Positions 1 to 41,550 of a DNA stretch of 41,550 nt are shown one piece after another. Position numbers and translations under genes: made by a program. The notes under the pieces are model-generated. The model did not search any database, was not told the origin of the DNA, and saw only the letters and a program-made list of their open reading frames with translations. The stretch is from assembly GCA_017502435.1 (NCBI GenBank), contig JAFVUZ010000021.1, positions 1 to 41,550 on the forward strand. Reading direction: 5' to 3'. Position 1 is the first letter of the stretch. Each line of letters begins with the position of its first letter. The DNA comes from Lentisphaeria bacterium (GTDB lineage Bacteria; Verrucomicrobiota; Lentisphaeria; Victivallales; Victivallaceae).

Positions 1-173
1 CATCAGGGGAGAGCAAGCTCTCTTTTTATATGCTGTCGCATTGACAATACTCCGTTGTAAAAATACACAACGAGCTTTTGCCAAGGCGATAGCAGACCAA
101 AAGGCGGGTGGAACGCCCCCCCGAACCCCCTCATTTTTTTTATTATCAGTCAATGTTTAGTACAGAACCTATT
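1..173 (-). repeat. Modular intergenic repeat, copy R1 (runs off left edge)
   Basis: This is the minus-strand copy of the repeat family also seen at 16233-16322, 32447-32725, 35937-36293 and 41381-41550. The conserved core occupies about 118-170: on the minus strand it reads TCTGTACTAAACATTGACTG, then an A-run, then a G-rich end. It abuts the GGCGTTCCACCCGCC arm at about 103-117. Farther out the minus strand has GCGACAGCA and CCCCTGATG, which also occur in copies R4 and R5, so the copy continues beyond the window. A GAGAGC/GCTCTC stem lies at 10-23. No coding sequence is visible here. Confidence 0.75.
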
Positions 174-216
174 AAAAAAGGCTACTGCCAACCTTTTGGG
201 GTTCGCAACAGCCTTT
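174..216 (-). terminator. Rho-independent terminator of glyS
   Basis: Read on the minus strand just after the glyS stop, a long stem forms between AAAGGCTGTTGCGAACC and its near-complement GGTTGGCAGTAGCCTTT. There is one internal mismatch, two G-U pairs and a CCAAAA loop. A run of six T follows. This is a classical intrinsic terminator. Confidence 0.85.
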
Positions 217-236
217 GATTTTATCTGCAGAACTTA

Positions 237-1565
237 TTATTCAGCAAGTTTCTTTTCCAGATAGGAGCGGAGATTGTCGATGCTGACACGTTCCTGTTCC
301 ATAGTATCGCGGTTACGGATGGTAACGGCGTTATCTGCGGCAGATTCGAAGCCGAAAGTTACGCAGTACGGAGTACCGATTTCATCCTGACGGCGATAAC
401 GTTTACCGATACTGCCGGTGACGTCAAATTCACAGCGGAAGTGTTCATTGAGTTCCTTGTAAAGAGTCCGGGCGTTGTCGTTGAGTTTTTTGGACAGCGG
501 CAAAACTGCGACTTGGATGGGAGCGATTGCGGCGGGCAGATGGAGGACGACACGGACGTCTTCATCCATACCTTCTTTCTGAGTTGAAACAGTATCTTCG
601 TCATAAGCATTGGCGAGGATTGCGAGGAAGGTACGATCCAGACCGACGGAAGTTTCGATGACGGTCGGCATGAATTTGCGGCCGTTGTCATGGTCCATAT
701 ACTGCAGATCCTGACCGGAAAATTCAGTATGACGTGACAAGTCCCAGGTTCCGCGGTGGTGAACGCCCTCAAGTTCGCCCCAGCCGAAGGGGAATTTGAC
801 TTCGATGTCAATAGCGGCCTTGGCATAATGAGCGAGTTTTTCGTGGACATAGATACGGAAGAAATCGTCTTTGAATTTGAGTTTGTTTTTGTAGTAATTG
901 ATACGCTGTTCCTTCCAGTATTCGAAAAATTCCATACCCTGTTCGCCGTCGCAGAAAAATTCCATTTCCATCTGGGTAAATTCACGACTGCGGAAAGTGA
1001 AGTTACGGGGGTTGATTTCGTTACGGAATGCTTTACCGATCTGGGCGATACCGAAGGGAAGTTTCTGACGTGCGGCAATGCGGATCAGATCGAAATCAAC
1101 GAAAATCGGCTGGCAGGTTTCTGCTCGCAGATAAGCGGCGTGTTCTTCGTCAAAGACCGGACCGACGAAAGTTTTCATCATCAGATTGAATTCACGGGGT
1201 TCGGTAAGATTTTTGGAACCGCAGGCGGAGCAGGTGGTGGGATCAGCCATCTGATCGACACGCCAGCGTGCTTTGCAGTCTTTACAGTCAGTCATAAGGT
1301 CGCTGAACTGGTCGATGTGACCGGAAGCCTTCCAGACTTTGGGATGACAGATAACGGTGGAGTCCAAACCCTCGATATTGTCGCGGATTTCGACCATTTC
1401 ATGCCACCAAAGATTTTCGATGGCACGTTTCATACGGCTGCCGTAGGGACCGTAATCCCAAAAACCGTTGAAACCGCCGTAAATTTCAGAGCTTTGAAAG
1501 ACGAAGCCGCGGCGTTTGCACAGACTTACGATCTTTTCCATTAAATCCTGTTGTTTTTCAGCCAT
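237..1565 (-). CDS. glyS: Glycyl-tRNA synthetase, single-chain dimeric type
   Basis: This class II aminoacyl-tRNA synthetase charges tRNA-Gly with glycine in the cytoplasm. The 442-residue protein is the single-polypeptide (alpha2, archaeal/eukaryote-like) form rather than the alpha2-beta2 form. Visible features are the N-terminal segment GGFNGFWDYGPYG, a zinc-ribbon-like pair of CxxC motifs (C94/C97 and C112/C115), motif 2 around residues 179-203 (FRNEINPR then FRSREFTQMEMEFF), motif 3 around 303-317 (IETSVGLDRTFLAIL), and a C-terminal anticodon-binding domain from about 350. The start is supported by an AAGAGG site 7 bases upstream. The gene stands alone, with its own promoter candidate upstream and a strong terminator downstream. 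Confidence 0.96.
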   Translation of the reverse strand: MAEKQQDLMEKIVSLCKRRGFVFQSSEIYGGFNGFWDYGPYGSRMKRAIENLWWHEMVEIRDNIEGLDSTVICHPKVWKASGHIDQFSDLMTDCKDCKARWRVDQMADPTTCSACGSKNLTEPREFNLMMKTFVGPVFDEEHAAYLRAETCQPIFVDFDLIRIAARQKLPFGIAQIGKAFRNEINPRNFTFRSREFTQMEMEFFCDGEQGMEFFEYWKEQRINYYKNKLKFKDDFFRIYVHEKLAHYAKAAIDIEVKFPFGWGELEGVHHRGTWDLSRHTEFSGQDLQYMDHDNGRKFMPTVIETSVGLDRTFLAILANAYDEDTVSTQKEGMDEDVRVVLHLPAAIAPIQVAVLPLSKKLNDNARTLYKELNEHFRCEFDVTGSIGKRYRRQDEIGTPYCVTFGFESAADNAVTIRNRDTMEQERVSIDNLRSYLEKKLAE

Positions 1566-1617
1566 AGTAATACCTCTTATGTTAATGAATAAAATTTTAA
1601 TGATAAAATATTTACAT

Positions 1618-1645
1618 AATGTACATCAAATATCGGAATTTGCAA
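1618..1645 (-). promoter_or_regulatory. Candidate sigma-70 promoter of glyS
   Basis: On the minus strand TTGCAA and TACATT are separated by 16 bases, about 50 bases upstream of the glyS start. The call rests on spacing and AT-rich context only. A TAAAATC-GAAA-GATTTTA stem-loop just upstream (about 1656-1675) may end radC transcription, but it lacks a T-run. Confidence 0.4.
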
Positions 1646-1686
1646 ATTTTTTATCTAAAATCTTTCGATTTTAAAAAGTTATACGC

Positions 1687-2406
1687 CTAAATTATCTGCT
1701 TCGGCAGTTCATTATGTGCTGCCATACTGTGAAAATCAGCATCGCTGACAATGATATGGTCAAAGAGTCTGATCTCAATAGCATTCAAAGCCTTTACCAG
1801 TTTGCAGGTCGCCATTAAATCCTGTTCTGACGGCAGACACATTCTTGACGGATGATTATGGATAACAATAACTGAAGCGGCTTTATTTTTGAGGATACGT
1901 TCAACGACTTCTCTTGAATGCACTACGGAGCGGTCAATGGTTCCGGGCTGCATACAGTCATAATTGAGCAGATGATTTCTGGAATCAAGATACATGAACA
2001 TATAAATTTCTTTGGGATAACCGCCGATTTTCATACGTGCAAAATTGACAACTTCGTCAATATGTTCAATTATCGGCTTTTCATATATTTTTTCTTCAAG
2101 ATAATCACAGCATAACTCTTTGACCAGCAGAATCAGAGCGGCACTGTTTTCGCTTATTCCCGGAATTTCAGTTATCTCATCAAGAGAGGCATTCATCAAA
2201 CCTCGGAATGATTCAAATTTGCTGAGCAGAGCTTTCGCCAGCGGCTTGACATCACGTCTCGGAATGCTGTAAGTAAGCAGCAGTTCCAATTTCTCATAAT
2301 TATACAAAGATCTGCCGCCGCCGAACAGAAATTTATCCCGCAATCTTTTCCGGTGTCCGCTGCTGCCGTTCTGATTTGCAGCGGAAAATATATGATTTTT
2401 CTGCAT
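1687..2406 (-). CDS. radC: RadC-family JAB/MPN-domain protein
   Basis: RadC proteins carry an N-terminal helix-hairpin-helix-like region and a C-terminal JAB1/MPN metalloprotease-like fold. Their cellular role is unsettled despite the historical DNA-repair name. Here the HhH-like part includes TEIPGIS (about 79-85), and the JAMM motif is HNHPS followed by SEQD (H183, H185, D196). The 239 residues are close to the usual ~225. Its ATG overlaps the TAA of the upstream methyltransferase gene by one base (TAATG), so the two are probably translationally coupled in one operon. Confidence 0.93.
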   Translation of the reverse strand: MQKNHIFSAANQNGSSGHRKRLRDKFLFGGGRSLYNYEKLELLLTYSIPRRDVKPLAKALLSKFESFRGLMNASLDEITEIPGISENSAALILLVKELCCDYLEEKIYEKPIIEHIDEVVNFARMKIGGYPKEIYMFMYLDSRNHLLNYDCMQPGTIDRSVVHSREVVERILKNKAASVIVIHNHPSRMCLPSEQDLMATCKLVKALNAIEIRLFDHIIVSDADFHSMAAHNELPKQII

Positions 2407-3617
2407 TATTTTGTCCAGTATGAAAAGATTTCAAAATGACCGGTTCGTGGAAACATATTAAATCCCTGCACACTGCAAAGATTGAAACCGTACTTTTTGA
2501 GACGGTGCAAATCTCTCGTCCAGGTGGCAAGATTACAGGAAATATAAACAAGTGACTTTACCTGCGGAGCATTGCCCAGCATGGCAGGAACTTTGGCATC
2601 CAATCCGTTGCGTGGAGGATCGACGATCACACAGCAGTCAGACTGCAAATTTTTGAGAATTGATGGAAGTTTTTTAGCTGAATCTGCGGCAAAAAAGGAA
2701 CCTTCAATATTTTCAAATCCTTTGAGATTGAATTTCGCACACTCTATGGAACGTTCCTCTATCTCAACGCCGGAAATCTTTTTCAAACCGGGGCACATCG
2801 CAGCACAGCCGAAAGAGAAAAATCCCGCTCCGCAGTAAAGGTCGAGCAGTTCACTTGCCCCGGACTCCGCCACAGCCTGTGCGGCAGTTACAAGAAGTTT
2901 GTCTGCAATCTCGTTGTTGACCTGAAAAAAGTTGCCGAGCGGCACAGAAAACATTCCGCAGGAAAGTTTTTCCTTCAGCCATGATGCACGTTTATCCGGA
3001 GAATTACGCCAATATGTGACTTCGCCTTTACCAGAGGCGTAACGCAGTGAAAGTTCCATCCCGTCACGCAGTGAATGCATAACAGAAATATTTGACCGTA
3101 TTTCATCATACTGCTGCTGGATTTTCTCATTGAGCAGCAGACATTTATCCACATCAAAAACGGTTACGTTGTCGGATTTGACATAGCCTACGTCCAGCAG
3201 ATTGCCGACTCTGTGAGCATGAAATTCGACTTTGTTGCGGTAATTAAATTCACTGCCGCTGACCATTTCCGGAGATAAAGCATCAATATCAGAGGGGGAT
3301 TCACGCAATATTGCATCTTTGATCTGTTCATGTTTTACTTTGTTTTCTTCGGCAAAATCCATACACAGATATTTGCAGTTGCAGCATACATCGGCATATT
3401 TGCAGACCGGTTCTATGCGGCCGGGTGACGGTTCAACAATGCTGATTATTTTTGCTCTTGCGAAACTTTTTTTGATACTTTTTATCTCCAGTATCAAACG
3501 TTCACCGACAAGAGCATTTGCCACAAAAACAACCATTCCGTCGGGTGCTTTGCAGAATGCATCTCCGCCGAAAACTATTTTTTCTATTACTGCTTCAAAT
3601 CTGTCGCCGATATTCAT
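2406..3617 (-). CDS. 23S rRNA m5U methyltransferase family (RlmD/RumA/TrmA type)
   Basis: This is an S-adenosylmethionine-dependent RNA uracil-5 methyltransferase of the TrmA/RumA family. A TRAM-like RNA-binding domain at the N-terminus (about 1-60) is followed by a cysteine cluster (CKYADVCCNCKYLC, about 72-85) of the kind that binds a 4Fe-4S centre in RumA/RlmD. Next come the SAM-binding motif LLDLYCGAGFFSFG (about 256-269), DPPRNGL, and the nucleophile motif YISCNLATWTRDL. The 403 residues are slightly shorter than E. coli RlmD. The Fe-S cysteines favour RlmD/RlmC over TrmA, but the exact target uridine cannot be told from sequence. An AAGGA site precedes the ATG by 6 bases, and radC follows in the same operon. 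Confidence 0.88.
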   Translation of the reverse strand: MNIGDRFEAVIEKIVFGGDAFCKAPDGMVVFVANALVGERLILEIKSIKKSFARAKIISIVEPSPGRIEPVCKYADVCCNCKYLCMDFAEENKVKHEQIKDAILRESPSDIDALSPEMVSGSEFNYRNKVEFHAHRVGNLLDVGYVKSDNVTVFDVDKCLLLNEKIQQQYDEIRSNISVMHSLRDGMELSLRYASGKGEVTYWRNSPDKRASWLKEKLSCGMFSVPLGNFFQVNNEIADKLLVTAAQAVAESGASELLDLYCGAGFFSFGCAAMCPGLKKISGVEIEERSIECAKFNLKGFENIEGSFFAADSAKKLPSILKNLQSDCCVIVDPPRNGLDAKVPAMLGNAPQVKSLVYISCNLATWTRDLHRLKKYGFNLCSVQGFNMFPRTGHFEIFSYWTK

Positions 3618-3658
3618 AAAAAATCCTTGTTTGCAAGTTCTACGATATTATGCAATAA

Positions 3659-3687
3659 AATATAACACGATAATATATGATTCGCAA
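3659..3687 (-). promoter_or_regulatory. Candidate sigma-70 promoter of the rlm-radC operon
   Basis: On the minus strand TTGCGA and TATATT are separated by 17 bases, about 40 bases upstream of the methyltransferase start. Confidence 0.5.
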
Positions 3688-3718
3688 GGAAGAATATGAA
3701 TTTTTTTACAATTCAATG

Positions 3719-3746
3719 TTGAAAATCTGATTAAAAGTGATACATT
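3719..3746 (+). promoter_or_regulatory. Candidate sigma-70 promoter of the aminotransferase-mur operon
   Basis: TTGAAA and TACATT are spaced by 16 bases and lie about 43 bases upstream of the first gene of the plus-strand operon. An AAAGGATG ribosome site precedes the ATG at 3789. The gap 3618-3788 holds this promoter and the divergent one for the rlm-radC operon. Confidence 0.5.
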
Positions 3747-3788
3747 ATGGAAATGAACAGTTTAAATCTTAAAAAAAGGATGTGAAAA

Positions 3789-4913
3789 ATGAATGTTCCG
3801 TTGCTCGACCTCAAAGGTCAATACCTCTCGATGAAAGATGAAATCGTCAAGGAAATGCTCGAAGTTTGTGAATCTCAGCGTTTTATCCTCGGTCCCAAAG
3901 TCGAAAAACTGGAAACTGAAGTTGCTCAATACTGCCAGGCTCCCTATTGCTGCGGTGTCACTTCCGGTTCAGATGCTCTCATCATCGCTCTGATGGTCGA
4001 AGGTATCGGTGCCGGTGACGAAGTTATCACCACTCCCTTTACTTTCTTTGCCACTGTCGGTGCCATTGTCCGCGTCGGTGCAAAACCTGTTTTCGCCGAC
4101 ATCGACCCTGTCTCTTTCAATATCGATCCCGCCAGAATCGAAGAAAAAATCACCTCCAAAACCAAAGCCATCATCCCCGTCCATCTGTTCGGTCAGAGTG
4201 CTGATATGGATCCCATCATGGCAATCGCCAAAAAACACAACCTCATCGTTATCGAAGACGGCTGTCAGGCTATCGGTTCTGAATACAAAGGAAAACGTGT
4301 CGGTTCAATCGGTGATTACGGCTGTTTCTCATTCTTCCCCAGCAAAAACCTCGGCTGCTTCGGCGACGGAGGTGCTGTTACTGCAATGGATGAAGAAAAA
4401 TCCAAACTGCTCAAAATTTTCCGCAACCACGGTCAGAGCGGTACTTATATCCATGATTATGTCGGCGGCAACTTCCGTCTGGATGCCTTGCAGGCCGCAG
4501 TTCTCTCTATCAAACTCCGCTACCTCGATTCATGGAGCGAAGCACGTCAGAAAAACGCTGCACATTACCGCAAACTTTTCGCCGCTGCCGGTCTCGAAGG
4601 TCAGATTGCTCTGCCGCAGGAAGCCGCTTACTCCACCCGCCACATCTACAATCAGTTCTGTATCTGCGTTGCCGATGGCAAACGTGATGCTCTCAAACAA
4701 TATCTCGCTGATAATGGCATCGGCTGTGCCGTTTACTATCCGTTGTCACTCCATCTGCAGAACTGCTTCAAAGAACTCGGCGGCAAAATCGGTGACCATC
4801 CCGTCAGTGAACGCATCACCGGTGAAATCATGGCTCTGCCCATCTATCCCGAAAGCACCGACGAAATGCGTGAATATGTCGTTGAAAAAATTGCAGAATT
4901 CTGCAAGAAATAA
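3789..4913 (+). CDS. DegT/DnrJ/EryC1/StrS family PLP-dependent aminotransferase
   Basis: This fold-type I PLP aminotransferase is of the kind that aminates keto groups on nucleotide sugars. The 374-residue protein has the family hallmarks: LDLKGQY at the N-terminus, TSGSDAL (58-64), the PLP-contacting IEDGCQA (155-161, D157), the Schiff-base lysine in FFPSKNLGCFGDGG (K186), and GGNFRLDALQAA. It most resembles the WbpE/WlbC type that acts on UDP-sugars of surface polysaccharides, but the substrate cannot be fixed from sequence. It heads an operon that continues with murC 8 bases downstream, so a cell-envelope sugar is plausible. Confidence 0.92.
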   Translation: MNVPLLDLKGQYLSMKDEIVKEMLEVCESQRFILGPKVEKLETEVAQYCQAPYCCGVTSGSDALIIALMVEGIGAGDEVITTPFTFFATVGAIVRVGAKPVFADIDPVSFNIDPARIEEKITSKTKAIIPVHLFGQSADMDPIMAIAKKHNLIVIEDGCQAIGSEYKGKRVGSIGDYGCFSFFPSKNLGCFGDGGAVTAMDEEKSKLLKIFRNHGQSGTYIHDYVGGNFRLDALQAAVLSIKLRYLDSWSEARQKNAAHYRKLFAAAGLEGQIALPQEAAYSTRHIYNQFCICVADGKRDALKQYLADNGIGCAVYYPLSLHLQNCFKELGGKIGDHPVSERITGEIMALPIYPESTDEMREYVVEKIAEFCKK

Positions 4914-4921
4914 GTGTATAT

Positions 4922-6196
4922 ATGCCGGACTTGCCAGCTGAATTCCGTCATGTGCATCTCATCGGCTCCGGAGGAGTCGGGATGTTTGCTATCGGCGGAA
5001 TTTTGCTGGAGCAGAATGTCTGTATTTCAGGCTCCGATTTGGAAAAAAATCCCAAATCGGAGTTTTTGCGTTCCAAAGGAGCCGAAATCTTTTACGGCCA
5101 TGCTGCAGAAAATCTGCCGCAGAATACTGATGCTGTCGTATTCACATCTGCCGCCGCCAAAGACAATCCCGAATTGCTCGCCGCTCAGAAAAAAAATATC
5201 CCGTGTTTCAAACGCGGACAGTTTCTGGCGGAAAAAATCGTCCCTTTTTATGAAAATTCAGTTGCCGTTTCCGGATCACACGGCAAAACCACTGTAACTG
5301 CAATGGTAACTCATATACTCCGTAAATGCAATGCCAATCCCGGTTGTCTTATCGGCGGAGCACTGCAGAACGGAGATCTGCCGTTCAGTGCCGGTGACGG
5401 CAGATATTTTGTTACCGAAGCTGACGAAAGCGATTACAGCCACGCCCTTTTGTCCCCCACTGTCGGAGTTATCACCAACTATGATGCAGACCACGCATGG
5501 AGCAAAGAAGCAGAAGCAGAACAATTCGTCAAATTTCAGCAGTTCTGCCGTAATTCAAAAATTGTAATCCATTATGATATTCCGGTGCTGAATGCAATTT
5601 CAGAACCCTTCAAAAACAAACGTATCCTGCTGGATATGCCGGACGGCAAAAACGACATCCCGTTTGCAGGTTTTATGAAAACCAATGCCAACCTCGCTCT
5701 GCAGACAGTTAAAACTCTCGGCTTTGATGTCACTCCCTCAATACTTGCCGATTTCAAAGGAGTTGACCGCCGCATGACCATCCACGGACAAAATGACAGA
5801 CGCATTCTGCTGGAAGATTACGCCCACCATCCGACGGAACTTGAATCTTCTTTGAAATACATGAAGGAACTTTATCAGGGATACCGTCTGCATGTTATTT
5901 TTCAGCCGCACCGTTACGCCAGATTGAAAAAATATTTTTCCGATTTCGTCCGCATTTTGAATACACAGGCGGATAAAGTCATGGTCGCACCGGTCTTTGC
6001 CGCCTGGAACGAATCAGGAACTCCGACGTCGCAAGATTTGGCGGCAGAACTTGCAAACGGCGAATATCTCTCTTTTGAAAATGATGAAAAACTTCATTCT
6101 GTCTGGGCAAGTTGCGGCAATGAAAAAGTTCTGACCGCAGTTATCGGAGCCGGTGATGTCGAAAAACTTATCCCTTTGCTGCAAAAGGATTTATAA
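4922..6196 (+). CDS. murC: UDP-N-acetylmuramate--L-alanine ligase (MurC)
   Basis: MurC is the cytoplasmic ATP-dependent ligase that adds the first residue, L-alanine, to UDP-MurNAc. A Rossmann-like UDP-binding start (HLIGSGGVGMFAIGGIL, 11-28) is followed by the ATP loop SGSHGKTT (117-124), the central TEADESDYS, and the C-terminal domain with DYAHHPTE and FQPHRYAR. The 424 residues are shorter than the usual 450-490. The related recycling ligase Mpl is an alternative, but the murB-ddl fusion three genes downstream favours MurC. The Shine-Dalgarno signal is weak, so translation may depend on the upstream gene, which ends 8 bases earlier. Confidence 0.88.
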   Translation: MPDLPAEFRHVHLIGSGGVGMFAIGGILLEQNVCISGSDLEKNPKSEFLRSKGAEIFYGHAAENLPQNTDAVVFTSAAAKDNPELLAAQKKNIPCFKRGQFLAEKIVPFYENSVAVSGSHGKTTVTAMVTHILRKCNANPGCLIGGALQNGDLPFSAGDGRYFVTEADESDYSHALLSPTVGVITNYDADHAWSKEAEAEQFVKFQQFCRNSKIVIHYDIPVLNAISEPFKNKRILLDMPDGKNDIPFAGFMKTNANLALQTVKTLGFDVTPSILADFKGVDRRMTIHGQNDRRILLEDYAHHPTELESSLKYMKELYQGYRLHVIFQPHRYARLKKYFSDFVRILNTQADKVMVAPVFAAWNESGTPTSQDLAAELANGEYLSFENDEKLHSVWASCGNEKVLTAVIGAGDVEKLIPLLQKDL

Positions 6197-6199
6197 AAA

Positions 6200-7264
6200 A
6201 TGTTCGATTTCCTGTCAAAATATCTTGAACAATTTTACCGTCCGGAGGAGCGGGCGGCTCTGGAGGTTCAAATACAGGATTTCTCCGGTGAAAAAAAAAT
6301 TGAAAACTGCAAAGTTCTCGATGCTACACCGGTTTTCCGCAACACTCTCAACAAATATCTCCCTTTGTTCAAAGCAAATATTGATTTGACTGTCGGTTAC
6401 GGCGGCAATGTCCCTTTTGATGCAGAAATAATAACCTTTCTCAAAAAATCAGGAATTAAAACTGTCGAAAACGGCAAATCCTCAGAATCTTTTGATTTTA
6501 TTCTCGATTGTGCCGGGGCTAATGCCGATATTGAAGTCAAATACGGCGTTTCTGAACTTACCCGTTCCGGCTTTTATCATTATCAGCAAAAAAATAAAAA
6601 GGTTTTTCTCGCTGACTCCGGCAAAATCAAAACCATCGAAACCGCCCTCGGCACAGGCGAAGGATTTTTCCGGGCGATGAAAAAACTCGGACTTGCAGAG
6701 ATGAAAAACAAAAATATCCTGCTTTTAGGCTGCGGCAAAGTCGGCTTCGGCGTCGCCATGTACTGTCTGGATGCAGGAGCCAATGTCTATGCCGTCGATG
6801 ACTGGCAGAACCGCCCTGTGCCGCCAATGTTCCACGCCGTCAGCCGTTTTGACAGAAATAAAATAAACTCTCTTCTTGATGATGCATATTGTGTGATAAC
6901 TGCGACAGGAATTTACGGCAGTTTAACGGAAACTCTTGATTTGCAGAAACTTGTAAATTCAAATGCTCTGATTGCCAATATCGGTGTTGAAGATGAATTC
7001 GGCGGCCTTATCACTCCATCAAGAATACTCAACGCCAACCGTCCGCTCAATTTTATCCTCGATGAACCGACACATCTGAAATTTATCGACCCGACCATGG
7101 CTCTGCACAATGCCGGTATGCTGGAACTTCTTAAAAATACGGACGGGGAAAATTTTATAATTCCTTCTGAAAAATTAAACGATTATTACTTGAATATTGT
7201 GCGGAAACATGGTATTATAAACAGTGATCTGGAAAAACTCGAAAAATACAGCTGCAAAAGGTGA
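6200..7264 (+). CDS. Divergent adenosylhomocysteinase-like NAD-binding protein
   Basis: The 354-residue protein follows the layout of S-adenosylhomocysteine hydrolase but is shorter than the usual 420-480 residues. Recognisable parts are FILDCAGAN, YGVSELTRSG (cf. GVSEETTTG in SAHH), an ADSGKIK segment, and a good NAD Rossmann loop (LLLGCGKVGFGVAMYCLDAGANVYAVD). By eye alignment, several SAHH catalytic positions have changed: the Lys/Asp/Asn of the TKxKFDN motif, the second Glu of GVSEE, and the His of CNIGH. The protein is therefore unlikely to be a standard SAHH. It is followed 4 bases later by an MtaD-type deaminase, which suggests work on S-adenosylhomocysteine, S-inosylhomocysteine or a related compound. 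That function is an inference. Confidence 0.75.
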   Translation: MFDFLSKYLEQFYRPEERAALEVQIQDFSGEKKIENCKVLDATPVFRNTLNKYLPLFKANIDLTVGYGGNVPFDAEIITFLKKSGIKTVENGKSSESFDFILDCAGANADIEVKYGVSELTRSGFYHYQQKNKKVFLADSGKIKTIETALGTGEGFFRAMKKLGLAEMKNKNILLLGCGKVGFGVAMYCLDAGANVYAVDDWQNRPVPPMFHAVSRFDRNKINSLLDDAYCVITATGIYGSLTETLDLQKLVNSNALIANIGVEDEFGGLITPSRILNANRPLNFILDEPTHLKFIDPTMALHNAGMLELLKNTDGENFIIPSEKLNDYYLNIVRKHGIINSDLEKLEKYSCKR

Positions 7265-7268
7265 AAAA

Positions 7269-8543
7269 ATGGCCTCCTCCATATTACTCAAAAATGTTAT
7301 TCTTGACGGCAAAAGCCGCGACATCATGATTGAAAACGGAGTTTTCAAAGAGATCGCTCCTGAAATTATTGACAGTACAAATTGTCAAATCATTGACGGC
7401 AAAGGGACTCTCGCTGTTTCTCCGGCTTTTTACAATACTCACACTCACGCAGCCATGACACTGCTGCGCAGTTATGCCGATGATATGGCTCTTTTCAAGT
7501 GGCTTCAGCAATATATCTGGCCGGTTGAGGCGAAACTCACACCGGAAGATATTTATATCGGCAGCAAACTTGCCATTCTGGAAATGATCCGTACCGGAAC
7601 GGTTTTTTTCAACGATATGTACTGGTACCCGATGGAGACGATTCGTGCCGCAAAAGAGATGAAAGTCCGTGCCGCCGTCGGAATGCTTTTCCTATCCGGC
7701 TCCGATACAAAGATCGAATTGCAGAACAGCGACATCAACCGCCAACTTGAAAACAACCGGCAGGCCATTGAAGCCGACGGCAAAATCCGCCTGACCCTCG
7801 CACCTCATGCAATTTACAGCGTCGGCAAAGACAAACTCCTCGGAGCAGCAGACAAGGCCCGCCGGGAAAATTATTACATCCATATCCATATGGCAGAGAC
7901 CAGAGAAGAATTCAAAAACTGTCTGAAAGAACACCACATGACTCCGGCTGAATATCTTGATTCTCTGGGAGTTCTGACAGAAAAAACAATTCTTGCCCAT
8001 TCACTTTTTCTCTCACCGTCAGATATTGAACTTATCAAAGCGCGCGGGGCTCATATTTCACATATGCCCTGCTCCAATATGAAACTCGGTTCAGGCTCGT
8101 TCCATTACCATGAAGTTGTCGAAATGCACAACTGTCCCATAACCATCGGTACTGACGGGGCCTGCTCCAACAACAATCTTTCCATGCTTGAAGAGATGAA
8201 ATTTGCAGCACTTTCAGCCAAACGGCAGTCACACAATCCGGAGGTCGGCAAAGACATCGATATTTTCAAAGCGGCAACGTGCAACGGAGCAAAGGCTTTC
8301 GGGATTGACGGCGGTGAAATTGCCGTCGGCAAAGCGGCAGATTTTCTGCTGGTCGATCTGGAACACCCGCTGATGATGGCAAATCACAACTTTATTTCCA
8401 ATATGGTCTATTCGGCGGATTCAAGCTGTATTGACACTGTCGTATGCGGCGGTGAAATACTGATGCTGCACAAATTTATCGAAAGCGAAAAAGAGATACT
8501 GCAGGAGGCAAAAGAATGCTGTTGCAGACTGCAGAATTATTGA
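7269..8543 (+). CDS. mtaD: MtaD/SsnA-type amidohydrolase (methylthioadenosine/SAH deaminase family)
   Basis: This metal-dependent amidohydrolase probably removes the 6-amino group of an adenosine compound such as S-adenosylhomocysteine or 5'-methylthioadenosine. The 424-residue chain contains the metal-binding [15 protein letters not shown], the LAPHAIYS and HIHMAET segments, [21 protein letters not shown] and the catalytic aspartate in [13 protein letters not shown], all typical of the family. The ATG at 7269 is preferred over a farther in-frame ATG because AAAGGTGA lies just upstream and overlaps the stop of the preceding gene. Pairing with an SAHH-like protein is the main clue to its substrate. 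Related cytosine or guanine deaminases are a less likely reading. Confidence 0.85.
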
Positions 8544-8565
8544 TATTGAAAGGATTACAGATATT

Positions 8566-8952
8566 ATGACAAAACCCGATTTTGCAAAAGAAAACGGTCT
8601 TTTACCCGCTATTGCCCAGGATTATCAGAGCGGTAAAATATTAATGATGGCTTTTATGAACGAAGAAGCATGGGATGAAACCATCCGTACCGGTCATGCC
8701 GTCTATTTCTCACGCAGCCGTCAGAAATTGTGGCGTAAAGGCGAGGAAAGCGGCAACGTTCAGGAAATCAAAGAAATCTATCTTGATTGTGACTTGGACT
8801 GCATTCTGCTCAAAGTCAACCAGATCGGCCACGTCGCCTGCCATACCGGACACGAAAGCTGTTTCTACCGCAAACTTGATGAAAACGGCGAACTTGTTGA
8901 AACCGAAGCAGTTCTCAAGGACCCTGCAATGATGTACGGAGGAAAAAAATGA
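8566..8952 (+). CDS. hisI: Phosphoribosyl-AMP cyclohydrolase (HisI)
   Basis: HisI opens the purine ring of phosphoribosyl-AMP in the third step of histidine synthesis. The 128-residue protein is the single-domain form without the HisE pyrophosphohydrolase part. It shows the family signatures [29 protein letters not shown], the metal-binding LDCDLDC, and [12 protein letters not shown]. No other his gene is present in the window, so this one is embedded in an envelope/nucleoside operon. Its stop overlaps the next ATG (ATGA), which implies coupling to the murB-ddl fusion. Confidence 0.96.
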
Positions 8953-10796
8953 AGAAAATCCACGAACTTCTCCCCGATATAAAATTCCGTTTTGATGTCC
9001 CATACAACGAACTTACAACTCTCGGCTGCGGCTCAAAGGCTCCGGTCGTTGCCTATCCGGAAAATGATGTCGAACTCAGCAGACTGCTCAAAACTCTTTA
9101 TCAGAATCAAATTCCATGTTTTGTTATTTCCGGCGGCAGCAACATTGTCGGCTGCGATGCAGAATATAACGGCGTCATAATCGTTCTCAAACAGGGAAAA
9201 TTCAAAGAAATCTCTCATCTCGGTGATGTGATTTCTGCCGGATGCGGCGTCAAACTTATCGAAGTTATACAGTACGGCATAGTTCAGGGTCTCGGCGGAA
9301 TGGCTTCACTGGCAGGAATCCCCGGCGGTATCGGCGGTGCGGTCCGCATGAATGCCGGTGCCAGAGAAGACGATATTGCAAATCATATTGTGGAAATTTT
9401 CGGCTGTTACCATGACGGCTCTGTTTACCATGCCGGAAAAGATGAAATCGTCTGGTCATACCGTCACAGCAATATCCCCTCCGATGTCATCATCACCGGA
9501 GCAAGTCTCCGGCTCGTCCCCGCCGTCTCCGAAGTCGAAAAAAAGGCAGTTCAGCAGGAACTTGAACTCCGCCGCCAGCGTGAGCCCAAAGGCAGAACTG
9601 CAGGATGTATGTTCAAAAATATCTCATCCGAAGATCCCGCAGGCAGACTTATCGACATGGTAAATCTCAAAGGCGAAATTTGCGGCGGAGCAAAGATCAG
9701 TGATGAACACGCAAATTTCATTGTAAATTTCAATAATGCCTCCGAAAAAGACATCCTTGAACTGATGAAAAAAGCCCGTCAGACCGTTGCCGAACTTTTC
9801 AATGTTTATCTCGTTCCGGAAGTCAATTTCATCAATCCGGAATCGCTGAATGAAATTCTCAACTCTCCATGTCCGCCCTCAATCGCTGTCCTCAAAGGCG
9901 GCTGTTCCAGTGAACGTGAAGTCTCTCTCCGCTCCGGTGCGGCAGTCGCTCAGGCTCTGCGTAATGCCAATTACAATGTCACCGAAATCGACATCCGTGA
10001 ATGTGCCGTAAATGATGAAATGCGTAAAGCTGACGCTGTTTATGTCGTTCTGCACGGCGGCTTCGGCGAAGACGGCGGCATTCAATCGGAAATGGAAAAG
10101 GAAAATATCCACTTTGTCGGTTCTTCAAGTGCCGCCTGCAAACTCGTCATGGACAAAATTGAATCCAAAAAACTCGCAGATAAACTCTCTATTCCAACTG
10201 CTAAATGGTGCATTCTGACTCCTGACCAAAAAGAACTTCCCTCCGATTTCACCTTTCCGCTGGTGCTGAAAGCCCCGAATGAAGGTTCAACCATCGGTAT
10301 TGAACTGGTCAAAAAAGCAGAGGATTTTGCCGCTGCACTTGACCGTGAATTCAAATTCGCCAATGAAATCCTTGCTGAAGAATTTGTCAAAGGTGTGGAA
10401 ATAACCGTTCCCATTGTCAATGATACAGTTCTGCCCGCTATTGAAATTGCCAGTCCGTCGCAATTTTATGATTACGATGCCAAATATCTTTACAAAAACG
10501 GCAGGACCCAATATTTCTGTCCGGTGAAAAGTCTGGATGAAAAAACCATCGGAATTGCCTCGGAATATGCCATGAATTTTTACAGAGAAGCAGGCTGCAG
10601 AGACATCCTGCGGGTCGATTTCATCATCGATGAAAACAATGTGCCGTATTTCCTCGAAGGCAACGGCATCCCCGGCTGTACTGCAACCAGTCTCGTCCCC
10701 AAAGCGGCAAAAGTAGCAGGAATAAGTTTTGAACAAATGACCGGCACGCTTGCCGCCAACGCCATCGCCAGAAGCAAAAAGGATGAAAATGAGTGA
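8949..10796 (+). CDS. murB-ddl: MurB-Ddl fusion: UDP-N-acetylenolpyruvoylglucosamine reductase / D-alanine--D-alanine ligase
   Basis: One 615-residue chain joins two peptidoglycan enzymes. Residues 1 to ~300 are MurB, the FAD enzyme that reduces UDP-GlcNAc-enolpyruvate: ISGGSNIVG (60-68), [21 protein letters not shown] (R172), GCMFKN (219-224) and PEVNF (E291). Residues ~308-615 are the ATP-grasp ligase Ddl: [33 protein letters not shown], and [20 protein letters not shown]. In MurB the residue at the usual catalytic serine (GSxFKN) is a cysteine (C220), which could still donate a proton. There is no stop or frameshift between the halves. The start overlaps the hisI stop, with GGAGGAAA just upstream. 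Confidence 0.93.
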
Positions 10797-11199
10797 GATA
10801 AATAAAAATTGTTTTGATAAAGCACGTTCTGTAATGACTTTTTTCTATTCATTTGCAGGAGCTTTGGTTCTGTCATCGCTTTTCTGGCTGGTTTACAGAT
10901 TCGGGCTTTTGAATATATTTTACACTCTGTTTTTCATCTGGCTGGCGATGTATTTCTTTTTTGCCAGAAGTTTTGTGGAATCAATCAAAGCCAGAAGTGA
11001 CCGCTGGGGCAAAATAAAACGTGATTTTATGGTTGCCATTATCCGGGCTCCTATGACGGTTGTGAATATTTTATTTCTGGTGCTGTTTTTCAGCGGCAGC
11101 AAAGTTCCGCTTATCATGTGGATATTTCTGCTGCTGGCATGGAGCATATTTCCCTGTTTCAAACTGATAGACTTTCTGGAGAAGAAAAAATGTTCATGA
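10789..11199 (+). CDS. Small integral membrane protein, unknown function
   Basis: I do not recognise the family. The 136-residue product has hydrophobic stretches at about 17-40, 42-60 and 85-125, the last probably forming two helices, with short basic loops (ARSDRWGKIKR). It is therefore probably a three- or four-helix inner-membrane protein. The ATG at 10789 overlaps the end of murB-ddl by 8 bases and has AAAAAGGA six bases upstream; an ATG six bases earlier is too close to that site. It overlaps the following phosphoesterase gene by 10 bases, so the two membrane proteins are probably made together. Confidence 0.75.
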   Translation: MSEINKNCFDKARSVMTFFYSFAGALVLSSLFWLVYRFGLLNIFYTLFFIWLAMYFFFARSFVESIKARSDRWGKIKRDFMVAIIRAPMTVVNILFLVLFFSGSKVPLIMWIFLLLAWSIFPCFKLIDFLEKKKCS

Positions 11200-12323
11200 T
11201 GGCAATGGTGCTTTTTGCATATATTTCAGCAAGTATGATACTGCCGCTTAAAGTATCATGGAAATACAAAATACCGATGTTGTTGGCGATATTCTGCATT
11301 GCCCAGAAAAACGGTATTTTACGCAGACTCGGCGGCGGGATGTTTTTCGCTCCGGAGCTTCCCCGCTGTATGCTTATAGCGGTTGCATTTCTGTATGGGA
11401 TACTGTTTTTTGCCTCGGCTTTTCTGCTTTTCAAAGACATAATAATCCTCCCTGTCTGGAAAATCCTTGAATATAAAAAAGTTCTGAAACGCAAACTGCC
11501 GCACGGAATTATTGTTTGTGTTATACTCGGAATATCTGTATTGTTTTCGGGCTATTCGCTGTATGAGGGACTGCTGACACCGCCGGTCAAATATGTTGAT
11601 ATGAAATTCAGTAATCTGCCAACAGAGTTTGACGGTTTCAAAATCGCAGTGCTGGCAGACCTGCACGCAAGTGCTGTAAATCAATCTCCATTTATTGAAC
11701 GCATTATTGATTTGACTCTTGCGGAAAAACCGGATTTGATAGTTCTGCCCGGCGATATAATTGACGGCAGAGTTGATAAACGTATGGAAGACATTGAACC
11801 TCTGAAAAAGTTGTCTGCACCTTACGGAGTTTATGCAGCACTCGGCAATCATGAATATTATTCAGGTTACGAGGAATGGCTGGCAAAATTTGCGGAACTC
11901 AAACTTCCGATGCTGATAAATGCCAATGTTGAAATCAAAAAAGACGGCAAAAGCATTTATGTCGGCGGCATTGCAGATCATGCGGCATACAGACACAAAA
12001 AAGAGTTGCCCGATTTACAAAAAACATGGCAGAATGTTCCCGTTGACAGCTTCAAAATACTTTTGTCGCATCAGCCGAAAAATTTGCGGAAAAATGCCCG
12101 AAGCGGTGTTGCTCTGCAAATTTCAGGCCATACTCACGGCGGCATGATTATCGGCATGAACAAACTGCTTATTGCTCCAAGCAACGAAGGAGTTGTCTGC
12201 GGCGAATATGATATTGACGGCATGAAACTTTACATCAGTGCAGGTGCATCACTCTGGAGCGGTTTTCCGCTCCGTCTCGGCGTTCCGCCAGAAATAAGTA
12301 TTATACGCTTGTTCAGAAAATAA
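11190..12323 (+). CDS. Membrane-anchored calcineurin-like metallophosphoesterase
   Basis: The 377-residue protein has an N-terminal membrane part (about four hydrophobic helices in residues 1-135) followed by a calcineurin-like phosphoesterase domain. All metal-ligand motifs are present: VLADLHAS, LPGDIIDGR, LGNHEYYSG, LLSHQP and SGHTHGG. This layout matches YkuE-like membrane phosphoesterases. The substrate may be a phospholipid or nucleotide, but it cannot be decided here. GGAGAAG lies upstream of the chosen ATG, which overlaps the preceding membrane-protein gene. It is the last gene of the operon that starts at 3789. Confidence 0.88.
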   Translation: MFMMAMVLFAYISASMILPLKVSWKYKIPMLLAIFCIAQKNGILRRLGGGMFFAPELPRCMLIAVAFLYGILFFASAFLLFKDIIILPVWKILEYKKVLKRKLPHGIIVCVILGISVLFSGYSLYEGLLTPPVKYVDMKFSNLPTEFDGFKIAVLADLHASAVNQSPFIERIIDLTLAEKPDLIVLPGDIIDGRVDKRMEDIEPLKKLSAPYGVYAALGNHEYYSGYEEWLAKFAELKLPMLINANVEIKKDGKSIYVGGIADHAAYRHKKELPDLQKTWQNVPVDSFKILLSHQPKNLRKNARSGVALQISGHTHGGMIIGMNKLLIAPSNEGVVCGEYDIDGMKLYISAGASLWSGFPLRLGVPPEISIIRLFRK

Positions 12324-12391
12324 CGGCTTGTTTTGCGGCAAAGACGGAGATACTGATTTATAATTGTGCGTAATATTTTTGCAAAAATGAT

Positions 12392-12420
12392 TTGCTTTTT
12401 TGCAAAATAAGGATTATATT
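12392..12420 (+). promoter_or_regulatory. Candidate promoter of the thiamine operon
   Basis: TTGCTT and TATATT are separated by 17 bases, and the -10 box ends 17 bases before the riboswitch GGGG. The palindrome TTTTGCAAAA occurs twice, at about 12378-12387 and 12398-12407. The second copy lies inside the spacer and the first upstream of the -35 box. These may be an operator pair or simple curvature. Confidence 0.55.
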
Positions 12421-12432
12421 AAATTTATTGTA

Positions 12433-12515
12433 ACACAGGGGTGCTGTTGTCGCGGTGACAACGGCTGAGATCAAACCCTTTGAACCTGAAACGGGTAATG
12501 CCGGCGTAGGAAGAA
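12433..12515 (+). promoter_or_regulatory. TPP riboswitch (THI element)
   Basis: The conserved parts of the thiamine-pyrophosphate aptamer appear in order: GGGGTGCT, a P3 stem TTGTCGCGGTGACAA, GGCTGAGA, AAACCC, TTGAACCTGAAACGGGTAAT and GCCGGCGTAGGAAG. It precedes thi4-thiE-thiD-thiC, the expected regulon. Binding of thiamine pyrophosphate normally lowers expression of such operons. About 100 bases separate the aptamer from the thi4 start. Confidence 0.97.
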
Positions 12516-12548
12516 AAATGAAAAATATTTTTATTACACTTTTTATTT

Positions 12549-12617
12549 GGTGCATTCCGCACCGACATACCCATAACGGGAGCGTAAAATCGCTCCGGAA
12601 AGGATTTCCGGTATGTC
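12549..12617 (+). promoter_or_regulatory. Leader structure that can hide the thi4 ribosome site and start codon
   Basis: A small hairpin GGTGC/GCACC (12549-12563) is followed by GACATACC (12564-12571), which is exactly complementary to GGTATGTC (12610-12617), the bases around the thi4 ATG. Between these arms sit two more hairpins, GGAGCG/CGCTCC (12579-12596) and GGAAA-GGA-TTTCC, the latter holding the only Shine-Dalgarno sequence. No T-run follows any stem. This suggests a translational expression platform for the TPP aptamer; the pairing is seen, the role is inferred. Confidence 0.55.
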
Positions 12618-13392
12618 AGCGGAAAATATTATCTCAAAAGCAATCATCTCCAATTTCAGCGAAAAACTCATTGACGGTCTGAAACTTGACGTCGCTCTTG
12701 TCGGCGGCGGTCCGTCTGCACTTGTCGCTGCACGCTATCTGGCTGAAGCAGGTTTGAAAACTGCAGTTTTTGAACGTAAACTTGCACCCGGCGGCGGCAC
12801 CTGGGGCGGCGGTATGCTTTTCAATGAAGTTATTGTTCAGGATGAAGCTCTTGACATTCTTGATGATTTCAATATCACCCACAAAAAACTTGAAAATGCA
12901 CCCGGTTATCACACACTTGATTCAGTTGAAATGGCAAGCGGACTTATTTTCGGAGCATTGAAAGCCGGAGCGAAAATTTTCAACTCTGTCAGTGTCGAAG
13001 ATCTCGTTTTCAAAAACGGCAAAGTCAACGGACTTGTAATCAACTGGACCTGCGTTGAACGCCTCGGACTGCACGTCGATCCCCTGACTGTTATCGCTGA
13101 AAATGTCGTTGACGGAACCGGTCATCCCAGCGAAATCCTCAATCTTGCCGTCAAAAAAGCCAAAATCCAGCTCGATACCCCGACCGGAGACATCATCGGC
13201 GAAAAACCGATGTGGGTCGAAAACGGCGAAGCCTCAACCGTCGAAAACACCCGCTGCTATTTTCCCGGACTTTATGCCTGCGGAATGAGTGCCAACAACG
13301 TAATGGGCGGCTACCGTATGGGACCGATTTTCGGCGGGATGCTGATGTCCGGACGCAAAGTTGCCAAACTTATCATCGAAAAGGGCAACTGA
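12613..13392 (+). CDS. thi4: THI4-type thiamine thiazole synthase, likely sulfide-dependent
   Basis: THI4 makes the thiazole half of thiamine from NAD, glycine and a sulfur source. The 259-residue protein has the dinucleotide loop [19 protein letters not shown] (about 29-47), [26 protein letters not shown] and the C-terminal [21 protein letters not shown]. In yeast THI4 a cysteine gives up its sulfur, so each enzyme works once. Here the matching segment reads GLHVDPLT with a histidine (H154), as in archaeal THI4 proteins that use free sulfide and turn over repeatedly. That fits an anaerobic, sulfide-rich lifestyle. It is the first gene after the TPP riboswitch. No thiG, thiS, thiF, thiH or thiO is in the cluster. 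Confidence 0.93.
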
Positions 13393-13395
13393 AAA

Positions 13396-14055
13396 ATGCG
13401 TACCTTTGCTGAACGGCTCGATTTATTCAAAAGTTCAGACATTTATCCGGTGGTAAGTTCAGAGTTCTGCAACGGCCGCAGTGTTTGCGATATTGTCGCA
13501 AACATTGCCTCCGCCGGAACCAAAATCATTCAGCTCAGAGAGAAAAATCTCTCTGACTGTGCCATGTTTGAACTGGTAAAAAAATGTAAAAAAATCACAG
13601 ATAATTATCAAATGCTGCTGATAATTGACGACCGTCTGGATATTGCCATGGCAGCGAATGCGGACGGAGTTCACCTGGGGCAGGAGGATTTTCCTCTCGC
13701 TGAAGCGAAAAAACTTGCTCCTGAACTGTTTTTCGGAGTTTCGACTCACAACCAAGAAGAAATTCTCAAAGCTCTTGCCGACGGCTGTTCTTATTTGAAT
13801 ATCGGACCGATGTTTCCCACTCAAACCAAAAGTGTCGCCTGCGGTGCATTGGGACTTGAAAAAATCGAAGAATTAAAGTCTCTTGTGACTTGTCCGTTTT
13901 CTGTCATGGGCGGTATCAAGGAACACCATTTGGAGATGCTTTGTGCCAAAGGTTTCAAGCATATCGCCATGGTGACGGAAATTACTCAGGCCCCCGATGT
14001 CACAGCCAAAGTGAAACATCTGCAGCAGATAATGAAAGGAGCATATCATGAATAA
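13396..14055 (+). CDS. thiE: Thiamine-phosphate synthase (ThiE)
   Basis: ThiE joins the pyrimidine pyrophosphate and the thiazole phosphate to give thiamine phosphate. The 219-residue TIM-barrel protein shows IIQLREKN, LLIIDDRLDIAMAANADGVHLGQED, GVSTHN, the phosphate-binding YLNIGPMFPTQTK, and VMGGI. Only 3 bases separate it from thi4, and its end overlaps thiD by 8 bases. Confidence 0.95.
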   Translation: MRTFAERLDLFKSSDIYPVVSSEFCNGRSVCDIVANIASAGTKIIQLREKNLSDCAMFELVKKCKKITDNYQMLLIIDDRLDIAMAANADGVHLGQEDFPLAEAKKLAPELFFGVSTHNQEEILKALADGCSYLNIGPMFPTQTKSVACGALGLEKIEELKSLVTCPFSVMGGIKEHHLEMLCAKGFKHIAMVTEITQAPDVTAKVKHLQQIMKGAYHE

Positions 14056-14878
14056 TTTTCTGCCCGCAGTTCTGACCATTGCCGGAAGCGATTCCGGCGG
14101 CGGGGCGGGGATTCAGACGGATTTGCGGACTTTTAATGCTTTTAAAGTTTACGGCTGTTCGGCAATAACTGCTGTTACATCTCAAAATCCTTTTGAAGTA
14201 CGCAGAATTGATATTCTGCCGATTGAATCTGTAAAAAATCAGATTGAAAGCGTGCTGGATGTTTTTCCTGTGCGTTTCGCCAAAACAGGAATGCTCGGCG
14301 ACGGAAAAACTGTTGAATGTGTTGCCATGATTGCGGAAAAATATGATTTAAATTTAATCGTTGACCCCGTAATGGTTTCAACTTCAGGAACGAAACTGCT
14401 TGAGGATTCTGCAATTTCGGCACTGCAGGAAAAATTTTTCCCTCTGGCACAATGGCTCACTCCCAATATCCCCGAAGCGGAACTGCTGCTGAATTGCAAA
14501 CTGACAACTTCCGATGACCTGAAAGAAGCGGCAATGCAGCTTTACAACAAATACAAATGCAATGTGCTTTTGAAAAGCGGTCACGCCATTCATGCCGATA
14601 AAGTGACAGATATTGTCTGTTTTGAGGGAGAACTTTATGAATTGAGTTCACCTGTTGTTGAAATTCACGGCAATACCGCTCACGGAACAGGCTGTACTTT
14701 GAGTGCGGCAATAGCGGCAAATTTTGCTTCAGGAAAAAATTGGCAGCAATCGCTGACGGAGGCAAAAGCATTTGTTTACGGCTCGCTTGCAGAAAACAGA
14801 ATGTTGAATGATAACCTTTCGCAAATGTATCCGCCCGTCAAAAATTATTCAAATTTGATAACATGGGAAAAATTATGA
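14048..14878 (+). CDS. thiD: Hydroxymethylpyrimidine (phosphate) kinase (ThiD)
   Basis: ThiD phosphorylates HMP and HMP-phosphate to the pyrophosphate used by ThiE. The 276-residue ribokinase-fold protein has TIAGSDSGGGAGIQTDLRTF near the N-terminus, VTSQN, KTGML, VDPVMVSTSG, LTPNIPEAELLL, LLKSGHA and the anion-hole/catalytic segment NTAHGTGCTLSAAIAA. AAAGGAG lies upstream of the ATG inside the end of thiE. Confidence 0.96.
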   Translation: MNNFLPAVLTIAGSDSGGGAGIQTDLRTFNAFKVYGCSAITAVTSQNPFEVRRIDILPIESVKNQIESVLDVFPVRFAKTGMLGDGKTVECVAMIAEKYDLNLIVDPVMVSTSGTKLLEDSAISALQEKFFPLAQWLTPNIPEAELLLNCKLTTSDDLKEAAMQLYNKYKCNVLLKSGHAIHADKVTDIVCFEGELYELSSPVVEIHGNTAHGTGCTLSAAIAANFASGKNWQQSLTEAKAFVYGSLAENRMLNDNLSQMYPPVKNYSNLITWEKL

Positions 14879-16170
14879 CACAGATAGAATATGCTCAAAA
14901 AGGGATAATCACCCCGCAAATCAAACATGTCGCCGAAATTGAACAGCGTCCGATTGAGTTCATTGCTGACAGAGTCGCTTCAGGAACTGTTGTTATTCCT
15001 GCAAATATCAATCACAAAAATCTCGTTCCGTGCGGTATCGGCAGAGAACTTAAAACCAAAATCAATGCCAATATCGGTAATTCCACGCTTTCCAGTTGTC
15101 CGGGAGCAGAACAGAGCAAACTCAATATCGCTCTGCATTACGGAGCAGATACAATAATGGATTTAAGTACCGGAGGTGAAATAACATCCATTCGTCAGAC
15201 CATGCTTGCAAATTGTACCGTTCCGCTCGGTACTGTGCCGATTTATGAAATCGTTGCACGTTACGGCAATAATGATTTTGCCAAAGACAAAATACTTGCC
15301 GTAATCCGTGAACAGGCGGAGCAGGGCGTGGATTATATGACCATTCATGCAGGACTTTTGCAAAAATATGTTCCGCTGGCTCTCAAACGTAAACTCGGCA
15401 TTGTCAGCAGAGGCGGTGCATTACTTGCTGCATGGATGCAGGAAAACGGAAAAGAAAATCCGTTTTATGAAGCATTCGATGAAATTCTGGAAATATGCAA
15501 AAAATATGATGTTACTCTTTCTCTCGGTGACGGTTTGCGTCCCGGTTGTCTTGCGGATGCTTCCGATGAGGCACAATTTGCTGAACTTGACACATTGGGC
15601 GAACTTGTTTGCCGCTGCCGTGCCGCCAAAGTTCAATCCATGGTGGAGGGTCCGGGACATGTGCCCCTGGATCAGATTCAGGAAAATATGGAACGTGAAC
15701 GTAAAATCTGCGGAGATGCTCCATTTTATATTCTCGGACCTGTTGTTATTGACTGTGCACCCGGATATGACCATTTTGTTGCGGGCATGGGCGGCATGAT
15801 GGGGGCGTATTACGGAGCGGCTATGCTTTGTTATGTTACTCCGAAAGAGCATCTGGGATTGCCCAATGCCGATGATGTACGGCGTGGAGTTGTTGCTTTT
15901 AAAATTGCAGCCCATGCGGCGGATGTCGCACTGCATAAACCGGGCAGCCGCAAGCGTGACGATGCGATTTCCGATGCCAGAGCAAAATTTGACTGGGAGA
16001 AACAGTTTGAACTGGCACTTGATCCTGAGTGGGCAAGAGAACTGCGTTCACAGGCATTGAATGAAAGTTCAGCTCCCAATCAGCACGGTTCAGAATATTG
16101 CACCATGTGCGGACCGGATTTCTGTTCGGTCAGATTGAGTGCCAGATTGAAAAAAAGTATTTTAAGATAA
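14875..16170 (+). CDS. thiC: Phosphomethylpyrimidine synthase (ThiC)
   Basis: ThiC is a radical-SAM enzyme that rearranges aminoimidazole ribotide into the HMP-phosphate moiety of thiamine. The 431-residue protein is the short form common in anaerobes. It carries VIPANINHKN, KINANIGNS, MDLSTGGEI, SMVEGPGHVPLDQI, and the C-terminal cluster motif CTMCGPDFC (CxxCxxxxC) that binds the 4Fe-4S centre. The ATG at 14875 overlaps the thiD stop as ATGA and has GGGA upstream. An in-frame ATG 12 bases earlier is possible but has no clear ribosome site. Confidence 0.96.
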   Translation: MTQIEYAQKGIITPQIKHVAEIEQRPIEFIADRVASGTVVIPANINHKNLVPCGIGRELKTKINANIGNSTLSSCPGAEQSKLNIALHYGADTIMDLSTGGEITSIRQTMLANCTVPLGTVPIYEIVARYGNNDFAKDKILAVIREQAEQGVDYMTIHAGLLQKYVPLALKRKLGIVSRGGALLAAWMQENGKENPFYEAFDEILEICKKYDVTLSLGDGLRPGCLADASDEAQFAELDTLGELVCRCRAAKVQSMVEGPGHVPLDQIQENMERERKICGDAPFYILGPVVIDCAPGYDHFVAGMGGMMGAYYGAAMLCYVTPKEHLGLPNADDVRRGVVAFKIAAHAADVALHKPGSRKRDDAISDARAKFDWEKQFELALDPEWARELRSQALNESSAPNQHGSEYCTMCGPDFCSVRLSARLKKSILR

Positions 16171-16232
16171 ATATTTTCGTTCTGTTCCTGTTATATTTTG
16201 CAAAGGCAAAGTCCGGCGGACTTCGCCGCATT

Positions 16233-16322
16233 GGGGTATTGCCGCTTTTTTGCGTAAGTAAAAAAGCTATACCCCAAACTCTTCAATTTTTTTTATTATC
16301 AGTCAATATTCAGTACAGAGCC
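16233..16322 (-). repeat. Modular repeat copy R2, also a likely terminator after thiC
   Basis: The minus-strand core (about 16276-16322) is shared with R1 and R3-R5. Beside it is the family's GGGGTAT/ATACCCC stem (16233-16239 with 16269-16275). Inside that stem an extra GCTTTTTT/AAAAAAGC pairing is unique to this copy. On the plus strand the stem is followed by a T-rich run, so it can end thiC transcription. Confidence 0.75.
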
Positions 16323-16414
16323 TATTACAAACGGATAAACTTTTATTTTCATTTTCTCATCATCCGTCGCACGAAGTGCTATGGATGACAGGTCATACGG
16401 AGCGGCACTACGTG

Positions 16415-16482
16415 CCATGAAACGAAGCCTTTTCAGGCTTCATGTTTTTTGCCTTTGAAAAAAAGGCAAAAAAAATGGTGGA
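16415..16482 (+). repeat. ~65-bp direct repeat, left copy (DR-A) flanking the R-M island
   Basis: The order is CCATGAAACGAAGCC, a short loop, GGCTTCATG, a T-run, GCCTT, then AAGGC followed by eight A and TGGT. The same order occurs in the same orientation at 20906-20972 on the other side of the R-M genes. The last part, AAGGC-A8-TGGT, recurs directly at the 3' end of tRNA-Pro (21169-21185). Confidence 0.7.
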
Positions 16483-16725
16483 AGATTTTTATGCGAATCA
16501 AAACTTATTCTCCATTTTTGTAAGTCTTTGATTACCAAACATTCGCACAGAGACACCGGAATTTAACTCAAAAATAGTGTTTTAAAACAAGCAAAAATGG
16601 TCTCCATTTATCAGAAAATAATATCCGGGACACCACAAAGAGAGCCGCAATAAACAGTTCCGCCCCCTCTGCCTCAATCCAGACCTTTTATTTCAAGCCT
16701 GCACAGGTGAGATAATTAAATACAA
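16483..16725. other. Non-coding gap at the end of the R-M cassette
   Basis: I see no gene here. The only structure is an inverted repeat TGCGAAT (16492-16498) with ATTCGCA (16541-16547). No convincing intrinsic terminator for the R-M operon is visible. Confidence 0.5.
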
Positions 16726-17508
16726 TCAAATCACTAAAGACTCAGTTAACCGTTCTGATATTTTGATGTGCTCATCAGCTTTTAATCTCCAAAATTCTTT
16801 TTGTTGACTCCATGCCCAGTCAGGATTATATATTTTTTCTAATAAAGTCATTTTATCTTCAAGTATATTTATCTGAGAATTAGCCAAGGATATAAGATTT
16901 TCAAGAGATTTTGTTGCTTCCTGTTTACTGAACTCCAGTTGTTCCTGAGAAAACAATGCATTCTGTTCTGCTGATACCGCTATAGCATTTTTACATTCCA
17001 TAACAATCGGTTGATTGGCATTAAAGAGAAATTCATAGGTAGATTTTTGAAGTTTTACAGCATGCAAATCTTGATGGACAGAATATATAAAATTAAGGGT
17101 TTTCGATATAAAATTATAAAATGAAAAATCACTATAATGATAATCCATTAATTCATTTTTTCTCTCATCTGCATCCTTTGCATGATTCATTGCTTTATTT
17201 ATTTTTTCTCCGATTGGATATAATTTATTTTCAGAAGCTTCTTTTTGCAGTATAGAGATTTCGCCTTTGAAAACCAATGTACTGAAATAACATTGTCCTA
17301 AATTTTCATAAAACTTTTTCAGAATTCTTTCGCGCTCTTGCAAAAAAGCGACCAATGATATTGTCAACGACACAAGACTACTGGAAAACACTCCGATTAA
17401 AATATCTTTCCAAAAACAATCGCCACTGTTTTGCAAAATCAAAATTCCTATCAAAGATAATAAACCGCACAAAGCCATTATCCGGACAGTCCAAACATGT
17501 ATCTTCAC
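16726..17508 (-). CDS. Two-TM protein with long helical domain, third gene of the R-M cassette
   Basis: I do not recognise the family. The 260-residue protein has two hydrophobic helices (about 8-27 and 35-54), then about 200 mostly charged, probably helical residues rich in Lys, Glu and Gln and ending without further hydrophobic segments. It resembles small membrane proteins carried next to defence genes, but no catalytic motif is visible. Its ATG lies 22 bases after the endonuclease stop, so it is probably in the same transcript. Base composition is clearly more AT-rich than the mur and thi genes to the left. It could be an effector, an anchor or a passenger gene. Confidence 0.7.
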   Translation of the reverse strand: MKIHVWTVRIMALCGLLSLIGILILQNSGDCFWKDILIGVFSSSLVSLTISLVAFLQERERILKKFYENLGQCYFSTLVFKGEISILQKEASENKLYPIGEKINKAMNHAKDADERKNELMDYHYSDFSFYNFISKTLNFIYSVHQDLHAVKLQKSTYEFLFNANQPIVMECKNAIAVSAEQNALFSQEQLEFSKQEATKSLENLISLANSQINILEDKMTLLEKIYNPDWAWSQQKEFWRLKADEHIKISERLTESLVI

Positions 17509-17530
17509 ATCATAATCTTTCTATTAATAT

Positions 17531-18712
17531 TCACAATATATATTCAATTGGGTGGGGGAACAATAAATCTATATTTCTCGGATGCAACTTAAAAATATAA
17601 CCATGATCACGAACTCGTTCATTCTTTTGCGAAAGAGTATAATCCATTGTGATAATGCCGCTTTCGACTAAATGTCCAAAGAGATACACATTGGGTGTCT
17701 TGGTGTGTATAACTTTATCGTAACGGAAATACTCAATACCATTTTCAAATGTTGTCGCAGCTTTGATCCAAAATGTTTCGTTATGCTTTTTGGCAAGTTC
17801 GGTCCTTAATTTTAGCAAACTCCACTTTGCGACATCTTCTCTGCCGATATTTGTAGATGCTATATTTTCCAAAAGGTCTTCATCTGAATTTACTTCAAAA
17901 TACAACCCTTGTGGATTAGGCTTATTGGAAACGGTACAATATAATTGAAGTCTCCCATCTTTGATATAACCAAAACGCTTTAAAATCCCCATCGCATTGT
18001 ATCTACTAATAGACCAATCCGGAACTTGAGTATACAAATTCACCCGATTGGGCATGGGAGTTCTGTCAGACATTCTTGAAGACTTAAGTTCAATCCCCTT
18101 ATAATCAGGATTACGGTTACAATTTGGCGGCAACCCCAACAAATTTTCCAAAGTCATACCAACTCCAGTATCTCCAGATTTTACTGTTGGGACAAAACCC
18201 ATTTGATGAATTACTCGTAACTTTTCCAATAACTCATTAGAAATACTATTTGCATCTGATATAATTGACATCATCAGATTATATGGTGCTGTATTGGGAT
18301 CAGTTAAAGCGTTTCTTAATGCTAAATCACTCAAATTGATAACATATAACTCATTGCGATAAACTGTGATTGCCAACAAATTATCAGGTTTGCAATACTT
18401 TTTCAAGTTTGCAAACCATATCCGTGGATCTCCCTGTTTTGTTTGTGGTCTGTATAATGAAGCATATGTCTTTTCATAACGATCAGAGTACACAAAGTAA
18501 GCTGTTATTATTACTTTATTTTCCTGCCCCTGTCCTTGAAGATCATAATTATGCAAACCCGCTTCTTTCAAAAACAAACGAACATCACCAATTGCATCCA
18601 TTATGGATTTGCCGTACCCAGTCGGAGTTGGCACAAGAAAGGTAACAGGAATACCTTGTTGAGCAAACAAAGGTAAAACATCGCTAATTGGAGTATCTGA
18701 ACGAGCAAGCAT
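17531..18712 (-). CDS. Type II restriction endonuclease, MvaI/BcnI family
   Basis: This enzyme probably cuts foreign DNA that lacks the cognate cytosine methylation. The C-terminal ~220 residues match the MvaI/BcnI family: GDTGVGMTLENLLGLPPN, then PDYKGIELKSSR with the active-site pattern D203-x4-E208-x-K210, and further on ATTFENGIEYFRYDK. MvaI and BcnI cut CCWGG and CCSGG, so a CCNGG-like site is likely. Unlike the ~240-residue founders, this protein has about 170 extra N-terminal residues that I cannot assign. GGAGAAA lies upstream of the ATG, which is only 2 bases after the methyltransferase stop. Confidence 0.88.
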   Translation of the reverse strand: MLARSDTPISDVLPLFAQQGIPVTFLVPTPTGYGKSIMDAIGDVRLFLKEAGLHNYDLQGQGQENKVIITAYFVYSDRYEKTYASLYRPQTKQGDPRIWFANLKKYCKPDNLLAITVYRNELYVINLSDLALRNALTDPNTAPYNLMMSIISDANSISNELLEKLRVIHQMGFVPTVKSGDTGVGMTLENLLGLPPNCNRNPDYKGIELKSSRMSDRTPMPNRVNLYTQVPDWSISRYNAMGILKRFGYIKDGRLQLYCTVSNKPNPQGLYFEVNSDEDLLENIASTNIGREDVAKWSLLKLRTELAKKHNETFWIKAATTFENGIEYFRYDKVIHTKTPNVYLFGHLVESGIITMDYTLSQKNERVRDHGYIFKLHPRNIDLLFPHPIEYIL

Positions 18713-18714
18713 TT

Positions 18715-20193
18715 TTATTTCTCCAACATTTGAGCAAAATGTTTTCCAATATTATATGCAAGACGTACCGGTACAGCATTCCCAATTTGCGTATATTTTG
18801 GAAGCTCTCTATCAAAAATTCCTTCTCTGGGATTTCCAGCACGCCGCAAACCACCTGTTGTTCGCTTACCCTTAAAGATGTACCAATCCGGAAACATTTG
18901 AAGTCGAGCCCATTCTCGAACAGTCAACGAACGAGGTTGTGCAAAATGCACATAATCATCAGGTGCAGAACAAGCCGTAATGGAAGGTCCATCTTCAGCC
19001 CATACTTCAGGCAAGACTTTCTGTGCAAATTTCTTCGTTCTAAACTGTTCAGGAATTTCTCCACCATTAGCAATCATTGCAGTAAATTTTTCTACAATAT
19101 TTGCAGAATGATTGCTATATTCTTGCTCAAGTAAGGCATCGCCTTTTTTGAGCATTTTACCATCCTTTTGCGTTCTAAAATAACGCTGTACATCGGAAGT
19201 AATCGAATGCTTATAACAAGTTGTTACACCGCCATTGATATATTCTGGATCAATTAAATCGGATAACAATTCACTCAAATCAGGATAACCGCCAACCGGC
19301 GACGGTAGAAAACCGCTTTTAACAGCATCATCAAACAATGGTTTCTCGGGAAAAATATCCTTCCTTAATCCAACAATGAGAATTCGAGGTCTGTTTTGAG
19401 GAACACCATAATCTTTGGCATGAACTAATTTAAAACACACATTGTAATCGGGAATAGATCGAAATGTTTTTAGAACATCTTCAAATATTTCACCTTTATG
19501 ACCTGCACTAGTCCACTTAGATGAAAGTAATCCTTTTACATTTTCAAAGAGAAAAATTTTAGGATGCAATTTACTGACAAGAAACGCCATATCCTGATAC
19601 AAGTAGTTTGATGGCAATTGCTCCTTTTCCACAGAGTATGACCGACGTATTCCAAGTCCTGAAAAACCTTGACAAGGCGGTCCTCCACAAACTAAATCTA
19701 AATCACCATTATAAATATCTATTCCAATTTCTTTTTGTATCTTATCACGAAAACCATCCAGTTTTTCTGAAGATAACACCAATTCTTTTACATCAGCAAC
19801 ATTATTTTCTTTAAGCCATGGGAATTCATCAGTACGATTGGCTAAATAAGTTGCCATTGCATCTGCATTCAACTCATTCACCAAAACTGGAGTAAAGCCG
19901 GCTTGTTCTAAACCGAGAGATAATCCGCCGCAGCCAGCGAACAAGTCTACGAAATATTTTTTTCTTGGGGTACGGGCAACAGGTATTATCTCGTCTGGTA
20001 CGGTTTCCACGATTTCGGAAATATCACACCCTAATGCCTGACTAATTCGATCAAGTACATTTACATGAACATTCTCATTTTTTGAAAGTTTTGCCATGCA
20101 AGAGGAACTAATGCCTGTCATGCTCCTCAAGACTGACTTATTCATATCTCGATCAATAAGCAGTTTCCAAAGTTTTTTGTATGAAATAGCCAT
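18715..20193 (-). CDS. DNA cytosine-5 methyltransferase with N-terminal Cro/C1-type HTH
   Basis: This is the protective and probably self-regulating partner of the endonuclease. Residues 1-60 form an XRE/Cro-type helix-turn-helix (KKLWKLLIDRDMNKSVLRSMTGISSS...). The methyltransferase follows with motif I FVDLFAGCGGLSLGLEQAGF, motif IV GGPPCQGFSGLG (catalytic Cys), motif VI FENVKGL, motif VIII QNRPRILIVGLR and motif X IGNAVPVRLAYNIG. All are intact. The start at 20193 (MAISYKK) is preferred over an ATG 105 bases upstream because the latter would overlap the promoter and lacks a ribosome site; CAGGG lies just upstream of 20193. M.EcoRII, M.SsoII and M.ScrFI are methyltransferases known to use such a domain as a repressor. 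Confidence 0.93.
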   Translation of the reverse strand: MAISYKKLWKLLIDRDMNKSVLRSMTGISSSCMAKLSKNENVHVNVLDRISQALGCDISEIVETVPDEIIPVARTPRKKYFVDLFAGCGGLSLGLEQAGFTPVLVNELNADAMATYLANRTDEFPWLKENNVADVKELVLSSEKLDGFRDKIQKEIGIDIYNGDLDLVCGGPPCQGFSGLGIRRSYSVEKEQLPSNYLYQDMAFLVSKLHPKIFLFENVKGLLSSKWTSAGHKGEIFEDVLKTFRSIPDYNVCFKLVHAKDYGVPQNRPRILIVGLRKDIFPEKPLFDDAVKSGFLPSPVGGYPDLSELLSDLIDPEYINGGVTTCYKHSITSDVQRYFRTQKDGKMLKKGDALLEQEYSNHSANIVEKFTAMIANGGEIPEQFRTKKFAQKVLPEVWAEDGPSITACSAPDDYVHFAQPRSLTVREWARLQMFPDWYIFKGKRTTGGLRRAGNPREGIFDRELPKYTQIGNAVPVRLAYNIGKHFAQMLEK

Positions 20194-20210
20194 TTTGCAC
20201 CCTGTACTGT

Positions 20211-20255
20211 TTACTATAATTTGTAGTAATATACCGCTTATATTGGATTTTTCAA
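20211..20255 (-). promoter_or_regulatory. Promoter of the R-M operon with overlapping inverted repeat (candidate operator)
   Basis: On the minus strand TTGAAA (20250-20255) and TATATT (20228-20233) are 16 bases apart. Starting within the -10 box and running downstream is a perfect inverted repeat TTACTA-N7-TAGTAA (20211-20229). A repressor bound there would block transcription, which suits autoregulation by the methyltransferase's HTH domain. Confidence 0.6.
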
Positions 20256-20905
20256 CTAAAAATCTTTGCGTTCGCAGAATTTTTTTTGCCGATTGCAAAG
20301 ATATTGCTGTATTGTTTTATATTCTTGTAATTTATCAGCTATCAACAAGAGCCCTTGTGTCACTGGTTTTGGGATTTTGAAAATGGTTGGTGTTTTGATT
20401 AGGCGATAAATGGTAAGGATTTTCTGTTGATTCAAAACAAAAGTGTTTAAATAGAATGGTCGGGGACACAAGGAGCGGAGAGTTTTGATTCAGAAAAAAA
20501 TAGTCGGGGATTTATTTTTCTTCACTTGAAAAGCGAAAAATCAATGGATTTTGATCATAAACGCGGTGTCCCCGGTAAAGGCAAAACGGAAAATTTTGGC
20601 TGCTTTATGGCGTTTTCCCGTTCTTCAAATTCTCCAAACAGAGAATTTAAAACGAAAAACCAGTCGGTTAGACCGGCGGGGATTATCCCCAAAAATGTGC
20701 CGATAGCCACGCTTCATATCGGGAGCGAAACGGACGATGCTTTATATTTGCAAAAGCAAATGCTTCAGCCGTCTTCGCTCTGCGGGCTACGCCGTGCCAA
20801 GTCTGAAAAGGCGTTTATGAAGCACGGCTTCGCCGTATGAAGCACAGCTTACGCTGCATGAAGCGGCTCTTCCACCTTCGCCAAGGCTACGGCGGACAAG
20901 GCGAG
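20256..20905. other. Non-coding, repeat-rich gap upstream of the R-M operon
   Basis: I see no supported gene. The stretch has an inverted pair CCTTGTGTC (20353-20361) and GACACAAGG (20465-20473). AATGGTCGGGG (20456) and AAAAAAATAGTCGGGG (20494-20509) resemble the tRNA-Pro 3' end. A palindrome-rich block (about 20690-20905) has repeated ATGAAGC/GCTTCAT arms and the motif CTTCGCCAAGGCTACGGCGG, a variant of one in copies R3 and R4. Confidence 0.55.
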
Positions 20906-20972
20906 CCATGAAACGAAGCCTGACGGCTTCATGTTTTTTTGCCTTGGAATCAAGGCAAAAAAAATAGTCGGG
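20906..20972 (+). repeat. ~65-bp direct repeat, right copy (DR-B) flanking the R-M island
   Basis: It matches DR-A (16415-16482) through both stem-loops and the AAGGC-A8-T tail. The final bases TAGTCGGG(A)AAAGAGGATT resemble the tRNA-Pro 3' part TGGTCGGGGTGAGAGGATT. From 20973 to 21168 there is no gene, only short palindromes such as GCGT/ACGC (around 21006-21018) and CATTCCGACATAG-type arms (around 21070). Confidence 0.7.
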
Positions 20973-21181
20973 AAAAGAGGATTATGACCACGCCGGAGGC
21001 GGGGTGCGTGAGTAACGCAGGCTGAAAGCCGAGTAACGGAGGGCAACCATTATAAAAAAATCGCTCCATACCGACTATGTCGGAATGGAACTGAAAAGAA
21101 AATCTGAAAAATCATTAACAAATTTTATTTGAGAAAATGATTTTGATGATTTTATTAAGCGATTTTTCAAGGCAAAAAAAA

Positions 21182-21259
21182 TGGTCGGGGTGAGAGGATT
21201 TGAACCTCCGGCCTCTGCGTCCCGAACGCAGCGCTCTAGCCAGACTGAGCCACACCCCG
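21182..21259 (-). tRNA. tRNA-Pro (anticodon CGG)
   Basis: The minus strand folds into a full cloverleaf. The acceptor CGGGGTG pairs with CACCCCG, a D arm GCTC/GAGC follows, then an anticodon stem CTGCG/CGCAG with loop TTCGGGA (anticodon CGG, codon CCG), a T arm GGAGG/CCTCT with loop TTCAAAT, then discriminator A and an encoded CCA. The layout matches bacterial proline tRNAs. The CCA end faces the R-M island. Confidence 0.96.
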
Positions 21260-21274
21260 ACAAAGGATAGGCTT

Positions 21275-21302
21275 AATATAACGCATTTTTTGCGTTTATC
21301 AA
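21275..21302 (-). promoter_or_regulatory. Promoter of tRNA-Pro
   Basis: TTGATA and TATATT are 16 bases apart on the minus strand, ending 15 bases before the mature tRNA. The spacer is itself a stem-loop (AACGCA/TGCGTT) that may also weaken read-through from jag. Confidence 0.6.
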
Positions 21303-21312
21303 GCCCTTTTTC

Positions 21313-21846
21313 TTATTTTTTTAAAGAAATTACAACTTTTTTCATTGTTCCTTCGCCTTCACTCTCAGTTGTGAGCTCGGCGTCATCTTTCAAAGTCATA
21401 TGAATAATACGGCGATCATGCGGATTCATCAACGGCAATGTAACCGATTCACCCCAACGTTTTACTTCTTTGCCGGCATCCAAGGCCTGCTGACGGAGTG
21501 CATCCTCTGAAATGCCGCTTTCACTTTTGCGGGAACGGCCGCCGCGTTCACGGCGATCACCTTTGGAACCGCGTTCACGATTTTTTGAATAACCGTCAAT
21601 ATCCAGCATGATACGGGGAAATTCTTTATCGCCGTTATACATGATCAGATTGAGAAGATACTGCATATTTTCCAGAGTCTGACCGCTTTTACCGATAATA
21701 CGGCCGGGTTCTTCAGAATTGATTTTAATTGCAATACGTTCATTTTTTTCTTCACCGCGGACACTGGCTTCAAGACCGAGATAATCAAGCATCATTCCAA
21801 GGGTCTTGACTGCCATGTCTTTTTGTTCTTCAAATTTTGAAGTCAT
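21313..21846 (-). CDS. jag: Jag (KhpB/EloR) RNA-binding protein, KH plus R3H domains
   Basis: This is a cytoplasmic RNA-binding protein usually encoded next to yidC and linked to envelope and cell-division control. The 177-residue chain has a KH-type domain with the GxxG loop (GRIIGKSGQTLENMQYLLN) and an R3H domain near the C-terminus (NPHDRRIIHMTL). Between them is an Arg/Gly/Ser-rich linker. No separate N-terminal Jag_N domain is obvious, so it is a short form. The start at 21846 has AAGGAGAATTAAA upstream; a 15-codon longer reading frame would run into yidC and lacks a ribosome site. Confidence 0.92.
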   Translation of the reverse strand: MTSKFEEQKDMAVKTLGMMLDYLGLEASVRGEEKNERIAIKINSEEPGRIIGKSGQTLENMQYLLNLIMYNGDKEFPRIMLDIDGYSKNRERGSKGDRRERGGRSRKSESGISEDALRQQALDAGKEVKRWGESVTLPLMNPHDRRIIHMTLKDDAELTTESEGEGTMKKVVISLKK

Positions 21847-21877
21847 TTTAATTCTCCTTTTTCGCCGCCCGTAAAAC

Positions 21878-23572
21878 TTATGCTGCGGCACTTTTCTTTT
21901 TGTCCAACCTACGCTGCAGATATACCTGCAAAAGACTGAAAATCTGACTTACTGTCCAGTATAATGTCAAGCCGGAAGGCAGATCATACAGGAAAATAAG
22001 CATGATTACGGGCATCAATGCCATCATTTTCTGTTGGGCAGGATCCATCGCACTTGGTGTAATTTTCTGCTGCACAACCATTAATGCCGTCATAACGATA
22101 ACCAACGGATTCAATTTCAAAGTACTGATACCGAAAATTGAAAATCCGAGCGAATGCGACCAGACTGTATCTGCTGTTGCCAAATCTGATGCCCACCAGA
22201 AGGGAACCTGACGCAGCTCAAGAGCATTGTCTAATGTCGCATAAAGTGCGAAAAATACCGGAATTTGCAGTAAAATCGGCAAACAACCGCTGAATGGATT
22301 GACCTGTTCTTTCTGGTACAATTCCATAGTTTTGGTGTTGAGGAGCTGCGGATTATCCTTGTATTTTTCACGCAATTCTTTGATCTGCGGCTGCAATTTC
22401 TGCATTTTTTTCATAGATTCATTTGATTTCTGGGTAACCGGCCAGAAAATCAGACGGACTATGACAGTCAGAATAATAATACTCCAACCGTATGAACCGC
22501 AAATATTTTTGAACATAACCAATAACCAGAGCAGTCCTTTGGCAAGCGGATTCAACGGTCCCCATGCCAGATTAATGAGAGTTGAACATTCAGGATCAAA
22601 ATCCTTCAGCAATCCCGGTTCTTTCGGACCTGCATAATATTGGAAATTGAAAACTTTTTCAGCATTTTTGTCAAGTTTGACATTTGAATATTGAGCAGCT
22701 ATTGAAGCAAGATAATTTTTCTTGTCATCAAGTTTGATACGACCGGCAACAGGAGTGAAATTTTCTTCACTTTTGAGAATAAGTGTGAAAAATTTATTGC
22801 TCAAAGCCTCCCAGCGTGCAATCAAAGCCGGTGAAAGAAAAAATTTGGAATCAGAAACATCACATTTCAAAGTCTCATCATTATTATTGTTGTCAAAAGT
22901 TGTGATTTCAAGTTTATCACTGCGAATCTTGTCGCCGGAAAGAATACTCCACGGCTGCAGATCACCGCCGCTGACCTTGAAAATCGGCAGAACTGCATCT
23001 TTATTGCTTTTAAGTGAAACTGTATAATTCACAGTATAATCATTGTTGAGTTCATAGGTACGGTTCATAATAATTTCAGAACCGTCTTTGAGAATAACAC
23101 GATTTTTGATAACTGCCTTATTATCAGCAACTTTTTTGTATTCAACAACATCGTATGAAACTACATCGACATTGACAAACTCTGCAGAAAGCATACCTTT
23201 TTGAAGTTTATAATCATTTGAAACAATTATTTTGCCATTTTTTGCATTATTGAGAAAATCTTTAAAAACAATTTTGTCAATTGAACTCAAATCTTCTTTG
23301 AAGAATACTTCACAGCATTTATTTTCCAATTTGAGAACCGGAAATTTTGTAATTTTTTCAACTTTTTTTGCAGCTTTTTCAACAATTCCGTCTTTTTTTG
23401 CAACAGCAGTATCGACAGATTTCTGTTCAGATTTAACTGCATTTTCTTTTTTGACGGTCTTAATTTCAGTTTTTTCGGGAATCCAGCCCATCTTACGGCA
23501 GAAAGGTTCCCAACCAAACAAAACAATAAGACAAATCGCAAGAACGATTATTGATTCTTTATCTAATTTCAC
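21878..23572 (-). CDS. yidC: Membrane protein insertase YidC
   Basis: YidC inserts and folds inner-membrane proteins, alone or with the Sec translocon. The 564-residue protein has an N-terminal membrane anchor (about 8-25), a large periplasmic domain typical of Gram-negative (YidC1) forms, and the conserved C-terminal core with several helices (PLAKGLLWLLVMFKNICGSYGWSIIILTVIVR... through YWTVSQIFSLLQVYLQRR). The positively charged patch after the first core helix (KMQKLQPQIKELREKY) is present. It ends in a basic tail (RRLDKKKS). It sits in the classic rpmH-rnpA-yidD-yidC-jag order. Confidence 0.97.
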   Translation of the reverse strand: MKLDKESIIVLAICLIVLFGWEPFCRKMGWIPEKTEIKTVKKENAVKSEQKSVDTAVAKKDGIVEKAAKKVEKITKFPVLKLENKCCEVFFKEDLSSIDKIVFKDFLNNAKNGKIIVSNDYKLQKGMLSAEFVNVDVVSYDVVEYKKVADNKAVIKNRVILKDGSEIIMNRTYELNNDYTVNYTVSLKSNKDAVLPIFKVSGGDLQPWSILSGDKIRSDKLEITTFDNNNNDETLKCDVSDSKFFLSPALIARWEALSNKFFTLILKSEENFTPVAGRIKLDDKKNYLASIAAQYSNVKLDKNAEKVFNFQYYAGPKEPGLLKDFDPECSTLINLAWGPLNPLAKGLLWLLVMFKNICGSYGWSIIILTVIVRLIFWPVTQKSNESMKKMQKLQPQIKELREKYKDNPQLLNTKTMELYQKEQVNPFSGCLPILLQIPVFFALYATLDNALELRQVPFWWASDLATADTVWSHSLGFSIFGISTLKLNPLVIVMTALMVVQQKITPSAMDPAQQKMMALMPVIMLIFLYDLPSGLTLYWTVSQIFSLLQVYLQRRLDKKKSAAA

Positions 23573-23630
23573 TGTAAATTCCTCATGATGACTCGCATCA
23601 GTTTGTAAGTCAAAAGCAACGCAACACGAC

Positions 23631-23888
23631 TTACTTTTTTAAATTTTTCGGCGGCACAGGATCGTAACCGCCTTTGCAGAACGGATGACAACGCATTAAA
23701 CGTTTAAATGTCAACCACAAACCTGCAATCACTCCATGTACTTCAATCGCCTCAATAGCATAAGACGAACAGGAAGGATTGAATCTGCAGCAGCGTGGAA
23801 ACAGCGGTGAGATAAATTTTTTGTAAATACGAATCAGTCCGATAAATATAAATGAGAAAAATGATGAAAAAAATCCGGTTATTTTCAT
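23631..23888 (-). CDS. yidD: Membrane protein insertion efficiency factor YidD
   Basis: This small membrane-associated helper of YidC has 85 residues. It begins with a hydrophobic helix and has the family cysteine pattern [19 protein letters not shown] and [13 protein letters not shown]. Its ATG overlaps the rnpA stop by four bases (ATGA). Confidence 0.95.
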
Positions 23889-24241
23889 TTCAAAACTTTC
23901 AATTCCAACAACGAATTTTTCAATTCAGAAATCGTATCATCAAGTTTGTAATCCATCATTCTTTTGCGTGGAATGAGTACAATATGACATGGCTGAATAT
24001 CATTTTTCAGCAAACGGAAACTTTCAAACAACAAACGGCGTGCCCGATTTCTGCGGACCGCCAAAACGCTGTATTTACGACTGCATATCACGCCGCAGCG
24101 TACATTTGTCAATCCTTCAAAAGATTTTGCAACTACCGTCAGGAAACCTTTTGAAACGATTTTTTCTCCGCGGAAACGGACATTTTCAAACTCAGATTTG
24201 AGTTTTAATTTGTCCTCTTTTTTCAAAGTTTTTTTCAACAT
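23885..24241 (-). CDS. rnpA: Ribonuclease P protein component
   Basis: RnpA is the protein subunit of RNase P, which trims the 5' ends of tRNA precursors. The 118-residue basic protein contains the signature [14 protein letters not shown] and an [16 protein letters not shown] segment. The ATG at 24241 has GGGGAAG upstream; an ATG 24 bases earlier has no ribosome site. Confidence 0.94.
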
Positions 24242-24314
24242 GAGATCTTCCCCGGAGAATACCAAAAATCTGTACTTTTTGAAAACAGAAAGTACAGATT
24301 ATCAGTTCCAGTGA

Positions 24315-24449
24315 TTATGCAGAGAGAACGGCACGGCCTTTTTGACGACGGCGTTTCAAAACCAATCTTCCGCCTCTGGTTTTCATGCGGGCCATAAAAC
24401 CGATACGACGTTTTCTTCTGCGATTAGAAGGTTGAAATGTTCTTTTCAT
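24315..24449 (-). CDS. rpmH: 50S ribosomal protein L34
   Basis: This 44-residue, very basic protein starts [20 protein letters not shown] and has [15 protein letters not shown] near the end, the full L34 pattern. AAAGGAG lies ten bases upstream of the ATG. It is the first gene of the rpmH-rnpA-yidD-yidC-jag cluster. Confidence 0.97.
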
Positions 24450-24509
24450 AATAAATTCTCCTTTGATTATCAATAAAGTACAAAATTACAGTTATATCCG
24501 TGAATTCAT

Positions 24510-24537
24510 AATATATACCATTTTCAGAAATATTCAA
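24510..24537 (-). promoter_or_regulatory. Candidate promoter of the rpmH-jag operon
   Basis: TTGAAT and TATATT lie 16 bases apart on the minus strand, about 60 bases upstream of rpmH. Confidence 0.5.
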
Positions 24538-24848
24538 GTCTCAACAACTAAAATCTTTTAAAATTTTCCAAACTGCATCCTTGCAGCGGATGTTTATTAC
24601 TATTATTATAATATCTTTTATTAAACAGAATATTATTATTAGTATGTAATTGCAAAATCTGTTAATAACTTTTATAAACCATTGAATATTAAATAATTAC
24701 AATTTATTTTTTCTGTTGATAAGTCTGTTCACAAAATGTTATCGGTGTTAATAAGTTGATACTTGTTAACATTCATCAACAACTTATCAATAGCCTATTA
24801 ACAGAGTTATTAACAACCGTTTTAAACACAATATTTTTTATATTGTCA
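24538..24848. other. Candidate chromosomal origin (oriC) with DnaA-box-like sites
   Basis: This gap is strongly AT-rich and holds several 9-mers one or two changes from the DnaA box TTATCCACA: TGTTAATAA (24660-24668, 24746-24754), TGTTGATAA (24714-24722), TTATCAATA (24784-24792), CTATTAACA (24795-24803) and TTATTAACA (24807-24815). A pure A/T block (about 24598-24650), ACTATTATTATAATAT and its near-inverse, could be an unwinding element. In many bacteria rpmH-rnpA sits beside oriC with dnaA on the other side; here dnaA is missing. Confidence 0.55.
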
Positions 24849-27800
24849 TTACTTTTTCCGGAGGAAAATGCAGGTCAGACCGGGTGAATTGATCAATTTT
24901 TTGAGTGCCGGCAAAGCAGCTGCATTTTCAGGATTTATCATCCCCGGTTTGATAAGAAGTTGAGCATTTATATCAATGGTATTGTTTCCGGTGGCTGATT
25001 CATACAGAAATGAAATACGGTTTATATGGCGGTCCATGTAATTTTCGGGAGAGACTGCGGCGATATAATTTTCCGGTAATATGATTTTGATATTGCGTTT
25101 TGCATTATACTCTGAATTGAACCATACGGGAGTTTTGCGGTCATTTGATGATGGAATATTATCTGCAAGACTTTTGAGCCACGGAAGTTCAAATGATGCA
25201 TAATTTCCGCTGATATTCAGCAAGCCTCTGACATTAAATGATGCTTTGAGAGTGATTGAATTTTTGTTGTCCTGATATTGCCATGGAGTTTTTACCGTTG
25301 CGAGACGTGAAAAAGCGGTAGTTGATTTCTCAAAGAATTGTTTTTTTTGCTGCGAATTGCTTTCGGCAAAAAATCTTCTCATATTTTCAGCAGCAGTGCC
25401 TTTGTAAATATATTGTACATCGGCAGTTACATTCAAATCCGGCATGATTTTGAAAGTCATGTTCCAAGTTGTTGAATTATCAGGATAATTGAGTTTTGCA
25501 TTGAACGGCATTCTGCGGTCAAGATTCAAACTGTTTGAATGGGGGGAATTGTCCTGATTTACAGGTGCATAGCGGCTGTTTTCATTGAGGATCGCAATGG
25601 GTTTGTTTTTGTCATAAACCAGCAGCAGTATGCGGTTGTAATCATTCTGGAAATAATTGAGAGACGCACCGAAGAAAGCATTGTTGCTGTCCAAACTGAA
25701 TGCGAGCGGCGAACGAACGATATATTCGCTTTTCAAACCGGCAGTATTGAGCATGGCTTTCAGCAGCACTGCACGGTCGGCACTGTTGCCGTATGAGCGT
25801 TTCAAAGTTTCATCAGCGGGAGAAAATTTCCAGTTGTATTCATTGAGTGCGGGACCGGCGGCACGGATATTTTTGTCAGCAAAATCGCGGATGGCAGTGA
25901 TTTTTTCGAGTACAGTTTTGCAATTTTGAGTGATTTCTTTGGTTTTTGCGGCGGCAAGCGGAGAATTTTTTGCTGCAAGGTTGAGGAGATTTTTCAACTG
26001 CCAGCAATATTCCTGAAAGTTTACAGTTGAGCAGAAAACAGTATCATTGAACATTGCAATATTTGCCTGACGGGGCTCAATTTCAATATGCGGGATTTCC
26101 TTTTTATGGAGTGTTATCATTTTATTCTGACGGACGCATTCAATATTCTGCGGAACTTTGCTCATACGGAATGATGGCGGGACATTGTTCAGAATGACTT
26201 CATTGCAAAGCACATATCCGTGAGAAGCAAAAGTGTATGAATCATTGAAAAATGGCATATTTCTGTTTTCAGTTTTAATGGTATATTCAATGACGCTCCC
26301 GGGGACGACGTGCGGAAACTTGACGGTCAGAATCTTCTGCGGTGCATAATAGGGAGCGGAAGTTGTCGTGCCGCTGTCCATAACATGGATTTCAGACGGT
26401 GAAACTTTGTGAATTTTACCGTCCGGCGAGGTTACGGAAGCATTTTCGAGAGTAACATTCTGTGAACCGCTGTCAAACGGGACCGACAATTCGGAGTTGC
26501 TTTTGACACCGGCATAATCGAGTATTCTGCAGCGGACGGTTTGTGTTTCCGTCCAGTTGCGGGCATCGGTGAAATTTATAATAGTACGGTCAAGTTCAAT
26601 GAGTGTATTCTGGGCACTTGAAGCGATAGAGCGGGGATGGATTATAATATTTTTATTGTATTCAGCGGCGGCAAGTTGGAGCAGTTTCATAAGTTTTGAG
26701 TATTCTGCAGGAGAGATGATGGTTTTGCCGAGTTGTATAGAGAGAGTTTCAGTCAGGATATTGCGGTCAAGTTTTGCTGCTGCTTCAAAATTGTAGAACG
26801 GACTTGATATTTTCTGATATTCCGGAAGTTCGAGACGGATATTTTTGTCGGCAAAAGTTATGACGGTTTTTTCATTGACGGCGGCAGTACTGAAAAACTT
26901 CATCGGATGCTGACGTTTTGCCAGAGATACCCGCTGCAAAAGCATATTCAACGCACCGAAAATACCGTCAAGATGATGTTTGCTCATGACGGAAATATTG
27001 TCAAAAGCGACGAATTTTTTGACGGAAAATTTAATTTCCACCCTCAAAATTTGACGGAGATCACGTATATTTGACGGATAAATGACGGATTCAGAGATTT
27101 CCGCTCCGGGGAAAATGCGGTTGAAAAGCACATTGAAAAACTGTGCGGTATATTCTTTGTTCCAGTTGGCGAAAGCATCGCGGTAAATATTGTCATTGAT
27201 ACCGTAAAAGGTCATGACGGTCTTGCCGTCAAGATTGCCGTTTTTGTCGATCTGCCATTTATTTTGTATATCGAGTTTATTTTTTTCCGGAGAAATTTCA
27301 GGAGAGAGCCGGAGAGTATCGCCGTTTTTGCGTGCGACAAGATAACTTTTGTTTGCTCCGTAGGCAGGAAGAAGTTCGGAGGAGTTTTCGTCGGTCGGGT
27401 CCATGAGGATATAATCTTTCTGTCCCGGAAGTTGTGCTGCAACGATCGCATGATTGAAATAGTTGTTGGGGACTTCAGAGTCTTTCGGGTCTCCGGCGTA
27501 AAAAAGTGTCATATATGCAGGAATATCTGCCAGACGGAGCATGGCAGTCAGCAGAGCGGCTTTGTCGCGGCAGACGCCGTAACGTTTTTCAAAAGTTATA
27601 TTTACATCATGCGGCTCATAGCCGGGGGCTTCAGTTTCAGTGGTTACGCCCATATAGCGTATCTGCTGGGAGACAAAATCGAAAATTTTCCGCAGTTTTT
27701 TTTCCGGAGTTTTGCAGTTTTTTATCAATTCGGCAGTAAAAGTTTTCATCTCCGGCGTGACTTTCTGTAAATGATTTTCGCATAGTTTGTCATACCATGC

Positions 27801-28571
27801 GGAAATTTCCTCCCATTTGTCCGCAGTGGAAACCAGCACCCGCTGGCAGTACAAATAAAGTGACGGAGCGTCAGGTTCAGGTTCCAAACCGGGCACGTCA
27901 GTTGCAGTGAAGGTATAAATTTGACGGTTTTTTCCCGTCACTTTTGACGATTTTATTTTACCTTTGAGCTCATTTTTGACGAGAATTGATTTGAGTGGCA
28001 TTTCTGACGGGGCGTTGTAAACGACTTTGTAATAAAGAATCGGGTCGTCAGACTGCAGAACGGTGATGTCAGTAAAAAAACCTTTCATGCGGGGGCGGAG
28101 AGTCTGACGGCGGACTTTGAGATGAAGGATGTCGTTGATTTGCATTCCGGGAATGTTGATAAAAAGTATTTTATTTGACGGGTCATAAATATTTGCCGCC
28201 ATCTGTGAATTGTCAATGCTTATTCCGGTATTGGCTTTGATGTCGATGGGAATATTTTTGCCATTGCGTATGATTTCAAGAGTTTCAATGTGGTATTTTT
28301 CATAAAACTCGTTGAAATGCAAGGGTATGGAACGCAGATTCTGCACGCCTTTGTCAGTCAGGGCCTTCTGATACATATCATCAATATCATTGGCAGTGCC
28401 GTCGGTTTCAAAGGTTATCTGCTGGTCATCATACAGCAGAACAGTCTGGGCATCGGGAAAATTTTTGAGGGTGGCACGCTTGTCAAAATTTGCCAGTTCC
28501 TGCGGGGCAAGTGCCGTAAGCACGGCAGAGGAAAGCATGATAAAAAGAGACAGAATGACGGATTTTTTCAT
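24849..28571 (-). CDS. Giant secreted protein with two tandem DUF3857/transglutaminase-like halves
   Basis: The 1240-residue protein starts with a signal peptide (MKKSVILSLFIMLSSAVLTALA) and is probably periplasmic. It consists of two similar halves, about 20-640 and 645-1240, each with a DUF3857-like beta domain followed by a transglutaminase-like core. The first core has the full Cys-His-Asp triad in GVCRDKA (C334), YFNHAIV (H374) and LMDPTDE (D391). In the second the matching places are GNSADRA (Ser, 930) and YFQNDYN (Asn, 976), so it is probably inactive. The ATG at 28571 has AAAGG eight bases upstream and overlaps the uup stop as ATGA; a GTG three codons earlier is less likely. Its target is unknown; peptide or envelope protein processing is a guess. 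Confidence 0.85.
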   Translation of the reverse strand: MKKSVILSLFIMLSSAVLTALAPQELANFDKRATLKNFPDAQTVLLYDDQQITFETDGTANDIDDMYQKALTDKGVQNLRSIPLHFNEFYEKYHIETLEIIRNGKNIPIDIKANTGISIDNSQMAANIYDPSNKILFINIPGMQINDILHLKVRRQTLRPRMKGFFTDITVLQSDDPILYYKVVYNAPSEMPLKSILVKNELKGKIKSSKVTGKNRQIYTFTATDVPGLEPEPDAPSLYLYCQRVLVSTADKWEEISAWYDKLCENHLQKVTPEMKTFTAELIKNCKTPEKKLRKIFDFVSQQIRYMGVTTETEAPGYEPHDVNITFEKRYGVCRDKAALLTAMLRLADIPAYMTLFYAGDPKDSEVPNNYFNHAIVAAQLPGQKDYILMDPTDENSSELLPAYGANKSYLVARKNGDTLRLSPEISPEKNKLDIQNKWQIDKNGNLDGKTVMTFYGINDNIYRDAFANWNKEYTAQFFNVLFNRIFPGAEISESVIYPSNIRDLRQILRVEIKFSVKKFVAFDNISVMSKHHLDGIFGALNMLLQRVSLAKRQHPMKFFSTAAVNEKTVITFADKNIRLELPEYQKISSPFYNFEAAAKLDRNILTETLSIQLGKTIISPAEYSKLMKLLQLAAAEYNKNIIIHPRSIASSAQNTLIELDRTIINFTDARNWTETQTVRCRILDYAGVKSNSELSVPFDSGSQNVTLENASVTSPDGKIHKVSPSEIHVMDSGTTTSAPYYAPQKILTVKFPHVVPGSVIEYTIKTENRNMPFFNDSYTFASHGYVLCNEVILNNVPPSFRMSKVPQNIECVRQNKMITLHKKEIPHIEIEPRQANIAMFNDTVFCSTVNFQEYCWQLKNLLNLAAKNSPLAAAKTKEITQNCKTVLEKITAIRDFADKNIRAAGPALNEYNWKFSPADETLKRSYGNSADRAVLLKAMLNTAGLKSEYIVRSPLAFSLDSNNAFFGASLNYFQNDYNRILLLVYDKNKPIAILNENSRYAPVNQDNSPHSNSLNLDRRMPFNAKLNYPDNSTTWNMTFKIMPDLNVTADVQYIYKGTAAENMRRFFAESNSQQKKQFFEKSTTAFSRLATVKTPWQYQDNKNSITLKASFNVRGLLNISGNYASFELPWLKSLADNIPSSNDRKTPVWFNSEYNAKRNIKIILPENYIAAVSPENYMDRHINRISFLYESATGNNTIDINAQLLIKPGMINPENAAALPALKKLINSPGLTCIFLRKK

Positions 28572-30472
28572 TTTTTGCACCTTTCTTTTTTCTGTTCGAG
28601 AAATTCCCAGCGGTCATACAAGGCGGCTTGTTCATTGCGTAAATCTTCCAGTTCAGATTGAAGTTTCGGGGAATCTTTGCCGTATTTTTCAAAGAAATCG
28701 GGAGCGGAAAAAAGTGCTTCAAGAGCGGATATTTTTTCATCCAGAGCCTCAATTTTGCCTTCCATTTCCTCAAGTTCCTTGTTTTCTTTGAAACTTAATT
28801 TTTCGGCTTTGGGAGCCGGAGGAGAGGGGGGAGTTTGAGAAGTATTTTTGATTTTCGGAGCGGCAGCAGCAAGTTTTTTTGCCTCACGTTCCTCTAATTT
28901 TTCCAGATAGTAATCGTAGTCGCCGGTCTGCACATAAAGTTCGCCGTTGCCTTCAAAAGCGATGATCGTATCGCACAGGCGGTTGAGGAAGTAGCGGTCG
29001 TGGCTGACGATTATCAATGCACCGCCGAAACTTTCGAGTGCATCCTCAAGCATACGCAGAGAACTTAGATCCAGATCGTTGGTCGGCTCGTCAAGGATGA
29101 GGAAGTTGCAGCGGTTTTTAAGGATTTTTGCCAGAATCAGGCGTGCTTTTTCGCCGCCGGATAGATATTTGACCTGAGTATTGATACGTTCATCCTCAAA
29201 AAGAAAACGTTTCAAATATCCCCAAACGGTAATTTTTTCAGTTCCAAGATCAATGGATTCCACCCCGCCTGAGATTTCTTCGGCGACAGTTTTTTCGAGA
29301 TCGAGGGTGATTTTGCCCTGATCGATGTAATTGAATTCGAGAGCGGGAGCGTATTTGATTTTGCCGCTGTCCGGTTCCAGCTGACCGGTCAGGACTTTCA
29401 GAAAAGAGCTTTTGCCGATGCCGTTGGGACCGATGATGCCTACTTTGGCACCGGGAACAAATTCAAAAGAGAAATTTTTGAACAGAGTTTTATCGCCGAA
29501 TGCGAGTGAAATATTCTCCACATCGACGGCTTTGTTGCCGAGCCGCGGGGGATCGGGAATAAGAAGTTCCATATCGGCGGCAATTTTTATATCCGGCATG
29601 GAATTGAGCTGGTCGAAGCGTTTGACGCGTCCGAGGTTGCGTTTGAGCCGGGCCTTGGGGGAGCGGCGTATCCAGTCGATTTCGCGGGCGAGAAAATGTT
29701 TACGTTTGGCCTCTGCGATGGAGAGTTTGGTTTCACGCTCCATTTTGCCGGTCATAAAATCGGCATAAGAGCCGTCGTATGAATAAAATTTGCCCTGGTC
29801 AAGTTCGACTACTCTGTCCGCCAGACGGTCGAGAAAGTAACGGTCGTGAGTGACAAAAAGACAACTGCCTCTGAAACTGTCAAGAAATTTCTCTATCCAC
29901 TGGATGACACTGACATCAAGGTGGTTGGTCGGTTCGTCAAGCAGCAGCAGATCGGGGGATGAGATAATTGATCTTGCAAGAGCGACTTTACGCATTTCTC
30001 CACCTGAAAGAGATTCGCATTTGCGTTCTGCATCGAGATCAAGTTTGCCTATCACATTATCGGCTTTGCGGACAATATCCCATGAATCGTGCATGGTGAG
30101 CAGATGTTCGATGCGTTCATGTTCTGACTGCGGGGTGCGTTTATCCTCGTAACGCTGCAGCAGTTCCTGCCAGTAAGCAGCACCGTCCATGATATTTTCA
30201 CGGATGGTACGGCTTGAATCGACGGCGAAATTCTGCGGCAGATAGCCGATGCGGATATTGTTGGCGATGGCAATATCGCCTCTGACATTGGCAAATTCTC
30301 CGGCGATTATCCGCAGCAGGGTCGATTTGCCGCAGCCGTTTCTGCCGACGAGGGCGACGTGTTCGTTTTCGTGGATGGAGAAATCCGCATCTTCAAAAAT
30401 AGTCTGTAATCCGATGTTCAAAAAAAGATGCCGCACAGCCCACAGCGGGCGGCTGTTTGCATTCAAAGCCAT
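28568..30472 (-). CDS. uup: ABC-F family ATPase Uup
   Basis: ABC-F proteins are soluble twin-ATPase proteins that act on ribosomes, and Uup also influences DNA stability. The 634-residue chain has two ABC domains, each with Walker A (GRNGCGKST near 44; GPNGIGKSS in the second), signature (LSGGEMRK; LSGGEKAR) and Walker B (LLLDEPTNHLD; LILDEPTNDLD). The interdomain linker WIRRSPKARLKRNLGRVKR is typical of Uup. A C-terminal coiled coil (about 565-634) matches the DNA-binding tail of Uup, separating it from EttA. The gene is 6 bases after the DUF815-like gene. Confidence 0.93.
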   Translation of the reverse strand: MALNANSRPLWAVRHLFLNIGLQTIFEDADFSIHENEHVALVGRNGCGKSTLLRIIAGEFANVRGDIAIANNIRIGYLPQNFAVDSSRTIRENIMDGAAYWQELLQRYEDKRTPQSEHERIEHLLTMHDSWDIVRKADNVIGKLDLDAERKCESLSGGEMRKVALARSIISSPDLLLLDEPTNHLDVSVIQWIEKFLDSFRGSCLFVTHDRYFLDRLADRVVELDQGKFYSYDGSYADFMTGKMERETKLSIAEAKRKHFLAREIDWIRRSPKARLKRNLGRVKRFDQLNSMPDIKIAADMELLIPDPPRLGNKAVDVENISLAFGDKTLFKNFSFEFVPGAKVGIIGPNGIGKSSFLKVLTGQLEPDSGKIKYAPALEFNYIDQGKITLDLEKTVAEEISGGVESIDLGTEKITVWGYLKRFLFEDERINTQVKYLSGGEKARLILAKILKNRCNFLILDEPTNDLDLSSLRMLEDALESFGGALIIVSHDRYFLNRLCDTIIAFEGNGELYVQTGDYDYYLEKLEEREAKKLAAAAPKIKNTSQTPPSPPAPKAEKLSFKENKELEEMEGKIEALDEKISALEALFSAPDFFEKYGKDSPKLQSELEDLRNEQAALYDRWEFLEQKKERCKK

Positions 30473-30478
30473 AAAAAA

Positions 30479-31807
30479 TTATCCTTTTTCCATTTCACGC
30501 AGACGGTCTTTGAGCATATTTTCAATAAATTCGTTGCCGTAAAGTTTTCGCATGAGTTCAACATTGAATTCATAGAAAAGCTGGGCATCCGGGCGGGTGA
30601 TGACTTCACCGTAAGAGAGATCCAGCATGGTCTTGCGTTTATTTTTGTCAGTTTTGTACTGTGCGAGATACCGCATCAATGTACGGGGACTCAATTCAGA
30701 AAAACGTTTCTGCCCGAAGTGTTCTGTATAATCGGATGCTATCATCAGAATAAGATTGTTCGGCGGTTTGTTCAAATGACAGCTTTTGAGGAATTCTTCA
30801 ACCATTTCCATACAGCGGATTTCATCGAAAACCGGAAAAAGCACGCTTCTGCCGCGGGAAATGATGCTGGGCGGAAAATGATAGTTTGAAGCAAGACAGA
30901 TCAGCACATTGTCAGGCGTAGAAAATGAACCGCCGACATGAGTTCTGAAGTAATACCAATCCAGTTCATCCGGTACAATATCATCAAAAAACAGTACGAA
31001 TTTACGGTCGGAACGCTTTTCAAGTTTGGCGAGCAGGGCGGCAAAACCCTCCTCAAGAGCATCCGGAGTCGCCAGAATCAAAGTTATATCAGTGTATTGC
31101 AGTGCGTGAGCAATAGTCAGCTGGGTTTTACCGTGTCCCGGCAGACTGGAGATGATGAGCGGATAGTTGCCTTTGCCGTTGGTGAAATCTCTGAAATGTT
31201 CTGCAAAAATCTTACGCACTGACAGAAAACCGAAAAAATCCTCCATTTTGTGCGTCTCTTTGAGCCCTGATATTTCAAAACGGTCATTGATATAACGGAA
31301 AGTCCGGCATTTATGAAACGGATCACATTCAAAAAGTTTATTTTTGAGTTCATCTGCGGATAGGGGGCGGATATTTGCCAGCATTATTTTTGCCCTGCGG
31401 GTCAGCATATTTTCAGCATCGGCACTGTACTGCCAGTTTGCGGCTCCCTGAAAAATATCCGCCAGTTTTTCCCGGACGAAAATACTTTCTTCGCCTTCAG
31501 AAAAATTTTCCGGCTCAGCAGAAATGATTATTTCAAAAGCCGACTGCAAAATGACATCTTCAAAGGAAAAAAGTTCCTTTTTGAGTGAATTATCCGCCAG
31601 CAGATTCCAGAGGTCACAGCATTTTTCAATATCATCAACTGCGGGCGTTTTTTGGGCAAGCAGTTCAAAAATACGGTATATCAGAGTCAACTGTTCCGCA
31701 TACAGCATATTTTCACGGCATACCAGTTTGCCGCTGTTGTCAGGACGCATGAAAAGCATCCTGAAAGCTCTGGTTGCAGCAGTATAATTTGAAAGATTAT
31801 TGTTCAT
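30479..31807 (-). CDS. AAA-type ATPase resembling DUF815 proteins
   Basis: The 442-residue protein has a helical N-terminal half of unknown fold and a C-terminal P-loop ATPase. Visible motifs are Walker A SLPGHGKTQ (221-229), Walker B VLFFDD (271-276), a GGSFSTPDNVLICLASN segment holding sensor 1 (about 292-308), and an arginine-containing SRGR (317-320). The order and wording (FFDD, then PDNVLI, then ASN) recall the uncharacterised DUF815 ATPase family. No partner enzyme domain is present. The role is unknown; the location between yhcH-like and uup genes gives little help. The assignment is moderate, by eye. Confidence 0.75.
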   Translation of the reverse strand: MNNNLSNYTAATRAFRMLFMRPDNSGKLVCRENMLYAEQLTLIYRIFELLAQKTPAVDDIEKCCDLWNLLADNSLKKELFSFEDVILQSAFEIIISAEPENFSEGEESIFVREKLADIFQGAANWQYSADAENMLTRRAKIMLANIRPLSADELKNKLFECDPFHKCRTFRYINDRFEISGLKETHKMEDFFGFLSVRKIFAEHFRDFTNGKGNYPLIISSLPGHGKTQLTIAHALQYTDITLILATPDALEEGFAALLAKLEKRSDRKFVLFFDDIVPDELDWYYFRTHVGGSFSTPDNVLICLASNYHFPPSIISRGRSVLFPVFDEIRCMEMVEEFLKSCHLNKPPNNLILMIASDYTEHFGQKRFSELSPRTLMRYLAQYKTDKNKRKTMLDLSYGEVITRPDAQLFYEFNVELMRKLYGNEFIENMLKDRLREMEKG

Positions 31808-31813
31808 GAGCAG

Positions 31814-32275
31814 TTATTTGAGCAGAGATTTGTGGACTTTGACGACGACTTTCAAGTTGGCGAAAGTGCCGTTGCAGCTGTCCATATTGGGCATATGGAG
31901 TTCATTGGGCATAAAAACGGCGAAGTTGCCGACGTGCAGATTCACGCAGTTGGCACTTTCGGGAGTGAATTTGAAAAATTCGCAGTCGGGAGTGTATTCT
32001 TTGGTTTGAACTGCTCCGGCGGATGAACCGACGTAAACATATTCTTCTCCGACGAGCAGCAACTGGATATCAACGTATTCACGGTGTGCTTCGTAATCTG
32101 CTTCTTTACGGGTTTCGTATGATGAGATCATGGCGAAAATTTTATCTCCGTCGATCTCATATTTGCCGACGGCATTGTTCCGGTCAAGATTTCTGATAAA
32201 AGCGGCAATTTTTTTGGTTGCTTCATCTTCAAAAATCACATAATCTTCAAAATTTACAAGATCATCGCAAATCAT
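31814..32275 (-). CDS. YhcH/YjgK/YiaL family (DUF386) protein
   Basis: The 153-residue protein shows the pattern of this small cupin-like family: MISSYETRKEADYEAHREYVDIQLLLVGEEYVYV, then ECEFFKF-type and FAVFMPNELHMPN near the C-terminus with conserved metal-binding His/Glu residues. Members are linked to sugar-acid metabolism (EbgC, NanQ). Which sugar is involved here is not clear, and no sugar genes are nearby. It has a strong AGGAGG ribosome site and the best promoter in the window upstream, so it heads the four-gene operon to 24849. Confidence 0.9.
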   Translation of the reverse strand: MICDDLVNFEDYVIFEDEATKKIAAFIRNLDRNNAVGKYEIDGDKIFAMISSYETRKEADYEAHREYVDIQLLLVGEEYVYVGSSAGAVQTKEYTPDCEFFKFTPESANCVNLHVGNFAVFMPNELHMPNMDSCNGTFANLKVVVKVHKSLLK

Positions 32276-32313
32276 GGTAAAATCCTCCTGTTTGTTTATT
32301 GTTGCTGCAGGAG

Positions 32314-32342
32314 AATATAACCCCTGAAATCCACGCTGTCAA
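32314..32342 (-). promoter_or_regulatory. Strong sigma-70 promoter of the yhcH-like operon
   Basis: A consensus TTGACA and TATATT are exactly 17 bases apart on the minus strand, about 38 bases upstream of the ATG. Confidence 0.8.
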
Positions 32343-32446
32343 GTGGAAATTTGAATATTTATTGCATGGAATTACTGCAGGATGGACATTGGCGGCAATA
32401 TTGTATTGATGTTTGGCTGTTTTTAAAACGCAGACTGATTTTTTTG

Positions 32447-32725
32447 GGCTCTGTACTAAACATTGACTGATAATAAAAAAAAATTGAGGGGGTTCGGGGG
32501 GGCGTTCCACCCGCTTTTATATGCGGGAGGACGAAACGAACATTTCGCCGAAAAACAGCCTGACGCTCCCAGCCGCTAACACTCTCGCGCCAGCGTAATA
32601 TCGCACCGGGTCGTACCCGGCGCCGGGGATCCGTCTTCGCTAAAGCTACGCCGTGATAAGGCAATCGGCGTCACGCGTCAGCGTAATAGAAAGGCGGGTG
32701 GAACGCCGGGGCGGCGTAAGCCCCC
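32447..32725 (+). repeat. Modular repeat copy R3: core plus ~207-bp cassette
   Basis: The core (32447-32500) is followed directly by a cassette with inverted ends: GGCGTTCCACCCGCT at 32501-32515 and GGCGGGTGGAACGCC at 32693-32707 (14 of 15 complementary). The inside is nearly the same as in R4, including a GGGTCGTACCCGGCGCCGGGG block and the CTTCGCTAAAGCTACGCCG motif. It ends with GGGGCGGCGTAAGCCCC. No gene is seen in 32343-32754. Confidence 0.8.
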
Positions 32726-32754
32726 TTGTAATAAATATAACCTGTAACGGGAAG

Positions 32755-33210
32755 TTATTTTTTTGTCTGCGGTTTTTTTTGCGGAATGATTTTGCCGTTC
32801 AGGACTTCATTTGTGCGTTTATCTATGATTTCAGCAGACTTTGCTTCAGCTTTTTTCTGTTGTTCCTCCAATCGGGCAACGAAATTTTTCATATTTTCGA
32901 TGCGTTTTTTGCTGTATTCAAGTTTTTTATTGAAATTAGCGGTGAGGAATTTTTTCAATTCGGCACGGATGGCTTCTTTTTTTGCAGGATCTTTTTCTGC
33001 GGCATAACGCTGATGGAAATTTTTCAATTCCTCAAGATGTTTTTTGTGTCCGGCACGGATTTTTTCACGTATTTCTTTGTGTTCTTTTTCGATTTTTTTC
33101 CAGTCGAAATTATGTTTTTTACCGGGTTTTCCGGCGTTGTGGGCTGCAGTCAATTCCATTGCTGTCATGCTGAGCAGCAGACAAAATACGATAAGGTGGA
33201 TTTTTCTCAT
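32755..33210 (-). CDS. Secreted basic, helical protein in an ECF-sigma operon
   Basis: The 151-residue protein has a signal peptide (MRKIHLIVFCLLLSMTAMELTAA) and then is almost entirely charged and helical, rich in Lys and Glu. It resembles small periplasmic Spy/CpxP-like proteins in size and style, but the LTxxQ motif is not seen. I do not recognise a defined family. GAGG precedes the ATG, which lies 7 bases after the stop of the anti-sigma-like gene. It ends in a Lys/Pro tail (PQKKPQTKK). It is probably a stress or envelope protein made under control of the sigma factor. Confidence 0.75.
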   Translation of the reverse strand: MRKIHLIVFCLLLSMTAMELTAAHNAGKPGKKHNFDWKKIEKEHKEIREKIRAGHKKHLEELKNFHQRYAAEKDPAKKEAIRAELKKFLTANFNKKLEYSKKRIENMKNFVARLEEQQKKAEAKSAEIIDKRTNEVLNGKIIPQKKPQTKK

Positions 33211-33217
33211 AATTACC

Positions 33218-33523
33218 TCAAAGTTGAGCCAGATAAAGTGCCTCGTCGGCTATTTCATTATCGACATATTCCATTTTTTCTTCAAATTCGTTCCAGTCAA
33301 AATTTTCCTGTGCAGTATTTTCTGCCATCTGTTGAATATAACGGCTGTTATTTTTGCCTCCTGCCAGCTGTACTGCCCCGATGATGATGCCGAGCATAAT
33401 TACTGCGGCGACTCTGGCGTGCAGAGTGCGATACCAACGCATATGGTTGAATTTTCTGGATTCTGCGTATTGCAGGATTTTTGCATCCAGTTCCAACGGC
33501 ACATCAATTTTTTCATTTTTCAT
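33218..33523 (-). CDS. Single-TM protein, probable anti-sigma partner
   Basis: The 101-residue protein has about 40 N-terminal polar residues, one membrane helix (VAAVIMLGIIIGAVQLAGG, about 40-58) and a short acidic outer part. The size, topology and position 20 bases after an ECF sigma gene suggest an anti-sigma factor, although no zinc-binding HxxxCxxC motif is present. GGAGG lies five bases upstream of the chosen ATG; a GTG two codons earlier is less likely. Confidence 0.7.
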   Translation of the reverse strand: MKNEKIDVPLELDAKILQYAESRKFNHMRWYRTLHARVAAVIMLGIIIGAVQLAGGKNNSRYIQQMAENTAQENFDWNEFEEKMEYVDNEIADEALYLAQL

Positions 33524-33543
33524 ATACACCTCCGAACTGCACT

Positions 33544-34101
33544 TTATGAGTGTGTTTCTATATATAACTTAATATTTTTTTTAGCATAATTCATTCTGGC
33601 AAGAGCAGTATTGAGCGAACAATTCTCCATTTCTGCGATATCTTTGAAAGAGATATTCTGCATTCTCAATTCCCATACTTTGCGTTGGTCTTCATTCAAG
33701 CTTGCGAGAGCCTGTTTCAACAGTTTCTCATCCTCGATCTCAAATATTTCAAAGTACGGTTCAACGGTATTTGTGTCCGGCAGCGGCATGGATTCTTCAT
33801 CATCTATTGTGACATGAATTCCACGCCGTTTCATACTTCTTGCACGGTCGATGACCATATTTCTGGCGGTCTGCTGCAAATAACCGTAAAAGCTGCCTTT
33901 TTCTTTCAAATACGGCATTTTGTCAATCACACGCAGCCAGACATTTTGAAATACATCATCAACTTCACTGCGGTTTGAACTTAATAAACTGCATATAAAC
34001 GAATACAGGAACGTCCGATATCTGCCGTAGAGTATCTCAAACGCCCGGTTTTCGCCTGCAACATATATTTTTATCAGTTCAAAATCGCTGAGTTCGTCCA
34101 T
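33544..34101 (-). CDS. ECF-type RNA polymerase sigma factor
   Basis: This is a 185-residue sigma-70 family protein of the extracytoplasmic-function type. Region 2 is at about 10-80 (FEILYGRYRTFLYSFICSLL, then DVFQNVWLRVI and YGYLQQTARNMVIDRARS) and region 4 at about 130-180 (LNEDQRKVWELRMQNISFKDIAEMENCSLNTALARMNYAKKNIK). It directs RNA polymerase to a small stress or envelope regulon. The two genes behind it look like its membrane-bound regulator and a periplasmic target. AAGG lies upstream of the ATG. Confidence 0.92.
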   Translation of the reverse strand: MDELSDFELIKIYVAGENRAFEILYGRYRTFLYSFICSLLSSNRSEVDDVFQNVWLRVIDKMPYLKEKGSFYGYLQQTARNMVIDRARSMKRRGIHVTIDDEESMPLPDTNTVEPYFEIFEIEDEKLLKQALASLNEDQRKVWELRMQNISFKDIAEMENCSLNTALARMNYAKKNIKLYIETHS

Positions 34102-34144
34102 TTTTTTACCTTGTTCCGATATAAAAAACGTTTTTAGCGGTCAT

Positions 34145-34546
34145 TTATTGTCTCATTTGCAGAAATTTAAGGAAATCTCTGTCTGCCAACAGCAGTTCCG
34201 AGGCGGAGACATTTTGCGGGTTTTGCCATTTAAAGTTTTGACCGTCAAGCATTTGCATTGAAGAATAATCAAAGCAGAAGCATCTTATAAAATGCAGTTC
34301 AACCGTTTTGTCAGGGTATTCAAAAACAGTAATATACATCGTATCTGCAGGAAATATTTCAAGATTCAGTTCCTCGGCAAGTTCACGGCGTGCGGCATTT
34401 GAAGCGGTTTCATTTTTTTCGATTTTGCCGCCGGGAAATTCCCACATGATTTTGCCATCCGGCATTTTGCGGGAGCAGAAAAGTATCTCATTTTTTTTAT
34501 TCTGCAGTACACCGGCGGCGACTTTTATGTATTTTTTTGCAATCAT
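34145..34546 (-). CDS. NUDIX hydrolase, MutT-like
   Basis: The 133-residue protein carries the full Nudix box GGKIEKNETASNAARRELAEELNLEI (about 40-65, matching Gx5Ex7REUxEExGU up to its last position, where Asn stands for Gly). The start VAAGVLQNKKNEILFCSRKM and WEFPGGKIE are typical of MutT-type 8-oxo-dGTP or related nucleotide cleaners. The substrate cannot be fixed. No clear Shine-Dalgarno site precedes the ATG. It runs divergently from the zinc-ribbon gene at 34638. Confidence 0.88.
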   Translation of the reverse strand: MIAKKYIKVAAGVLQNKKNEILFCSRKMPDGKIMWEFPGGKIEKNETASNAARRELAEELNLEIFPADTMYITVFEYPDKTVELHFIRCFCFDYSSMQMLDGQNFKWQNPQNVSASELLLADRDFLKFLQMRQ

Positions 34547-34570
34547 TTTAAATATAGTTCAAAATTCAGG

Positions 34571-34598
34571 TTGAAAAAATCTTAAATTGAGTTAATTT
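34571..34598 (+). promoter_or_regulatory. Candidate promoter of the zinc-ribbon/rsmA operon
   Basis: TTGAAA and TAATTT are 16 bases apart and lie about 40 bases upstream of the zinc-ribbon gene. Confidence 0.4.
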
Positions 34599-34637
34599 AT
34601 CACCGTAAAGAAAAATTTCAAAAGGAAAAATAAAAAT

Positions 34638-34856
34638 ATGCCGATTTTTAAAATGAAATGCCGCCGCTGCGGAGAAATATTTGAAGCACTGTTCAAAACT
34701 GCCGCTTCAACTGTTGTCTGTTCAAAATGCGGTTCCGCCGATTTGGAGAAACTTCCCTCCGAAATCGCCGTAATCAATAAAAATAATTCATGCCCCAATG
34801 CCCCCGTCTGTCCTTCAGGCGGCTGCTGCGGAGGTCATTGCGGAGGTCATTTATGA
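34638..34856 (+). CDS. FmdB-like zinc-ribbon protein
   Basis: The 72-residue protein begins MPIFKMKCRRCG and has a second CSKCG, forming the two CxxC knuckles of FmdB-type small zinc-ribbon proteins; these are putative regulators with no settled role. The tail is unusual for its Cys/Gly richness (CPSGGCCGGHCGGH), which could bind a second metal. Its stop overlaps the rsmA start (ATGA), so the two are translationally coupled. Confidence 0.8.
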   Translation: MPIFKMKCRRCGEIFEALFKTAASTVVCSKCGSADLEKLPSEIAVINKNNSCPNAPVCPSGGCCGGHCGGHL

Positions 34857-35689
34857 ACCAGACTCAACTTTTGCAGGCCCTTGAAAAAATCGGAATGCGT
34901 CCGGGCAGAGGTCTCGGGCAGAACTTTCTGACTGACAAAAATCTTCTCGACAGCATTGTTCGCATTGCCAATATAAAACCCGGCGATCGCATTCTTGAAG
35001 CAGGTCCGGGATTCGGTGCTTTGACTGAACTCATGCTGCAGGCGGGTGCCAAAGTATGGTCGATTGAATTTGACCACCGTCTGGCTGAATATCTGCGGAA
35101 CAACCTGAAGCATGAAAATTTCACTTTGATAGAAGATGATGCTGTACGCACCAATATTTTCGGTTTGATGGGCAGTGAGCCGTTCAATTCTGTTGCCAAT
35201 CTGCCCTACTCCATAAGCAGTATTTTTGTGACCAGACTGCTGGAAATCCCCAATCCGCCGCAGAAGATGGTCTTTATGCTTCAAAAAGAGATGGCTATGC
35301 GGCTTGCCGCAACCCCCGGAATCAAAAATTACGGCTCATTGAGCGTCAGAACTCAAGTTCTTTATGATTTAAAAATCGCCAAACTTGTTCCGCCTGAAGT
35401 ATTCACTCCGCCGCCTGATGTCGATTCAGCGGTTGCGGTTTTTGAATTGAAAAAAGAACGTCCTGCACCTGAAGTTGTAAGATTGCTTAACGGTCTTGTC
35501 AAGGTTGCATTCGCTCAACGCCGCAAACAACTCGGCAAAGTTCTCGGCAATAATTACGGCAAAGAACCTGTTGCCGCTGCTTTTGCAAAAATCGGAATCC
35601 CGCACGAGATACGGCCGGAAAAACTTACTGTCGATCAATTTGTCGAACTTACCAAAGCAATGTTTCCGGATAAAATAAAAGAGTGCTGA
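34853..35689 (+). CDS. rsmA: 16S rRNA dimethyladenosine transferase (RsmA/KsgA)
   Basis: RsmA methylates the two adjacent adenines near the 3' end of 16S rRNA (A1518 and A1519 in E. coli numbering). The 278-residue protein has the family start RPGRGLGQNFLTD, SAM motif I LEAGPGFGALTE, the catalytic NLPYSISS and the QKEMAMRLAATPG segment. The start at 34853 is chosen because it overlaps the upstream stop as ATGA, and the next residues (MNQTQLLQALEKIGM) begin the family alignment. A farther upstream ATG would only add a Cys/Arg-rich leader. Confidence 0.96.
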   Translation: MNQTQLLQALEKIGMRPGRGLGQNFLTDKNLLDSIVRIANIKPGDRILEAGPGFGALTELMLQAGAKVWSIEFDHRLAEYLRNNLKHENFTLIEDDAVRTNIFGLMGSEPFNSVANLPYSISSIFVTRLLEIPNPPQKMVFMLQKEMAMRLAATPGIKNYGSLSVRTQVLYDLKIAKLVPPEVFTPPPDVDSAVAVFELKKERPAPEVVRLLNGLVKVAFAQRRKQLGKVLGNNYGKEPVAAAFAKIGIPHEIRPEKLTVDQFVELTKAMFPDKIKEC

Positions 35690-35785
35690 CTGTATTTATC
35701 CGACCGTTTTTTGGGGATAATAAAAGATGTTGTCATTGAGCGATTCATGCCCGTAAATCTATCGGCAGAATAATTTTCAAAAAAA

Positions 35786-35921
35786 TTAGCCGAGACTAAC
35801 TTGACTTTTTATGATTCAGTGATATATTATGGCACAAGCAGAATGAAGGAGAACTGAATTTCTTTCAGATATTCTCCTGTATTTCTGTTCTTTTTTTGAG
35901 ATATAATTTAGCCAAGGCTAA
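35786..35921 (+). promoter_or_regulatory. Orphan promoter with two palindromic operator-like sites and a stem-loop
   Basis: TTGACT (35801-35806) and TATATT (35823-35828) are 16 bases apart. A box TTAGCCGAGACTAA (35786-35799) lies just upstream, and a perfect version TTAGCC-AA-GGCTAA lies at 35908-35921. Between them is a stem AGGAGAA/TTCTCCT (35847-35878), extended by CTGAA/TTCAG and followed by a T-run (about 35891-35897). No gene follows on this strand. The boxes look like DtxR/MntR-type metal-regulator sites. It could be a small RNA gene or the remains of a lost metal-transport promoter. Confidence 0.5.
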
Positions 35922-35936
35922 TTATTTATAACAATT

Positions 35937-36293
35937 GGCTCTGTACTAAACATTGACTGATAATTAAAAAAAATTGAGGGGGGTTCGGGGGTATAGTGAG
36001 TTGCGACAGCAACGAACGGCATACCCCTGATGTGGCTAATCCGGCGAAAGATTTGTTTCGTCATTCCGCAGCGTTCCACCCGCTTTTATATGCGGGAGGA
36101 CGAAACGAACATTTCGCCGAAAAACAGCCTGACGCTCCCAGCCGCTGGCACTCACGCGCCAGCGTTTCATCGCACCGGGTCGTACCCGGCGCCGGGGTTC
36201 CGTCTTCGCTAAAGCTACGCCGTGACAAGGCAATCGGCGTCACGCGTCAGCGTAATAGAAAGGCGGGTGGAACGCCGGGCGGCGTAAGCCCCT
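35937..36293 (+). repeat. Modular repeat copy R4: core, stem-loop modules and ~206-bp cassette
   Basis: This is the fullest copy. Core 35937-35991 is followed by a GGGGTAT/ATACCCC stem (35988-36027) enclosing GTTGC-GACA-GCAAC, then a long hairpin 36043-36118, and the cassette with ends GCGTTCCACCCGC (36071-36083) and GGCGGGTGGAACGCC (36262-36276). It closes with GGGCGGCGTAAGCCC. It lies between the convergent rsmA and marR genes. No gene is seen in 35690-36406 apart from the orphan promoter. Confidence 0.85.
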
Positions 36294-36406
36294 GCAAAAA
36301 AGCACAAAATAAGTTATCTCCCCATATTGGGAATATAGCATTTCAAAAAGGTTTTTTCCCCACAAAACAGTTTTGCAACAGCCCCTTGATTTTTATTATT
36401 CAGAAA

Positions 36407-36916
36407 TTATAACTCTTCATCTTCACGGGAATCAAGCACGCGGCATACCAGACGGCTTGCTTCCTCAAGATTTGCGAGTTCTGCTTCGTCGCAATCTGCA
36501 AAAAACTGCATGATGTATTTATTGAGTCTGTCATCGATGCGATCAGTCATTTTCCGGGCACGTTCAGTAAAACTGATAGTGATATTGCGGCGGTCATTTT
36601 CGTCTTCGTGGCGTTCAAAAGCACCCTGTTTGACCATTTTGTCAACAAAAATTGAAGCTCCGGCGGAAGTCATGCCTGTAACACGCATGATTTTTGCCAG
36701 ATTGCAGGGCAGGGAATGACGCACCATCATAAGATGAATAAATTGTTGTTGGGGAATGAATTTTGAATAATTACGCCAATAGTTTTCAAGAAAACGTTTG
36801 CGTTTCATTTCAAGCATACGGCACATTTTCTTGAAAACTTCGACACGGTCGAGCAGATACTCCGGCTTGCCAGTCAGAGGTATCTGCTCAGTTTCAATTT
36901 TTTTACCGTTTTTCAT
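36407..36916 (-). CDS. MarR-family transcriptional regulator
   Basis: The 169-residue protein has the winged-helix pattern of the MarR family: FIHLMMVRHSLPCNLAKIMRVTGMTSAGASIFVDKMVKQGAFERHEDENDRRNITISFTERA, with the DRR wing signature. Such proteins bind DNA as dimers and usually respond to small molecules. The gene is 6 bases after the second secretin-like gene, so it is probably co-transcribed and may regulate its own operon. Confidence 0.9.
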   Translation of the reverse strand: MKNGKKIETEQIPLTGKPEYLLDRVEVFKKMCRMLEMKRKRFLENYWRNYSKFIPQQQFIHLMMVRHSLPCNLAKIMRVTGMTSAGASIFVDKMVKQGAFERHEDENDRRNITISFTERARKMTDRIDDRLNKYIMQFFADCDEAELANLEEASRLVCRVLDSREDEEL

Positions 36917-36922
36917 TGATGA

Positions 36923-39166
36923 TTACTTGATTTCTTTGTATTCATCGTTGATGACTTTACCGATATGGTCAAGACGTTTATTGCGGGGGGCACGGTCTTC
37001 ATCCAGTCCGTACTGACCAAAGAACATATTGCCGACGCGGCTGTTCATGCCTTTGTTGACGCCTTTGACGATTTTGCCGAGGTTTTCGCGGATTTCTGCA
37101 CCGGCGAAAGAATCGGGATTGCTGTATTCGACTCTGGCGAGAACAACCAGTTGAGACTGCTTGATTGATTCGGATTCGGTGGAGAAAGCACGACCGATGA
37201 TCGGCAGATCTTTGAAGAAGGGCAGACCGGTGTTGGCACGGACGGATTCGGATTTACGGATACCGCCGAGAACAAATTCCTGATCGTTGTAGGGCAGCTG
37301 AACAGTAGTTGAAATTGAAGATTTGCTGCGGCGGGCAGAACCGTCGGAGTTCCAGCCGAGGAGTGAATTGCCAACCATATCAAATTTCATTGAAGCGGCT
37401 TTGCCGGTGATGACCGGAGAGACTTTCAGATTGAACTGGAAGCCGTCAGTGACCATCGGATACTGCAGCCAGCCGTGAATGATACCGGGAGCGGCATCAA
37501 CATAACCGTAATCTTCGCGGTAGTAGTTGCCGCTGTAACGTTTGCCGGTTGCATCGACATAACCGGTCAGCCATTTGCTCAAAGCACTGATCTGGGTATT
37601 GGCAAGGATTTCAGCCTGTTCTGTACTAACCGTTTGCATAGTGTAATTTTTTGCCTGTTCACCGAGGGCGGCGGCTTCGGCAGCGAGAGTTTGAGCGGTT
37701 GCGTAATCGCCAGCTTTCATGGCGGCTTCGGCAGCTGCTTTTTTCTCCTCAATTTGAGCGAGCAAAGTGCTTACCGGAGTGCCGTTTGCGGCGACTGGCA
37801 GACCGGCTGCGAGCAATTCCTGATATGTTTTGCGGGTGATTGCATCATAATAGGTTGCAGTACCGACCTGAGTTCCCATAACACGCATGGTGTAACCTGC
37901 TTTGGTCAGATAAGAATTTACACCTGCATTGGCAAAAGCTTGATTGAGTTTGTCTATGGGAACGATTTTGGCGGTTGATTCACGCAAAATGGTATCGGGA
38001 TTGATGTCTGTATAAGCAAATTCAGTAGTACCTTCAGCGATGGTTTTAGCACCGGCAGTGTAATAAGTACGGTCGTAGAAGAAACCTGAATTGACCTGAA
38101 TTGCAGAAGATTTACGGTTCTGAACGACGATTTCACCCTGGGCAAGGCATTTGGCTTTGCCGATGGAGGTCATGAAGTCAAGATAGCGGGTGTTCCATTT
38201 GGGGTTGAAGTTCCAGTAAGAGGTGCGGTTGCTGCCGTTGCCTTCGATGGCACTGGAAAAGAATGTGCCCCAGTTGCGGCGGGCAATAACACCGGTGGAG
38301 AAAAGGTCAACACCTTCGTTATTTTTCCAACTCTGGAAGTCAACACCGATACGGTCATCGTTTTCGGCATAGATTTCGAGAACGCGGTATGAAACTTTAA
38401 ATTCGGGAATGGGGCGGTCATACTGTTTGAGCATGGTCAGCATATCGTTCCAGTTCCATTTTGAAGCCTGAACAACGAGAGCGTTGAGTTCAGCGTCAAC
38501 AGTGATTGTTCCGGGAGCGATTTCAAACTGGGGGTCGAGTGAAGATGAACCGACTTTGAGCAGCATATCGCGGAGATTTGATGCACGGCTGATGCGGGGG
38601 AAATAGATGTGAGCATCAGCACTGGGCAGATAACTCAGACCTTTGCGGTCGAGAGCGGCAACAATACCGTCGATGCCTTTGCCGTCGGCAGAGTCGGCAA
38701 AGCGGTATTCTTCAGCAGAAACGAGAACTGCACCGACGCCGTCGCTGAATTTGACAGCAGTGACCTGAGCGGGGCTGGCATTGATGCTTTTGGCACCGAC
38801 AGCGGCTTCAAGATAACTGCGGACAGCGTAGGGGTCTGCATTTTTGAGCATATAGGGCTTGGTGATAACAAAGGGATCGTTGTTGTCGCGGATGACTTTG
38901 ATTTCTTTAGTTCCGTCTGCAACGTTGATTTTGAGCTGAGCCTGAACATTGGAGGGAGCGTAACCGCCGGTGGTTCCATGATTATTTGAACGGGGAATGC
39001 CGGGGATTGCGTTGGGAGTCAGAGAGACATTGCGTGAACCATTGCCTGCTCCGGGGATGACTACAGGAGTCATTACGCTTGCGGGTATGCTGTCACTTTT
39101 GCAGCCGCTGAGCATGGGCATAATGACTGCACCGGCAAGAAAAAGGGAAATATTGATTTTTTTCAT
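36923..39166 (-). CDS. Secretin-family outer-membrane lipoprotein with helical insert
   Basis: The 747-residue protein has a lipoprotein signal (MLSGC, Cys22). An N-terminal domain is followed by the opening of the secretin core (RPIPEFKVSYRVLEIYAENDDRIGVDFQSW, about 251-280). The C-terminal secretin signature reads LPYNDQEFVLGGI, then LPFFKDLPIIGRAF and QLVVLARVEY. Between these, at about 440-560, is an insert with an Ala/Glu-rich helix (466-528), unusual for GspD or PilQ. It resembles the Amuc_1098-type proteins of PVC bacteria annotated as type IV pilus-associated. No other secretion genes are in the window. GAAAGG lies upstream. It follows a shorter paralogue. Confidence 0.82.
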   Translation of the reverse strand: MKKINISLFLAGAVIMPMLSGCKSDSIPASVMTPVVIPGAGNGSRNVSLTPNAIPGIPRSNNHGTTGGYAPSNVQAQLKINVADGTKEIKVIRDNNDPFVITKPYMLKNADPYAVRSYLEAAVGAKSINASPAQVTAVKFSDGVGAVLVSAEEYRFADSADGKGIDGIVAALDRKGLSYLPSADAHIYFPRISRASNLRDMLLKVGSSSLDPQFEIAPGTITVDAELNALVVQASKWNWNDMLTMLKQYDRPIPEFKVSYRVLEIYAENDDRIGVDFQSWKNNEGVDLFSTGVIARRNWGTFFSSAIEGNGSNRTSYWNFNPKWNTRYLDFMTSIGKAKCLAQGEIVVQNRKSSAIQVNSGFFYDRTYYTAGAKTIAEGTTEFAYTDINPDTILRESTAKIVPIDKLNQAFANAGVNSYLTKAGYTMRVMGTQVGTATYYDAITRKTYQELLAAGLPVAANGTPVSTLLAQIEEKKAAAEAAMKAGDYATAQTLAAEAAALGEQAKNYTMQTVSTEQAEILANTQISALSKWLTGYVDATGKRYSGNYYREDYGYVDAAPGIIHGWLQYPMVTDGFQFNLKVSPVITGKAASMKFDMVGNSLLGWNSDGSARRSKSSISTTVQLPYNDQEFVLGGIRKSESVRANTGLPFFKDLPIIGRAFSTESESIKQSQLVVLARVEYSNPDSFAGAEIRENLGKIVKGVNKGMNSRVGNMFFGQYGLDEDRAPRNKRLDHIGKVINDEYKEIK

Positions 39167-39188
39167 AATAATAAACCTTTCACATCAA

Positions 39189-40730
39189 TTACTTTGCAGA
39201 ATTTTCGCTTTTTTTGCCTTCATCTGCCTTTTTTTCGGAGCGGAAGGGATTTTCGATACGACGGTCGATGCCTGTAGCAGCACTGTTGGTGTTGAAGATC
39301 TGTTCTTCAGCACCAATGTCAACAGGAGATGCTTCAGCAGAGACAACGATATAAGTGCGTTCCTTGATGGAGGTGACGGTACTGAAAAGATATTTCAGAA
39401 CGGGAATACGGCAGAGAATGGGCAGACCGATGGTCTGTTCAACATCATTTTCTTTTTCATAAACGGCGAGGATTTTTTCTTTGCCGAAAGCGAGGGTTGC
39501 GGCACCGGAGAAAAGAGCTGAATTGCTGAGTTCAGCACCGGTGTTGCCGCGTTCGACAACGCTTTTGAAATAGAGAGAGTAATCAAAGAGTACGCCGCCG
39601 TTGTTTTTTGCATCTTTGCCTTTGACGGAGCAGACAAACGGATTGAGAATCTGCATTTCCAACTGCGGAGGATCGGCGTGAAAGACACCGTTTTCATCTT
39701 CGTAATTGCTTTTGCCTACATAGGTACGGCCGAGAGTATTTTTGCCGATATTCTGATATTCGGGAGTCATTGAGGTACGGTAGATGAAGGGAGCGGTGGT
39801 GGGATTTGCGGCTTGAATGCTGCGGAGTGAAGCCAATTCTTCTTTATTGGCAACGGGGGTGTTGAGCATCAGCATTGAAGCGGTTGCAACAGCGTTGGCA
39901 TTGCCGGACTGCTGCAGACAGCGGATGAAGCTCATATCGAACTGGGGAGCAGTGAAAAATCCGCCCATGCCCCTGCCGGAGGAGAGAACATAGGGAACAG
40001 TATTGAGCAGTTCGTGAACAACCAGTTCTCCTGCATTGTAACCGACATTCAACAGATTGACGCCGGGGCCGTTTTTCCATGCGATGTAATCAAAACCCCA
40101 ATCTTTGAGATCACTGTCGCGGAGTTCGTAATAGTTTATGCGGATGCGGACCTGAGGCAGGGGGCGGTCGAGTTTTTCGAGCCATGAAAGAGTACGTTTG
40201 GCGGCGGCATCCTGATCACGCCAGAAAATGGTGTTGGTTTCATCATTGATGAACAAAGAGCCGGCATCAGAAGAAATAGTGGCATTGATAACTCTTGCAA
40301 GATCGGCGGCGGCACGATATTTGGGAGTATAAGCAATACGTGTCAGACCGGTTCCGCTGATGGTTGAACCTTCGGCAGTCTTTTTGGCGACTTTGCGGTC
40401 AAGAGCAGCAACGATTTTGTCAACGTATGGCATGAATTTGCGGCCGGTTGAAACGAGCAGAGCATTGTCTGTGCCGGTTGAAGCGGTCACGCGGCGGACG
40501 GTAGAGTTTTTGTCATAACGCAAAATTGCGGATGCAACGAAGGGGAGAATTTCTTCGGCGGAAGCATTTTTGAGTTCATAGACTTTACTCTCAAAGCGAA
40601 CCTGAGCATCATCCTGACGCAGACGGATGGTGCGGGTCGAACTGTTATCTGCGGCAAAAACTGTACCGCAGAGCATCATTGTAAGCAATGCAGTGCAAAG
40701 CAAACTATGACTTTTTTTGAAATTAAACAT
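39189..40730 (-). CDS. Secretin-like protein, shorter paralogue
   Basis: The 513-residue protein has a standard signal peptide ending at VFA (residue ~26). Like the following gene it begins its core with PLPQVRIRINYYELRDSDLKDWGFDYIAW and ends with LPILCRIPVLKYLFSTVTSIKERTYIVVSAEASP, the secretin pattern, though the VxGG loop is poorly conserved (IGLPILC). The C-terminal tail is charged (EKKADEGKKSENSAK). It may form or support an outer-membrane ring with the larger paralogue. It is preceded by GAAAGGA and lies 34 bases after the lipoprotein gene. Confidence 0.78.
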   Translation of the reverse strand: MFNFKKSHSLLCTALLTMMLCGTVFAADNSSTRTIRLRQDDAQVRFESKVYELKNASAEEILPFVASAILRYDKNSTVRRVTASTGTDNALLVSTGRKFMPYVDKIVAALDRKVAKKTAEGSTISGTGLTRIAYTPKYRAAADLARVINATISSDAGSLFINDETNTIFWRDQDAAAKRTLSWLEKLDRPLPQVRIRINYYELRDSDLKDWGFDYIAWKNGPGVNLLNVGYNAGELVVHELLNTVPYVLSSGRGMGGFFTAPQFDMSFIRCLQQSGNANAVATASMLMLNTPVANKEELASLRSIQAANPTTAPFIYRTSMTPEYQNIGKNTLGRTYVGKSNYEDENGVFHADPPQLEMQILNPFVCSVKGKDAKNNGGVLFDYSLYFKSVVERGNTGAELSNSALFSGAATLAFGKEKILAVYEKENDVEQTIGLPILCRIPVLKYLFSTVTSIKERTYIVVSAEASPVDIGAEEQIFNTNSAATGIDRRIENPFRSEKKADEGKKSENSAK

Positions 40731-40764
40731 CTTTTTTTCCTTTCTTTTATATTAAAGATGACAA

Positions 40765-41220
40765 TTACATAAAGTGGAATCCGGTGACGACAGCTTCTTT
40801 ATTATTGATCATCCCGGTAATGATTTTGAAAAGAACTTCGCTTGTGTACTCTTTTGTGCGGTTTACATTATAGCGGCGGAAGCGTACTTTCCAGATTTGC
40901 GGATTGAGAGCTGTAAGTTCGAGCGAGGTGACATAACTGTAGGCAACAGGTTCGCCGACAGAGTCAAGCACATTTTTGCGGAACTTGTTGAATGCTTTGA
41001 CGTCAAACTTGGTTCGCATTTCTTCGGGGAGCAATGATACAAATGTTTCAGCATCATTTTTGACAAATGCCTGAAGCATCTGACGGGCAAGTTCATACTC
41101 CTGATGTTTAATCCGGATAGCCTCCTTTTTGGGTCCATATTCCCGAATAACGGTGCAACCTGATGATAATAAAAGTGTTGCAACAACAAAAAGAATCATT
41201 ATGTTTTTTATCCTGAGCAT
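40765..41220 (-). CDS. Small lipoprotein, possible secretin partner
   Basis: The 151-residue product begins with a lipoprotein signal (MLRIKNIMILFVVATLLLSSGC). The mature part is helical and then beta-rich (ELARQMLQAFVKNDAETFVSLLPEEM ... IWKVRFRRYNVNRTKEYTSEVLFKIITGM), reminiscent of NTF2-like or DUF4878-like folds. The start at 41220 has AGAGGATGAAATT upstream; longer readings run into the repeat and are rejected. Being first in an operon of two secretins suggests a pilotin-like or assembly role, which is an inference. Confidence 0.8.
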   Translation of the reverse strand: MLRIKNIMILFVVATLLLSSGCTVIREYGPKKEAIRIKHQEYELARQMLQAFVKNDAETFVSLLPEEMRTKFDVKAFNKFRKNVLDSVGEPVAYSYVTSLELTALNPQIWKVRFRRYNVNRTKEYTSEVLFKIITGMINNKEAVVTGFHFM

Positions 41221-41380
41221 AATTTCATCCTCTTTCAGTGTTAATACCTTTAAATAAAAATATCTTTCAGTGAAAAACAATTTGTTTAAAATAGCATTAT
41301 CTTTGAAATTTTCAAGTAAAAAACTGAAAAATAATCTCAAAAAAACAATAAATTCAGTTTTGCGGCGGCCTTTTTTTTGT

Positions 41381-41550
41381 AGGCTCTGTAATAAACATTG
41401 ACTGATAATAAAAAAAAATTGAGGGGGTTCGGGGGTATAGTGAGTTGCGACAGCAACGAACGGCATACCCCTGATGTGGCTAATCCGGCGGAAGATTTGA
41501 TTGCTCATTCCCTAAAAAAAGGGGAGGAGCAATCGAACATTCCGCCGAAA
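41381..41550 (+). repeat. Modular repeat copy R5 (runs off right edge)
   Basis: Core 41381-41435 is followed by a GGGGTAT/ATACCCC stem (41432-41471) and a hairpin 41487-41546. The hairpin has the same plan as in R4 but different arm sequences that remain complementary. The cassette with GGCGTTCC ends is not reached before the window stops. The gap 41221-41380 holds a candidate promoter (TTGAAA-N16-TATTTT near 41290-41315, minus strand) and no gene. Confidence 0.85.

Follow-up and report, generated by a model that had tools for sequence, protein, structure and literature searches.

What kind of element is the hairpin at 36042-36119 (+ strand) of a 41,550-nucleotide contig of a gut Lentisphaeria bacterium (GenBank assembly GCA_017502435.1, contig JAFVUZ010000021.1; hereafter the window), and does its fold matter? 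The question goes back to a sequence-only reading of the window, in which two repeat copies, R4 and R5, were seen to differ in their hairpin arms by complementary changes. In R4, the arms GGCGAAA (36043-36049), TTTCGTC (36056-36062), GACGAAA (36099-36105) and TTTCGCC (36112-36118) lie exactly where they had been placed, the R5 hairpin runs from GGCGGAA (41487-41493) to TTCCGCC (41540-41546), and all four base pairs that differ between the two copies are compensated. The stretch GATTTG/CGAACA, which had been described as an internal loop, is mostly paired (G-C, U.G, U-A and U-A), and only its G.A and A.C positions are unpaired. The two copies also differ apically, the apical segment of R4 being 16 nt longer. 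The core of R4 (35984-36124) folds at −66.6 kcal/mol in comparison to a mean of −38.6 kcal/mol for shuffled sequences (z = −7.4).

R4 and R5 are two copies of a dispersed non-coding repeat which is present in dozens of copies in gut Lentisphaeria. In the source genome (G000), a MAG of 2.86 Mb in 266 contigs, 40 places were scored by BLAST with the 201 bases around R4 as query, a covariance model of the two main core hairpins (P1 and P2) gave about 100 matches (129 at E ≤ 0.01, antisense included), and 63 complete P2 hairpins were read. The repeat is ~300-400 bp long (305-424 bp measured between the ends). Many contigs of this genome end inside repeat copies, and the assembly is in part fragmented because contigs break there. 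Within the window we found five copies. R1 (99-173, − strand) has kept an A-type 5′ end, as defined below, and the first few core bases only, with other modules replacing P1 and P2. R2 (16175-16322, − strand) is short and divergent, with an A-type end, P1 (GGGGTAT..ATACCCC) and a short P2 (GGCGAAGTCCGCCGGACTTTGCC), and matches the model at E = 0.005. R3 (32447-32735, + strand) has an A-type end and is devoid of P1 and the left arm of P2, while the right arm and the tail are retained. R5 (41382-41550, + strand), which carries an A-type end, P1 and P2 in a second haplotype, is cut by the contig end. Two further kinds of elements were seen in the window, namely a separate dispersed repeat of 44 bp (GGCTTCATGTTTTTTGCC..) at 16436-16479 and 20925-20968, and a TPP riboswitch detected by Rfam scan at 12427-12529, upstream of several consecutive + strand genes, one of which is a ThiC gene (14863-16170).

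The core, best followed in R4 (all features on the + strand), consists of P1, a linker, P2 and a tail with the small hairpins P3 and P4. The 5′ terminal inverted repeat of the A-type shell (GGCTCTGTACTAAACATTGACTGAT) occupies 35937-35961. P1 (35985-36030) is formed by GGGGUAU..AUACCCC with an inner GUUGC/GCAAC stem and is defined by folding and covariation. P2, the hairpin of the initial observation, has a long stem that is interrupted by G.A and A.C mismatches and, close to the apex, contains a conserved U.G wobble. Its apical segment (36071-36091), nearly repeated in inverted form at 36255-36275, is present in some copies only, others having a plain A-rich loop. In the tail, P3 (36175-36189, CCGGG/CCCGG), which has alternative paired versions in the related genome G078, is followed by a module at 36196-36280 (CCGTCTTCGC..GGGTGGAACGCC) that copy comparison reveals as optional, and by P4 (36277-36291, GGGCGGCGTAAGCCC), which is shortened in R4. 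Optional modules are inserted at two sites, the P2 apex and the tail. The copy ends with a B-type shell (36301-36350), so that R4 (locus L031) is an A5/B3 copy of 406 bp. Behind it, at 36345-36384, lies another dispersed repeat ending in ..GTTTTGCAACAGCCCC, which is also found behind other B-type copies.

What the sequence-only reading overlooked is that this hairpin forms part of a larger mobile repeat, which has terminal inverted repeats and is flanked by target duplications of 8 bp. Most copies in the genus of the window (G000 and G001) sit between 25-bp terminal inverted repeats, GGCTSTGTACTRAAC..ACTGAT, and the 25-mer end occurs with up to two mismatches at 173 places in the source genome versus none for the reversed control. 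Direct target duplications of 8 bp flank intact A-A copies, and 8-bp duplications were read at L020, L029, L039, L059, L101, L164 and L211, for example TATTTTTT at L020 and AATCCTTA at L029. A second shell, type B, carries the same core, and A-A, B-B and A-B copies were all found. Target duplications are absent from the chimeric copies, among them R4. Such chimeras and some of the long-range mosaics may be assembly joins, as the MAGs are apparently fragmented at these repeats; the arms of P2 lie within ~80 nt and are thus much less exposed to this artefact. With terminal inverted repeats, target duplication and a short, non-coding, multicopy body, the repeat has features of a miniature inverted-repeat transposable element (MITE). 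In the genomes G011 and G096, we also observed hairpin-rich repeats of ~275-345 bp (L040, L043, L092, L094, L098 and L100) with the same terminal inverted repeats and unrelated interiors, many of them with 8-bp duplications.

Further copies, the collection of which had been proposed as a check, show that R4 and R5 are not the only ones and that eight further genomes carry variants. We aligned 136 complete P2 hairpins from nine genomes, 61 of them distinct, without gaps and applied a home-made, R-scape-like covariation test (not R-scape itself), in which substitutions are re-simulated on a FastTree tree of the same columns. Seven column pairs were significant at E < 0.05 among the 61 distinct hairpins and all seven are helix pairs, in comparison to none of 1512 non-pairs; the ten top-scoring column pairs among all 1540 are likewise helix pairs. 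The proposed signature of a conserved fold is strongly supported by many more copies, eight further genomes and the seven significant helix pairs. In a 43-copy model alignment from the nine genomes, which was fitted to the structure and so leans towards it, 97.3% of the pair cells are paired versus 44-57% if the partner is slid by 1-3 columns, and two-sided changes occur at 30 of 40 pairs versus 10-14 after sliding. Both hairpins contribute: over the same 43 copies, helix 1 and helix 2 of P1 are paired in 97.9% and 97.5%, respectively, with two-sided changes in 11 of the 15 pairs.

In G078, the share of positions that differ between copies is 42% in the middle 7 pairs of P2, 18-19% in the linkers and 2% in the lower stem. 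The middle 7-8 bp exist there in eleven versions; nearly all are perfectly paired, and the 25 copies contain a single wobble and a single mismatch. In the source genome, every scored pair is Watson-Crick or G.T in 54 of the 63 complete hairpins. The initial statement that no change is unpaired holds for R4 and R5 but not for all copies. Uncompensated arm changes, which had been named as evidence against the fold, do exist elsewhere, but most are confined to a single copy or to a few and pairing is kept overall; a G.A at one middle P2 pair is common to 11 of 16 copies in G002. Across the nine genomes, compensatory changes preserve the core fold, and wobbles and mismatches are conserved along with it. 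Since pairing is maintained despite sequence change, the fold as such is of importance, and the repeat is not just mobile junk DNA of the ordinary kind.

The distribution of the core was followed with two covariance models. The first, built on P1 and P2 of ten copies from two genomes, gave clear multicopy matches in G002, G078, G088, G076, G035 and others, in which the best E-values ranged from 1e-16 to 1e-7. The second, built on nine genomes, was run on 137 genomes of the order and detected the core in 18, which belong to four genera of a single family and mostly carry many copies; two related genomes are Lentisphaeria MAGs from sheep colon. Common to copies across species are P1, the linker (TGCGGCAACC and similar), the apical P2 motif TTCCGC-RAAAA-GCGGGA or a close variant, and the tail hairpins, while the outer flanks of G002, G076 and G078 differ from the A-type shell, the 25-bp ends of which were not seen there in the same form. 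In these three genomes (L136, L137 and L143 in G002; L156-L159 in G076; L144-L152 in G078), short like sequences of about ACGACCTNTCAACGG, CGCTTGCAGACTGC and CCCACGGGC lie on both sides of the core, and may mark other shells or insertion sites. In G026 (L112, L121 and L130), P2-like hairpins were observed near reading frames with a pseudopilin-like start (LIELLVVIAIIAIL). The repeat was not found in plasmid and phage collections, viral contigs had no match to the end pattern, and we found no paper on such repeats in Lentisphaerae.

The two identities first suggested for the hairpin did not hold. HEARO/omega RNA is not indicated, as its Rfam model was unmatched, and Rfam searches of the window at the gathering threshold, of the R4 region at E ≤ 10 and of ten loci from the nine genomes at E ≤ 0.1 returned no match to the repeat; the permissive searches gave only weak sub-gathering hits, mostly microRNA hairpins. 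A REP-like element moved by single-strand transposition was the other suggestion. REP/RAYT and IS200/IS605-type single-strand transposition need a Y1 (HUH) transposase. The Y1 domain (PF01797) is present in G035 and G076 and absent from seven of the nine carrier genomes (G000, the source genome; G001, G002, G078, G088, G091 and G065), and we reject this enzyme as the general partner. Integron attC sites, the folds of which are conserved while their sequences vary, were set aside as well, since ordinary genes flank the copies and conservation extends to P1 and the tail. No match to ISL3 (PF01610), IS6/IS240 (PF13610) or IS1595 (PF12762) transposases was obtained in the source genome, and the IS256 hits (PF00872) are without the ends of the repeat; none of these four families was thus found with these ends, in genomes that are incomplete MAGs breaking at repeats. 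At unpaired ends in G001, G035 and G096, where an autonomous element was sought, only ordinary genes or decayed copies were seen.

The copies tend to lie between genes that meet tail to tail. Among the 40 copies for which both neighbours are known, the flanking genes converge in 22 cases, are co-directional in 16 and diverge in 2; the corresponding counts for the 28 background gaps (100 bp or longer, from the window and the G001 contigs) are 5, 16 and 7. As the ORF calls are crude, the convergent enrichment (Fisher p = 0.003) is to be read as a trend and not as a census. R4 itself lies between an RrnaAD gene and a MarR gene that converge, and no intrinsic terminator was seen there. Between co-directional genes of the source genome, the orientation of the element shows no preference (5 versus 3), which argues against a strictly strand-dependent role within one mRNA.

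The repeat is a structured, modular and mobile intergenic element, the core fold of which is conserved over one bacterial family. We hypothesize, and consider this account somewhat more probable than not, that it is a MITE-like mobile element with a core fold that is selected as a + strand single-stranded structure with a transcript-end role. Its insertion would be due to a cut-and-paste type transposase acting in trans, which we infer because of the inverted repeats and the 8-bp target duplications. The + strand RNA would be produced by read-through from adjoining gene ends, and the hairpins could act as a transcript-end structure that blocks exonucleases and damps read-through between convergent genes. 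Such a role, the least certain part of the proposal, would make insertions tolerable at gene ends and keep the fold in spreading copies.

That the covariation of R4 and R5 is a chance difference between two repeat haplotypes could have been argued from these two copies alone, which differ at four pairs only, and from the mixed haplotypes in the source genome (L012, L020 and L025). However, the same pairing with many more variants in eight further genomes and the covariation tests refute this reading, to which we give practically no credence; the pattern is real, general and far beyond chance. It could also be maintained without any selection, if hairpin-templated repair or template switching during replication copied one arm onto the other. 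The middle 7-8 bp of P2 in G078, with its eleven mostly paired versions in an otherwise almost invariant stem, would fit such a process. Yet the same process should also repair imperfect pairs, and these are kept: seven genomes have the U.G wobble next to the P2 apex in every copy, G000 has it in 59 of 63 copies and G001 in 1 of 9, and in G078 it is fixed despite the hypervariable middle 7 bp; the G.A and A.G mismatches of the stem are fixed within the genus of the window, and G.A, A.C and A.G mismatches persist in all or nearly all copies of several genomes. A palindrome-repairing process should have removed them, and selection on a single-stranded structure of the + strand is therefore favoured, which makes a purely mutational origin very unlikely. 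The excess of G.T over A.C cells among the distinct hairpins (115 versus 37, 24 of these A.C at one mismatch position) points the same way, resting mainly on a few fixed pairs. We infer that selection maintains a + strand single-stranded structure, most simply an RNA.

The fold could be needed for mobility itself, if a transposase, a reverse transcriptase or a site-specific recombinase recognises the folded single strand of DNA or RNA; only copies with an intact fold would then spread, and private mismatches would be post-insertion decay. Compensation of the haplotype differences that are shared, the private nature of most uncompensated ones, and the occurrence of the core in different shells and between other flanks in other species are consistent with this, but the inverted repeats and 8-bp duplications already explain mobility in the genus of the window, the repeats of G011 and G096 have the same ends around unrelated interiors, and the Y1 transposase is missing from most carriers. 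We regard it as possible, although rather improbable. More speculative and a little more doubtful still is a new kind of mobile structured RNA, with a two-hairpin core, several transposon shells and a 7-bp paired segment that diversifies within genomes, in which the machinery of mobility or maintenance would recognise the folded strand. Conservation of the two-hairpin architecture in 18 genomes of one family, the likeness of apical motif and linker across species and the lack of any matching Rfam family would also suit a non-coding RNA family in its own right, with a trans-acting or protein-binding role, which transposon ends captured and amplified. For such RNAs, however, a mosaic structure and tens of copies per genome are unusual, and the promoter-like sites found are weak consensus matches only, so that we consider this origin unlikely. 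The MITE-like element with a fold selected at transcript ends remains the reading that we prefer.

With MITEs the repeat shares small size, lack of coding capacity, high copy number, terminal inverted repeats, target duplication (here 8 bp) and intergenic location. Unlike in MITEs, compensatory changes between species preserve the interior fold, there is more than one type of shell, and no partner transposase was found. The interiors of MITEs are commonly regarded as filler between the ends; here, an interior of this type keeps its fold over species, occurs in several transposon shells and lies mostly at gene ends. The repeat is thus a natural system for asking whether structured repeats are selected for their effects on transcripts or for how they move.

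MITE transcripts are known to form stable stem-loops (PMC10969869). BOX, RUP and SPRITE of Streptococcus pneumoniae are likewise small structured repeats of modular build, which are found nested within each other, and SPRITE is enriched at the 3′ ends of convergent genes (PMC3049150, PMC10969869), a placement like that of the present repeat. Compared by description, our repeat differs from them by its phylum, by two hairpins with a hypervariable paired segment and by the lack of a terminator signature at R4. Correia elements of Neisseria and ERIC of enterobacteria are structured mobile intergenic repeats that alter the fate of mRNA via RNase III or RNase E; their reported RNase sites lie in the inverted-repeat ends (PMC10969869), whereas the conserved fold described here is internal and independent of the ends. 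With REP/BIME and RAYT it has in common imperfect hairpins near gene ends in many copies, but most carriers lack the Y1 transposase and the two-hairpin core of ~120 nt contrasts with the short REP. Acido-Lenti-1 RNA (RF01687), reported from Lentisphaerae (PMC2864571), and HEARO/omega RNA are, like our repeat, structured RNA candidates; the present repeat matched no Rfam family in the above searches and, with a working covariance model, is a candidate for a new RNA family in a phylum with few described RNAs.
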